Shown here piece after piece: positions 1-64,000 of a DNA stretch of 64,000 bases (the stretch's first letter is position 1; each line of letters starts with the position of its first letter). This stretch comes from Macrotis lagotis. Lineage: Eukaryota > Chordata > Mammalia > Peramelemorphia > Peramelidae. Below the pieces are notes generated by a model. The model was not told the DNA's origin. It saw only the letters and a list, made by a program, of their open reading frames with translations, and searched no databases. The translations under genes were made by a program, and so were the position numbers. The stretch is taken from NCBI RefSeq assembly GCF_037893015.1, contig NC_133665.1, positions 99,371,637 to 99,435,636 of the forward strand. The letters are read 5' to 3'.

Positions 1-73
1 CTTTTTTAAAAATATGACTATAGATAACAGTGAGGAACTCATCTGAAAATGTTCATATCTTTTAATCATTTAT

Positions 74-227
74 TTATTTATTTTAGTTTTTGCAAGGCAA
101 TGGGGTTAAGTGGCTTGCCCAAGGCCACAGAGCTAGGTAATTATTAAGTGTCTGAGGCCAGAGTTGAACTCAGGTACTCCTGAATCCAGGGCCGGTGCTC
201 TAATTCACTGCGCCACCTAACTGCCCC
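74..227 (-). repeat. Marsupial tRNA/CORE SINE
   Basis: Full length; 12-bp target repeats TTAATCATTTAT at 62-73 and 228-239. Confidence 0.92.
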
Positions 228-540
228 TTAATCATTTATCATTTGTTAAATTTGAGTAATATATTCTTAAATATTTGAGGAAATGAGACCTTTATTAGTG
301 AAATTTACTTCAAAGATTGTTTTCATGGTCACAATTCCTAATTGTTTTCCCCTCAATCTTATTTATTGTTTATTCTATTCTCTCTCTCTCCTTTTACCCT
401 GTCCCTCCTTCAAAGTGTTTTGTTTCTGGCTAGTCTTCTTCAAATCTGCCTTCCCTTCCATAACTTCCCCTCCTCTTTCTCTTATTCTTTTTCCTTCTAC
501 TTTACTGTAGAGTAAGATGGATTTCTTTTGCTTGTTTATT

Positions 541-658
541 TGTTTTTTTGCAAGGTAATGGGGTTAAGTCACTTGCCCAAGTCATAATGCTAAGTAAATA
601 TTAGGTGTCTGAGGCTGGATTTGGACTCCGGTCCTCCTGATCTCTACCTACCTGCTCC
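541..658 (-). repeat. Marsupial SINE, head-truncated and diverged
   Basis: TTTGCAAGGTAATGGGGTTA to TCTGAGGCTGGATTTGGAC; the CCACTGTACC head segment is missing. Confidence 0.8.
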
Positions 659-1670
659 CTAAGAGAGATTTCTATACCCAATTGAGTGTGTAGGCTATTC
701 CTTCTTTGAGCCAATTCTGATGAGAATAAGATTTATTCACTCATCCTCAGTTTCCTCTCTCTTCTATTGCACAGTAAAAGCTGTTTTCTTGCCTCTTTTA
801 TGTGAGACTAATTTATCTCATTTTACCTCCCCTTTCCTTTTTTCTAGGACATCCTTCTCTAACCCCTTAATTTTATTTTTTTAGATATCATTCCTTTATA
901 TTCCACTCACATCTTTTCAGTGTTATCTCCTCATGTAGGAATATAAACAGTTTGACAACATTAGGTCTTTTATGATTTCCCTTTCATGTTTACTTTTTTA
1001 TGCTTCTCTTTGGTCTTGTATTTGTAGATCAAATTTTCTGTTCAACTCTGGTCTTTTCATCAGGAAAGTTTGAAAGTCCCCTATTTCATCAAATGTGCAT
1101 CTTTGACCCTGAAAGAATATGTTTAATTTTGCTGGGTAGTTGACTCTTGGTTATAATCCAAATTCTTTTGCCTTCTGGAATATCATATCCCCAAACCTAT
1201 GATCCTGTAATATAGAATCTGCTGATTCTTGTGTTATTCTGACTGTGGCCCCATGATACTTGAATTGTTTCTTTCTGACTGCTTGCAACTATGTTCTTTA
1301 CCTGGGAGCTCTGGAATTTGGCTATAATATTCCTGCAAGTTTTAATTCTAGGATCTCTTTCAGGAGGTGACCAGTGGATTCTCTCAATTTCTGTTTTATC
1401 CTCTAGAATATCAGGGCAGTTTTTTTTTGATAATTTATTGAAAGTGATATCTAGGCCCTTTTTTTGATCTTGGGTTTCAGGTAGTCTAATAATTTTTAAA
1501 TGATCTCTTCTGTAGCTGTTTTCCAGGTCAGTTGTTTTTCCAAAGAGATAGTTTACATTGTCTTTTATTTATTTATTCTTTGAGTTTTTAAAGTATTTCT
1601 TGATTTCTCATAAAGTTCTTAGCTTTCATTTGCTGTATTTTAATTTTTAAGGAATTGACCAATTCTGTTT

Positions 1671-1816
1671 CTTTTTAGGTTTTTGCAAGGCATATGGGGT
1701 TAAGTAGCTTGCCTAAGGCCACACAATAATTATTAAGTGTCTGAGGCCAGATTTGAACTCAGGTACTCCAGACTCCAGGGCCGGTGCTCTATCCACTGTA
1801 CCACTTAGCTGTCCCC
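1671..1816 (-). repeat. Marsupial SINE in half-L1 copy 1
   Basis: Full length with a few small deletions; CCAATTCT flanks both sides. Confidence 0.9.
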
Positions 1817-1921
1817 AATTCTACTTTTTAAGAAATTCTTTCCTTAAGTGAATTTTTGTCCCTCTTTTTCCATTTGGCCATTTTTGTCATTCTTCTCATC
1901 ATTGTCTTTTGGTCTCTCTTT

Positions 1922-2080
1922 TATCATTTATTTATTCATTCATTCATTCATTCATCTATTTATCTATCTATTTATTTATCTATTTATTATTCATTCATTC
2001 ACTCATTCATTTATCTATCTGTCTATCTATCTATCTATCTATTTATTTATTTATTTGTGTATTTATTTATTTATCATTTA
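1922..2080 (+). repeat. (ATTC/ATCT/ATTT)n tetranucleotide repeat
   Basis: About 160 bp of TTCA, TCTA and TTTA tetramers; the open frames rich in I/Y/L/F here are artefacts. Confidence 0.92.
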
Positions 2081-3321
2081 ACCCAGTCTGGTTTTTAAGG
2101 TGTTATTTTCTTCAGTATTTTTGTGTGTGTGTCTTCTTTACCATGCTATTGACTAGTTTTCTATGAATTTCTTGCATCACCCTCATTTATCTTCCCATTT
2201 TTTCTCTACCTCTCTTACTTGATTTTCAAAATTGTTTTTGAGCTTTTCAATGGCCTGAGACCTATTCATATTTTACTTGGAAGCTTTGGATGTAGGAGCT
2301 TTGACTTAGTTATACTGAGTGTGCTTTGTTCTCCTCATCAACATAGTAACTTTTTAGGATGAGTCTTTTTTTTTTTGTTTGTTTGTTTATTTTTTCTGGT
2401 GCCTAATTTCCCTCCCATTATTTGATTTTAGCTCTATTAAAATAAGGTTTTGCTTCCAGGATGGAGGATGTACCGTCCCAAGATTTTTGGGATTTGTACA
2501 GCTGTTTCCAGTGATACTTCTAGGGACCTACCTGTAAGTTTTGAGTTGTTCCAAGATGGTACATAATCTAAGGAGAGGTGTTTACTACCCTCTTAGCCTG
2601 TGCTTTGCTCTGAGTGACCATAGTAAGTACCCTTTTTCTGCCCTGAAGTTGTAAGGAGGATCACTTCTCCATTGTAACTCCAAGCTCTGGTGTGTTAGTG
2701 TGCTCCTTGCCCTGGTACTGTCCCCCAGAACTGTGACTTGGATTTGAGTTTGGATAAAGCAACAGATTCCTGCCTCAGTGCTAGCAAAGAGAACCCCTGT
2801 AATCTACTTTGGATCCCCCTTACTGTCTGTGGACTGAGAGCTCCAGAAGCAACTGCTGCTGTAAATCTAGTGGCGTCCAAGACTTTCTTCTGGTTTGCTG
2901 AGGTTGGGGCTGCACTGGCATAGATTGTGCTGGACTCTACTGGACTGTGTTCTTACTTTAGTGAGTCAGACCTTTCTTGCCAACCTTCTAAGCCGTCATT
3001 GGACTGAGTGGTCTGGAAACTGCCACTGATTTAGTCACCACGCAGCCTATTCCTTGATTGCTGGGAAGGGGGGGAGGAGGTTGGTACTGCACTGTGCTCC
3101 TCTTTCACCCTGGTGCCACAGACCCTCCCCACTGACCTTCCAAGCTATTTTGGGCTGGAAAATTGTTTCACTCCATCTTTTTGTGAGTTTTGTCACACTA
3201 GAATTTGTTAAGAATTAGTTTCTAAAGGTCTTTGGAGGAGTTTGGGGAAGAGCTTGGGTGAGTCTCTACCTTTTGTCTGTCATCTTGACTCTGCCCCACC
3301 ACTGGAAATAATTACTTTTTT

Positions 3322-3470
3322 CAAAAAAATATTTATTTAAGGCAATGGAGTTAAGTGATTTGCCCAATGTCATACAGCTAGGCAATTATTAAATCTTTGA
3401 GGCTGGATTTGAACTCAGGTCCTCTTGACTCCAGCTGATACGCTATCCATTGTAACACCTAGCTGCCCCC
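3322..3470 (-). repeat. Marsupial SINE, diverged
   Basis: AAGGCAATGGAGTTAAGTGA to CACCTAGCTGCCCC, followed by a C-rich run. Confidence 0.85.
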
Positions 3471-3486
3471 CCACCCCCCCCAATAA

Positions 3487-3632
3487 TTTTTTTTTTGCAA
3501 GGCAGTGGGGTTAAGTGGCTTGCCTAAGGCCACACAGCTAGGTAATTATTAAGTGTCTGAGACCGGATTTGAACTCAGGTACTCCTGACCCCAGGGCCGG
3601 TGCTCTATCCACTGTACCACCTAGCTTCCCCC
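3487..3632 (-). repeat. Marsupial SINE adjoining the previous one
   Basis: TTTTGCAAGGCAGTGGGGTT to CCACCTAGCTTCCCC. Confidence 0.9.
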
Positions 3633-3951
3633 AGGAATAACTTTTTAAAAAATACATTTTATTTTACTTTTTGCCAGTTACATGCAAAAACAATATTCAA
3701 CATTCACTTTTAAAACCTTGAATTCTAAATTCTTTCCTTTCCTCCACACCAGTCCCCCTCATTGAGAAAGCAAGGTATTTGATATAGATTAAAAATGAGT
3801 CATGAAAAACATTACCACAATAGTCATTCTGTAAAAGTAAATATAATACCTCCCCCCCAAAAAACCCTCAAGAAAAAATGAAGTTTAAATTTGTATTTCA
3901 ATCTGTATTCAGATGCCGTCATCTCTATCTTTGGGATGGAGAGTATTCTGG

Positions 3952-4846
3952 ATTTTTTTTGGCTTTTATAAGACAATGAGGTTAAGTTACTTGTTCAAGG
4001 TCACACAGCTAAGTACCATATTTCCCCATGTATAAGATGCACCTTAATTTGGGGGCCCAAAATTTGAAAAAAAAATGTATTACATAAAGTTATTGAATTC
4101 AAGTTTTATCCATCATGAAATTCAAGGACCTTCTGGGCTCATAACTTTTAGGCATCTTTTGGGCAAGTCTGGTGCATATACATATGCTTAGTCCATTCCA
4201 TTTCATGAAAATGAAGCACCAGTTGTAGTCTACTTTAAAAATCAGTAACTTCTTTTTCAACAAGAGTTCTTCTTACCTCCTGTGGAACCATCTTTGTGGA
4301 CACAGGAATTTCAATTGCTCTTTGCTCTTCAATCCATCTCTTCAATTCCTTCTCTAAATCAGGCCATTTTGTTGACATGTATCTCATGGCCTTCTTCTCC
4401 TGGGTGTTTTCAGTGGGGTTTCTTCTTCCTTTAGCCAGTCTCCAACTGTTTTCTCAGTTGGAGGAGGACCAAACTGATGTTCAGCAGCACGATTTCCATT
4501 CACTTTCCCAAACTGGATCACTTTTCACTTGAATTCAGCACTATATGAAAATGTTTTCTGAGCCATTTCTGGACAGAATGTGGCAAAACATAACCTAATA
4601 TACCAGTAACAAATGCAAAACAATGATCACAAAGACAACAAGCTTGAAAAAATGGGAAATGCAAGTTAAAAAATCTACAGTCACTATAGAGCATGTTCCC
4701 AGTTTTTAGACCCCAAATTTTTCACAAAAGAATGGATCTTAAAAATGGGGAAATACAATAATTATTAAATATCTGAAGCCAATTTTGAACTCAAGTTCTT
4801 CTTACTCCAGGGCCAGTGCTCTATCCACTCTACCACCTAGCTGCCC
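3952..4846 (-). repeat. Marsupial SINE split by the pogo-like transposon
   Basis: Parts 3952-4015 and 4759-4846 rejoin into one SINE when the 743-bp transposon is set aside; only the TA is duplicated. Confidence 0.85.
4016..4758 (-). mobile_element. Pogo/Tigger-like DNA transposon remnant with TIRs
   Basis: A 743-bp element with inverted ends, left CCATATTTCCCCATGTATAA and right (reversed) TTGTATTTCCCCATTTTTAA, flanked by TA on both sides as expected for Tc1/mariner-pogo. On the minus strand around 4.25-4.55 kb it still encodes fragments of a helix-turn-helix DNA-binding domain: KVIQFGKVNGNRAAEHQFG, then EKTVGDWLKEEE, and WIEEQRAIEIPVSTKMV-like residues. The catalytic domain is absent, so it is non-autonomous. 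It splits a SINE exactly at its AAGTA|ATTATTAA site. Confidence 0.8.
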
Positions 4847-5439
4847 ATTAGTATTCTTTATCAAAAGTTCTTCAGAGTTCTCTTGGGTCATGGCATTGCT
4901 GAGTAAAGGTAAGTCATTCACCCTTGATCATCCTGTAACATTGCTGTTACCTTGTATATAATACATTCCTCATTGCATCTGCTCATGCATCCTGTTTATC
5001 ATTTCTTGTAACAGAACAACATTTCATCTTAAATCACATACTACAATTTGTTTGGTTATTCCCTAACTGTTAGGCATTCCCTCAATTTCCAGTTCCCTGC
5101 CATGAGAAAAGAGCTGCTATAAATATCCTTATACATATAGGTCCTTTTCCTTCCTGTTTTTCATCTCTTCTAGAATATAGACTTGGAAATGGCACTTCTA
5201 GGTTAAAGGGTCCTATAACCCTTTGGACACAGTTCCAAACTGCTCCACAGAATTATTGAATCCTTTCACAACTCCTCCAATAATGCATTAATTCTTCCTT
5301 TTCCCACATTCTCTCCAATATTTGTCATTTTCTCTTTCTATCCTATTGATCAATCCAGTGGGTATAAGATAGAGCTCCAAAACTATTCCAACCCAAATTT
5401 CTTCTGTTAATAGTTTAGTTAGGACATCTTTTTTTTTTA

Positions 5440-6110
5440 AGAAAGATTTTATTTATTTTGTATTTTACAATTTTCCCCCTAATCTTGCTTCCCTCCCCCT
5501 ACCCCCCACAGAAGATAGGCTGTTCGTCTTTACATTGTTTCCATGGTATACATTGATCTAATTTGAATGTGATGAGAGAGATATCATATCCTTAAGGAAG
5601 AAACATAAAGTATGAGATACAGAAAAATTATATAATAAGATAACATTTTTTAAAAATTAAAGATAATAGTCTTTGGTCTTTGTTCAAACTCCACAATTTT
5701 TTTCTCAGGATACAGATGGCATTCTAGGGCATCTTGTTAAAAATGACCTCATCTGAAAAGTGTTCATATCTCTTGATCATTTATCAATTAGAGAATGACT
5801 TAATTTTTCTAAATTTGACTCAGTTCTCTATATTTGATAAATAATATCTTTATCCAAGAAACTTGTTTAAATATTTTTTCCCATGGTTGCTATTGCTAAC
5901 TGTATTTCCCTCCATCCTGTTTCCCCCATCCCCATTTATTCTATTCTCTCTCTCTCTCTCTCCTTTCACCCATTCCCTCTACAGAAGTGTTTTGCAAGTG
6001 ATTAGCCTCCTCTTTCTTCTATCATCTCCCCATCCTCCCCCTTTCCTCCCATCCCTTTATTCTCCTACTTTCCTTTAGAGTAAGATAGATAAGTTTGGTT
6101 ACTGCTTTAC
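5440..6110 (-). mobile_element. L1-derived element lacking ORF2 (half-L1 type), 5'-truncated
   Basis: L1 3' end (5440-5870) joined directly to the inter-ORF spacer (TTGCTATTGCTAACTGTATT onward). The same join appears near position 340 in the first copy. It is truncated within the spacer. Confidence 0.55.
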
Positions 6111-6244
6111 AGTATAATTTGAGATTCATCAAAACCAGCCTATCTTCATTTTTACTTTCCCACATGTTTACCAAGATATGATTGATTTTTGATTCCTTCA
6201 TATTAATTTTATTATTTATACAATAATACAACACAGCACAGCAC

Positions 6245-6300
6245 AACACAATATAATATAATATAATATAATATAATATAATATAATATAATAATTATAT
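6245..6300 (+). repeat. (TATAA)n simple repeat
   Basis: About ten AATAT/TATAA units after a CACAGCACAA stretch. Confidence 0.9.
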
Positions 6301-6539
6301 TATTATTAATTTTGTTAATTTTGGTTATTTTGACTAATTCTATAAAGTAGTTCTTTAGTAATTCAATTCATTGAGAAATAATAGATAAATTAATTTGGAT
6401 GGTATTAATATCAGTAGTAATTTTTATAATCTATTGTCATGGTTTAGTCATGATATCTTGGTTTAGCTTTCATTTTTCTAGGTCTTCCTTTGTTTCTGTG
6501 AAAATTATTTTTTAGTTGCAAATATATTACTTCTGCTGT

Positions 6540-7325
6540 CTGTCTTGATAGGTGTGTTTTTCAAAATGTTATTATTCTTTTTATTTCTATTTCTTCTTGT
6601 AAATAATGTGCCGAATTGCTGGTGACTTTGGAGGCTAATTTGTATCCTTTTACTTTGCTTAAGCAATTAATTGCCTTTATATTTTTATTACTTATTTTGA
6701 AGCAAACCATCACAGCATATTAAAATAGAGATACTTCATCCTTTTTGGTCAATGCATATTTGTCTAATTTCTTTTTTTATTTCTAATTGTTTATTGGGTC
6801 TTGTCTAATTGCTATTGACTTAAAAATTAGAATGGCATAATATATCGAAAATGGGGTTCAGAGCCAGGAAGACTTAGGTTTAAGTCTTGAAAAGAAAGTA
6901 CTAAGCTGCATTGCTAGTGGAAGTGTGGGAATTCTCTATTCCAATTAAACTCTATTTTCAGTTCCTGTCCTTTTCACTATAGCTATATATTTTTTAGTAA
7001 TAACTAAGATAATAATAGAAATATGGGCATCCTTGCTTTACTTCTGCCCTTATTGGGAAAGCTTCCAGCATTTTTCCATTACAAAGAGTGTTGCCTAGGT
7101 TTCAGATTAGTGATTTTGATCATCTTAAGGGATGGTATTTCATTCCTATGTTTCTGAGTGATTTTTTTTTTTTACATGAATGAGTGCTATTTAACAAAGT
7201 CTTTTTTCAGTGTTTAGTGATATAATGATTGGGTTATATTGTTTTGTTATAAATGTTATTTGCTATGGTAGTTATTTTCCTAATGTTGAACCATCACTGC
7301 ACTACTTGTGTTTCTTTACAAGGGA
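6540..7325 (-). mobile_element. Old L1 ORF2 fragment (reverse transcriptase region, antisense)
   Basis: Recognisable antisense reverse-transcriptase stretch: GGGCATCCTTGCTTTAC, GGGAAAGCTTCCAGCATTTT and TTTTTCAGTGTTTAGTGATA, leading to ATGTTGAACCATCACTGCA. It is highly decayed. Further pieces at 8.27-8.43 kb and 11.03-11.20 kb look like continuations of the same old element split by later insertions. Confidence 0.55.
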
Positions 7326-8265
7326 AGCTAAATCACTAACGACCATTAGATTTATTATCTTTTCCTAGCCCAGGAAGAGATGGAATTATTATGCAGTCTA
7401 GTTTATGGCTTGTGGCTTGCAAAACTCATGCTAGGAAGGTTTAAAACTAGTATTATGGAGAAGGCAGAGGGAGAAAGGCAACAACAGCAAGTAGGAGCAG
7501 CAGTTGCATAGCTGCAATCAAGACTCTAAGCATTGAAGTGGCTAGGGCTTTTCTCCCTTGCTCACTGATCTACTTGTTAAGATAAGTTTTGAAAAAGCTA
7601 TTGAATTATGCCTACCTTGTGCTGCTGCCAGAACAAAGGTTAACTTACTCCTTTTTCTGAAGATAGAATCCATTTAGGACATTTGTTTTTATTTTTGCTT
7701 AGATGTAGTCATCATTATTCTGCTAAGCATTTTTCTTCTCTTCTAAGTTTGTTTATTTGTTTTACTTTTATAATTTTTTCTAGATGAAAATATGTTAATT
7801 AAAAATATGCCATGAATTAGGATTTTGCTGTAAAGATCATGAATAAGAAGGAAAGTCAGTGGATAATTGATTACACATAATTTAACTGACTGATTGACTC
7901 ATTTCTAGCTCAGTGATATTTGAATAACCTGGTAGCTGATGATATTTATGAATTCTACTAATAATCTATATTTTTAAATTTTCTATCACTATAGAGATAA
8001 GAAGTAATATAGAATTGGAGTCTTTGCTTAGGCTGAAGTCATGAACTAATACTCATGAATTAATCTTATTATTTCCAAGAGGATAGGTCATTCTGCACAA
8101 GGGCTCTTTTGTTTTTCTCTCTTCCCTATGAAAGAGGTTGGGAGGAGTAGTAGAAATGAAGACTTCAAATGAAGGTCTTCTGTGAATCAATCACATTTAG
8201 TGGTATTGTTGGGGAGAATCAGTTCCACTCAAGAAAGTGAAAGTCCTCAGTCAAATTTACAGTAT
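7326..8265. other. No gene seen; unassigned intergenic sequence
   Basis: AT-rich sequence without an open frame of note and without a repeat that I recognise. Confidence 0.5.
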
Positions 8266-8439
8266 GTATTGAACTACAACTAGTTATATGAATAATTTAT
8301 TGATATATTTATTGTATTCTTTTGACCAACATTTGATTTAATGCTTTAAATATCAATTTATGTTAGTGATATTGGTGTCCTGTTCTTTCTTTATGTTTAA
8401 GTCCTCCCTGGTTTGGAGAACAAAATCATATATTTTTGT

Positions 8440-11030
8440 GAAATATTGATACAATTTTATTTATTTTGGGGTTTATTTACTTTATATTATTACAACAATC
8501 TTATTATGACAGTAAGCATAAATCCCTCCCCCCCCAAAAAAAGAGAGGAAAAATGTGTATTTCAGTTTGTGTTCAGATTCCAATGGCTTTGTCTCTGGGA
8601 TGAGTTGCCTTCTTTATCATGAGTCCACCAAAGAAGCTGCTTCCATATTTTCCCTACAGTTGCTCTTACTAGCTATATTTCCCTCCACTCTATTCCTTCC
8701 CTCTCTCATTTATTCTATTCTCTCTCTCTCTCTTTCCACCCTGTCCCTGTTCAAAAGTGTGCTGTATCTGAGTACCCTCTCTCATGATCTTTCCTCCCTT
8801 CTATCATCTATTCCCCCCCACACACACACATTTCCCCTTATCCCATCCCTTTCCTCTCATTTTTCTCTAAGGTAAGATGGATTTCTATACCCTATTAAGT
8901 GTGTATGTTATTTCCTCTCTGAGCCATTTCTGATAAGAATGAAGGCTCATTCATTCCCCTTTGCCTTTCCCCATTCCATTCCATTGAAAAAGCTTTTTCC
9001 TTGACTCTTATGTGAAATATCTTGGCCCCTGCTTCTCCTTTTTCTTCCTCCCAGTACTTTCCTTTATCACCCATTGACTCCATCTTTTTTTACTATATTA
9101 TACTATTATATTCAGTTCCTTCCTGTGCTCCTTCTAATTGCTCTTATAAATGAGAAAGTTCACTATCTTCTTCCCATGTTGGAATATAAACAGGTCAACA
9201 TCATTAAGTTCCTCATAGTTAGTCCTTCTTGTCCACTCACTCTTTGGCTCACCTGAGTCCTGTATTTGGAGATCAAACTTCTTGTTCAGCTCTGGTTATT
9301 TCAATAGAAAAGTTTGAAAGTTCCTTGTTTAAGGGAGGTAGAGAAAGTCCATCTTTTCCCCTGAAAGAGGATGTTCAGTTTTGGTGGGTAGTTGATTCTT
9401 GGTTGTAAACCAAGATCTTTTGCCTTCCAGAATATTCTATTCCAAGTCCTATGAGCCCTTAATATAGATGCTGCCAGATCCTGTGTAATTCTGACTACGG
9501 TGCCACAGTAGTTAAAGTGTTTGTATCTAACAGCTTTTAGTATTTTCTCTTTGACTTGAAAATTTTGGAATTTGGCTACAAAACTCCTGGAAGTTTTTCT
9601 TTTGGGATCTCTTTCAGGAGGTGATTGGTGAATTCTCTCAATTTATATTTTTACCCTCTGCTTCTAGGATCTCAGGGCCATTTTGCTGTATTATTTCTTG
9701 AGAAATGAAGTCTAGGCTCTTTTCCTGGTTGTGACTTTCAAGTAGCCCAATAATTTTTAAATTATCTCTTCTGGATCTGTTTTCAAGGTTGATTGTTTTT
9801 CCAATGAGATATTCGTATTTTCTTCTAATTTTTGTTTTTTTTTGGAATAGTTTTGCAAAATCATTAGCTTCCTTTAGTTCCATTCTGCATTTGAAGGAGT
9901 TATTTTCTTCAGAGAACTTTTTTATTCCTTTTCCATCTGGCCAATTCTGCTTTTAAAGGCATTCTTCCCTTCATTTGACTTTTGTGTTGTTTTTTCCATT
10001 TGGCCTAAACTGGTTTCTTCAGTATATTTTTTTTTATTTCTTTCATCAAACTGTGATTTGGTTTTCATGATTTATCTGCATTGTTCTCATTTCTCCTCCC
10101 AATTTTTCCTCTACCTCCCTCAAATGCTTTTCAAAGTCTTTTTTTTTAGCCTGAGACAATTTTCTATTTCTCTTGGAGGTCTGGGGTACAGAAGCTTCTA
10201 TTTCGTCACCTTCTGAATCTTCCATGGGACCAAAATAATTTTCTATGGTCAGATTCTTTTTCTTTTGTTTGCTCATTTCCTCAGCCTATGACTGATTTAC
10301 CACATTTCCAAGACTTTGGGACACCCCATAGAGACCTTAATCCCTCCAAGATCTTATGAGAGCCTTTGAATGCTCTCTTGTCCGTGCTTCCCTATGTGGA
10401 TGATCACAGGCCCTCCCCTCTGCCCTGGAGATGTGAGGAGGGTCCCTGCTCAGCTATTGTAGTGTTGTGAGGGCCCAGACTACCACCTGGATCTGAGTGA
10501 GGTCAAACAGCTGAGTCTTACCTCATGGAGAGCAGAGACACCTCTGCAGTCTCCCCTCTGATCCCCTTACCCTCTGTGGGTTGTGCTCTGGAGGTGCAGA
10601 CTGGCTCTCCTGATTCCTGCTGCAGGTTCTCACTGCAGGGCTGCTCTGAGGCCAGCACTAGCTTTGCACTCACTCTGGTGAGGCAGAGTTCTCTTACCAC
10701 CCCTTCAAGCTATTCCAGTGATCCATGGGCCAGGAAGTCTTGGAAACTGTCCCTTCTGTCACAGTCCCAAGTGCCCCCAGGGATATAGACACTCAGCCTG
10801 GCTGTTCTCTCAGTGAATTTTTCCAACCCCCCGGTTCAGGTGAAACAGACCTTTCCTGCAGAACTTCTAAGTTGCCTTGCACTGGGAAATTGTATCACGC
10901 AGTCTTTCTGTAGGTTCTGCCCCTCTAAATTTTAGCTAGAATCATAATTTGACGGCTTTTGGAGTTTTTTGGGAAATGAGTTTCTGGGAATTCCTGCCTT
11001 CATGCTGCCATCTTGGCCCCACCCCCCCCC
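8440..11030 (-). mobile_element. Half-L1 type element, copy 2 (nearly full length)
   Basis: Minus orientation with 5' end at about 11.03 kb (GCCATCTTGGCCCC), 5' UTR 10.3-11.0 kb, ORF1 about 10.28-9.27 kb, spacer 9.25-8.68 kb, then a short 3' UTR. ORF1 fragments are still readable: LTIENYFGPMEDSEGDEIEA at the N-terminal end, and QNGPEILEAEGK preceding the RRM-like part. There is no ORF2. It shares its 3' structure, including the CCCTCCCCCCCCAA tract and the CAGTTTGTGTTCAGAT stretch, with the copy at 56.4-59.3 kb. Confidence 0.7.
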
Positions 11031-11210
11031 AATCATATTTTAAAAATATGTTTATGTGTTTGAGATTAATTTATTATTAGCTTATGTATTTCATAATTTG
11101 TTCTTTTTAGTAGTTTATTTTTTAGAGTCATCTATTTCATTTAAAAATTCAGCTTTGTTGCCTTAAAATCAGATACAGTAAAACTCTTATCCTTTTATCT
11201 ATTTCCCTTA

Positions 11211-11493
11211 GAGGCAGCTAGATGGTAGTACTGAGAGGACTGAGAGCACTGGGCTTAGAGTCAAGAAGACCTGAGTTCAAATTTGATCTCAGATAAACTG
11301 CTTACTGTCTGTATGACTGTGGCAATTACTTAGTCTGTCTATCTCAGTTTCCTCAGCTGTATAAAAAGAATAAGGATAACAGCACCCACCCTCCAGGATT
11401 TTTTGTGAGGATCAAATGAGATAATATTTGTAAACTGTTCAGCACAGCACTGAGAGATAGCAGACACTTAATAAATGCTTGTTTCTTTTCTTT
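11211..11493 (+). repeat. MIR/Ther-type CORE-SINE
   Basis: Head GAGGCAGCTAGATGG, middle GACCTGAGTTCAAATTTG, CORE CTCAGTTTCCTCAGCTGT, and tail CAGACACTTAATAAATGCTT. It is old and diverged. Confidence 0.8.
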
Positions 11494-11509
11494 TAGTTTA
11501 AACTTCATT

Positions 11510-12962
11510 TTATCTTTTTCAAAATGTTCTTTTTTTTGACATTAATTTCTGGGATAAGAGATCACCTTTTAACAAAAACTGCTAGGAAAACTGGAAAATA
11601 GTATGGCAAAAATTAGCCATAGATCTACATCCTATATCCTATACAAAAATAAGATCAAAATGGATACAGGATTTATTCATAAAGAGTCATACCACAGACC
11701 AATTAAGGGAACAAGAAATACTCTATCTGTTGGGTCTGTGGAGATGGGAGAAGTTTATGACCTAACAAGAGAACAGTAGAAACTGCAAAATGGTTGACTT
11801 TGACTATATTAAATTAAAATGTTTTTGTACTATTAAAACCAATATAGCCAAGATTAGAAGGAAAACAGAAAGCTAGGAAATGATTTTCACAGCTAGTGCT
11901 CATGATGAAGGACTCATTTCTAAAATATAAAGAATTGAATCAAATTTATAAGATTATGAACAGGCAGGTTTTTAGATGAAGAAATTAAAGCTATATAGTC
12001 ATATGAAAAAAATGTTCTAAATCATTATTTATTAGAGAAATGCAAATTAAAACAATTCAGAGATACTACCTCATGCCTATCAGATTGGCTAAGATGACAA
12101 AAAAAGGAAAATGATCAATGTGGGAGAGGATGTGGGAAAATTGAGATATTAATGCATTGTTGGTGGAGTTGTGAACTTATCCAACCATTCTGGAGAGCAA
12201 TCTGGAAGTTTGCCCGAATAGTGATAAAACTGATAAAACTGATAAAACCTTTGACTCAGCAATACTAATATTAGGTCCATATTCCAAAGAAATCTTATAA
12301 AACAAGAAATGTCTCACATGTTCAAAACTATTTATAGCAGTTCTTTTTATAGTAGCAAAGAAGGGAATATCTATCAACTGGGAAATGACTGAACAAGTTA
12401 TTGTATATGAATGTTATGGAGTATGATTGTTCTTTAAGAAATTAGGAGTAATAGAACATTAAAAAACATGGAAAAAATTATATGAACTGATGCTGAGTGA
12501 AATGAATAGAAACAAGAGTACATTGTACACAGTAACAGCAACATTGAGGTAATCGACTATGATGATTATAGATCCTCTCAGCAGTTCAGAGATTAAGGAC
12601 AACTCTGAGAGACCTGCCTTGAACAATGCCATTCACATCCAAAAGAAAAGACCACAAAGTGCAAAGGCTCACCATGTTCACTTTTTAAAACTACTTTTGT
12701 GCTTTTCCTTCCTTTCTCATGGGTTTTTTTCTTTCCCCTTAGTTCTAAATCCTCTTTCACAACATGACTAATAAGTAAATATGTTAAATATGATGTACAT
12801 TTATAATTTTTACAGGACTGTTCACCACCATGGGGGTGGGGGTGGGAAGGGAAGATGATAGAAAAATATGTAACTCATAAATCAGCAAATGGATGAATGT
12901 TGAAAAACTACCTTTGCATGTAATTGGAAAAAAAAATTTCAATTAAAAATAAATAAAATGTT
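11510..12962 (+). mobile_element. L1 3' half, plus orientation
   Basis: The only sizeable L1 in plus orientation: ORF2 C-terminal region, 3' UTR and A-rich tail (AATTAAAAATAAATAAAATG). Landmarks include GGAGAGCAATCTGGAAG and GTTGGTGGAGTTGTGAACTT. It is 5'-truncated and decayed. Confidence 0.75.
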
Positions 12963-12964
12963 CA

Positions 12965-13740
12965 TTCTTCCTTTAAAAATGACATTAGCTAATGTTTTTA
13001 TCGGTTTTATTAGTCATTTAAAAATGAACAAATAGCACTCAAAAAAAGAGTTTGGGATTTTGCTTCCCTACTATTACAGTGAATTCTCAGACATTGCAGA
13101 AAGATTGTTTATTTTCTAGCAAATGGAAAGGATGTTTATTTTCTGAGCAGGAGGACAAACCACAGGGTGGCACTAAGAGCCTGGACTGTGTTAAATCTAA
13201 TAGAATAGAGATGTTTTAGTCAGAGTATGGTTGTTATGTCAGAGTGTAGCTATGATGGAACCTCAAAGGAGAGTTTATGAACTTCTGTGAGCAATTGATA
13301 TGAATCTCATATCTATTTAGGGATGCATGTGAGGCTTTTGAATCTTTTGCATTTTTATGGAATGAAATAAACATTGTTCTTACCTCAATATGCATGTATT
13401 ACCTTGAGTGCTCATTTAATAGCAGAGAATTGAACATTCATATTTATGGATATCAGATGCAAATATATTTGCGAATTTTTCAGAATAAACTCTGAGTGAA
13501 GATGGAGTATATGAAATAATAATCATTTCAGTTAGTCCCTGTTATTAATTCAGTATGTATGACTGAGGATTTGGAGGGTCCTGGGTTCTAGGGTTTATTC
13601 AGTTTTATTGTTACCTCTTTTTTTATAAAGTAGTCCTATCTGGATCTCTCACTCGCCCCCCCCCCCGCCCCACCCCAGCACATTTTCTCTTAAAACAAAG
13701 TAAAGTAAACTAACTGATTAAAACCTTAGTGATCTTTCCA
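12965..13740. other. No gene seen; unassigned intergenic sequence
   Basis: No open frame and no confident repeat. There is a C-rich tract (about 13 C with one G) near 13.66 kb. Confidence 0.5.
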
Positions 13741-13744
13741 GTAA

Positions 13745-14115
13745 GATCAGGGATAAAGCAGGTATACCCATTGTGGCCACTATTATTTTATATAGTTCTA
13801 TAAAAGTTAATTATTATAATAAAGTAACAAAAACATATTGAAAAATATATATAGGGCAAAAAGAAACATTTTTACTATTTTCAGATATTTTGATGGTTTA
13901 CTGAGGGAACCTAGAAATTTGACAAAAATTAACTGAACCAATTAATAAGCTATAAGATATAAAATAACAAAACCTCAAATTTATCAGCTTTCTGTATAGT
14001 TACCAAAATACTCAACAGGAAGAGATAGAAAAAGACAGAAAAAGAAAAATACTTTGAAAATAACCAGAGCATATTTTAAATACCTGGAGATCCATCTACC
14101 AAATCACATTCAAGA
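13745..14115 (+). mobile_element. Old L1 ORF2 fragment, plus orientation
   Basis: Decayed reverse-transcriptase 3' part: GATAAAGCAGGTATACCCAT, TTTTCAGATATTTTGATGGT and AAGCTATAAGATATAAAATA correspond to the YADD-to-thumb stretch of L1 ORF2. Confidence 0.5.
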
Positions 14116-14580
14116 TTTATATTGTAAGTTTTGTTCTTTCTTAGAGGAACAGGAGAGCATAAGATCCTAGCTGTATGTAGAGGACTTTGACTTGTCAAGA
14201 GAAAGGTCACTTCTTTATCTGAGAAAAGAATGAGGGAAGAGTTAGTGGATTAAGATGTCTGAAAAATGTGAAATGAAGAGAGGGAGAGGAGTTAATGGTC
14301 TCCATTTTTTTTCAGTGAAGTATGAGGCAAGATTTTCAGCAGAGAAAGTTGGGGTAGTAGTGCCATAGGAAGACAGGAAGAAACAGGAAAGAATAAGGCA
14401 AACCTAGATTCAAAACCTGCTTGATACTTACAAGATAAGTATGTAAGTCTGGCTAAGTTTTGTAATATTACTGAACCTCAGTTTTGTTTCTGTAAAATGC
14501 ACATGAGAATGCAATTCCATTAGGTGTCACTGTTGAGCACAAGGGAGACTATACTTTTCCTTTCATCCAAATTAGGGAAA
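14116..14580. other. No gene seen; unassigned sequence, possible MIR traces
   Basis: Contains a weak MIR-like phrase (CTGAACCTCAGTTTTGTTTC near 14.48 kb) but nothing coding. Confidence 0.45.
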
Positions 14581-15095
14581 GGTTTGAAATTCTCATAGAC
14601 TACCTAGAGTCAGTAATAATTTTGTAGATATTCATCCATTTCATTTAAATTGTCAGTTATTGGCATACAGTTGAGCAAAATAGCTCTGATTTATTACTTT
14701 AATATTCTCTTTATTGGAGATGAATTCACCCTTTTCATTTTTGATACTGGTAATTTGTTTTTCTTCTTTCTTTTTTAAAAATCAAATTAACCAAAGGTTT
14801 ATCTAGTGTATTTTTTTTAAAAAAACCAAACTCTTAGGTTTATTTATTAGTTCAATTGTTCCAATTTTTAAATTTCAATTTATTAATCTCTCCTTTGATT
14901 TTCAGAATTTCTAATTTGCTATTAAATCGGGATCTTCTAATTTGATCTTTTTCTATCTTTTTTAGTTGCACACCTAATTTATTGATTTCCTCTTTCTCTA
15001 TTTTATTCATGTAAGCATTGAGGTAAAATTTCTCCTAATAACTACTCTGACTGCATCCCACAAGTTTTGATATGTGGTCTCATTTTTGTTGATGC

Positions 15096-15238
15096 CTTTT
15101 TTTTCAACTCAATAGGCTTAAGTGACTTTGCTCAAGATCACACAGCTAAGTAAGTATTAAGTGTCTGAGGCGGATTTGAACTCAGGTCCTCCTGACTCCA
15201 GAGCCAGTGCTCTATCGACTGCACCACCTAGCTGCCCC
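15096..15238 (-). repeat. Marsupial SINE in the long L1
   Basis: GATCACACAGCTAAGTAAGT to CACCACCTAGCTGCCCC. Confidence 0.9.
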
Positions 15239-15239
15239 T

Positions 15240-15535
15240 TCTTTATTTCTTTTGACTGATATTTTATTTTTTCTAATTACATGTTATGAAAGTTTTTCAA
15301 CTTCCACTTGCATATTCATAAGTTACACATTTTTCTACCACATTCCTTTCCACCCCTCCCCTTACCAATGAACAGTCTAGTAAAAGTTGTACATGTTCAT
15401 TTGTGTTAACAAGTTTACATATCAGTCATTTTGTATATGAGGAACTAGGAATAAGGGTAAAGAAAAAAACCATGGATAGGAAGGAAAAACATGAGAGAAG
15501 TTTTAAAAAAGTGAACATGATATTCATTCAGATTC
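15240..15535 (-). mobile_element. Short L1 3'-end insertion inside the longer L1
   Basis: A 3' UTR only (ACATGTTATGAAAGTTTTTC, AGTTGTACATGTTCATTTGT), matching 54.86-55.1 kb. It interrupts the ORF2 sequence that continues on either side. Confidence 0.5.
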
Positions 15536-15971
15536 TATGGGTTGTTTTTGTTTGTTCTGTTTTCCTGTGGATGTGATCCATGCATTATTTAAAATTATGT
15601 TACTTAGTTTCCAATTTATTTTTATTCTGTTTTTGTATGGTCCTTTGTTACATGTAATTTTTATTGCATCAAGATCTGAAAAGGAAACATTTAATACTTC
15701 TCCCTGCATTTGATTGTGAAGATTTTAAACTGTAATATATGGTCTATTTTTATATAAGTGCCATATACAGCTAAAAAAAGGTATATTTCTTTCTAACTCC
15801 ATTCAATTTTCTCCAGAGGTCTACAATATCTATCTTTTCTAAAATTCTATTCATTTCCTTAACTTCTTTTTTGTTTATTTTGTGGCTAGATTTATCTAAT
15901 TCTTAGAGAGGTAGTTTGAGATCCCTCACTATTATAGTTTGCTTTCTATATCATCCTGTACCTCACTTTTT

Positions 15972-16108
15972 ATTTTTGGTTTTTGCAAGGCAGTGGGGTT
16001 AAGTGACTTGCAGCTAGACAATTATTAATGTCTGAGGCTACATTTGAACTTAGGTCCTCCTGACTCCACAACCTCCTGCTCTATCCATTGCACCACCTAA
16101 ATGCCCCC
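15972..16108 (-). repeat. Marsupial SINE with partly repeated head
   Basis: Ends CACCACCTAAATGCCCCCTG then CACCACCTTGC, a partial second head. Confidence 0.85.
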
Positions 16109-16864
16109 TGCACCACCTTGCTTCTTCCCTCCTGGACCTCATTTAACTTCCCAAGAATTTGTATTCTATATACCCCTTGGTGCATATATACATTTAACAC
16201 TGATATTACTTCATTGTCTAAAGAGTCTTTTGACAAGATGTAGTGTCCTTCCTTATTCCTTTTAATTAGATATATTTTCGCTTTGCCTGAGATCAGAATT
16301 TATGCTTTTCTTTTTTTTTATATTTCCTCTAAAGCATAATATAGCCTGCTTCAGTCTTTTACCTTTACTCTGTGAGTATCTCTGCTTTAAATGTGACTCT
16401 TGTAAACAACATGTTGCAGGAAAATGGTCTTTAAACCACTCTGCTAATCACTTTCATTTTATGGGAGGGTTCATCCTATTCACATTCACAGTTATGATAA
16501 CTAACTCTATATATCCTGCTATCTTATTCCTGCCCCCCTTTTATACTTTTCTTTCTTCTTTCACTATATCCCTCCTCACTAGTGTTTTGCTTCTAATCAT
16601 TCTCTTCTCAATCTTACCTCCCTTCTATTAGTCCCTACTTTACTTTACTTTCCCCTTTCCCCTCCTAATTTCCTGTAGGGTAAGATAAATTTCTAAAATA
16701 AACTGTGTATTTGTTATTCCCTCTTTGAGTCAAATCCTATGAGAGTAAGATTCAAGCAAATGTCACCCCCTCCTTTCTTACCCTCTACTATAATAGATCC
16801 TTTGTGCCCTTTCATATGAGGTAATTGACTCTATTCTACCTCCCCCTTTTCTTTTTTTTTTTTT

Positions 16865-17047
16865 GGCTTTTTTTTTTTTTTAGGTTTTTGCAAGGCAAAT
16901 GGGGTTAAGTGGCTTGCCCAATGCCACACAGCTAGGTCATTATTAAGTGTCTGAGACCGGATTTGAACCCAGGTACTCCTGACTCCAGGGCTTGTGCTTT
17001 ATCCACTGCACCACCTAGCCGCCCCTACTGCACCACCTAGCTGCCCC
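16865..17047 (-). repeat. Marsupial SINE with duplicated 21-bp head
   Basis: CTGCACCACCTAGC.GCCCC occurs twice in tandem at the head end (17.00-17.05 kb). Confidence 0.88.
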
Positions 17048-17722
17048 TCCTCCCCCCTTTTCTTAGTACAATCCTTTTTCCCCATGCCTTAACTATTTTA
17101 TTTCATCACATCAAAATCAACTTAAACCCATACCTTCTGTCTGAATATCCATCTAACAGAGATACAATTTTCAAGAAATTTCAAGAATATCATTTTTCTC
17201 TCTTAGGGATATAAACAGTTTAATCTTATTGTATATTTTTTCTTTCCTGTCTACTTTTTTATGTGTTTCTTGAGTCTTACATTTGAAAATCAAATTTTCT
17301 TCAGTTCTGGTCTTTTCATTAGGGAAAATTTGAAAGTCCCCTATTTTGTTGAATGTCCATCTTTTCCCCCTGAAAGAGTATGCTCAATTTTGCAGGGTGG
17401 TTGATTCTTGGTTGTAATCCAAGCTTCTTTGCCTTTCAGAATATTATATTCCAGGTCCTCTGATGCTTTAATGTTGAAACTGCCAAGTCCTGCATAATTC
17501 TGATTGTGGTTTCTTGTATTTGAATTGTTTCTCTCTCAATGCTTGCAGAATTTTCTCCTTGACTTTATAATTCTGGAATTTGGCTACAACAATCCTAGAT
17601 AATTTCATTTTGGGATCCCTTTCAGGAGGAGATTGATAGATTCTTTCAATGACTATTTTATCCTCTGGTTCTAGGATATAAGTGCAGTTTTCCTTGATGA
17701 TTTTCTTGAAAAATGTTGTCCA

Positions 17723-17874
17723 GGGGGGCGTGGCTAGGTGGCACAGTTGATAAAGCTCTGGCCCTGGAGTCAGGAGTACCTGGGTTCAAATCCGGCTTTG
17801 GACACTTAATAGTTACCTAGCTGTGTGGCCTTGGGCAAGCCACTTAACCCCGTTCACCTTGCAAAAAAAAAAAA
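17723..17874 (+). repeat. Marsupial SINE, plus orientation
   Basis: Reads GTGGCTAGGTGGCACAGTTG to CACTTAACCCCGTTCACCTT and an A12 tail; flanked by AAATGTTGTC repeats. Confidence 0.9.
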
Positions 17875-17933
17875 CCCTAAAATAAATGTTGTCTAAGCTC
17901 TTTTTTTGATCATGGCTTCCAAGTTTAATAATT

Positions 17934-18078
17934 CTTTTTTTTTTTCATGGAGCAATGGGATTAAGTGATTTGTTTCAAGGTCACATAGCTAGTATGTATC
18001 AAGTATCTGAAGCTGGATTTGAGTTCAGATCCTTCTGATTCCAGGACTGGTGCTCTATCTACTGCACCACCTAGTTGC
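17934..18078 (-). repeat. Marsupial SINE, diverged
   Basis: AGCAATGGGATTAAGTGATT to CACCACCTAGTTGC. Confidence 0.85.
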
Positions 18079-20082
18079 TTGATAGTTCAGTAATTCTTAA
18101 ATGATCTCTCATGGATCTATTTTCAAGTCAGTTGCTTTTCCAATAAGGTATTTGCTTCTATTTTTTAATTTTTTTGATTTTGCTTGACTGATTTTTAATG
18201 TTTTATAAAGTCATTAGCTTCCCTTTGCTCAATTCTAAGTTTTGAGGAATTATTTTCTTCAGTTAGTTTTTGTATCTCCTTTTCCATTTCTCCAATCTTA
18301 TTTTTGAAGCAGTCATTTTCTTTTTATATTTGACCAGTTTGGGTTTTTAAAGAGTTGTTTTCTTTGTCCATTTAGTCAATTGTGTTTTTAAAGGAGTTAT
18401 TGTCTTCAGTCAGTTTTTGTTCTTCCTTTTCCAAGCTGTTGACTCTCCCTTGAATATATCACATTTCTTTTTTCACAATTTTTCTACTTGACTTTTAAAA
18501 ATCCTTTTTAATCTCTTCCACATGCACATTTTGGGTTTGAGACTGACTCATATTTCCTTTTGGCACTTCACATATAGACCTTTATCCAGTGTTCTCTTCT
18601 GAGAGAGTATTATCACCATAGTAGCTTTCAATGATTATACTTTTTTCTGATTCTTACTCCTGTTTAGCCTAGTTTATGGTTTTTAAAGGTGAGCTGTGCT
18701 CCCACAGGGGGGCACTGTCCCATGCTTCTTTGGGCTTAGTACAATAATTTAAAAAATTATCTCTCCTTAATTTATTTTCCAGGTCAGTTGTTTTTTTTTT
18801 TCAATAATATAATTCACGTTGTCTTCTATTTTTTTGTTTTTTTGGTTTAATTTTATTATTTTTTGATTTCTCATTTGGTCATTAGCTTCCATTTGCTCAA
18901 TTCTAATTTTTAAGGAATTTTATTCTTTGGTGAGCAGTTGTACCTCCTTTTCCATTTGCTCAATTCTGTTTTGTAGGGTATTCTTCTCCTCATTGACTTT
19001 TTTGTACTTCTTTCATTATTTTAAAGGTGATATTTCTTCAGTGTTTCCTTTACCCAGCTGTTGACTCATTTTTCATGATTTTTCTTATAGAACTCTCATT
19101 TCTTCTCCCAATTTTTCCTCTACCTCTCTTACTTGATTTTTAAAATCCCTTTCAAGGTCTTCCATAGCCTGAGACTAATTCATATTTTTCTTGGGGGCTT
19201 TGCATGTAGGAGGTGTATTTTGATCATCCTGTCACCATAACAACTTTTTGATCATGTTTTTTATGTTTGCTCATTTTTCCATCCTATTACTTGATTTTTA
19301 ACTCTGTTAAAGGAGGGCTTTGCTTCCAGGGTAGAGGGTGTACTGTCCTGAACTTCTGGGGTTTTGTGCAGCTGTTTTCAGACATTATTCTAGAGACTTG
19401 TAAATTTTCAGTTCTTCCAAGGTAGTATGATCTAAGGAGAGGTGTTTATCACCCTTTTGACCTGTGCTCTGGTCTGCGACCAACAGCATTCCTTTCTCCC
19501 CTGGAACTGTGAGGAAGGCCCCCTCTCCACTGGGATATTAGTGCTCCTCCTTGTCCTGGGACTGACTCAAGACTGTGAACCAGATCTGAGTATGGGCAAA
19601 GTTACAGAATCCTGCCTCACTGCCAGCAAAGAGTCCCTGTAATCTCCTTCTTACCAGTTGTTTGCGCCCCCCCCCCCCTTACTGTCTGTGGGCTGAGAAC
19701 TCCAGAATCAGCTGATTCAATGACTATTAAGGCTTACACTTGGTTTTCTGGGACAGGGTCTGTGTTGGACTGTACTACACTTTCACCTAGGTCAGATTTT
19801 TCCTGCTAATCTTTTAAGTTGTCTTTGCTGTCTGTGGACTTAGAGATTTAGATTCTGCCTCTGTTACCAGTGATTCAGTCACCCCCAAGACCTGCTCCTG
19901 GTTTGTTGGGTCCTGGTCTCTACTGGAGTGGGTTAAGCTAGACTGTACTCCTCTCTCACACACTGGAGCAATGGATGTTCCAGTTGACCTTCTAAGCTGT
20001 CTTGGACTGAAAAAAATGTTTCATTTTTTTTGGTGAGTTCTGCCACTCTAGAATTTGTTTAGAGTTATTGTTATTATTATTA

Positions 20083-20206
20083 TTTTTTTTTTTTGGTTTT
20101 TGCAAGGCAATGGGGTTAAGAGACTTGCCAAAGATCGCACAGCTAAGTAATTATTAAGTATCTGAGGCTGGATTGGAACTCAGGTCCTCCAACTCCAGGG
20201 CTGGTG
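20083..20206 (-). repeat. Marsupial SINE, head-truncated
   Basis: Stops at GGGCTGGTG; GAGTTATT flanks both sides. Confidence 0.85.
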
Positions 20207-20500
20207 TGGAGTTATTATTTAAAGGAATTTGGGGAGGTGTGGGGAAGAGCTCAGGGGAGTCCTACCTTCATTCTGTCATTTTATATTTCTATTTTCTATG
20301 ATATGCTTGCATTTCCATATGCACATGAAAGGACAGAAGTCTTCCATTTCCCCCATCTTGGACTTATAGGTTATTTCTAGGGTTTATTATTATTGTGGTT
20401 ATTTTTAAAAGTCTACAAAAACCATTTTTTTTGTAACAATAAGTCTTTCTCCATATTGGCTAATATCCTTGGGATAGAGATTGCTTCAGTCCTCTCATCT

Positions 20501-20655
20501 TTTTTTTTTTTTTTTTTTTGCAAGGCAAATGGGGTTAAGTGGCTTGCCCAATGCCACACAGCTAGGTCATTATTAAGTGTCTGAGACCGGATTTGAACCC
20601 AGGTACTCCTGACTCCAGGGCTTGTGCTCTATCCACTGTGCCATCTAGTTGCCCC
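20501..20655 (-). repeat. Marsupial SINE in copy 1
   Basis: 14-bp target repeats CAGTCCTCTCATCT at 20487-20500 and 20656-20669; absent at the equivalent site in copy 2. Confidence 0.93.
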
Positions 20656-20656
20656 C

Positions 20657-21295
20657 AGTCCTCTCATCTTGCAACTGAGAAAACTGAGACCCAGAAACAC
20701 TCTTTATAGTTTTGAGCTTCCTCTTATTTCTCCAAGTTTCTCACTCGAGGTAAAGGGAAAAATAAGTGTAATTCTTCCTTTGTGGGGAAGTACTTTGAAA
20801 TTTAAAGACTGTGACCATATCTTCCTTTAGGGATCTCTTCCATATTTTATCTTACTAGTCATCGCTGAATGTCATTTGATTTGTCATTGGGGTGCCTAGA
20901 AATGAACATAAACTCCAGATATTTGTCTGACAAGGGATGAGGACAGCAGGACAAGCACCTTCCTCATTGTGCTTTAAGTAGTTAGCCAAAGATGACCTGA
21001 GGTGGTTTTTTATTTTTTGGTCAGAAAATTGTCAAAGCACAGCACTATTACATAGATCATGGATTCCACTAAAAACCCCCATATATCATCTTGTGTGTCT
21101 TGTCCCTTTCACAAGCTTCTAAAAATGGTTTCTTTTTTTTCTTACCTCAATTTAACCCTTTTCTCCTTTACTTCTCAATGTATTGTAGTTTTGCTTACAG
21201 TCTCATCCCTCAGTTACTCTTCCAAAGTAACTAATGAGATCTTAAACTTTCTATGTTGATATTCTTTGTATTTGTATGACCTTCATTTCTTTTTA
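20657..21295 (-). repeat. Old CR1/L3-like LINE remnant within duplication copy 1
   Basis: Contains the phrases GGGGTGCCTAGAAATGAACA, CTCCAGATATTTGTCTGAC and TCCACTAAAAACCCC, which I recognise as degraded antisense CR1/L3 3' sequence. The same block is at 53.64-54.35 kb in copy 2, so it predates the duplication. The family call is from memory and tentative. Confidence 0.4.
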
Positions 21296-21440
21296 AATTG
21301 TATTTTTATTCTGATTTTAACAAATACCACTTCTCATATGAAAAAACATTTCCATATACAAAGTAAAACAAATAAATCACTGAAACCACAAATCTCTATT
21401 ATATATATACCTTTTTTTTTTTAAAAAAGGACATAATTCT

Positions 21441-21595
21441 TTTTTTTTTTAGGTTTTTGCAAGGCAAATGGGGTTAAGTGGCTTGCCCAAGGCCACACAG
21501 CTAGGTAATTATTAAGTGTCTGAGACCGGATTTGAACCCAGGTACTCCTGACTCCAAGGCCGGTGCCTTATTCACTACACCACCTAGCTGCCCCC
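21441..21595 (-). repeat. Marsupial SINE with 17-bp target repeats
   Basis: AAAAAGGACATAATTCT at 21424-21440 and 21596-21612. Confidence 0.93.
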
Positions 21596-22215
21596 AAAAA
21601 GGACATAATTCTAACATACTTTCAAAACTGTCCTGATTGTTTTTCTTTTCCCAAATTTTCTTCTCCTCTATGCATTAAAATGCTTTAAAATAGTAATCCT
21701 TTCTTCCTCCCTTTTTCTCTTTATTTTTCCCCTTTCTTCATTCTTTTTTCCCTCTCCCTTGCTTTCTGCCTTTCTTTCCCATGTTTGCTGTTATTTCCTC
21801 TACATGAAAAAAGGGAAAGCACAATTCTCCTTCCAAATAAACATATTGGAGCAAAATAAATCCACTCATTTATCATTTCAAAAATGTATCTTATTCTATT
21901 CCTTGGGTCCATTCCCTGCACCCTACTAGGTCAGTAAATGCATAGCATGATTCATTTTTATCCTCTAGAGCTATGCAGGATCACAACATCGATCAAAATT
22001 CCCAAGTTTTTCAGGGTTCTTTTAAAAAGAAAATGTTTTTATATAAAATCTCTTGGTTTTGCTAAGCCATACATTAGTTCATAGAAGTTTTCTCAGATTT
22101 TTCCACTATTCTTTTCATTATTTCTTATGGCACCATAGTAATATTCCATTACATTCATATACCACAGTGACTGTAATGGAGTACTGTATTATATGTGTTA
22201 CTATACATATAGATG

Positions 22216-22880
22216 GAGTGTGGGATAAAAATCCACTTAAAAAGAATATGGAGACTCCTCTGAGCAAAAAAAGAGCAAAGTTTATTTTGGCTTTTCTCAA
22301 GAAAAGGGCACCCCTAAGTCTCACAAAGGTAGTGAAGATCAAGGAGCTGCCCTGAGCTGGCAGTCAAGTAAGATTAGATTCCTCCTCCCTAACCCCCTCT
22401 CTTCCAACCTGATTGGTTAAGGTTTTCAGAGTTACAATCCTTATGCGAAAAATCTACCCAGCAACAAAGAGAAGAATAAAAGGTTTTCATAAAATATACC
22501 TCACCATCTAGATGGCGAGGGTGTCAGAAGAACATTTCTAATGACCTTCTGTTAAATGAATTAATGTCTGAGCATGCAATGTCTTCTGAGTTTAGCACTT
22601 ATCAAACAAGAGAAGGCAGACTACTGTTCTCCCAGTCTATTATCAAATAGATGGCTAACTAAGACTTCAAGGTCTCTTCCCAGGAAGTATTCCACTATTT
22701 CCCTCCCTAAAAGAATCAATGCAAGGTCTTTCTGGAAATAGTCCACTGTTTTACTCCCTAGCAAAATAGGGAGGGTGTCTGACTGGGAATGGAAGGCCTC
22801 TCTCCCTCTTCTAAGAATAGTTTAAGGGTAATAGTCTGTCTTTGTTTTAATGATTTTTAACCTGAGAGGACTTCACTGTT
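22216..22880 (-). mobile_element. Possible LTR-type insertion (fossil)
   Basis: A stretch unlike its L1 surroundings, ending on the minus side in ...TTATCCCACA with an AATAAA some 50 bp before, which is LTR-like. It is absent from the equivalent place in duplication copy 2. I could not find a matching target repeat or define the far end, so the assignment is tentative. Confidence 0.35.
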
Positions 22881-22884
22881 TTGT

Positions 22885-24655
22885 TTAATCTTGGTTTTTT
22901 CCTTCCCTTTTTCATTTACCCTTTTTTATGCAAATCTTGAGTCATGTATTTGGTGACTGAATTCTCTGTTCAGTTCTGGTCTTTGTGTCAGGAAATTCTG
23001 TAAGTCCTCTATTTCCTTGAACATCCATCTTTTCCCCTGACAGTATATGCTGAATTTTGCAGTGTAGTACATTCTGTGTTGTAATCCCAGAACCTTTGCT
23101 CTCCAATATGTGCTATTCCAGGTCTTCTGATCCTTCACTGTTGAGATTGTTAAGTCCTGTGTGAGTCTGATTGTATTTCCTTTGTATTTGAATTGTTTTC
23201 TGTTTGCTGCTTGCAAAATTCTCTCCTTTATTTGAGGGTTCTGGAATTTGGCTATTATGGCCCTTGGAGTTTTTATTCTGGGATCTCTTTCTGGAGGGGT
23301 TCTGTAGAGTCTTTCAATGGTTATATTGTTATCTTGTTCTAGTAGATTTGGACAATTTTCCATTATAATTTCCTGCAAAATGTTTCCCGGGTTCTTTTTT
23401 TGATCTAGTCTTTCTAGTAGTCCAATAATTTATGGATTGTCTTCCCTGGATCTAGTTTCCAGAGCATTCATTTTCTCTAAAAAATACTTTACATTTTCTT
23501 CAATTTTTCAGCCTTTTTATTTTGGTTGATGGAATCTTGTAGTCTCATAGATTTACTGGTTTCTATTTGTTTAAGTCTAATTTTTAGAATTTTATTTTCT
23601 TCAACTGCTTTCATGTTTCCTTTTTCAGTTGGTTATTTTTACTTTTAACAGAGTTGATTTCTTTGATCAATTTTTCATAATTTTCCTGCATGACTCTCAT
23701 ATATTTTTTCCATTTTTTCTTCTTCCTCTCTTCTTTGGTTTTTAAATTCTTATTTTAAGCTCTTCAATGAGTATTTGTATTTGAATCCAATTTATGGACT
23801 GGTTTTGATACTTCTCCTGTGAGTGATTTTTCACTGATTTCTTCTTCAGACATATATCTGAAGAAGAAAATTGTCTGTAATTTTCTATAGTGAGTGCTTT
23901 TTTAGCTTTTCTGTTCATCTTCATTGTTTTAGCTCTTCTCCTGGGGTATGGGAAGTATAGATCCAAGCTTTTTTTCCCCCTTGGGGCTGATCCCAAGCTT
24001 GTCACTGGCCAAGATGTTGCCTATGTAATCCAGGACTTGCTTTTGTAGAGTTTTGTTTCCTGTATGTCCAGGTTCTAAATTAGCCATGGTTTGTTCCTGA
24101 CCCAGTCCTGCCTTTTATCCTGGTGTTTTTAGGGTTCAGACTTTGTTTGGGTTTGGGATCCTCCCTCCTGGCTTGCTATCTAGCTTCTGTGACCTCTGCT
24201 GTTAAGCTCTCAGGACCTGGATTGCACTTGACAGTTTGGTCAGTCTTTGGCCAGAGTTGGAAAGGGAACAACTTGGGGATGACTCACTCCCTTCCAAGCC
24301 CATGCTCTTAGTACACAGGTTAAGGTAGAGGTGGAGAATGGGATCCTTTTCACACCATCCTTCTCCCAGATAGTCTTCATACTCTTCTCCATCATTGTGT
24401 CTACTGTCCTGATCAAGCCTCCTTCTAACTTTCCATGCTCTACCACCTCCTGGACTTTATGTCCCCTTTTCCGCCAAAGAGACAGACCTTCACTGAGGAT
24501 ACTCCATGATGTTTACCATTGAGAACTTCTTTAAATCTTTTCTTTTTCTTGGTGGGATCTGTAGCTTGAATGTCAGAAGAGAAGTTTCATTTATCTTTGG
24601 TAGGGAAAAGCTCTGGGAGCATGTTATCTTCATGCCACCATCTTGGCTCCATCCT
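22885..24655 (-). mobile_element. L1 5' segment with the best-preserved ORF1
   Basis: Minus orientation; 5' end near 24.65 kb (GCCACCATCTTGGCTCC). ORF1 runs from about 24.0 to 22.93 kb. A 150-codon open stretch (22926-23378) holds the RNA-binding core: ERLYRTPPERDPRIKTPRAI, then IAKFQNPQIKERILQAANR, then KGNTIRLTQDLT, diagnostic of the L1 ORF1p RRM/CTD. The upstream coiled-coil part is broken. It lies within duplication copy 1 only. Confidence 0.8.
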
Positions 24656-24659
24656 GGAA

Positions 24660-25375
24660 GGTTGTCATTTCCTTTTTTATCTACCTAGTAGCTTCCAGGA
24701 TCAAAGGATATATACAGTTTAATGACTTTTGACACATATATCCAAATTATTCTCCAAGATGAATGCCTGAACCATGCTATAGTTCTATTTATAATATATC
24801 AGTAATATGCCTATCACAACTCCTCAAATATTTGTCATTTTTCTTTTTGACATCCTTGCCAATTTGATTGAATTGGAATCTCAGAGTTGCTTTAATGTGC
24901 ATTTCTCTATTTACTAGTGATTTGGAATATTTTTTAAATAGCTTTCAGAATTGTCTTTTCCTATCCTTTGACCTTTTATCTACTGGAGTCATCATTTTCA
25001 TGTCTGAATATATCCCTTCCTCCTCCCCATCAATCTAGTTATCCCTCACAATAATAAATAAAAGAGAAAGAGGTGAAAATAGGTTATATAAATCAATAAG
25101 TACATTAATAAATTCTTGTAAAATATGTAATATTTCATATCCTTTCAATTGTCCCCAGAGTTTTCAAGAAAGGGAAGGAAATATATTTTTTAATTCTTCT
25201 TCAGAGCCAATCTTGTTCATTATAATTACATGGAATTCATTTTCTTTTTCTTCTTTTTGTTTTTTCCATTTAAATTGTTTTAGTCATTATGCATATTGTT
25301 TTCTTGGTTCTGCAGTCTGTACCAAGTCATGTAAGCTTTTCAACCTTTTCTGAATACGTCACATTGTACAATTTA
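24660..25375 (-). mobile_element. L1 3'-end fragment
   Basis: Decayed antisense L1 tail (TCCAAATTATTCTCCAAGAT, CACAACTCCTCAAATATTTG). Part of duplication copy 1. Confidence 0.45.
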
Positions 25376-25387
25376 TTTTCTTTAAAA

Positions 25388-25534
25388 TTTTATTTATTTA
25401 AGGCAATGAGGCTAAGACTAACCTGTCCAAGGTTACACAGTTAGTCAATTATTAAGTGTCTGAGGCTGAATCTGATCTCAGTCCTCCTGACTCCAGAGCT
25501 GATGCTCTATCCACTGTGTCACCTAGCTGTCCCC
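25388..25534 (-). repeat. Marsupial SINE, diverged
   Basis: AAGGCAATGAGGCTAAGACT to TCACCTAGCTGTCCCCC. Confidence 0.85.
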
Positions 25535-25584
25535 CATATTTATAATTCCTTAAAGGTCAGCAACATTATATTACCTTCATATAT

Positions 25585-25824
25585 TGTTTAATCATTCAGA
25601 CTCTTTGTGAATCCATGTGGAGTTTTCTTGACAAAGATGCTGGAATGCTTTGCCATTTCCTTCTTCAGCTCATTTTTTTAATAGATGAGGTGAGGAAATG
25701 AGCATTAAGTGACTTTCTCAGGGTTACATAGGGAATAAGTATCTGAGATCATGTTTGAACTCAGGAAGATGAGTCTTTCTGACTTTAGGTCTGACATTCT
25801 GGTCACTGTGCCACCTAACTGCCT
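25585..25824 (-). repeat. MAR1-type SINE, shared with 60.17 kb
   Basis: GGAGTTTTCTTGACAAAGAT, GCCATTTCCTTCTTCAGCTC and CACTGTGCCACCTAACTGCC. Confidence 0.82.
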
Positions 25825-25834
25825 AAATTTGTTT

Positions 25835-26330
25835 CACCATTCCCCAATGGATAGACATCTACTTAATTTTCACCAAAAGCACCAAACTGCTATAAATATT
25901 TTGGTATAAATGAGAGTTTTCTTTCTCACTTTGACATCCTTAATGTCATATACCTATGTAGTGGACATTTTATGAACATTTATGGACATTTTAGTCACTT
26001 TTTAAAAATTTTTTACAAATTGCTTTCCAGAATGGCTGACTCAGTTCAAGATTTCACCAAGAGCAAATTAGTGCACCTGACTTTCCACAGTCCCTCCAAC
26101 ATTGATTATTAACATCTTATGTCATATTTTCTCAATTTACTTGGGATAAAGAAGAACCTTAGGGTTATTTTGATTGCATTTTGATTATAATGATATCAAG
26201 CCATCTCTTTTAAGGTCATTAATAGTTCTTTTGAGAACTGTTTCTTCATATACTTTCCACTTTGCATATATTTATGCACTGGGGAATGACTATTGGTCTT
26301 AAATACTTCTGTCAATTCCCTGTATATCAG
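25835..26330 (-). mobile_element. Old L1 3'-end fragment, shared with copy 2
   Basis: CATTCCCCAATGGATAGACA to CTTTCCAGAATGGCTGA; its equivalent is 60.42-60.64 kb, so the insertion predates the segmental duplication. Confidence 0.6.
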
Positions 26331-26339
26331 ATGACCAAT

Positions 26340-26520
26340 GATCAAAGAATTATAGATATAGGACTGGAAGGGGCCTCAAAAGCCATTAGTCTAACTCCCT
26401 CATTTGACATATGGAAAAACTGAGGCCCTGGGCATTTGAATAACATGTTTAAGGTCTAGATTTAACCAAGTTCCCTAAATCCATAGCCATTGTTCTATCC
26501 ACTGAACATCACTTCCCTTG
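26340..26520 (+). repeat. MIR-like SINE remnant
   Basis: ACTGGAAGGGGCCTCAAAAG, GGAAAAACTGAGGCCC and CATTGTTCTATCCACTGAAC resemble a widespread mammalian MIR-type repeat. Confidence 0.5.
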
Positions 26521-26539
26521 TGATCTTTGCTCAAATTTC

Positions 26540-27175
26540 TTCTTGACTTCTCTGTAGGATTTGATACTGTGGGAGCCCTCCTCTTGGATCCTCTGTCCTC
26601 TTTTTTTCATAGCATACTTCTCTCTGGGTTCTCTTTCTATCTGTCTAACTGCTCCTTTTCAGGTTTCTTAGCTGTATCACCATATTTCCTGTTCTCTAAC
26701 TATGGATTTACTCCAAGGCTATGTCCTGGACTCCCTTCTTTATTCTCCCTCAGGATTATCAACATATCCTTTGGCACTTACCTCCTACAGCTATTTAACT
26801 AACCTTATTCTTTCTTCTGAAAGCCAGGTGTGCATCATCAATTACTTGCTGGGCAATTTGAAGTGTAAGCATCTCCAATTCCACATGTGAAACATAAAAT
26901 ATACTTTCCCTCCAAACACAGCCCTCTTCCAAATTTCCCTTATTTTGGTTATGAGTATCACCATCCTTCTTGTCATCATGGGTTGAAATCTTGGAGTCAT
27001 TCTCAACTTCTTCCTCTCCCTTCTATTTATTCATCCTGTTTTCAAACCTTATTGACAGCATCTTTTATATCTATTTCCTTCTCCAATGCCATTTTTTCTA
27101 GCCTGGACTACTGGAATAATCTCTGAAAGATCTTCCTGACTTTCCAATTCATTACACATCATCATTTTAAATGTC
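26540..27175 (+). mobile_element. L2 LINE remnant
   Basis: A series of L2-like phrases (CTATGTCCTGGACTCCCTTC, GGAGTCATTCTCAACTTCTT, CTAGCCTGGACTACTGGAAT) in plus orientation. Open frames here are short relics. Confidence 0.6.
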
Positions 27176-27572
27176 TAATATGTTTCAGACATTCTGCTAG
27201 GTGTTAGGCAGAGCAAGGCAAAACATTAAATAGTCTCTGCTCTCAAGGAACTTACACTCCATTCAAGGAAATAAATAATAAATTCATAAATATGAAAAAG
27301 TCTAGTGAGAGAGATGAAGTGAAGAGGGTCTTCAATCCAGGATAAAGGCTTTGGATTTGACATAGCCTAGTTAACAGAGGAGTTTGAGCAGGGGAGAGAC
27401 AGGATCAGATCTGTATGTTCATAAGTTTTACATCTGGAAGAGAATTTAGTGATAAACTTTCTGTTTTTACAAGAAACTTTATGCTTTTTAAAAAAAGGCC
27501 CTCAAAGATTAATTGACTTGCCTAAGGTTGCATAAAGACACAGATGGTATTAATTCTTTTGATTTCAAGTCC

Positions 27573-27785
27573 AATCCCATTCTGTCTATGGTGGGTTGGA
27601 TCTTGGAGTCAGAAAGGCATGAGTTTACATCCAACCTCAGACATTTTGAACTAGTTGTGTGACCCTAGACAAGTTACTTTATGTTTATTTGCCTCAGTTT
27701 CCTCAATTGTAAAGTGAGTCTCCTCCTCCAGTGGTTAAATTAGAGAATATTTGTAAAGTACTTAGCACAGTTCTTGATTACTTTT
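27573..27785 (+). repeat. MIR/Ther-type SINE, shared with 60.79 kb
   Basis: CTTGGAGTCAGAAAGGCATG, CAAGTTACTTTATGTTTATT and GCCTCAGTTTCCTCAATTGT. The same SINE is at the equivalent place in copy 2. Confidence 0.7.
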
Positions 27786-27792
27786 TAAAGAC

Positions 27793-27900
27793 TTACTCCT
27801 TCCCTCCCTCCCTCCCTCCTTCCTTTCTTCCTTTTTTTCCCTTCCCTCATTTCCTTCCTCTATCTTTTCTTCCTTCCCACCTTCCCTTCCTTCCCATGCC
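27793..27900 (+). repeat. Pyrimidine-rich simple repeat (TCCC/TTCC)n
   Basis: Located 3' of the exon 4c poly(A) site. The equivalent tract in copy 2 (61.04-61.17 kb) has become mostly (TC)n. Confidence 0.85.
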
Positions 27901-28012
27901 CCTTTAGGAAAATTGATTTTCTGTGTGATTAGGATAGATTGAACTCAGGAAGAAGCAGGAGATTAGAAGACCATGTAAGAGCTTTTTAGAATAACATTGG
28001 AATCATTAAACC

Positions 28013-28018
28013 TTTATT
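28013..28018 (-). terminator. Poly(A) signal AATAAA after exon 4c
   Basis: On the minus strand GGAATAAAGG lies about 290 nt beyond the distal in-frame stop of exon 4c. The equivalent site in the duplicated locus (61292-61297) is also AATAAA in a matching context. Retention of the hexamer in both copies supports a genuine 3' end for the locus. Confidence 0.6.
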
Positions 28019-28420
28019 CCTTTCCTGTCTACTTGGATGCTGCAGTAAAGGGCTCCCAGTTCCCTGCCCTTGGACCCTTCACTTCCAGTCTCTTCTCTTG
28101 ATTCTTGAACTTCTTGTTGCATTTGGTCCCTATTTCTACATTTCCTACTACTCCTGGATCTGTGGGTTCAAATCTTGAAAGTCACTAAAGAAACAGGTTT
28201 AGGGGGCCTAGACTAAGGATGGAATTCTAGATATGAGACAGGAATCTAAATGGAGAGCTTAGCCAAAGTAAAATCCAGATGTGGGGAAGTCATGTCTGGT
28301 CTTGGGTCAGAAATAATCAGGGTCAGGTAGTGGTGTAGGATTTTCAGGACTAGGTCTATGGTCAGGGAATTGTCCAGGCCCAGGCTGGGGAAATCTTTCT
28401 CCCCTTCCTCCTCTACCTTG

Positions 28421-28600
28421 GCCACCGGGACCTCGGCCACCGGGACCTCAGCCACCTCTACCTCGGCCACCTCTACCTCGGCCACCTCTACCTCGGCCAC
28501 CTCTACCTCGGCCACCTCTACCTCGGCCACCTCTACCTCGGCCACCTGGACCTCGGCCACCGGGACCTCGGCCACCGGGACCTCGGCCACCTCTACCTCG
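28421..28600 (-). repeat. 15-bp coding minisatellite (RGRGG/RGPGG), 12 units
   Basis: Twelve consecutive 15-bp units of the form CGAGGTAGAGGTGGC or CGAGGTCCCGGTGGC (minus strand), with very little variation: six adjacent units are identical. The unit length is a multiple of three, so gains and losses preserve frame. It lies wholly inside exon 4c. One unit carries CGA to TGA, which ends the reading frame. Confidence 0.92.
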
Positions 28601-28681
28601 GCCGCTGCGGCCTTGGCCGACACCACCAGGACGGTGGGCTGGAAATGTCTCAGCATCTGAAATTTCCTGGGCTTCAACATC
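28448..28681 (-). CDS. Exon 4c: terminal exon encoding an RGRGG-repeat peptide
   Basis: Follows a strong acceptor (TTTCTTTCTCCCACAG) in phase 0. It reads DVEAQEISDAETFPAH, then RPGGVGQGRSG, then ten five-residue repeats: one RGRGG, three RGPGG and six RGRGG, ending at TGA (77 codons plus stop). The same frame continues past this TGA as RGPGG-type sequence and a Pro-rich tail (ERFPQPGPGQFPDH...) to a second stop at 28307, so an ancestral product may have been 124 residues. Without the stop the Pro-rich tail would align with the one in exon 4d. With exons 1, 2 and 3c the precursor is about 179 residues. Arginine-glycine repeats make it extremely cationic and unstructured. A poly(A) signal follows at 28013. 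Confidence 0.55.
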   Translation of the reverse strand, partial: DVEAQEISDAETFPAHRPGGVGQGRSGRGRGGRGPGGRGPGGRGPGGRGRGGRGRGGRGRGGRGRGGRGRGGRGRGG

Positions 28682-29407
28682 CTGTGGGAGAAAGAAATAT
28701 TCATATAGTGATTACATATTCATGAAGGCAAAAAGGCTTCCCAGGTTTGCAAATATGTAGGACTATTAGGATGTCTTGGAGAACTTGCTGGGATTCCTGA
28801 GCAGTATCAATGTATGACTGGGGCCAACCCTAGTATACTGAATATCCAGGGCTCTCCTTAGTCATAGACAGAACAGGTAAGTTCTCTAAACTTAGGGGTA
28901 TAATTTCAGGAAGGTTTCCCTTCAATTATCTCTCTTGCCTTAAAAATTCTTCCTGATCTTAGAGTTTTGGGGGTACATTCTCAACTCTATAATAAGAGTT
29001 GAGGTTAGCAATGTCAATGACAGGTAAAGGAAATCAAAATCACAGAGAAAGAGTTGATTGAATTTAAAATCCAAGTCCTTCAAGGAAAGCATCAGCATAA
29101 AATGCCCATAGTCAGGGAGGACTCAAAGAGAGCACCTGAGGAAGAACAGCTAGCTCTAGTATAGTCAAGAAGAGGGGAGGAGAAAGGCTCCAACTTACAG
29201 GAAGAAATCCTCTGGTCTATCAAGGACAAGTAGAAGCCTTCACTATTTTTAACTAAACAAGGAATTTTAACACCTTTTCTATATCAGGAAGATCCTAGAT
29301 CTTTTTTTTTTTCCTCCCCAGAAAGGGGTCTGATTGCAGGACACCAGATGGGAATTTCCAGAAGAGAAGGATGAGTTGGGGAGGGGAGGGGATTTTTGTG
29401 GGCTTAC

Positions 29408-29446
29408 TTTCTTTTTTTGGTTTCCCCTTCCTTTGAGGGGAAAGGC
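29408..29446 (-). CDS. Exon 3c: short phase-0 exon, cassette c
   Basis: A 39-nt exon reading AFPLKGRGNQKKK in phase 0, with acceptor GGCCAG and donor AAA|GTAAGC, which joins exon 4c in frame. It is the sister of exon 3b 1.46 kb away, with the same length, frame and splice-site positions. It is Lys-rich at its end, so it could contribute a dibasic processing site before the exon 4c peptide. The upstream pyrimidine tract is weaker than in 3b. Confidence 0.5.
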
Positions 29447-29832
29447 CTGGCCTTAAAGGCAGAATAGGGAATATTAATGAAATAGGATTTTAAACTGTGC
29501 CATCCCTTATCAGAATCCCTTCCCTTCTGCTTATCTAGGATAGATTATTCATTGTCTCCACTTTGTTTTTGCTATAGTAAAAATTCATTACACAGAATCT
29601 CAGTTTTGGACAGGACCAGAGAAGTGTCCCCACAGTTCCAGGGATGGAGAGCTCACTGCTTCCTGGATTATCTCCTTCTGCTTTTGGGGGACTACTCCTC
29701 CTGATTTTTTCCTCTTATTTTTTCTGGTGTCTAAAAGTTGCTTTTGGAATCTTGGAGCCAGGTTGAAAAGGGTCCAGGAAAGAAGGGTCCAGGCCCAGAC
29801 CAATGCCAGGGGAAGAAAGACCAAGGCCATGG

Positions 29833-29997
29833 TCAGTAGGACCTATGTATAGGATAGGGTAGAATGTTATCTGATGGTTTCCTCTCTACCTCACGTCCTT
29901 CATGCCTTCTTCCTCTTCTGCTACTGCCACGGCCATTGTTCCCATAGCCATGTGCTGGTGATATCTCAGTATCTAACTCCTTCTGGTTTTCATCAAC
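29833..29997 (-). CDS. Exon 4b: Gly/Arg-rich C-terminal peptide, cassette b
   Basis: Follows an acceptor TTCTTTCTTCTACAG. In phase 0 it encodes 54 residues: VDENQKELDTEISPAHGYG, then NNGRGSSRRGRRHEGRE, then VERKPSDNILPYPIHRSY and stop TGA. With exons 1, 2 and 3b the precursor would be 156 residues, in the size range of cathelicidins. The segment GRGSSRRGRR is strongly basic and is the likely active peptide. As in 4a, an in-phase GAG|GTAGAG donor-like site after residue 36 could make it a 108-nt symmetric internal exon. I see no AATAAA close downstream, which favours internal use or decay over a free-standing terminal exon. Confidence 0.5.
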   Translation of the reverse strand, partial: VDENQKELDTEISPAHGYGNNGRGSSRRGRRHEGREVERKPSDNILPYPIHRSY

Positions 29998-30868
29998 CTG
30001 TAGAAGAAAGAAGTACAGAAACAGTGGTTGAGACTTCATGAAGGCAGAAAACTCCAAGTATGCAGATATGTAGGAGTATTGGATATCATAGGCCTTTGCT
30101 GGGATTCCTGGGCAGTATCAGTGTATGGCTGGGGCCAGGTCTAGCGTCCTGGATATCCAGTACTCTCCTTACTCATAGGCAGAACAGGTAAATTCTCTAG
30201 ATTTAGGCGGTATAATTTCAGGAAGGTTTCCCCCCAAATACCTCCTGCCCCATAAAATTTCACCCTGATCTTAAGAGTTTCAGGGGGTATATTCATGTGT
30301 CTCTAGTAGAGCTCAGGTTAGCAATGTTAATGACAGGGAAAGAAAACCAAAATCACAGTGAGTAGAAAGACTGAGAGCAGACTTTTTTGATGAGAGTAGG
30401 ATTTTATATACTTGGATATGCTTGTTGAATGAATGAGAGGATTAGGGGAAGGAGTGAGAATCTGGGATTTAAAGACAAGGGAGGGATCAAGGGAGGGATC
30501 CTAGGAAGTAGTGAAAATGACCCAGAAAGAGTTGATTGGGTTTGTAATCCAAGCTCTTTAAGGGAAGCATCAGCATGAAAGCCTGTAGTCAGGAAGGACC
30601 TCAGGTGAACAATTGAAGCAGAGCAGCCAGCTCTAGAACAATCAAGAAGAAAGGAGGAGAAAGTATCCAATTATCAGCCAAGGACAATTGGAAGCCTTCA
30701 GTATCTACAACTGAACAAGGAATTTCAGCACTTATTCTATACCAGGAAAGTCCTAGATGGTTTTCTTTCCTTCCCAGAAAGGGACAGTGTCATAGGACCC
30801 TGGATGGGAATTCCCAGAAGAATAGAATAATTCGTTTGAAGGGGAGGGGCTGCTTTTTGTTGGCTTAC

Positions 30869-30907
30869 CTGTCTTTTTTGATCTCCCCTTCCTTTGAAGG
30901 GGAAGAC
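30869..30907 (-). CDS. Exon 3b: short phase-0 exon, cassette b
   Basis: A 39-nt exon between a GCCAG acceptor with a pyrimidine-rich lead (CTCCTCTTCTGCC) and a strong CAG|GTAAGC donor. It reads VFPFKGRGDQKRQ in phase 0 and joins 4b in frame. Cassette c has a near-identical equivalent (AFPLKGRGNQKKK). Preservation of length, frame and both splice sites in two copies argues that it is a real exon. It would take the place of cathelicidin exon 3, but it is shorter (13 against about 24 residues) and lacks the two cysteines expected there. Confidence 0.5.
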
Positions 30908-31321
30908 CTGGCCTCAAGCAAAGGCAGAAGAGGAGATATTTATGAGATGGATTTAAAAAATGTGCTATCCCCTCACTGCACACCTTCCCTTCTGTTTACT
31001 TAGATCAAAGTATTCATTTTTCTACTTCCCCTCATCCCCCCTTTTGTTTTTGATATAGTGAAAATTTATTATACATAATTATTATACATAATTTCAGTGT
31101 TATACATAATCTACAGCTGGAGGGGGCAGGGCTCATGTTTCCTGAAGTCTCCCCCTGCTTTTTTGGCTATTGTTCCTGATTTTTCACCTTTGACTTTTCC
31201 TGGTGCCTTAAGCTGTTTTGGAATCTTCTACCCATTGCCCAGGGTAGGGTCAAGGTTAATCAAGATCAGACTGGGGTCCAGGGAAATTAGAGACAGGCTG
31301 TGACCAGGGGCATTGCAAGGA

Positions 31322-31522
31322 CTAAAGGTCCAGGCCCAGAACAATGCAGAGGGGAAAACTGTCTAGACCAAGGTCATGGTCAGTAGGGCCTATGCATGGA
31401 TAGGGTGGAAAGTTATCTGATGGTTTCCTCTCTACCTCACGTCTTCCTCGTCTTCCTCCTCTGCCACCGTCACGTCCATGGGCTGGTGATATCTTAACAT
31501 CTAACCCTTTATGGTCTTCAAA
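31322..31522 (-). CDS. Exon 4a: Gly/Arg-rich C-terminal peptide, cassette a
   Basis: Follows a good acceptor (TTCTTTCTCCCACAG). In phase 0 it reads FEDHKGLDVKISPAH, then GRDGGRGGRRGRRE, then VERKPSDNFPPYP and about 24 further residues to a TAG, 66 residues in all. The stretch ISPAH followed by a cationic Gly/Arg run is shared with 4b, and PAH is shared with 4c, suggesting a spacer plus mature peptide. An in-phase GAG|GTAGAG donor-like site at 31435/31436 would turn it into an 87-nt symmetric internal exon; 4b has the same site. Its nearest AATAAA on this strand lies around 31070. Whether it is a terminal exon, an internal exon or a relic is not resolved. Confidence 0.48.
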   Translation of the reverse strand, partial: FEDHKGLDVKISPAHGRDGGRGGRRGRREVERKPSDNFPPYPCIGPTDHDLGLDSFPLCIVLGLDL

Positions 31523-32423
31523 CTGTGGGAGAAAGAAGTACAGAAACAATAGTTAATTCTTCATGAAGGTAGAATACCTCCAAGTATGCAGATTCTTAGG
31601 ACTAATAGTATATCATGGAGATTTTTTTGGAATTTCTGAGTGGTACCAGTGTATGGCTGAGGACAGATCCATTGGTCTGGATATCTGGGGTTCTCCTCAT
31701 TCATTCACAGAACAGGTAAATTCTCCAGACTTAGGAGGTATAATTTCAGGAAGGCTTCCCCCTCCCCCATAAAATTTCCTCCTGATCTTAGGGGTTCTTT
31801 CAGGGAACACATTCTTTTTCTGATCTTGGGATTCTTTCAGGGGGCACACTCTTGAGTCTCAGTAGGAGCTCAGATTAGCAATACCAATGACAGGGAAAGA
31901 AAATCAAAGTCACAATAAGCAGATTGAAGACTCAGAGCAGACTTTTTGATGAGAGGAGGGTTTTATGTGCTTAGATATGCTTGTTGAATGAATGAGAGGA
32001 TTAGGGGAAGGAATGAGAATCTGGGGCTTGGTCTTAAGGGAAGGGTCCTAGGAAGCAGTGAAAATGACAGAGGAAAGAGTAGGTTAGATTTAAAATCCAA
32101 GTCCTCCAAGGAAAGCATCAACATGAAAGCCCATATCCAGGAAGGACCTCAGATGAGCAACTGAGGCAGAACAACAGCTCTAGGACAGTCAAGAAGAAAG
32201 GAGGAGAAAAGCTCCAGATGTCAGGAAGAATCAGCCAAGGACAAGTAAAAGCCTTCAGGATCTTCAGTTGAACAAGGAATTTCAGTACCTGTTCTATACC
32301 AAGAAGGTCCTAGATAACTTTCTTTACTCCCTTCTTTACTCCCTTGAAGAGACCTGATCACAGAACATTGGATCAGAGGAATAGGAGGATGAGTTCTGAG
32401 ATGGAGCTTTTTGTGGATGTAAC

Positions 32424-32462
32424 CTTTCTTTTTTGGTCTCAACTATTCTTGAGGAGGAAGTT
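32424..32462 (-). pseudogene. Decayed short exon of cassette a (exon 3a)
   Basis: This is the positional and sequence equivalent of short exons 3b and 3c, with the same C/T-rich acceptor context and a conserved CCAAAAAA core. In the phase used by 3b and 3c it contains a TGA after seven codons, and its donor has drifted to GGTTAC. It is therefore probably skipped, so that exon 2 could join exon 4a directly; both are phase 0. A five-base-longer acceptor choice (to 32467) stays open but changes phase and does not join 4a in frame. Confidence 0.45.
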
Positions 32463-32986
32463 CTGACCTTAAGCACAGGCAGTACAGATAAAATAGACAA
32501 ACACTTAAGAGATGGGATTTCAACAATCCCCCACTAAACAGATTCTCTTCCCTTTTGTTCACCAAGGTCAGATTATTGCCACCCCCTTTTGTTCTGAAGT
32601 GATACTTCCTTACACAGAATTTCAGTGTTGGATGGAACCAGAAAATTATACTACAACTCCAGGGATGGGGAACTCATTGCTTCCTGAAACCTCCTCCTCT
32701 GTTTTCTGGGCTACTGTCTAAAGCTGGTTCTTAGAATCTTCAACTCATTACTTCTATTTTTGACTGTAGAACAAAGTAAAAGAAACTCAGCCCTTTTTTC
32801 TGTGTGATAGAACTTCAGGGAGTCATGGAAACATATCCTTGGAACTTAGAGCTGCATACTCTTCCCCAAGACTCCTTCCTAATCTCAGGTAAGGAAGTTC
32901 TTTGAGAAAAAGGGGAAAGTGGATAGGTCCAGTTCAAGGTCACATTCTTCATTTATATCTAGTAGCATCTGGTTTGAAAAACTCAC

Positions 32987-33067
32987 CGGTAAATCTTGTA
33001 AGTCACAAAGGGGTCCAAACACCACACCACCATTGTGGAAAGGAATCTTTCCCCTGCAGAATTTCAC
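32987..33067 (-). CDS. Candidate exon 2 of the cathelicidin-like gene
   Basis: An 81-nt open stretch, phase 0 at both ends, follows a long polypyrimidine tract and an AAAAG acceptor and ends at a strong donor (CCG|GTGAGT). It reads VKFCRGKIPF, then HNGGVVFGPLCDLQDLP: 27 residues with two cysteines 16 residues apart, ending four residues after CDL. In cathelicidins exon 2 (about 36 residues) also has two cysteines and ends just after CDFK.DG, so the position and ending fit although the rest is divergent. The equivalent position in the duplicated locus (63.3 kb) is still recognisable but decayed. Confidence is limited by the short length and by weak sequence similarity to known cathelins. Confidence 0.42.
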
Positions 33068-33916
33068 CTTTTATAGCAACAAAGGAAAAAAAAAAAGGGT
33101 GATACCAGGCAGTAGTATTGCTGTTCTCTCAGAAGTCAGATGCTTCTGAATTTTTCCATTTGGTCTGCTGGTACATTTCCTTAGGCCTGATAGCTGTTTG
33201 GGTTATAAAATGTTTTCAGACTGAAATCTAGGAAGACTTATATGAACTGATCCTAGGGGAAGTAAGCAGGAAAAGGGGGAAAATATACACCAGGTCTCTA
33301 ACAATGGAAAGCAAATACTGAGTAATTCTAATGACCACACTTGACCAGACCCTACAAGAATGTCCTTCCTTCCCTTCTTAGCAACAGTGGAGAACAAAGG
33401 ACTTGGAATGAGGCTTAGACTGCCAGGTTTGGTGGAGTTGCTTAGTTTTGTTAATTCTGCTTTTTCCTTCTCTCTTATAAAGGATTGCACTCTAGATGGA
33501 GGATTGGGAAATAATATATTGGGAAATAAATGGGATGGAAGAACCAAAGAGGTCAATATAGTTTTTAAAAGAAAAAGAAAAATAACAACAAAATTCCATC
33601 TGATTCCCCTAGGGTGTCATGAGGTCTTTTTGAGGGTCTATTGACTTTCAGGCTTTGATATGGAGCTTGCTAGGGAGTGGGGCTATTTATGATGCTTCCT
33701 ATGATCTCTTTCTGCTCACCAGGATTGGGGCACTAGCGAGCACCAATCATCATCCTGTTTTCTCCTTTGTTAACAAGTATAGATGCACAATAATAATAAA
33801 TATAACTAATGACCATTACTATCAAATCTTTGCTAACATTATTTATTAATCATTAATTGCTTGAAACTAAATTGAGGCTTTTGGCAACCCTTTTCCAGTC
33901 CTTAATATCCCAATTG

Positions 33917-34150
33917 GGTGGAGCTAGGTGACATAACAGATAGAATGTTAGATCTGGTACAAGAAGATCTGAATTCAAATTCAGTCTCAGACACTAATGA
34001 GCTTTGTGACCCTGGGATAGTCACTTAGCCATTTAGCCTCAGGTTTTCTCATCTGCAAAATGAGGATAATCAGAGCACCTCCCTTTCAGGGTTGTTGTGA
34101 GGATGATATAATGTGAGAATTGTATAGTGTTGTAAATCTTAAATGGCAAA
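33917..34150 (+). repeat. MIR/Ther-type CORE-SINE in intron 1
   Basis: GGTGGAGCTAGGTGACATAA head, AATTCAAATTCAGTCTCAGA middle, TTGTTGTGAGGATGATATAA end. Confidence 0.75.
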
Positions 34151-34554
34151 GTGACTTAGCCATAGTCGTACTAGTAGAAAGTGAAAGAGGCAAGCTTCAA
34201 ATATAGAACCTCAGACTCCCAAACCTATGTTCTTTCCATTGCCTTAGGCTGCCCCAAAAGCTCATCAAAGGGAATCTGAGTTAACTGGATATGAGGATAT
34301 GAGAACCTGATTGGAAGGGACTGGGTGTCTAAGGGTCCAGGGAAATTCTGAGGGATTATTGGCAGTCCCAGTAATTTCTTCATTCCTTAGTGTAAATAAG
34401 GAGAATTTTACATTCCTTCTCTTCTCCACATTTTAAGTCCAGTGGATATGAATTCAGAAAAAGGAATCATGTGCAGCGAGGTGTAATGCCTTGCAGTAGA
34501 AAATGAAAAGTTAAAAATAAACAAAGCAAAACCTTCTTACTACAACTTTCAGGC

Positions 34555-34765
34555 TTTGATTGGCCTCCAATCCTGTCATGAAGGGCTCAGATTCTTTTGA
34601 GATCCAATTAAAGCCTCATCTTCTACAGTAAACCTTCCCTAACTTCTCTTAAATGCAGTGCTTTTCCTCTTTGTGTATATTTGTAGGCACATTGTCTCCC
34701 CCTTTAGATAGTAAGCATGACAAGGACTGGTAGTTGGTGGTGGTGTTGTTTTTGTCTCAGTATGA
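34555..34765 (+). repeat. L2 3'-end remnant
   Basis: CCTTCCCTAACTTCTCTTAA, GGCACATTGTCTCCCCCTTT and AGATAGTAAGCATGACAAGG fit the L2 3' UTR. Confidence 0.55.
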
Positions 34766-37123
34766 AGTGTTTCATTAATTATTGATTGATTATTTGAATA
34801 TGAACACCCCCAACAATTGACTTAGTGATTATGCTCTGAGTTCTTGTATTTGTTTTATCTATATATATTCATTATGTTTTGAGTCACTATATTTAACTGT
34901 TATATTCTGAGTTATTCTCAAACTCTTGATTAGATTTTAATCCCTGTATAACGGGCTGAGAAAAACAAGCAAATGTCACACTAGTACTGTTGCAGTGTAC
35001 AACAGTCCAATGAAGAGAGTTTTTTGATGTGGAGTCCATAACCCCTGCGGGGTTCCAACTGTACCTAGGATATTTATCAGTGATTGAACTTTGTTGAAGT
35101 CAGTTATTTCTGCTCTGGGACCCTTAGATTCCTCATCTATAGAATGGAAATAATTTTTTTTTAAATGGAGAGAATCCTGTTTGCACCACCTTCCTCATTG
35201 GTTTGTTGTGAAGAAATTGCTAAATCATTAAAATTATGGCTTCTATTTTCATAGCTGATGGGTTTCTTATTATATCATTTAAGATAGTCAGAGTCTAGAT
35301 CCTAGATTACTCACTGGCTCTGGGGAACCTGGTATTCTCATTGATCAGATTACATTTTAATAAGTTCCTTTTGAGGCTCTAGGAGCTAGAAATCTGACAT
35401 GGAAGGCAAAGTCGACCTTTCCTTTGCTATGTTCCCTTCAAAGTCTACTTTAGGAAGGGAAAAGGAAATATCAGATCCCATCCTTGGTCAGCACAATTGG
35501 TAGTAGCCTGTCTGCTTTCCCTTCCCAAAGTAGAAGGATTAATAAATTACCTTGATATCTACTCAAGCCTACATGGATGATTTGGCCTATTTGCAAGACT
35601 GGGCTAAAACTCCTGAATCCTTGGGTGTTGGCATTATTTTTTATTTGGGTTTGGGGGTAACCAGACCCAGCAAGGAATACTTACAGGAAGAGTTTTGCTT
35701 TCACACTGGTCAGGGTTCTGATTCTCTGACTTAAGGCACTTGGTTTCCTCAATGGAGATGCTCAGCAACCGGTTCCCAGACTAGGAGGGAGAGAATTGAA
35801 GGAAGCATCAAGGACAAAGGTGAGAGAAGTGAAGATGATTCTGGACAATGGGATATAGAGAAAGTTTGCCTTTGAAGACTTCCCTGGGATGCAGATCTTC
35901 CCCTCCACCCATTTTGCCCTCTCCCAGCTTCCAGGATCCAGTATTCAAACAATAAGACCTGGGTTTGAAATGCAGTTTTTCCACTTAATTCTTGTATAAG
36001 CGCTGTTCAGGCTTCTCCCCTCCTCCATTTAAGTCATTCATTGTCTAACAGTCCCCTGCTAGGAAATATGAAAATTCCTTAATTCCTCTACTGCAATGGG
36101 ACAACAGATGCCATTGAGCTAATATGTGACCTAGGTGTGTTTTAGCAGCAATTCCATGGAGACACTGACTCCACTAAAAAGAGTGATTCTAATGAAAACC
36201 ACAGTCAACACTGCCATAGGTTGTGGCTTCCACAAGCCCAACAAGTCACAGGGAAACATTTTGGGGGCAGGGATTTTTTTATTTAAATCTCATGTAGGTA
36301 GTCAAATACTCTGCCGATGGATAAGACCTGCCCCTGTGGACAGTGGTAGTCCAGGAACATTTTCCCTTCTCCCAGTATTTATTAGATTCTATTGTATTCC
36401 CAAACTACAATGATCTCTTTGGGGCTCTGGGCATTCTATTCTACTTTTCACAGTAATCCCCATTCTCTCTTTTGGTCAGACCCCACACCTTGTCACCCAT
36501 CATTCCCTTTGAAAAATTGATTGAAATAGATTGAAAACTAGATTCCCCACCTCATCCTCCAGTCCTTATGTGAAATCATGTTTCCTTTTGTCTTCCTAAA
36601 CACAACTCAAAGAGATTCAGGAAAACATGAAGAATAATATTGCATAATAGTAATGACCAATTTTGGCCTGGGAAAGGGGATGAGAAAATGCATTTCTCAT
36701 CTTTCACTGGAGAGGTAGAGGTACATAAATTTGCACACACTAGCAGATAAGACTGCCAGCAATTGGTTTTGTATAACTGTTTTCCCCTTACACTAGGCAG
36801 AGGTTGGAGAGGGATGAAGGAAATATTTCTCAGGAATTGCTGTCATGTAAAAATAAAGAAATAAATAAAACTTAAAAAAAAAACAACTGCAGTTGAAGCT
36901 AACTTCTCCCAGGAGGCTTTTCTAGGGGAGTACAGAACCACATTATTTAGCCCTAGTTCTGAGGCTTGGGGGGAAACCAAATGAATCCTCTTGAAAGGGT
37001 GCTCTGTAATGGCTTAGGAATGACTTTAAAGCACCTCTCAGGTGTGCATAGAAACTTTGACTTAGAGTCTATCCCCCAAAGTTCTTTGCTTGGGAAGATG
37101 GAGATAAGTGGGGAAGGGCTTAC

Positions 37124-37309
37124 CTGATCAGAGTGAGCTGTGGTTTTCACAATCTTGAAAAGGTAACTAATATCATTCCTTTGGTTGTAGCGATTCAGTA
37201 ATATGGTTGCAGCATCATCATCGCTCAATCTCTTCCTTTGCTGAGCAGAAAGGATTGCAATGGTCATGGCCACACAAAGTAGCAGAAGGCCTCTCTCCAG
37301 GCTCCCCAT
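37124..37309 (-). CDS. Exon 1 of a secreted cathelicidin-like precursor
   Basis: Encodes 62 residues from ATG at 37309 to a strong donor (CAG|GTAAGC), ending in phase 0. Residues 1-22 form a signal peptide: MGSLERG, a hydrophobic core, cleavage probably after LSA. Residues 23-62 contain LSDDDAATILLNRYNQRN followed by SYLFKIVK, which fits the cathelin-domain opening of cathelicidins and neutrophilic granule protein (AQ.LS...A....NQR...LYRLLEL). In those families exon 1 likewise encodes the signal plus about 37 cathelin residues in phase 0. A TATA-like element lies about 55 bp upstream. It is the only exon of this type seen in the window and feeds a 4 kb intron. Alternatives are another cystatin-superfamily secreted protein (chemerin- or latexin-like). 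Coding status is fairly secure; the family is an inference. Confidence 0.6.
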
Positions 37310-37360
37310 GTTTTCTCACCTTAGTTTGTTTCAAGTCTGTCTCTCTTTCAAAGATGCTCT

Positions 37361-37368
37361 TTTAAAAG
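37361..37368 (-). promoter_or_regulatory. TATA-like box upstream of exon 1
   Basis: Reading the minus strand, CTTTTAAAAG sits about 50-60 bp before the exon 1 ATG. That is suitable for a start site around 37330-37340 and a short 5' leader of roughly 25-30 nt. It follows a GC-richer CCCTCCCAGGG stretch. The placement fits a compact secretory gene promoter; no other elements are claimed. Confidence 0.4.
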
Positions 37369-37399
37369 CCCTGGGAGGGCTGGTGAGGGCAGGTCATAT

Positions 37400-38125
37400 G
37401 TTTTAATCTGTGGCTCTCTTTCTCCATAACACATTGCCTAATCTACTGGCAATGAGGAAGGAGATACCTTTTGCAAAAACTTCAGTGACACAAGTCCTCT
37501 CACCTTGATGGAGTCACAGGGGCTGCTGGGAGGTTGAGACAGGGGCAGAGAAGCTTATTTATTATCTTTGCCTGGGAGGTAAGCAAAAATCTTGAAGTCT
37601 GGAAAAAGTCCTGTGCTTCAGAGTCCCCAAATGAATTACTCTGCCATAGTTTTAGGATTCGCAGGGTTCTTACAAGTATCAGTTGTCTTCTGGTGTTCCA
37701 ACTGGTAAGTGAGAATGTAAGCTGGTAGAATGTCACCTCAGAGGGACTGATACATCTTGAAGGTCATTTTTAATGTCCTTGCTTCTCTTCTCACAGATGT
37801 ACAGTGCACTGACTTCTTTCTCACAAAAATTGGGGGCAGGGACAGGGTCAGTATCAAATGCTGAAAAAGCTTTGAACTCAAAATTAAGAAACCCATTAAA
37901 TTCTTTTCCTGGTTCTTCCACTGACTATGCAGTCTTAGACATTCCCTCTTTTTCTCTGGTCCCTCTCCTGGTCCAATGGAGATAACTTTATATTGATATT
38001 CAATAACTTTTATTCTATGAACCCTTTTCAAAAACAACAAAAAACAAATTATGAAGCTTCAGGGTAATTTAGCATACTACTCATAATATTGTTATGAGTA
38101 TGTAGACAATTATGATATAATATAG
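37400..38125. other. Upstream flank of the gene; nothing recognised
   Basis: No repeat that I recognise and no convincing exon. Short overlapping open frames on both strands look like chance. It could hold distal regulatory sequence. Confidence 0.4.
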
Positions 38126-38130
38126 ACAAT

Positions 38131-38134
38131 AATC

Positions 38135-38170
<36 letters not shown>

Positions 38171-38364
38171 AGATTTTTTTTTTTTGCAAGGCAATGGGGT
38201 TAAATGGCTTGCCCAAGGCCACACAGCTAGGTAATTATATTAAGTGTCTGAGGCCAGATTTGAACTCAAGTACTACCTGACTCCAGGGCCAGTGTTCTAT
38301 CCACTGCACCACCTAGCCACCTCAGTAATTGTAATATATATATATATAATATATATATATATGT
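38131..38364 (+). repeat. (TA)n microsatellite interrupted by a SINE
   Basis: TA repeats at 38131-38167 and again at 38331-38364 flank a minus-strand SINE (38170-38324). The SINE inserted into the microsatellite. Confidence 0.85.
38170..38324 (-). repeat. Marsupial SINE inside (TA)n
   Basis: Full length, TTTTTGCAAGGCAATGGGGT to CACCACCTAGCCACC. Confidence 0.9.
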
Positions 38365-38711
38365 ATTAAGGCTCCAAATTAAAATTTATGTTACATAATT
38401 ATAATTTTGAAATTTGAAATTTTATTCTCTTCTATTTCTGAAAATTTTAAATATAATGTTATGAAATTATTGTGAATACCCTATGGAAACATTCTGGAAG
38501 ATTTTTAAAAAAAGTAATCCAGCAAGATCTCATTATTTATAAGATTTCATATTAATTATTAAGTATTATTCACAAGATTTCATATTGAATTTCTTTAATA
38601 TGCAAAATTTCACAAATATAAGTAGCATTTTTAATGAAATAAATTACAACTTGGAAGATATTCAGCATATTATATCAATTATATGTATATCAATATGGGC
38701 TTTATTTATTT

Positions 38712-38864
38712 ATTTGTTTAGGTTTTTGCAAGGCAAATGGGGTTAAGTGGCTTGTTCAAGGCCACATAGCTAGGTAATTATTAAGTGTCTGAAACCAGAT
38801 TTGAACCCAGGTACTCCTGACTTCAGGGCTGGTGCTTTATCCATTATGCCACCTAGCCGCCCCT
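38712..38864 (-). repeat. Marsupial SINE
   Basis: Full length, GGTTTTTGCAAGGCAAATGG to CCACCTAGCCGCCCC. Confidence 0.92.
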
Positions 38865-39027
38865 TGGGACTTTTTTTATATAAACAAAGGAGATTGGCAA
38901 TATTTGGCTTACCACCAAGCAAATAAGATTTTAAATAATTTAACATAGATTTTATTTCTGTATTTTTGATGTAAAGGAAAAATAAGTGAAAATACTTTCT
39001 CATATGGCTTGTTCATCCTTCATTCTT

Positions 39028-39184
39028 TTTTTTTTTTTAGTTTTTTTGCAAGGCAAATGGGGTTAAGTGGCTTGCCCAAGGCCACACAGCTAGGTAATTA
39101 TTAAGTGTCTGAAACCAGATTTGAACTCAGGTACTACTGATTCTAGGGCGGGTACTCTATCCACTAGTGCCACCTAGCCACCCC
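39028..39184 (-). repeat. Marsupial SINE with 14-bp target repeats
   Basis: CATCCTTCATTCTT at 39014-39027 and 39185-39198. Confidence 0.93.
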
Positions 39185-39309
39185 CATCCTTCATTCTTGA
39201 AGAGTAATGACATCAGGAAGGTAACGTGTAGAATTGCTCGTGAACTGAATTTAAATGAGGCAGAGCTACCCAAAGTCATGAGACTAACAACTCTATGCCA
39301 CTCTTTTTT

Positions 39310-39490
39310 ATTGTTTTTTGAATTTTACAATTTACCTCCCAATCTTGCTTCCCTCCCCAAGGCAGTTTGATAGTCTTTACGTTTCCATGCTATAAATTGA
39401 TCAAAATTGAATGTGTTGAGAGAGAAATCATATCCTTAAGGAAAAAATAAAATGTAAGAGATAGCAAAATTTCATAACAAGATAACTTTC
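39310..39490 (-). mobile_element. L1 3'-end fragment
   Basis: TTTTACAATTTACCTCCCAA, CTTGCTTCCCTCCCC and CATGCTATAAATTGATCAAA match the 5.44 and 56.46 kb 3' ends. Confidence 0.6.
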
Positions 39491-39611
39491 TGTGTTACTC
39501 TTAAATCCAATTCACTCAATAGCCAGGACATGCAAATATGTGGTAGAAAATGGTAGGAGAATTTCACAAGTCCTTTTTATGGACATTTATTATTTTTAGC
39601 TAAGAATTTTT

Positions 39612-39767
39612 GTTTTGTTTTGTTTAGATTTTTCAAGGCAATGGGATTAAGTGGCTTGCCCAAGGCCACATGGCTAGGTAATTATTAAGTGTCTGAGGCC
39701 CGGTTTGAACTCAGGTACTCCTGACTCCAAGGCCAGTGCTCTGTCCACTGCACCACCTAGCCTCCCC
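39612..39767 (-). repeat. Marsupial SINE with 16-bp target repeats
   Basis: TTAGCTAAGAATTTTT at 39596-39611 and 39768-39783. Confidence 0.93.
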
Positions 39768-39783
39768 TTAGCTAAGAATTTTT

Positions 39784-40386
39784 AAGTCAATCAATGTCCA
39801 AAACTCATTTATATGCCAATTTGTATTCTTTTTTCATCCTTTGTCAATAAGTCAGTCAGAGATATAAAAGACATATCAAATAGTTTACAAATCCAGTGTA
39901 ATTTATTAGAAGCTTGAAAAAAATTCATTGAAAGTCAGTTCTAAAATTTTCAGATGATCAATTATATCTTTCTTGATAACCTGATCCAAAGATACTTCAT
40001 TTTCTAATAAGAAATTATACAATGTCACCAAGAAATTATGTAAAGCTATGTAACTATTCTCAATTTTGAAGTTCCAAACTTTAGTTTCTTGCTAATATTT
40101 TAAACTTTGTCTTGAAAAGTCAGTTTGTTTTTCTTTGCACCTGGGAATGATGTATTGAGTTTGTTAATTTTTGAATTTTTGAAAAAATGTCATCTAAACA
40201 TATTAATCTTAGTAGACACATCACTTTACTTGTCCATTCACTCAGCTGAAAAGTTGGTGAAGAAGACAATGAACTCTTCTCTTAATCAAATGAACTGCCA
40301 AAGGGAAGCAAGTAAAAGAAACATGCTTGTTGCCCATCTTTCTAAGATAGCAATCAATTAAGAGCTAGTGGTATTCAATTTCAAAA
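39784..40386. other. No gene seen; unassigned sequence
   Basis: AT-rich, no recognised repeat; the longest open frame (78 codons) has no family resemblance. Confidence 0.45.
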
Positions 40387-40402
40387 AAATTGAACTATTT
40401 TA

Positions 40403-42328
40403 TTTTATTTTATTTTTATTCTTAAGGAGTTTTTATTGGTCATCAGCAAAGTTCCTTGTCTGCTTAGGGAACTGAGAATCTTCTCAGCAGAGAGGGCCCA
40501 GGATTAGAGTATTGGGGCACACTGGTGAAGATTGGAAGATCTTAAGAGAGATGACTCAAGGGTGTGGGCAAGGTGGAAAGGTGGGGCAATCAAATTATTA
40601 TCTTCAGGATAATATGATCATCTTCATGATCTCCAATGGGGAAACTCAGGTCTAAAAACCTCACCTGAGGTTACAATGACTGCAAATTAATGGAAAGATC
40701 AGTCTTCTGAATTGTAGTTCCAAGTTCTTTCTTTTTAGTGTTTTTTAAGAATTCCATAGCATGTGAAGCAACTCTAGGAACAAGTACAATGTGTACTTTT
40801 ATAATACACTTTCTCTAATACAATAATTGCTACAACCTTAAAAGAAGTGAAGTCAACTGGAGTTTATGTGAAAATTTTTCATTTTTTAATGAAAAACAGG
40901 CTTAATGCATAATTTACATGCAGATAAGCAGAAGCCACAAAGAGAAGTTATAGGGCAGGAGCTGGGAGAAGAGAGTTTAATACAAATAAACTCTCTTATT
41001 AAATAAAAGTTGTACTTATATGATATATAGTAAACTATCCAACTTCCAAATGTAGTATAAAACTAGGGAAATATGTCCAAATAGTCTTCAAAACTTTTAT
41101 CATCCTCAGAAAGGATCAGCAACATTCATGGGCATTTCATCAATTTGAGTTGAATAGTATTGTTCGATATCTCTGAGAATATGAATGCCATCATTCTTTA
41201 CAAAATTAATTGCTACATCCTTTCGACATATTGATCAGATCACCTAATTTTGTGTATGTATAATTCTCTGTTATTCAGTAAGTCATAGTTAATGGTAAGA
41301 GAAACTTGAGGAACATCTAATCCTCTGGCCCAGACATCTGTGGAAATGAAGTACTCGGCTTGCACCACATCTAAACGCTTTCATGATAGACTCTCTTTTT
41401 TGGGGCATGTCTCCATGCATTGATGAAGTTGGCTTCTCTCATTTTCTCAGTCAGCCAGTCTACCTTCCTCTTGGTATTACAAAAGATGACTGCTTGAGTG
41501 ATGGTCAAGGTATGATAAAGATCACACAAAGTGTCAAATTTCCATTCTTCCTTTTCCACTGCCACAAAAACTGTTTGATTCTTTTGAGAGTCAATTCATC
41601 ACATTTTATCAAGATGCAAATTGGATCAGTCATGAATTTATTGGTAATTTCTAAAATCTCATGAGGCAATGTGGCACTGGATAAAAACCACCTGGGTAGC
41701 TGGAGGCAGGTATCTGTACACATTGTACATTTGTTCCTTGAATCCTTTATAAGCATTTCATCAGCTTCATCCAAAACCAACACCTTGATAGCATGGGTTC
41801 TTAAACTTCTTCAACAAATCATATCAAATACACGACCTCATGTATCAGCAACAACATGCTGCCCATACATAATCTGGTTTCCTAATATCTTCACCAACAT
41901 TTGTCCCCCCAATACAAGCATGACATTCATTACCAAGAGTAAGAAGCCCCTTTTCAATTTGTACTGCTAATTCCCTGGTTGGGGCTAAGATCAAAGCTTG
42001 GATTTCTCAAACCTGAATATCCAAATACTGAAGAACTGAAATGCTAAATGTTGCTGTTTTGTCTGTACCAGACTGAGAATGTGCATTGACACCTCTTCCT
42101 TTAATAATTTGATAGCATGCTGTTGGATAGCTGATGGTTTTTCACACCTGCCTCACAGCAGGTCCTCCCACAAACCCATCGTGTCAAAGGTGAGGGTCAT
42201 GTTCACCTCTTCATTGGTCTCAAATGCCACTTTGGTCATGTCTTCCTCCTTTAGCAGCCACTTCTGTGTAGAGCCTGAAGTAGCCATCCTGGCTGTTGCA
42301 GCCATACTATCTGGGAAGCAGGAAAAAG
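40403..42328 (-). mobile_element. Whole EIF4A3 retrocopy insertion with 16-bp target duplication
   Basis: Identical 16-bp repeats AAATTGAACTATTTTA lie at 40387-40402 and 42329-42344, marking an L1-type insertion. Inside are about 23 bp of 5' leader, the coding part, about 680 bp of 3' UTR and an A-rich tail (AATAAAAATAAAATAAAATA on the minus strand) next to the lower repeat. The uncorrupted target repeat suggests moderate age. Confidence 0.85.
41106..42305 (-). pseudogene. EIF4A3P: Processed EIF4A3 pseudogene (coding part)
   Basis: The minus strand encodes a broken but unmistakable copy of the DEAD-box helicase eIF4A3: start [15 protein letters not shown], then [13 protein letters not shown], the DEAD box in [11 protein letters not shown], the SAT motif region in [40 protein letters not shown] and an end reading [11 protein letters not shown]. 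All exon boundaries of the parent are absent, so it is a retrocopy. The span is 1200 bp against about 1236 bp for an intact 411-codon gene, with several frameshifts and stops and a damaged stretch in the middle (around 41.35-41.4 kb). It is not expected to be functional. Confidence 0.93.
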
Positions 42329-42344
42329 AAATTGAACTATTTTA

Positions 42345-42860
42345 ACAGCATCATATTATGTCCTGTTAGGTTGTTGTGGCATGCTCTTGATGCTAACCTT
42401 GTTTATATATGCTGCAGTCTGTCCATGCTGTAGATGTGTTCATTTTTTAATGGATGAAACAGGATTCCAATATTTCTTATTTGTTTTGTTCTATCTGTGT
42501 GAATTCTACATGAGGTCAAAATAATTTATTTTCCTAGAATGTATGAATTAATTAGATTAAAAGTATCTTCCCCAGTGTGACAAAATAGCATATTCTCATT
42601 TTACCATTGTATAGATTTCTTACAAATATAATTAAAATGGCTAGGTTGTATATCTAATTTCAAAATATAAATGTCACTTAAAAACTTTCTATAATCACTG
42701 ATTCAGCATCATTGGACATATCTTATATCTGTGAAAATTTGATGCTGTTAGACTTTGATATTTTCTCTAACTTCTTAATGGAATCATCTCCAAAAATGAC
42801 CGTTGCTTTGGTACTTGGGAAAATTAATTTTTCTGAAATGATATGAGCTTAGGGTGAAGG
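42345..42860. other. No gene seen; unassigned sequence
   Basis: AT-rich stretch following the EIF4A3 retrocopy; no repeat recognised. Confidence 0.45.
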
Positions 42861-42865
42861 AGGTG

Positions 42866-43060
42866 GTGAAATAGAGTGTGAAGTTTGAAGTCAGGAGGAC
42901 TTCACTTGATGTCACTTAATGTCTGTTTGCCTCAGTTTCCTTAACTGTAAAATGAGCATCCTGTGGAAGTAAATGGCAAACCTCTCTAGTATCTTTGCCA
43001 AGAAAAACCCATATAATGTTGCCTTGAAGATTTAGGCATGATTAAATGACAATAACAAAA
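42866..43060 (+). repeat. MAR1-type SINE, partial
   Basis: GAAGTCAGGAGGACTTCACT, CCTTAACTGTAAAATGAGCA, AAGTAAATGGCAAACCTCTC and TATCTTTGCCAAGAAAAACC. An internal segment is missing. Confidence 0.7.
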
Positions 43061-43645
43061 TGTGAGCTCTCCTATTTTTTGAAATTTTATAGTTTACATG
43101 AAAATTTTAATTGCTTTTCTAATTTTTTGTTTTAAAAGAAATAAATGAATCAACATTGTGTGTTTTCAAATCTTGCTCTTTCAACTTAAAAAAAACCAAC
43201 AGACCTGTCTTCATAACTTTCATGTTTGATTATAATTGTAGACACAAAATGAAGTTTAAAATTGCCATTTTTCAAGAACTTCTCCAAATGTTATACATTG
43301 CAATCATGGATTGTCATTATCATATCTCCAAGAAATCAAAAAGTAATTTTAATGTATTCTTCATTATACCTCTTTTTTTTACACTCATTCAATTTATCCT
43401 GAACATCTTTGTTTATTATTTCAGAATTGTGACAGAGTAAATGATTTTTTACTAATTTTCTTGTGGCAATATGTTGAATCTGAATGAAATTTTTGAGATT
43501 TTTTAACAATTGTTTCAACATTATTTTTTCACACTTCCATTCTTTATACCATGATCTGTTGCTACTCCTATAATTTAGTTTTCTATTTTTATATTCAATT
43601 CTCCTTAAGCATATAAAACAATACTGTGTCAATATAATTGTTTCT
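43061..43645. other. No gene seen; unassigned AT-rich sequence
   Basis: Open frames of 94 and 119 codons on opposite strands overlap here; both are compositionally AT-rich, unlike any known domain, and probably chance. Confidence 0.45.
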
Positions 43646-43649
43646 TTTT

Positions 43650-43790
43650 GCTTTTTTTTGCAAGGCAATGAAATTAAGTGACTTGCCAAGGTCATACAGT
43701 TAGGTAATTATTAAGTGTCTGAGGTTGGATTTGAACTCAAGTCCAGACTCCATGACTGGTGCTCTATCCACTGTGCCACCAAGCTGCCCT
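43650..43790 (-). repeat. Marsupial SINE
   Basis: GCAAGGCAATGAAATTAAGT to TGCCACCAAGCTGCCC; a short deletion in the middle. Confidence 0.88.
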
Positions 43791-43800
43791 AAATGTGCAT

Positions 43801-43951
43801 TTTTTTTTGGTTTTTGCAAGGCAAATGGGGTTAAGTGACTTGCCCAAGGCCACACAGCTAGGTAATTATTAAGTGTCTGAGTTCAGATTTGAACTCAGGT
43901 ACTCCTGACTCCAGGGCCGGTGCTCTATCCACTGTGCCACCTAGCCACCCC
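43801..43951 (-). repeat. Marsupial SINE adjoining the previous one
   Basis: Full length; AATGTGC flanks both sides. Confidence 0.92.
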
Positions 43952-44152
43952 AATGTGCTTTTCTTTAAAAAAAACTATTTTTAAAAACAAGCAGACATTG
44001 TGATACTTTTCCAAACATAAACATTGCCATTGTCAATATACTTAAATTCTGGAAGATCTGATTATCTAATCAATTGATGGAAAAGTTGATTATGCTACAA
44101 AATGTCCACCATTTATTAAGTATAATTTTGTTATTGAAATATAAATTATTAT

Positions 44153-44435
44153 TAGGAAGCTTTTGGCATAGTGGATAGAGCCTTGGGGCTGGAATCAGAA
44201 AAACTTGAGTTCAAATGCAACCTCAGACACTTCCTGGCTATGTGACTCTGGATACTTTTTTACTCAACCTTTGTTTATCTCAGTTTCCTCATCTATATAA
44301 TGGGAATAATAATAGTATCTACCTCATTGGGTTGTTATCAGAATCAAATGAGTTCACATTTATAAAAATGTTTAGTATAGTGCCTCAGACATAGAAGAAG
44401 CTATATAAACACTTGTTCCCATTTCCTCCCTTTCC
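44153..44435 (+). repeat. MIR/Ther-type CORE-SINE
   Basis: GGCATAGTGGATAGAGCCTT, TGAGTTCAAATGCAACCTCA, GTTTATCTCAGTTTCCTCAT and a tail ending GCTATATAAACACTTGTTCC. Confidence 0.8.
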
Positions 44436-44815
44436 CCCCATATTGTTCCCTACTGGCTAATGTCAAGACTGTTAAATAAAAAATGTACCTCAAATCAAAT
44501 TGCATATGTAGCTTTAGTTTTTAACAATGTTTATGAATAAACTAACATTTGTAATAAAGTAATCTCTCTGGAAGTGACTTTCTTCTCTTCTGGCATCACC
44601 ACACTGGCTACACTGTTACAGAATATTTCTACTGAAACTCTACTCAAAGACTGTCCAGTGTTGCCAACAAGGTTATTTGAAAATCTGCCAGATAGAATAG
44701 TAAAATAAGTGTAGGATAAATCCAAATGGGAAAACAGCCCTAATACTTCAAGGTGAGGCAAAATAAAGTTGGTTTCTATAGAACATCTGGTTTTGAGAAA
44801 TCATTCTAAGTACAT

Positions 44816-45080
44816 GGAGCAGCTAGATGGGACCAGGTTTGAAGTTAAGATTCATTTTTTTTTAGGTTTTTGCAAGGCAAATGGGGTTAAATGGCTTGCC
44901 CAAGGCCACACAGCTAGGTAATTATTAAGTGTCTGAGACCAGATTTGAACCCAGGTACTCCTGACTCCAGGGCTGGTGCTTTATCCACTACGCCACCTAG
45001 CTGCCCCTTCTCTAGTATCTTTTCCAAGAAAACCCCAAATGGGGTAACAATGAGTCAGACACATCTGAACAACATAATTT
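44816..45080 (+). repeat. MAR1-type SINE split by a younger SINE
   Basis: Head at 44816-44854 (GAGCAGCTAGATGGGACC) and tail at 45008-45080 (CTAGTATCTTTTCCAAGAAA to GAGTCAGACACATCTGAACA) are separated by a minus-strand SINE (44855-45007). Confidence 0.75.
44855..45007 (-). repeat. Marsupial SINE inside a MAR1 SINE
   Basis: Full length, TTTTTTAGGTTTTTGCAAGG to CCACCTAGCTGCCCC. Confidence 0.92.
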
Positions 45081-45084
45081 TTAG

Positions 45085-45690
45085 TGAGCATGGTTTTCAA
45101 GTAGTCTTACATTTTGCTTTAAAAGAATTAAAATGTTCATAACATCTTGATCACATGATTACACAACTGAAGAAGAAGAAATACAAGGTAACAAAGGGGG
45201 AATGAGGGAGCTACTCTAGAGTGGTATACAAGACAGAAATAAGGGCATGAGCATTTAGCTGATCATCCATTGGAAATCTGTTTGCTTTCTGCCATGGCCT
45301 TAAAGCAGTTTGGAAACAATTGGATAGCACATTTCACTTAAACAGAAGTGTTCAGAAATTGCTGTAAATCATTGTAAGAAGACAAAAATTATTGTGTCTA
45401 TAATTTTTGAAGTGTTGCAGAAGCAAATCTATAATGTTTCAATAATACACAAAGGGAATATATGTTTGTAATATAACTAGGCAATTATTTAATGTTTTTA
45501 GCATTTTGGAAGAAATTTTAGCACAAATCTAGGCCATCTTTGCAAATTCCTAAATGGGAACCAGTAATCAAAGTGATGATTTCTTAGCAGTCATTCCCTA
45601 AACAATTACTAAATAGATAGGATGAAAAAAAAGAACACACATTTTAATAGCTCTCTACAGGTACAAAATGCTTTTCTTACAATAGTTCTG
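45085..45690. other. No gene seen; unassigned sequence
   Basis: AT-rich; no open frame of note. Confidence 0.45.
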
Positions 45691-45945
45691 GGAAATTAGT
45701 AGATACTTAGATAAAACTTTATCTTATGTCGTCCTCATAGCAACTGGGATAGGTACAACTGGTACCATTATTGCCATTTTGCAGATGGGGGAAATTGAAT
45801 CTCAGAGAGTTTAAATGATTTTAGGATCATAACATAGGTTCATAAATTTAGAGTTGTGGAAGAGACCTCAGGAATCAGCAAGTCCAGCCTTCTCAGGGGT
45901 TGATATCCAGAGTAGTTAAGTGACTTATTCACTTGGTAAAATAAA
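45690..45945 (-). repeat. MIR and related SINE remnants
   Basis: Two adjacent old fragments: CCATTTTGCAGATGGGGGAAAT (45.77 kb, MIR CORE) and AGAGTTGTGGAAGAGACCTC (45.85 kb, as at 26.35 kb). Confidence 0.55.
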
Positions 45946-46150
45946 ATCATCTTTTCTCTAAATCTATAACTCTTCCAAACTTCTCTTTGTTTCTTGAAGG
46001 CATCCCTGTCCTTTCATTCTTCTAGATTAACAACCTCAGCAACATTATGAATTTTATTTAAGATACATTGAATTGATTTGTTTTGTTTTTATATAATGTA
46101 TATTTCCCATTGAATCTCTTCCAGAGGACCATTATTTATAATAAAGAATT

Positions 46151-46298
46151 AATTAAAATTTTTTAAGATAATAGGGTTAAATGACCTGCCTAAGGTCACA
46201 TAGCTAGATAATTTATTAAGTACCTGAGGTCGAATTTGAACTCATGTCTTCCTGACTCTAGGGCTGGTGCTCTATCTGCTGTGCCACTTAGCTGCCCC
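46151..46298 (-). repeat. Marsupial SINE with 14-bp target repeats
   Basis: TATAATAAAGAATT at 46137-46150 and 46299-46312. Confidence 0.9.
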
Positions 46299-46499
46299 TA
46301 TAATAAAGAATTTAAAAGAAAGGGGAAGTTTATGAAAACTAAGTAAGATATCAAAATTCTGATGCTTTATGCAATGTTCTATAAAACTCCAAGTCTGAAA
46401 AAAAGGAGGGATATTGACTTACTATAGTTCTTTTTTTGGAGAGAAGTTAGATAATCTTAATTTCATTGCATTCAGTTTCAATTGTTTTGTAATAGCTTT

Positions 46500-46930
46500 T
46501 CTTTTCTATGTGTGTTGTTATAGTCTTCGCATATTATTGTTTTCTTGCTTCTTCCCATCTCATTCTACATCAGTTCTTATAATTCTCCTCATGCTGGAGG
46601 ATTCATAATATTTTGCATAATCCATTATATCTATGTACCATAATTGATACATTCCCTCAAGAGATGATGATCATCAACCTGTTCCCCTCCAGTTATTTGT
46701 TTCTACAAAAAAGTACTGCATAAACATTATTAAGTATATAGCACTTGAGTTTTTCATCCTCCTCCTTTTTAAGCTTCTTATCTAGCTATGGGATCTCTAT
46801 ATCAAAGAATTCAAACATTTTAGTCACTTTTCCCCCCACATAATTCTAATTTGGTTGGACCAAGTCACAACTCCACTCACAATGCCGAAATATGCCTACT
46901 TTTAAATTTGACTGCTCTGATCTTTGTCCA
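46500..46930 (-). mobile_element. L1 3'-end fragment
   Basis: Antisense L1 tail: AAAAAGTACTGCATAAACAT, TATCAAAGAATTCAAACATT and ACTCCACTCACAATGCCGAA. Confidence 0.45.
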
Positions 46931-46959
46931 TCATTGTCATTTTGCTGAGTGTTAGGTGT

Positions 46960-47435
46960 AATTCTCTCTGGGACTTAAGTCTTTCTTCAAACAACTGCCA
47001 AAGGAATTTTCCTTACATACATGTCTGACCAAGTCATTTCCTTAGTCAATAAGTTCTGTTGGATTCCCTATTGTCTTTAGGACAGAAGACAAGTTCGTGT
47101 GTTTAGATTTAAAGTACTTCACAATCTGCTTCCAATCTACATTTTTTCTTTGCCTCATTATATATCATTGCTCTTCCCTCACTCCCTCTTCTGCCTGTTC
47201 TTCACCCATTATGCTAAAAAATTTTCTGTTTCTTTAAATCCTTTACAATCTCCCAGTTTCAGCTCACACACCACCTTCTCCATCAATTCTTTCCTGATCT
47301 GTCCAACTACTAGGGCCCTCCCTCTCTAAACAGTTTTGCATTTCTTTTGTCTGTTCTCAATATACTTTTAGATGCACATGCTGTCTCTCCAGATAGAATG
47401 TAAGCTCCCTGAGAACAGGACTGTTTTCATTTTGT
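46960..47435 (+). mobile_element. L2 LINE 3' end
   Basis: GACCAAGTCATTTCCTTAGT, TTCAGCTCACACACCACCTT and ATGTAAGCTCCCTGAGAACA are typical of L2 3' sequence. The 76-codon open frame here is a relic. Confidence 0.65.
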
Positions 47436-47477
47436 AAGTTAAGCAAGGAATGCTGTGTCTGATGTGTTTTGATTGGG

Positions 47478-47718
47478 CAGTCATTTCAGTGGTGTATGAT
47501 TCTTCATGATCCCATTTGACATTTTCTTGACATAGATCCTGGGCTTTGCCATTTCCTTCTTTGGCTCATTTGATAGATGAGGAAACTGAGGCAAGCAGGG
47601 TCAAGAGACTTACCCTGGGTCATACAGATAGTAAATATCTGAGATCAGCTTTGAACTCATGAAGATGAGTCTTTCTGACTCCCAGCCCAACTTTCTATAC
47701 ACTCTGCCATCTGACACA
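47478..47718 (-). repeat. MAR1-type SINE
   Basis: CATTTTCTTGACATAGATCC, GCCATTTCCTTCTTTGGCTC and GAAGATGAGTCTTTCTGACT. Confidence 0.82.
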
Positions 47719-48059
47719 TAGAAAATTAAAAGCTTTTTAATTGATAATGTTCACACAGTTAGTAGTAGCAGAGACAGAATTTGAAATCATGTCTTTTTGA
47801 CTCTAAGTCTTATATGGTCACTTAGCAGTAAGTGTCAGAAGCTAATAATTGTTAATTATTGCAAATATTTTCTTCTTCCTTTTCTTTTTTCTTTTTCTTC
47901 GTTAAAAGAGGAAACTAAGACTCAGGGAAATAAAATAACTTGTTCACAAATACACCTCTCTAAAGTTGCACAGATTGGGTTTGAACTCATGTCCATACTG
48001 CCCTGCCACTCCTACCTTCTGTCATTCACATTTCACATTACATTGACAGTTCCTTCTCT

Positions 48060-48338
48060 GGGATTCGGCTGCCTGGTGAGACCTCACTGTATCTAGTTGG
48101 TCCCAGTCTTGTCAGCTGCTATGACATCTCCCCTCCACTATTCTTCCTTTTCACTTCTCTCCTCATACCTCTTCCTCTGGGAACAGTAATCACATCACCA
48201 CTACTATTACTTTAGTAAGGTCCCACTCACCTTTCCCGAAGCTTCACCATCATATGGCTACTGCTCCTCTTTCCCCTTAGAACTTAAGTTCCTTCAGGGT
48301 AGGAACAGTTTCTCCCTTGTATTTGTATCCTAGCACTT
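48060..48338 (+). repeat. L2/MIR 3'-end remnant
   Basis: TTAAGTTCCTTCAGGGTAGG to CCTAGCACTTAGCAT; the solo LTR inserted at its end. Confidence 0.5.
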
Positions 48339-48343
48339 AGCAT

Positions 48344-48772
48344 TGTTGAGTCTGGAGGAGGGAACTCAGGCCGACCTCAATATGATGCATAAGCTGGTTC
48401 GTTTATTGATCACAGGATACATACTTTTATACTCTACATTTCCGTAAACAATTACACAAGCATTTTAGCAAGCATTTTTTTCACATGCATACCTTGTGTA
48501 TGTCTTAGGTGATTGTTTTGAGAACCAAACAGTGTTTTGATAAACAGAGTGAATATTGTTTTGAGAACCAAACAGTGATTTGATAAACAAAGTGCAGAAG
48601 GTAATTATCTCAGAATGCGCTATCTATCTGAGCCTGGGAATGTACCTCCTTAGCTCAGACATGAAGCTCCTCCCTTGTCTAAGCTCTGAAGCACATCTTG
48701 CTTGTTAAAGCACATAACTATTTCTGTATTAACCCTTCATAGCTCTTAGCCAGGAATACATATGACACAACA
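48344..48772 (-). mobile_element. Solo LTR of an endogenous retrovirus (fossil)
   Basis: A 429-bp element with termini TGTTG...CAACA and flanking 5-bp repeats AGCAT (48339-48343 and 48773-48777). In minus orientation it carries an AATAAA (48402-48407) near its 3' end, as LTRs do. No internal viral region adjoins, so it is a solo LTR left by recombination. A stretch of about 40 bp is duplicated in tandem inside it. Five-bp target repeats point to a class I or III type. Low decay of the ends suggests a fairly recent to moderate age. Confidence 0.75.
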
Positions 48773-48779
48773 AGCATCA

Positions 48780-49550
48780 CTCAGCATCATTAAATAGTTA
48801 ACACTTAATAGTTTTTGATTCATTTATAGATTCTGACTTTTTTTTAGACTAAGACTTTTTTTAAAAAAAAAATCACCCCACTGTTGCAGTTATTTGAGTC
48901 CCTCTGATAATAGATTTCCTACTGACCTAATTCCAAAGGATGGATGGGAATGGAGAGCCTGAAGTTTGGGTCTGCTCCCAGAACCCTCTAGCCTTGTTTG
49001 TTCATTGATAGTGGATAAAGACAACTGTGTCTTTGTCATACCCCTGGTGTTGACAACTTCTAGCAAATAGTGCCAACATGGTATGTGAAAAGATTCTGAT
49101 TTGCTTGCCCAGGAGAGACTGAAGTAAATGCAGCCAATTGTAGGCCCAAGTATTTCACTACAACCCTAGCTAACTCCCTAGCTTCTTTTTTTAATCTCCC
49201 TCCCATTTGCAACTCACCCAAGCCAGCTGCCTCTCCTGTGTCCAATTCTTGCTTTCAGCTGCCCATCAACTAATCCCTGCTGGAGAGAAAATAAAATGAT
49301 ATATGGAAAGCACTTTGTGACCATAAAGTTCTAATACCAAGGTTAACAAACTATCCTGGCAGTCCTTTTTTATGGCCTTCCAACTATGAATGAATTTTAC
49401 AAAGATAAATGCCATTCTTAGCCCAAGGACCATATAAAAATAGCCATTGGCTAGACTTGACATGTAGGCTATAGTTTTTGTACCCTTATTTTAAGGAAAT
49501 ACTAAGTGTAATTATTATAATAATGATTATATTTTATGTTGAGAAGTTTC
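48780..49550. other. No gene seen; unassigned sequence
   Basis: Two short minus-strand frames (61 and 65 codons, 49.06-49.46 kb) lack splice context or family resemblance. Confidence 0.45.
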
Positions 49551-49554
49551 TATA

Positions 49555-49680
49555 TGTGTGAAGCAATGGAGTTAAGTGACTTGCCCAAGGTCACACAGCT
49601 AGTAGAGTGTCTGAGATCATAATTGAACTCAGGTTCTCCAGGGCTTGGTACTCTATTCACTTCACCACTTAGCTGCTTTT
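49555..49680 (-). repeat. Marsupial SINE, diverged
   Basis: AAGCAATGGAGTTAAGTGAC to TTCACCACTTAGCTGC. Confidence 0.8.
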
Positions 49681-49689
49681 ATTTATATT

Positions 49690-51250
49690 TTATTAAGAGA
49701 TTAAGAAACTAAAGGCAAGGTAGGTTAAGTAACTTGACCAGTTTCATACAGTTTCAGTTGGTACCAGGCCCAGGATTCAAATCCTCAGAACAACAGATTC
49801 CCTTCTAATTCTTCCATCTCTAATTCTAGGAAATGTTTCTGGCCTTTAGCTGGTCTTTAGTTCAGGACTGGGGTAGAATCCATTGAACCCCTGAGGGCTG
49901 ACTCTATATAGCCCTGGGGATCTTCCTCATGCCAGAGAGTGAACTGATGTTCTGCTCCCTGGGATACAAACAGCCAAAGTTCTGGGGTAATGTGTTTGCC
50001 AATGTCTTTGCTTCCTAAGTGGGTTCCTCGGCGAAATGCAAGTATCTGTGGCTTAACTCAATGTCACAATGCAGATAGATGTGGCCATCTCTTCTTTCTC
50101 CATCTAATCTTACTCTCATCTTCAGACCAAAGGATCTTGTGAAAAGGCTAACCAACAGTGTTGTCTATAGTCATAAGATTGCTAAGGGTATCAATGATAG
50201 TGAATTCAATTTACATAGAATTTTAAAATATGTGATATCATTTGAATATATGATTTCATCTGAGTCTTATAACAACTCTGTGAGATAGGTACTAGCCATG
50301 GTATTTCACCCAATTAAGGAATGAGGAAGCTAAACCTTTGACTTGCTCAGGGTCATCCAGTAGTTTCATAATGAAGGTCTTTCTGACTCCAAGTCTTGCA
50401 CTCTACTGATTAGGCTACTCTGCTTCTCATTTTGCCAATAGTCATTCCCAAAGCTGACAATGAGAGATGAGGAAAATTTTCTCCTGTCCTCTCTCTCCCA
50501 ATCCTTCTCCTTACATCTCAGTATTGGACCTTCACCCTTTTAGCTTAAGCCAGTGATTCTTGACCCCTTTTGTGTCATGGACCCTTTGACTATTTGATGA
50601 TACTTTGGGGAACCCTTTGCAGAATCAGGTTTCTCAGTGATTGAGTCACAAGCTAAGTTTCACTCTATTGTTAATGTAGAATCTTTTTAATTGCATCTTC
50701 CTCTGATTCATCAATGTCTAAAGATCATGCTAACTATGCTCAGAACTTTTGGGTCCCTACTAAAGAGATTCTTCTCCCTCCACCTTTCCCATATTCCAAT
50801 CTCCAAGTTGCTCCTATGATTTCATCTGCTGGGATAGGAACAAATCTTGAGGGGTTAGGAATGGAGACCTGACCTCAGTTTTTAGTACAGTCTGACTGAA
50901 ATCTGGCCCATTACCATGATCACTACAGCTATTCTAAGGTTAGAGTCTACCAGGCTTTTGGAGACCTGACCCTCCTGCATGAAGGAACCTCTGGGACTCA
51001 GTTATCCAGACTACATTATACAGGTTCAAACAGAGTCCTGTCCAGGTGCTGGGAACATTGTTCAGATGCCTGGGAACATTGAAAAGGGTCCAGCTAAAGC
51101 TGATCTGTAACATAAGACATTTATTGCTGAAGGACTGCATTAGGTGGACAGCTCTTGCCAACAGGCACTTGTTAAGATCTGAAAATTTTAGTCTGGAACA
51201 TACTTCCACTCCCAACTCCTAAAATGTAATTAGCTTTTAGGAAAGGTTCA
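49690..51250. other. No gene seen; contains one MIR remnant
   Basis: A MIR fragment lies at about 50.27-50.42 kb (AACAACTCTGTGAGATAGGT). No other repeat or exon is recognised; a 91-codon minus frame at 50.94-51.22 kb is probably chance. Confidence 0.45.
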
Positions 51251-51257
51251 CATCAAG

Positions 51258-51455
51258 CAGTTAGGCTGCAAAGTGGAAAAGGTACCAGACTTGGAGTTAG
51301 GATGATCTGAGTTCAAGTTCTTCCCCAAATATTTGCTGTAGGACCCATGCCAAGTCACTGACCAACTCAACCTGTTTCCTCAACTACAAAATGGGGATAA
51401 GCCTAGTGCCTACTTCCCAGGATTATGAGGATCAAATGAGATCATATATAGGCCA
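51258..51455 (+). repeat. MIR/Ther-type SINE
   Basis: CTTGGAGTTAGGATGATCTG, GAGTTCAAGTTCTTCCCC, CCTGTTTCCTCAACTACAAA and GATTATGAGGATCAAATGAG. Confidence 0.7.
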
Positions 51456-51459
51456 CACA

Positions 51460-53095
51460 GTTCTCACCTGCATCAGTCTCAACCAAAAGAATTTGGTCAT
51501 ATTTGCCACTGTAGTCTGCCTTTCTCTAAATCTTAATCCCCAAGTAATGGGTGGGACCCATGTCCTTTCTATCCCTTCCTCCCTCTAATAAAAGTTATAT
51601 TCTTCTGCTCTGCCCTCAGTCAAGCTTGGCTTTCAGGAAAGGACTTGACAAATAGAATTACAATGGGATGCTGATGGCCAGTAAGGGTTTAGTGTGCAAC
51701 TACTTAAAGGGAAATTTGTTAATAGGAGAAAAAACCTTATGCTAAATGAATTAAGATCTAATATTAAATTTTTAGGCACGATCTTAAGCTATCAGAAGAT
51801 TTAGGGGATAGAAAGACCCTTTCCTTAGTTTTCAGAATACAACTTATAGGCGATCACATATTTTAGCCTTCTGTGATGGCAGCCCTAATTAATGTAGTTA
51901 ATAATGGCTTCCCATTTTCTCTGCCTGTATCTCTGGTTCTGGCTTTCTCCATCTCTCCAATTCTCTGCCTCTCTTTCTCTTTTTCTCTCTACCTTTAACG
52001 TAAGTCCCTTTTGACTTCAGTTTGTGGAGTGAGGGCAGAGAGAGAAGGAAGTGTTGGTCCCATCCAGCTTGATTAGTACATTTGGGGTTTTCTTGGCAAA
52101 GATGCTGCAGTGGTTTGCCATTTCCTTCTCTATCTCATTTTACAGATAAAGAAACTGAGGTTACCATAGTTAAATAACTTTAATGTAGATATTTTACTCT
52201 TCTGACTTCCTGTTGCATAATTATCAATAATAATAGCAATGAAAATATAATCAGGGTATGCTTAGCAGATTAGTGCTAGATGTGATCCTAAAATTTGCAT
52301 ATAGTGACAATTATGACTCCCTTTCCACCAATAGTCTGTTCTCTTGCTAGTTGCCATTCTAGAAAAAAGTTAACATCACTTATCTATCAATTATTTTGTC
52401 AACAGGAGGGGAAGACTGTTGTTTGGTCACTAGACAACTCTCTAGAGGGTGGGAGGTAGTTGGAAGAGGGAAGATAGGGTTTAGTACTTGCTTTAAAAAA
52501 ACTTACCTCAACTTTCAAAATTTTCTCTCTTTCATTAGTTAGCATTGGCTACCCACTGGCTAATCACTATGTGACTTTTTAAGTTGGTCAGAGAGGTAAT
52601 AAAATACAAATAATCAATAATATAATTATTCAAGAGGGGACTGCAACAACATAATAACCACTGTCCTCTCAAACATCCTCCCCCAGCTCGTTCTTCTCAC
52701 TTTTGTGATGGCAAAGGGTTTTTTTCTCTAAATTGTGGGAGTTTCTCCAAAGTTTCTAATGAAAAAAAGGACAAAAGATTTGGGGACTAAAATTCTGCTC
52801 CATCTGATCAATGAAAGCTGCTACTTTTGGTCGAATTTGTTATGCATTGCTCATCTACTCATTTCCATGAACAGAAAGACTTCTTTGAACAAATTTTACT
52901 TCAGTTGTAGGGCTATTATGCCCACTTCTGTGTGGCAAGAAACTCAGGGACTCTGTCATTTTTTCCACTTCTTGTCCATCTTGCTCTATAAAAAAGTCTG
53001 GGTAATATTCTCCAAGGGTAAAGAAAAACCAAAATCCTAGAATTCTGGGAGATGGATGCCCCATACTCATTTCTCACTTCACCAAAATCACTATG
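51460..53095. other. No gene seen; one partial MAR1 SINE
   Basis: A minus-strand MAR1 fragment is at 52.07-52.19 kb (TTTGGGGTTTTCTTGGCAAA, GGTTTGCCATTTCCTTCTC). An AATAAA-bearing stretch at 51.59 kb is not otherwise LTR-like. The rest is unassigned. Confidence 0.45.
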
Positions 53096-53099
53096 ATTC

Positions 53100-53252
53100 T
53101 TTTTTTTTTTTTGATTTTGCAAGGCAATGGGGTTCAATGACTTGCCCAAGGTCACACAGCAATGTATTATTTAGTGTGTGAGGTAGAATTTGAACTCAGG
53201 TCCTCTTGACTCCAGGGCCAGTGCTCTATCCACTGCACCACCTAGCTGCCCC
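53100..53252 (-). repeat. Marsupial SINE
   Basis: Full length, TTTTGCAAGGCAATGGGGTT to CCACCTAGCTGCCCC; sits just outside duplication copy 2. Confidence 0.92.
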
Positions 53253-53639
53253 TATAAGGAATGCCCTGAATAAGTGATAGTCCACACTCTCCCCCCCCAT
53301 TTCCTTAATTCTCCACAGCAACCTTGTGAGATAGAGAAGTTCAAGAGCCTGCTCAAACTTCTACATCTTTCTATCTCTTTGAACTCTTTGTATTTCTATT
53401 TTTTTATGGTATCATCTCATCTTTGATGTTACACAATTCAAGTATATTTCAATCGTGGATCTAAAGGTTATTTCTAAGGTTTTGTTGTTATGGTGTTTTT
53501 TCAAGTCAACTAAGAGCCATTTTTGTATAAATAGATCTTTTCCCCTTCTTGAACTAATATCCTTAGGATTTCTTTCTTATCTTGCTTTCTTCATTCTTTC
53601 CTCTCCCCTTCCCTCTTTCCTTTCCTCCAAGTAATGAGA

Positions 53640-54400
53640 TTGCTATACCCCTCTCATCTTGCAGATGAGAAAACTAAGACCCATAAAGCTCTTCACAATT
53701 TTGAGCTTCCTCTCATGACTCCAGTTTACCCATTCTAAGGGAAAGTAAAAATTAAGTCTTATTCCTCCTCTTTTTGGAAAAGTATTTTAAATATTTAAAG
53801 ACTGTGATCTCATCTTTTTCTAACCATCTTTTGATGGTAATCTCTGGATGTTGTTTAATTTGTCAGTGGGGTGCCCAGAAATCACCACAAAACTCCAGAT
53901 GTTGTCTGACTAGGTCTAAGAACAGCTGGACAAGTGTCTTCCTCATTAAAACATTTTTCTTCTATTAGTATAGCTAAGGATAGTATGGTATTTTTTTTTT
54001 TTGTCAAAAGATTTTCGAAACACAGCACTGACACATTGATCTCTCAGTCCACTAAAACTCCCATAAACATCAAATGGCATGGGACTGCTGAGAAGATAAG
54101 TTTAGACTCTCAGCACTTCTTCAACCTTAAAGAACCATCATTTCATTCTAGAATTACCCCCAAGCTGTCTTCTGTATGTCTTGTTCCTATCACAAATTCC
54201 CCCCAAAAAGATTTCTTTTTTTCTTACCTCAACTTCCCCTCTTCTTCATTTCTCAGACCATTATAGTTTGGTTTCTAACCTTACCCCTCAACTTAAATAT
54301 TCTCCCAAATTTTCTTCATATTCTTTGTATTTGCATTACCTTCAATTCTTTTTAAATTGTATTTTTATTCTTATTTTAATGAATATTCCCCATCCCCCAA
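53640..54400 (-). repeat. Old CR1/L3-like LINE remnant within duplication copy 2
   Basis: Equivalent of 20.66-21.3 kb, with GGGGTGCCCAGAAATCACCAC, CTCCAGATGTTGTCTGACTA and TCCACTAAAACTCCC. No intact reading frame remains. Confidence 0.4.
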
Positions 54401-54539
54401 AGAAGGGAAGAACAGATAGAAAGTATTATAGGTAAAATCACAAATTTCTATTATATGTGTGTTTTTATGCATGCCTCCTGTTTGTCTTCTGAATTGTCTT
54501 CTCTTCTGTGCATTAAAAACCCCATCAATAATCCTTCCT

Positions 54540-54600
54540 CCCTTCCATCCCCTCCCCTTCCCTTCCCCTTCCCTTCCCTCCCCTTCCCTTCTTCTCTTGA
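54540..54600 (+). repeat. (CCCTT)n pyrimidine tract
   Basis: Imperfect CCTTCCCTTCCC repeats about 60 bp long; overlapping frames in this stretch are artefacts of it. Confidence 0.85.
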
Positions 54601-56617
54601 TTCATATCTGGTCTTTGAACCCAAATGGCTGTGGAGGAGAACGTGAGATTGGTGACTTAGCACAGCAACACCCCCTCACACAATCCAATTCAGTTGTTTG
54701 TCATGATGTCATCTCCCTGATGTCATGGTCTTCTTTGAGAACAAAGGACAAATATCATCATTATACATTAGATCATGCAAGTCTTCCTAGATTTCCCTGA
54801 AACTATTCTTTCTATTAGTTTTTTCTTTTTTATGATTAACCATTCTTTCTTATTTTTTAATTGCTTGCAAAGATAGTTTTCAACATTTATCTTTTTGTAA
54901 GCTTTTGAATTCCACATTTTTCTACCACCTTCCCTTCCCTTTCCCCCTCCACCATGGCAGCAAACAATCTAGTATAAGTTGTACATGTACAATTGTGTTT
55001 AACATATTTTCATGAGTCATGTTGTAAAAGAGGAGTTAAAATTAAGGGGGGGAAATCATAAGAAAGATAGAAAAAACATAAAAGAAATTCTAAAAAGTGA
55101 ACAAAGAACTCCACAGCTTTCTGCTTTGTTTTGTTTTTCTGAATGTGTATGTCATTTTCCATAACAGGTTTCTCAGGATTGTCTATGATCCCTGATCTGC
55201 TGAGAGGAACCATGTCCTTCATAGTTGATTCATCTCTCCATGTTGCCATTAATTTGTTCACTGTTCTCCTGGTTCTGTTTACTTCACTCAACATCAGTTC
55301 ATGCAAACTTTCCAGGCTTTTCTAAAGCCTGTCCATTCATGATTTCTTATAGAATGATTAATCATACTTTATAACATTCATATATCATAATTTGTTCAAC
55401 CGTTCCCCAATTCATAGGTATACCTTGATTTCTAATTCTTTGCCACTGCAAAAAAAGAGCTGTTAGGAATATTTTTTGAACATGTGGGACTTTTCCCATT
55501 TTTTTATGATCTCTTTGGTTTACAGATCAAGTAGTGATATTTATGGGAAAAAAGGGTATGCATAGTTGTGGTTATTTTTGCCTTTTGGGTATAGTTCTAA
55601 ATTGCTGTCCAGAATAGCTGGATCAGTTCACAATTCTACCAACTGTACATTAGTTTCATAGTTCCAGTTTTCCCACATCCTCTACAACACTGTTCATTTT
55701 CCTTTTTTATTTTAGTTAATATGATAGGAATGAGGTGGTACCTCAGAGTTATTTTAATTTGCACTTCTCTAATCAGTGATGATTTGGAGCATTTTTTCAT
55801 CTGACTATATTAATTTCTTTATCTAAAAACTGCCTTTTCATTTCCTTTGACTATCTGTTAGAGAATGACTTTTATTCTTATAAATTTGACTCAGTTCTCT
55901 ATTTATTTTAGAAATGAATTATATCAGAGACATTAGCTGTGAGGGTTGTTTCCTAGCTTTCTGCATTCCTTCTAATCTTGGTTGCATTGGTTTTGTTTGT
56001 AGAAAACTTTTCAACTTGTAATCAAAGTTATCCATTTTGCATTTTACAATGTTCTCTGTCTCTTCTTTGGTCATAAACTACTCTCCTCTTTATAGATCTC
56101 ACAAAAAACTATTTCTTGTTCTCCTAATTGGCTTATGGTATTACCTTTTGTGTCTAAATCCTTGACCCATTTCAGGGTGTGAGAAACTGTACCCAGTTTC
56201 TACCATCCTATTTTCCAGTTTTCCCAGCAGTTTTTGTCCCAGAAGCTGGATTCATCTTTGTCTTTCAGTTTATCATAGTCATTTACTATTATTTCTTTTG
56301 AACCAAATCTATTCCACTGATCCACTTTTCTATTTCTTAGCCAGAACAGGTAGTTTGATGATTGCTACTTTATAATCTAGGTTTTTTTGATCTTTTAACA
56401 TTTTATTTGTTTTCCAATTATATACAATAGCAATATGTACCTATCATTTTTTGTAAGGTTTTGAATTTTACAATTCCTTCCCCTCCCTTCCTCCCCAAAG
56501 GCTGTCTGATAGTCTCTACATTATTTCCATGCTATACATTGATGTAAATTTAATAAGAGTAAATATGAGTAAACATAAACCCCCTCCCCCCAAGAAGATG
56601 AGAAACCTCAAGAATAG

Positions 56618-56622
<5 letters not shown>

Positions 56623-56650
<28 letters not shown>
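56623..56650 (+). repeat. (GA)n microsatellite
   Basis: About fourteen GA units in the 3' UTR of the half-L1. Confidence 0.9.
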
Positions 56651-56652
<2 letters not shown>

Positions 56653-57183
56653 TGTACTTCAGTCTGTGTTCAGATATCAATGGCTCTGTCTCTGAGGTGA
56701 GTTGCTTTCTTTATCATAACTCCACCAGAGAAGTTGTTTCAATATTTTTCCCACAGTTACAATTACTAGCTGTACCTCCACTCTATTTCTCCCCACTCTC
56801 ATTTATTCTATTCTCTCTCTCTCCTTTCATCTTGGCCCTGTCCAAAAGTGTGTTGAATCTGAGTACCCTCTCCCTCGATCTTCCCTCTCTTCTGTCACCT
56901 ATTCCCTCCTTCCTTCCCCCCCATCCCCCTTATCCCATCCCTTTCTTCTTATTTTTCTCTAGGGTAAGATAGATTTCCTCACCCTATTAAATGCGTGTTA
57001 TTTCCTCTCTGAGCCATTTCTGATGAGAATGAAAGATCACTCATTCCCCCTTTGCCTTCCCCCTTTACACGCCATTGAAAAAGCTTTTTCTTGACTCTTA
57101 TGTGAAATTTCTTAGCTTATTCTTCATCTCCTTTTCCTTCCTCCCAGTACTTTCCTTTATCACCCACTGACTCCATCTTTTTA

Positions 57184-57310
57184 CTATATATATGTATACA
57201 TATGTATATATATGTATAGATATGTATATATTCCTATGTCCTATGTACACCCCCCCATATATAATATATATATATATGTATACATATCTATATATCTATA
57301 TATATATAAA
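57184..57310 (+). repeat. (TATG/TA)n microsatellite
   Basis: Alternating TATATGTATACATA blocks split by a short unique stretch and a C6 run. Confidence 0.88.
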
Positions 57311-57948
57311 TATATTCCTTCTAACAGCTCTTATAAATGAGAAAGTTCATATGAGTTATTAATATCTTCTTCCTGTGCAGGAATACAAACAGTCCAACAT
57401 CATTAAGTTCCTCATAGTTAGTCCCTCTCTTCCACTCCCTCTATGGTTCACCAGAGTCCTGTACTTGAAGATCAAACTTTCTATTCAGCTCTGGTGGTTT
57501 CAGTAGGAAAGTTTGAAAGTCCCCTGTTTCATTGAAAGTCCATCTTTTCCCCCCGAAAGAGGATGTTCAGTTTGCTGGGTAGTTGATTATCAGTTGTAAA
57601 CCAAGATCTTTTGCCTTCCACAATATCATATTCCAATCCCTATGAGCCCTTAATGTAGATGCTGCCAGATCCTTGTAATCCTGACTATGGAGCCTCAGTA
57701 GTTGGATTGTTATTTTCTGGCAGCTTTCAGAATTTTCTCTTTGATTTGGGAGTTTTAGAATTGGTCTATACTATTCCTAGAAGTTTTTCATTTGGGATCC
57801 CTTTCAGGAGGTGACTGGTGAATTCTCCCGATTTCTATTTTTACCCTCTGCTTCTAGGATCTCAGGGCAATTTTGCTGTATTATTTCTTGAAAAATGAAG
57901 TCTAGGCTCTTCTCGTGATTGTAGCTTTCAGATAGCCCAATAATTTTT

Positions 57949-58101
57949 TTTTAGTTTTTTTCCAAGGCAAATGGGGTTAAATGGCTTGCCCAAGGCCATA
58001 CAGCTAGGTAATTATTAAGTGTCTGAGACTGGATTTGATCCCAGGTACTCCTGACTCCAGGGCCAGTGCTTTATCCACTGTGCCACCTAGCCATCCCTCG
58101 C
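57949..58101 (-). repeat. Marsupial SINE in half-L1 copy 3
   Basis: 13-bp target repeats CCCAATAATTTTT at 57936-57948 and 58102-58114. It lies within ORF1. Confidence 0.92.
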
Positions 58102-59096
58102 CCCAATAATTTTTAAATTATTTCTTCTGGATCTGTTTTTGAGGTTGGTTGTTTTTCCAATGAGATATTTCACATTTTTTTCTAATTTTTGCTTTTTTGG
58201 AAGAGTTTTATTTCTTCCTGCTTTCTTGCAAAGTCATTTGAAGGAGTTATTTTCTTCAGAGAGCTTTTTTATCTCCTTTTCCAGCTGACCAATTCTGCTT
58301 TTTAAGGCATTCTTCTCCTCATTTGCCTTTTGTTTTGCTTTTTCCATTAGGCCTAAATTGGTTTTTAACATATTATTTTCTTCAGTATTTTTTTGTATAT
58401 CTTTCACCAAACTTTTGATTTGATTTTCATGGTTTTTCTGCATCACTTTCATTTCTACTCCCATTTTTTCCCTCCATCTCCCTTAATTGCTTTTCAAAAT
58501 CTTTTTTGAGCTCATTCATAGTCTGAGCCCATTTTCTATTTCTCTTGAAGGTTTTGGGTACAGAAGCTTTGATTTTGTTGTCATCTGAGTATGTGTTTTG
58601 ATCTTCCATGGGACTAAAGTAATTCTCTATGATCATATTCTTCAAGTAATTCTCTATGATCAGATTCTTCTTTTTCTGTTGTTTACTCATTTCCTCAGCC
58701 CAAGACAGCACTGCCAAGGATTTGGGGTTTTTTTTTTGAGGGGGACACTCCACTGGGAGTGGTCTTATGCTCTCTTGCCTGTGCTTTGATATGTAGATGC
58801 CCCCCCCCCACACACACACTTCCTTCTCCCCTGGGGCTATAAGGAGGAGCCTGCTTTCTTAGTATGTAAGCCCAAACTGCAAGCTGGATCTGAGGTGGAG
58901 GCAAACAGCAGAGTTCTACCCCAGGGAGAGCAGAGAAATCTCTGCAGACTTCCCTTACTGTCTCTGGGGGTGCAGGTTGCTTTCTCCTGATTGTCACTGC
59001 AGATTCTGTTGTCTTTGCTCCTCACTCCACACTGATTCTGGTGCAGCAGTGTTCTTCCCCCCCCCCAGCTTCAAGCTGTTGCTGGTGATCTCTGGA

Positions 59097-59122
59097 CTGG
59101 GCTGGGCTGGGCTGGGCTGGAC
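59097..59122 (+). repeat. (GGGCT)n short tandem repeat
   Basis: About five GGGCT units in the half-L1 5' UTR. Confidence 0.85.
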
Positions 59123-60164
59123 TGTGCTATAGCTGAGGCTTTTTTCCCAATCCCTGGTCCTGGTGAAACACACCTTTCCCGTGAAAGTTTCTAAGTTATC
59201 TTAGACTGGGAAAATGTATCACTCAGTCTTTCTGTGGGTTCTGCCCCTCTAAATTTTGGCTAGAGTCATCATTTGTTTGTTTTTTGGAGTCTGGGGGGTA
59301 GCAGTTCTCAGGAAATGCTGCCTTCATGCCACCATCTTGGCTTTGCCTCCTATGATATATTTTTAAATGTGGCATGGTAGGCCACCTTCCTTTGCGATTT
59401 TTTTTCATGAGTGCCCTAGATATTCTTGACCTTTGCTTCTCCAGATGAATTTTGTTACTATTTTTTCTGGCTGTATAAAATAATTTTTTTTACTAGTTTG
59501 ATTGATATGGAACTGAATGAGTAATTTAGTTTAGGTAGAATTATCATTATAGGTCAGCTTATCCATGAGTAATTGACATTTCTCAATTGTTTAGATCTGA
59601 TTTTATTTTTGTGAAAATTGTTTTGTAATTGTGTTCATATAGTTTCTGGGTTTGTTTTGCCAGGTTGATGCCCAAGAATTTTATGCTGTCTACTGGTACT
59701 TTAAATTGAATTTCTCTTTTTATCTCTTGCTGCTGGGCTTTGTTGGTAATATATAGAAATACTAATGATTTACATGGATTGATTTTATATCTAGTTACTC
59801 CATTGTTTCTTATGACACTTATGACACAGTAGTATTCCATTACATTCATATACTATAGTGGTTATAATGAAATACTAAGGTATATGTACAATGGTTTAGA
59901 TGGAATGGCATAGTAAATTATATATTATAAATTATATATTATAATAAATTATGATATTTATTATAAATGAATAGAAGGAACCCTGTTCTGCTCAAGTACC
60001 TTGGATGGTTAGGCATTCTTCAACTCATGAAATGCCCTTTGTTTCCAGTTCTTAGCCTCAAATAAAGACATACTATAAATATTTCGGTATAATTTACCCT
60101 TTTCCCTTTTCCCTAGATCATCTTGGTGAATAGGCTTTGAAGTGATAACACTGGGTCAAAGGAT

Positions 60165-60415
60165 TATTGTTCATCATTTTTAAGTTGTAGCCAACTCTTT
60201 GTGACCCCAAGTATGGTTTTCTTGACCAAGATACTGGAATTTGCCATTTCCTTCTCCAGCTCATTTTATAGATGAAAAAACTGAGGCAAAGATGGTTAAA
60301 TGACTTTCCCAGGGTTACAAAACTAATAAATGTCTGAGATTATATTTGAGCTCAGAATAATGAGTTTTTCTAACTTCAGACATGGCACTCTATCCATTGT
60401 GCCACTCAGCTGCCT
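60165..60415 (-). repeat. MAR1-type SINE, shared with 25.59 kb
   Basis: TTGTGACCCCAAGTATGGTT, GCCATTTCCTTCTCCAGCTC and GCACTCTATCCATTGTGCCA. Its twin in copy 1 shows that it predates the duplication. Confidence 0.8.
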
Positions 60416-60787
60416 AAATTTATTCCACTATTCCCCAATGGATGGGCATCTACTTGATTTTCAATTCTTTGGTAACACTAAAAGAGCTGCTGTGAATATT
60501 TTGGTGTGTGTGAGACTTTTCTTTCTCATTTTGACATCCTTAGTCACATATACCTTTATAGTGGGGTCACTGGGTCAAAGTTAATGGACATTTTGGTCAC
60601 TTCTTTAGCATAGTTACAAATGACTTTCCAGAATTTAGTGATAAACTTTCAGATTTTACAAGAAAACTTAGGTTTTACAAAATGAAAGCTCTCAAAGGTT
60701 AATTGACATGTCTAAGGTTGCACAAGGGCAGAGCTGATATAAGAATCCAGATCTTTTGATTCAAATTCAATCTCCATTTCTCCTATG

Positions 60788-61030
60788 GTGGACCAGTGGG
60801 TTGAATCCTTGGCCTTTGATTCTGGAAAGCATGTGTTTTAATCCAGCTTCAGAAACTTAACTAGCTGTGTGGTCCTAGACAAGTCACTTAACCTATTTGC
60901 CTTGGTTTCCTTAACTGTAAAATGGGTATAATGAAAGCCCCTATTTCCCTATAAGGATAAAATGAGATGATATTTGTAAAGTGCTTAGCATAGCACCTGG
61001 TCATGGGTAGGTCCTTTATAAAGGTTTGTT
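60788..61030 (+). repeat. MIR/Ther-type SINE, shared with 27.57 kb
   Basis: TAGCTGTGTGGTCCTAGACA, CCTTGGTTTCCTTAACTGTA and AAAGTGCTTAGCATAGCACC. Confidence 0.78.
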
Positions 61031-61042
61031 CTCTCCTTTCCT

Positions 61043-61047
61043 ATCAG

Positions 61048-61127
<80 letters not shown>

Positions 61128-61170
61128 CCCCTTTCCCTTTCCTCCCTCCCTCCCTCCTTCTCTCCCTCCC
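61043..61170 (+). repeat. (TC)n microsatellite
   Basis: Long CT run passing into TCCC units; equivalent of the 27.79 kb tract in copy 1. Confidence 0.92.
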
Positions 61171-61291
61171 CTCCTTCCTATGCCACAACAATTGATTTTC
61201 TGTGTGCTTAGAATAGATTGGACTCAGGAAGAGCCAGCAGACAAGAAGACCAGGTAAGAGCTTGTTAGAATGATATTGAAATCACAAAGTC

Positions 61292-61297
61292 TTTATT
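61292..61297 (-). terminator. Poly(A) signal AATAAA after exon 4d
   Basis: AATAAA (minus strand) about 260 nt past the exon 4d stop, at the position equivalent to the signal of the first locus. Flanks match as well (ATTCTAACAAGCTCTTAC against ATTCTAAAAAGCTCTTAC). Confidence 0.55.
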
Positions 61298-61556
61298 CAA
61301 AAGCTGTCATCTAGGATGCTGTGGTAAACGGTTAATAGTTCCTGCCCTTGGACCCTTCACAGTTTAGTCTCTTCTCTTATTTCTTGGATGTCTTACTGCA
61401 TTTCATCCCCATTCCTACATTTTCTGCTCCTCTAGCGTACATATGGAATTCTCAACCCAAGACAGGAATCTAAATGGGAGCACAGGCAAAGATGAGCATA
61501 GGTTAAAAGTCAGAGTCAGGGAGGTCAGACCCAGCCTGGGTCTAATTAGGATCAAG

Positions 61557-61691
61557 CTATGGTCTGGGGAAACTGGGGTCAGGCTGAGAGCTTGGGAAGG
61601 GTCCAGACCAAGACTGGGGGAGTCTTTCTTGTCTTCCTTCTCTGTCAGGGCAGGTGATATCCTCAGCATCTGACACATCCTGAGTTTGAAC
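61557..61691 (-). CDS. Exon 4d: terminal exon of the duplicated locus, Pro/Ser-rich peptide
   Basis: In phase 0 after a CCACGGTAG acceptor it encodes 44 residues: VQTQDVSDAEDITCPDREG, then RQERLPQSWSGPFPSSQ, then PDPSFPRP and stop TAG. VSDAEDI matches ISDAETF of exon 4c, and the ERLPQSWSGPFP tail aligns with ERFPQPGPGQFP beyond the RG repeat there. This copy never had, or has lost, the Gly/Arg array. The peptide would be Pro-rich and only weakly cationic. A SINE sits in the intron between 3d and 4d. A poly(A) signal follows at 61292. The locus could be a live paralogue or a pseudogene; the decayed exon-2 equivalent favours the latter. Confidence 0.42.
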   Translation of the reverse strand, partial: VQTQDVSDAEDITCPDREGRQERLPQSWSGPFPSSQPDPSFPRP

Positions 61692-61871
61692 CTACCGTGG
61701 CAGAAAGAAGCAACAAATAATGGTTAAGTCTTCATGAGGACAGAAGGCCACCAAGGAATGCTGTAGAACTATTAAGATGTCCTGGAGATCTTGCTGGAAT
61801 TCCCGAGCAGAATCAGTGTATGGCTGGGGCCAGATCTAGTATCCCGGATACCTAGGGCTCTCCTTACTCTT

Positions 61872-62022
61872 TTTTTTTTTTTTTTTGCAAGGCAATAGGG
61901 TTAAGTGGCTTGCCCAAGGCCACACGGCTAGGTAATTATTAAATGTCTGAGGTCGGATTTGAACTCAGGTACTCCTGACTCCAGGGCTGGTGCTCTATCC
62001 ACTGCGCCATCTAGCTGCCCCT
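61872..62022 (-). repeat. Marsupial SINE in the 3d-4d intron
   Basis: 15-bp target repeats GCTCTCCTTACTCTT at 61857-61871 and 62023-62037; absent from cassettes a-c, so it postdates the duplication. Confidence 0.93.
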
Positions 62023-62719
62023 GCTCTCCTTACTCTTAGGTAGAACAGAGGAATTCCTAGACTTAAGACACCAGGAAGGATTTCCCCTCAAATACTTGCC
62101 CTTAAAATATTCCTCCTGATCTTTGGAGTCTTGGGGTCCTTACAGGGGGTACATTCTTCAGTCTCCAACAGGAGCTCAGGTTAGCAATGCCAATGACAGA
62201 GAAAGGAAACCAAAAACCCAAATGAGAAGAAAGAGGACTGATAGCAGACTTTGCTAAGAGTGGTTTTTATATACTTGTTGAATAAGGGTTAGGGAAAGGA
62301 GTGAAAATCTGGGGCTTAAAGTCAAGGGAGGGTATCCTAGGACATTCTGAAAATCACCTGAAAGAGTAGAAAGGGTTTGCTATCCAAGTCCTTTAAGGGA
62401 AGCGTCAACATGGTGGCCTATAGCCAGGAAGGATCTTAGGGGAGCTCCTGAGGCAGAACAGTCAGCTCTAGAACAGTCAAGAAGAGAGGAGGAGAAAGGC
62501 TCCAGTTGTCAGCAAGAAGCCTCTGGTCAGCCAAGGACAATTCGAAAACTTCATTACCTTTAGCTCAACGAGGAATTTCAGTACCTATTCTATATCAGGA
62601 AGGAACTAGATGGCTTTCTTTACTCCTCCGATAGGAGGGATCTGATCACAGGACCCTAGATGGAAATTCCCAGAGGAACAGGAGGATGAGTTCAGAGTTG
62701 CAGATTTTTGTGGACTTAC

Positions 62720-62761
62720 TGCCTTTTTTGGTTTCACCTTACTTTGAGGGGGTGGCCTAGC
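62720..62761 (-). CDS. Exon 3d: short exon of the duplicated locus
   Basis: Matches short exons 3b and 3c in sequence and position, but is two bases shorter in the middle. Using acceptor CTTAAG|GC and a strong donor GCA|GTAAGT it is 42 nt, phase 0, reads ARPPPQSKVKPKKA, and joins exon 4d in frame. Using the acceptor equivalent to that of 3b and 3c it would run into a stop. Either the acceptor has moved or the exon is decaying. The upstream exon 1 of this copy lies outside the window. Confidence 0.38.
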
Positions 62762-63262
62762 CTTAAGCACGGGCAGAATAGACAAACACTTATGAGATGG
62801 GGTTTCAACAGGTCCCACTACCTAAGAGATCTCTTCTCTTCTGTTCACCTTGCACCTCTTCTTTTTTCTTGTAGTGAAAATTCATTACACTGAATCTCAG
62901 TGTTGGAAGGGGTCAGAGACATATTCTTCAGCAACAGGGATGGGGAACTCACTGCTTCCTGAAGCAAAAAATCTTCTGTCTTTTGGGGGGTTACTGTTCC
63001 TGGTGTCTAAAGCTGATTCTTAGAAACTTCACCTCATTACCTGGGACGAAGCAAAAGAAACTTAATCCCTTTTCTATGTGGTAGAACTTCAGGGAGTCAT
63101 AGGATGATATCCTAGGAATTTAGAGCTGCACATTCTTCCCAAGACTCCTTCCGGACCCTGTCAGGTAAAGAAGTTGTTTGGGATAAGAGGAAAGTGGAAA
63201 GATCAAGTTCAGGTCCATATTCATCCTTTATATCCAAAAGAACCTATTTTGAAAAACTCGCC

Positions 63263-63346
63263 AGTAAAGCCTTAGAGTCACAAACTATTCCAATCACTAC
63301 ACTTCCATCATAAAGGGAATCGATCCCATGTGTTCTCTCACCTCCT
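63263..63346 (-). pseudogene. Decayed exon-2 equivalent in the duplicated locus
   Basis: Aligns with the 33.0 kb exon 2 through ATTCC..TTT, TTTGTGACT and GGCGAGTTTTTC. The frame is broken by small length changes and in-frame stops, and the donor has become GC instead of GT. A TTTGTCTTTGTAG acceptor-like site precedes it. This is the main reason to suspect that the copy no longer makes the precursor. Confidence 0.4.
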
Positions 63347-63847
63347 ACAAAGACAAAGAACAAAATAAGGTGATACTTGAGGCAATAGTGTCTTTGCCCC
63401 CTCAGGAGTCAGATGCTCCTGACTTTTCCCATCTGGTCTCTTGGTATATTTTCTTAGACTGAATAGCTATTTGGGTTATAGAATTTACTTGGATTGATGC
63501 CTGGGAAGACACATGAACTCATCTGAAGGAAAGTAAGCAGGAAAAAGGGAAAATAAACACCAGGACTACAACAATGGAAAGAAAATGCTGAGTAAATCCT
63601 AAGGATGAAACTTGCCCAAACACTATATGAACTTTCTTCCCTTCATTGAAGTAAAGAACAACTAAGAATGTACAATGAAGACTGCCTTGACTGGTGGAGT
63701 TGTTTAGTTTTGCTAAATTCTGAAAAACTACACTTTTCCCCCTTTCTCTTATAAAAGAGTTGTTCTCTAAGTGGAGGATTGGGAAGGGATATATTGAGAA
63801 ACAAAGGAGATATAAGAATAAAAGACATTTTTTCAAAGAAGAAGATA

Positions 63848-63985
63848 AGGGGGTGTCTAGGTGGTGCAGTGGATAGAGCACTGGCCCTGGAGTCAGGATT
63901 ACCTAAATTCAAATCCAGCCTCAGACACTTAATAATTGTCTAGCTCTGTGACCTCGGCAAATCACTTAACCCCATTGCCTTGCAA
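63848..63985 (+). repeat. Marsupial SINE at the window end, C-tract instead of A-tail
   Basis: Reads GTGTCTAGGTGGTGCAGTGG to CCCCATTGCCTTGCAACG and then runs into a C tract of about 14 bases where an A tail is expected. Confidence 0.9.
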
Positions 63986-64000
63986 CGCCCCCCCCCCCCC

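Follow-up and report, generated by a model that had tools for sequence, protein, structure and literature searches.

What does a cathelicidin-like gene make when its peptide-bearing exon is present three times? The question is raised by a gene on the minus strand of Macrotis lagotis (greater bilby) chromosome C8, at 99.40 Mb, within the second cathelicidin cluster (cluster B); plain positions below refer to the window, the whole stretch of 64,000 nucleotides that was analysed. This gene is called W, its cassette units 1, 2 and 3 are W1, W2 and W3, and its paralogues in the same cluster are N1-N4. N3a and N3b denote the first and second cassettes of N3, and P0001 is the N3 RefSeq protein LOC141494905, which RefSeq names only “uncharacterized protein”. 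Taken together, the sequence comparisons make it moderately probable that W belongs to the NGP-like, cathelicidin-family genes of cluster B, that it has six candidate coding exons on the minus strand and that its cassettes are spliced in series into one multi-peptide precursor (263 aa).

All exons of W are in phase 0 and every exon length is a multiple of 3. A TATA-like TTTTAAAA at 37360..37367 (minus strand, as are all features below), ~50 bases upstream of the ATG, may act as a promoter element, and TTTAAA/TTAAAA/TATAAA-like runs are also found upstream of exon 1 in N1, N2, N3 and N4. Exon 1 (37124..37309, 62 codons, donor GTAAGC) encodes the signal peptide and the start of the cathelin domain, in agreement with the first-pass annotation; it shares 60% identity with paralogue N3 over residues 1-65, and it belongs to this gene family rather than to a different conserved gene. 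Exon 2, SGNRLLSISIEETKCLKSENQNPDQCESKTLP (35685..35780, 32 codons, acceptor TCCTAG, donor GTAAGT), belongs to the cathelin domain and carries ETKC-x10-C. Since this exon had been overlooked, the two-cysteine exon at 32987..33067 (VKFC...CDLQDLP), correctly described as having 27 codons in phase 0, was numbered 2 where it is in fact exon 3. The acceptor of exon 3 is weak, and it is shifted 3 bases downstream (TATAAAAG vs TATAG/CATAG of N3 and N4).

Three tandem units with Gly/Arg-rich exons follow, at the starts first assigned to them (31522, 29997 and 28681), each exon beginning in phase 0 after AG. Exon 4a (cassette 1, 31436..31522, 29 codons) consists of an acidic spacer and a Gly/Arg part ending RGRRE, exon 4b (cassette 2, 29890..29997, 36 codons) ends RGRRHEGRE, and both are followed by GAG|GTAGAG. 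Exon 4c (cassette 3, 28448..28681, 77 codons and TGA) joins an acidic spacer to a long Gly/Arg repeat; a 15-base tandem repeat of 12.9 copies at 28410..28603 encodes Gly/Arg(Pro) pentamers. Its in-frame TGA (28450-28448) lies 46 codons ahead of the old stop, and beyond it comes a relic of the Pro-rich C-terminal tail (28307..28447), which stays in frame until a stop codon (28309-28307) and is similar to the tail that N3b encodes. The AATAAA at 28013..28018 presumably serves the complete transcript as poly(A) signal, the aligned place reading AATAAA in N1 and TATAAA in N3. It had been taken as the single signal of the gene; a second poly(A)-type AATAAA lies after cassette 1 (31065..31070), where the other six copies read AATGAA (3/6), GATGAA, AAGGAA and AATAGA (1/6 each). 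The additional short exon proposed for each unit (30907, 29446) was rejected, as it is open only in W2 and W3 and holds an in-frame stop in 5 of the 7 homologous cluster copies (W1, N1, N3a, N3b and N4).

The cathelicidin affiliation holds once exon 2 is included: exons 1, 2 and 3 with cassette 1 (to its stop) score 26.4 bits against Pfam PF00666 (cut-off 21) and P0001 scores 35.6 bits. The cathelin check as first suggested, on what are now exons 1 and 3 alone, gave no cathelicidin match up to E=1 in the profile search. The best PDB match of the spliced W protein is 4eyc, a human cathelicidin (E 6e-4). Counted on the alignment, the four cathelin cysteines are spaced 10-9-16 in W and 10-10-16 in both N3 and 4eyc; W is one residue short, the shift of the exon 3 acceptor having removed it. 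PMC12006171 prints the cysteine motif as CX10-CX5-CX16-C. In the form given by that article, the strict signatures PS00946 and PS00947 match neither W nor P0001, where only the ETxCx10C core is present, and W is therefore not classed as a classical cathelicidin. Its layout also departs from the classical one of four exons with one mature peptide in exon 4, having six candidate coding exons and three exon 4 copies. Marsupial NGP-like genes were placed by their position in cluster B, on the same chromosome as cluster A and CDC25A, with 1.2-1.6 Mb between the clusters. W falls in this position: the cathelicidin-profile matches in the genome lie at C8:97.99-98.03 Mb (4/6) and C8:99.53-99.58 Mb (2/6), and 2 of the 4 CDC25-family matches lie at C8:98.30 Mb, the remainder on C1. 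No database protein for W itself was found in protein searches, one of which scored only its best 8000 candidates, and NCBIfam, a prokaryote library, gave no match for 2/2 proteins. A structure model of P0001 from an alignment of 3 (mean pLDDT 55, pTM 0.36, too weak to lean on) shows a helix and four strands downstream of the signal helix, a pattern that may be taken as cathelin-like, and an unstructured tail.

The pieces of the units align mutually at 70-77% identity over 0.3-1.0 kb, and the stretches separating the cassettes yielded no additional exons 1-3; the peptide exon rather than the whole gene was copied, as had been proposed from the first reading. Whole-gene duplication or an assembly error is dismissed on the same observation, together with the ~25% difference between the introns of the units. 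Searching W cassette DNA against the 3.66 Gb genome returned 12 matches, 12/12 within C8:99.400-99.496 Mb; with the best candidates scored and very common words skipped, none was found outside the cluster, and an origin from an unrelated, dispersed repeat family is unsupported. The intron tree of the 7 units leaves the order of duplication unsettled (best-supported nodes 84.7/53 and 82.6/59). We favour one cassette duplication before the W/N3 split and a second in W, because W1, W2 and N3a have inner-type exon ends in common.

How the cassettes may be used is best approached through N3, which lies 66 kb from W (coding span C8:99467565-99475683) and has two cassettes. The RefSeq protein LOC141494905 is, letter for letter, a splice of N3 genomic DNA with donor GTAGAGAGA, and it places the two cassettes one after the other in a single chain; the inner cassette was absent from the search query, yet present in the returned protein. 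At the place matching this donor, inner W cassettes 1 and 2 carry GTAGAGAGG. It is on this serial model, and on the GAG|GTAGAG donor, with which both upstream W cassettes end as well, that the serial reading of W is preferred. The production of several peptides by alternative splicing, as originally put forward, is possible, but the model of the paralogue points to serial joining, and alternative splicing is documented for relatives alone.

Under the serial reading, the terminal exon would have been duplicated in tandem with part of the preceding intron, giving rise to the cassettes. The upstream copies would then have lost their C-terminal tail to the intron by use of a GAG|GTAGAG donor lying within the former exon, and with the tails intronised in this way the cassettes would be joined serially. 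Dromiciops P0003 codes through the donor-equivalent place (DVEREPSDTFP, 8/11 identical, E 0.001 in a single comparison; 6/8 identical with W2, E 0.044), suggesting that what now follows the donor once belonged to a coding tail. If W is spliced as N3 presumably is, the order 1-2-3-4a-4b-4c would yield a protein with a single signal peptide, a single cathelin domain and a three-module tail (the 263 aa above), each module opening with an acidic spacer and continuing with a Gly/Arg-rich piece, with the two inner modules ending near an R-X-R-R site. The modules may be cut apart after R-X-R-R, and the released pieces could be antimicrobial or immunomodulatory. An R-X-R/K-R motif occurs among the 10 C-terminal residues of W1, W2 and N3a, with a shuffle chance of 0.006 for a window chosen post hoc.

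Several points weigh against serial splicing: the serial model is that of RefSeq for N3 rather than for W, the inner W cassettes have little net charge (+3 and 0), and the donor is weak, agreeing with the donor consensus at 5/9 bases. Conservation of the donor as a run is within chance (longest invariant run of at least 11, P 0.12) and was set aside as stand-alone evidence. The weak exon 3 acceptor, the early TGA in cassette 3, the lack of a protein match in the searches above and a dN/dS against N3 of 0.65 (bootstrap range 0.37-1.22) also count against it. The early TGA and the missing protein match would also fit W being a recent pseudogene, in which serial splicing is ancestral, still working in N3 and failing in W, as would three further observations: the ancestral exon 3 AG is lost and replaced 3 bases on, dN/dS is not clearly below 1, and N1, N2 and N4 of the cluster are broken genes. 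This we consider rather doubtful, as all six W exons are open and in frame, and the TGA still leaves a 77-residue cationic module. In support of the main reading, exons 1-3 of W show 0 indels in 366 bp against N3, with 90 in 5045 aligned bases of intron (P 0.0015). Against the pseudogene reading, simulation makes long neutral drift unlikely, the survival of N3 exons 1-3 and N3a being 0.003 at half the W-N3 distance and 0.00005 at the full distance. The coding frames are thus kept beyond chance, while constraint by dN/dS is weak.

Another explanation is that the cassettes are alternative last exons, exon 3 being joined in any given transcript to a single cassette that supplies its own stop, so that one promoter would give several single-peptide precursors; this could coexist with serial splicing. 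Being in phase 0 after AG, any cassette can be joined in frame, and the frame stays open beyond the donor for 37 codons in cassette 1, which is last-exon-like and speaks against serial splicing, and for 18 codons in cassette 2. The stretch after the donor of cassette 1 (31324..31435, VERKPSDNFP..., similar to Dromiciops coding sequence) may be the former tail turned intron or, where cassette 1 serves as a last exon, coding sequence. The second AATAAA after cassette 1 fits such use, as do the Dromiciops predicted isoforms X1 and X2 (P0006, P0005), which probably come from one gene and are identical over the first 123 residues and different thereafter, and the two splice variants of tammar MaeuCath1. 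Nevertheless, that AATAAA is absent from the aligned copies, neither AATAAA nor ATTAAA lies between W cassettes 2 and 3, only AGTAAA is found between the N3 cassettes, the N3 model joins both cassettes, and the frame of N3a closes 5 codons beyond its donor. We hold the reading as alternative last exons to be unlikely.

Quite improbable is an ordinary four-exon NGP-like gene using cassette 3 (or one cassette), the others being inert intron leftovers, although the terminal cassettes have the tail and poly(A) region in common, N1 and N4 carry one cassette each and the donor run is within chance: W1, W2 and N3a kept frame, acceptor and donor through ~27% divergence, RefSeq includes N3a, and the pairwise indels among the three (pairs not independent) are multiples of 3 in 6/6 cases inside the cassettes and in 5/16 over the 200 bases after the donor, with 21/90 in introns.

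W and N3 are two linked genes in which the peptide exon alone was copied, and tail intronisation offers a plausible way for a terminal exon to become internal. It may be, and we put this forward tentatively, that a cathelicidin-family gene has become a modular polyprotein gene in bilbies, and perhaps in other bandicoots and bilbies, where one transcript could carry 1-3 Gly/Arg peptides through inclusion or skipping of cassettes. If expressed, W would be a vertebrate cathelicidin-family polyprotein, and such genes may be miscounted or labelled partial wherever annotation takes four exons for granted. If the polyprotein reading is true, changes in cassette number would let new sets of peptides arise quickly.

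According to passages of Peel et al. 2025 (PMC12006171), known cathelicidin genes, the marsupial NGP-like genes of cluster B included, consist of four exons with a single antimicrobial domain; marsupial cathelicidins diversified through whole-gene copying, and nine genes are counted in the bilby. As described there, the NGP-like genes resemble W in their cathelin exons, cysteine core, cationic C-terminus and location in a second cluster ~1.4 Mb from the first, and differ from it in having a single exon 4 where W has three; the word stem “splic” is absent from the main text of that article. Among the top-ranked results of searches in open-licence literature, no paper was recognised as describing a cathelicidin whose exon 4 is repeated in tandem, and passages of PMC7063992, PMC10874372, PMC11711154 and PMC5536018 name none. 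Tammar MaeuCath1 is a marsupial cathelicidin that is spliced differentially through lactation and has two variants; the passages of PMC6408724 describing it leave the kind of variant unstated and mention no tandem peptide exons. Dromiciops gliroides cathelicidin-3-like P0003 is of the same cathelin type as W, with an Arg-rich C-terminus, unlike W in having one cassette that is read through at the donor place, and X1 and X2 are proteins of that cathelin type whose last parts are predicted to differ between isoforms. LOC141494905 has the cathelin exons, the tandem Gly/Arg cassettes and the donor in common with W, joined serially in its model, and differs by its two cassettes and intact Pro-rich tail. 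To our knowledge, AMP polyproteins of the apidaecin type have no cathelin domain. In bees and wasps these precursors hold several peptides divided by separators such as RREAEPEAEP, according to passages of PMC11549390, and this RR plus acidic spacer is comparable to RGRRE-VDENQKELDTE of W as a functional likeness rather than a sequence comparison. The likeness would lie in several peptide modules within one translated precursor, as the serial RefSeq model of N3 predicts, and in putative cleavage at the R-X-R-R sites.

The genome searched (3.656 Gb, 607 contigs) holds six cathelicidin-profile matches, all on C8, four at 97.99-98.03 Mb and two at 99.53-99.58 Mb, and a protein search placed the family of W, the minus-strand cathelicidin-like gene of the window (C8:99371637-99435636), at C8 99.40-99.50 Mb. 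Two of the four CDC25-family matches lie at C8:98.30 Mb, the remaining two on C1. These positions fit the arrangement into cluster A and cluster B reported for marsupial cathelicidins in section 3.2 of PMC12006171.

W is composed of exon 1 (window 37309-37124, minus strand throughout), exon 2 (35780-35685), exon 3 (33067-32987) and three copies of the peptide-bearing exon 4, namely cassettes W1 (31522-31436), W2 (29997-29890) and W3 (28681-28448), the last exon. The successive introns begin with GTAAGC, GTAAGT, GTGAGT, GTAGAG and GTAGAG, all five end in AG, every exon length is divisible by three and the reading phase is 0 throughout. The true exon 2 had been overlooked in the first-pass annotation; exons 1 and 3 alone do not match the cathelicidin profile (cut-off 21 bits), while the family assignment stands once exon 2 and W1 are added (26.4 bits). 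The closest solved structure is a cathelicidin, 4eyc. Since the protein matches the profile but fails the strict PROSITE signatures, only the ETxCx10C core being present, we call W a cathelicidin-family, NGP-like gene rather than a classical cathelicidin. The short exons first proposed for the cassette units had to be abandoned, with in-frame stops in 5 of 7 homologous copies. These areas (window 29446 and 30907, with matching places in the linked paralogues N1, N3 and N4) align well across all seven intron copies without keeping an open frame, and the aligned stretch may act in regulation or splicing.

What points most strongly to the cassettes being included in series is a greater bilby RefSeq model, P0001 (LOC141494905, gene N3). 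Our query fused N3 exons 1-3 directly to the last N3 cassette, yet its best protein match, P0001, includes the inner cassette, N3a, ending GAG|GTAGAG with a phase 0 join, and equals the splice of N3 genomic DNA over all 230 residues. RefSeq models frequently use RNA-seq, as this one may. The same donor occurs in both inner cassettes of W, although the conservation of this run does not exceed what chance would give (P 0.12). The sequence past the donor was probably once coding, because the Dromiciops gliroides cathelicidin-3-like protein P0003 codes through the matching place (DVEREPSDTFP against EVERKPSDNFP, 8/11). The first stop past it comes after 5 codons in N3a, 18 in W2 and 37 in W1, indicating decay, and pairwise indels are multiples of three in 6/6 cases within cassettes against 5/16 past the donor, the pairs not being independent. 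The last exon would thus have been duplicated in tandem, after which the tails of upstream copies would have turned into intron.

That W is a recent pseudogene is a serious alternative, because exon 3 has lost its ancestral AG (a replacement lies three bases downstream), W3 carries a TGA 46 codons ahead of the old stop, and protein database searches found no W record. Between W and N3, introns diverge by 22-26% and carry 90 indels over 5045 aligned bases, against none in the 366 bases of exons 1-3 (P 0.0015). Under simulated neutral drift (20000 runs, N3 exons 1-3 plus inner cassette, half the W-N3 distance) all frames stayed intact in 0.3%. Constraint on the coding sequence is nevertheless weak, since dN/dS is 0.65 (0.37-1.22) against N3 and 0.56 (0.31-0.93) against N4.

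Alternative splicing of the cassettes, as first proposed, is possible, although P0001 points to serial inclusion. A second AATAAA follows W1, Dromiciops predicted isoforms have 123 residues in common and then diverge, and tammar MaeuCath1 has two splice variants through lactation (PMC6408724). The Dromiciops isoform X1, P0006, has a hydrophobic final part unlike the cationic tails, as though splicing had reached a site farther into the 3' region or a different frame were read.

The cassettes do not behave as a dispersed repeat: among best candidates, their DNA matches 12 places, 12/12 in the W cluster. The genome protein search gave 16 matches (three each in W, N3, N4 and cluster A, two each in N1 and N2). 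Exon 4 is present three times in W, twice in N3 and once in N1 and N4; none was found for N2. N3 (minus strand) is intact, N4 (plus strand) has a stop within the exon 3 open frame and another at the exon 4 start, and exon 1 is broken in both N1 and N2 (minus strand). Two 5.7 kb copies (C8:99437543-99443245 and 99453978-99459675), 98.3% identical and containing exons 1-2 of N1 and N2, represent a recent duplication of a gene broken beforehand. The 3' half of N1 (window 60691-63825, minus) comprises exon 3 and remnants of its single exon 4, with CACGG at the exon 4 acceptor place and a one-base insertion in exon 4 relative to other copies. Elsewhere, two open frames at window 22929-23429 and 1200-1568 (both minus) are candidate LINE-1 ORF1 remnants.

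Read serially, W has a predicted full product of 263 residues, in which every module has an acidic spacer at its start (net charge -1, -4 and -5 in modules 1-3) and then a stretch rich in Gly and Arg (+4, +4 and +19). Within window 28249-28719 (minus) the 15-base repeat leaves further frames open. A 157-codon stop-to-stop Ala/Glu/Val-rich frame overlaps W3 in a different frame, and the opposite strand has Pro/Arg-rich and Leu/Gly-rich open frames. The two inner modules of W finish with RGRRE and RGRRHEGRE, and N3a with RQRRHE; an R-X-R/K-R site falls in the last ten residues of W1, W2 and N3a (shuffle P 0.006, window picked post hoc). Peptides may be released separately from the W precursor. 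By analogy only, the W and N3a module ends resemble the processing signals of apidaecin polyproteins, RR plus an acidic spacer (PMC11549390).
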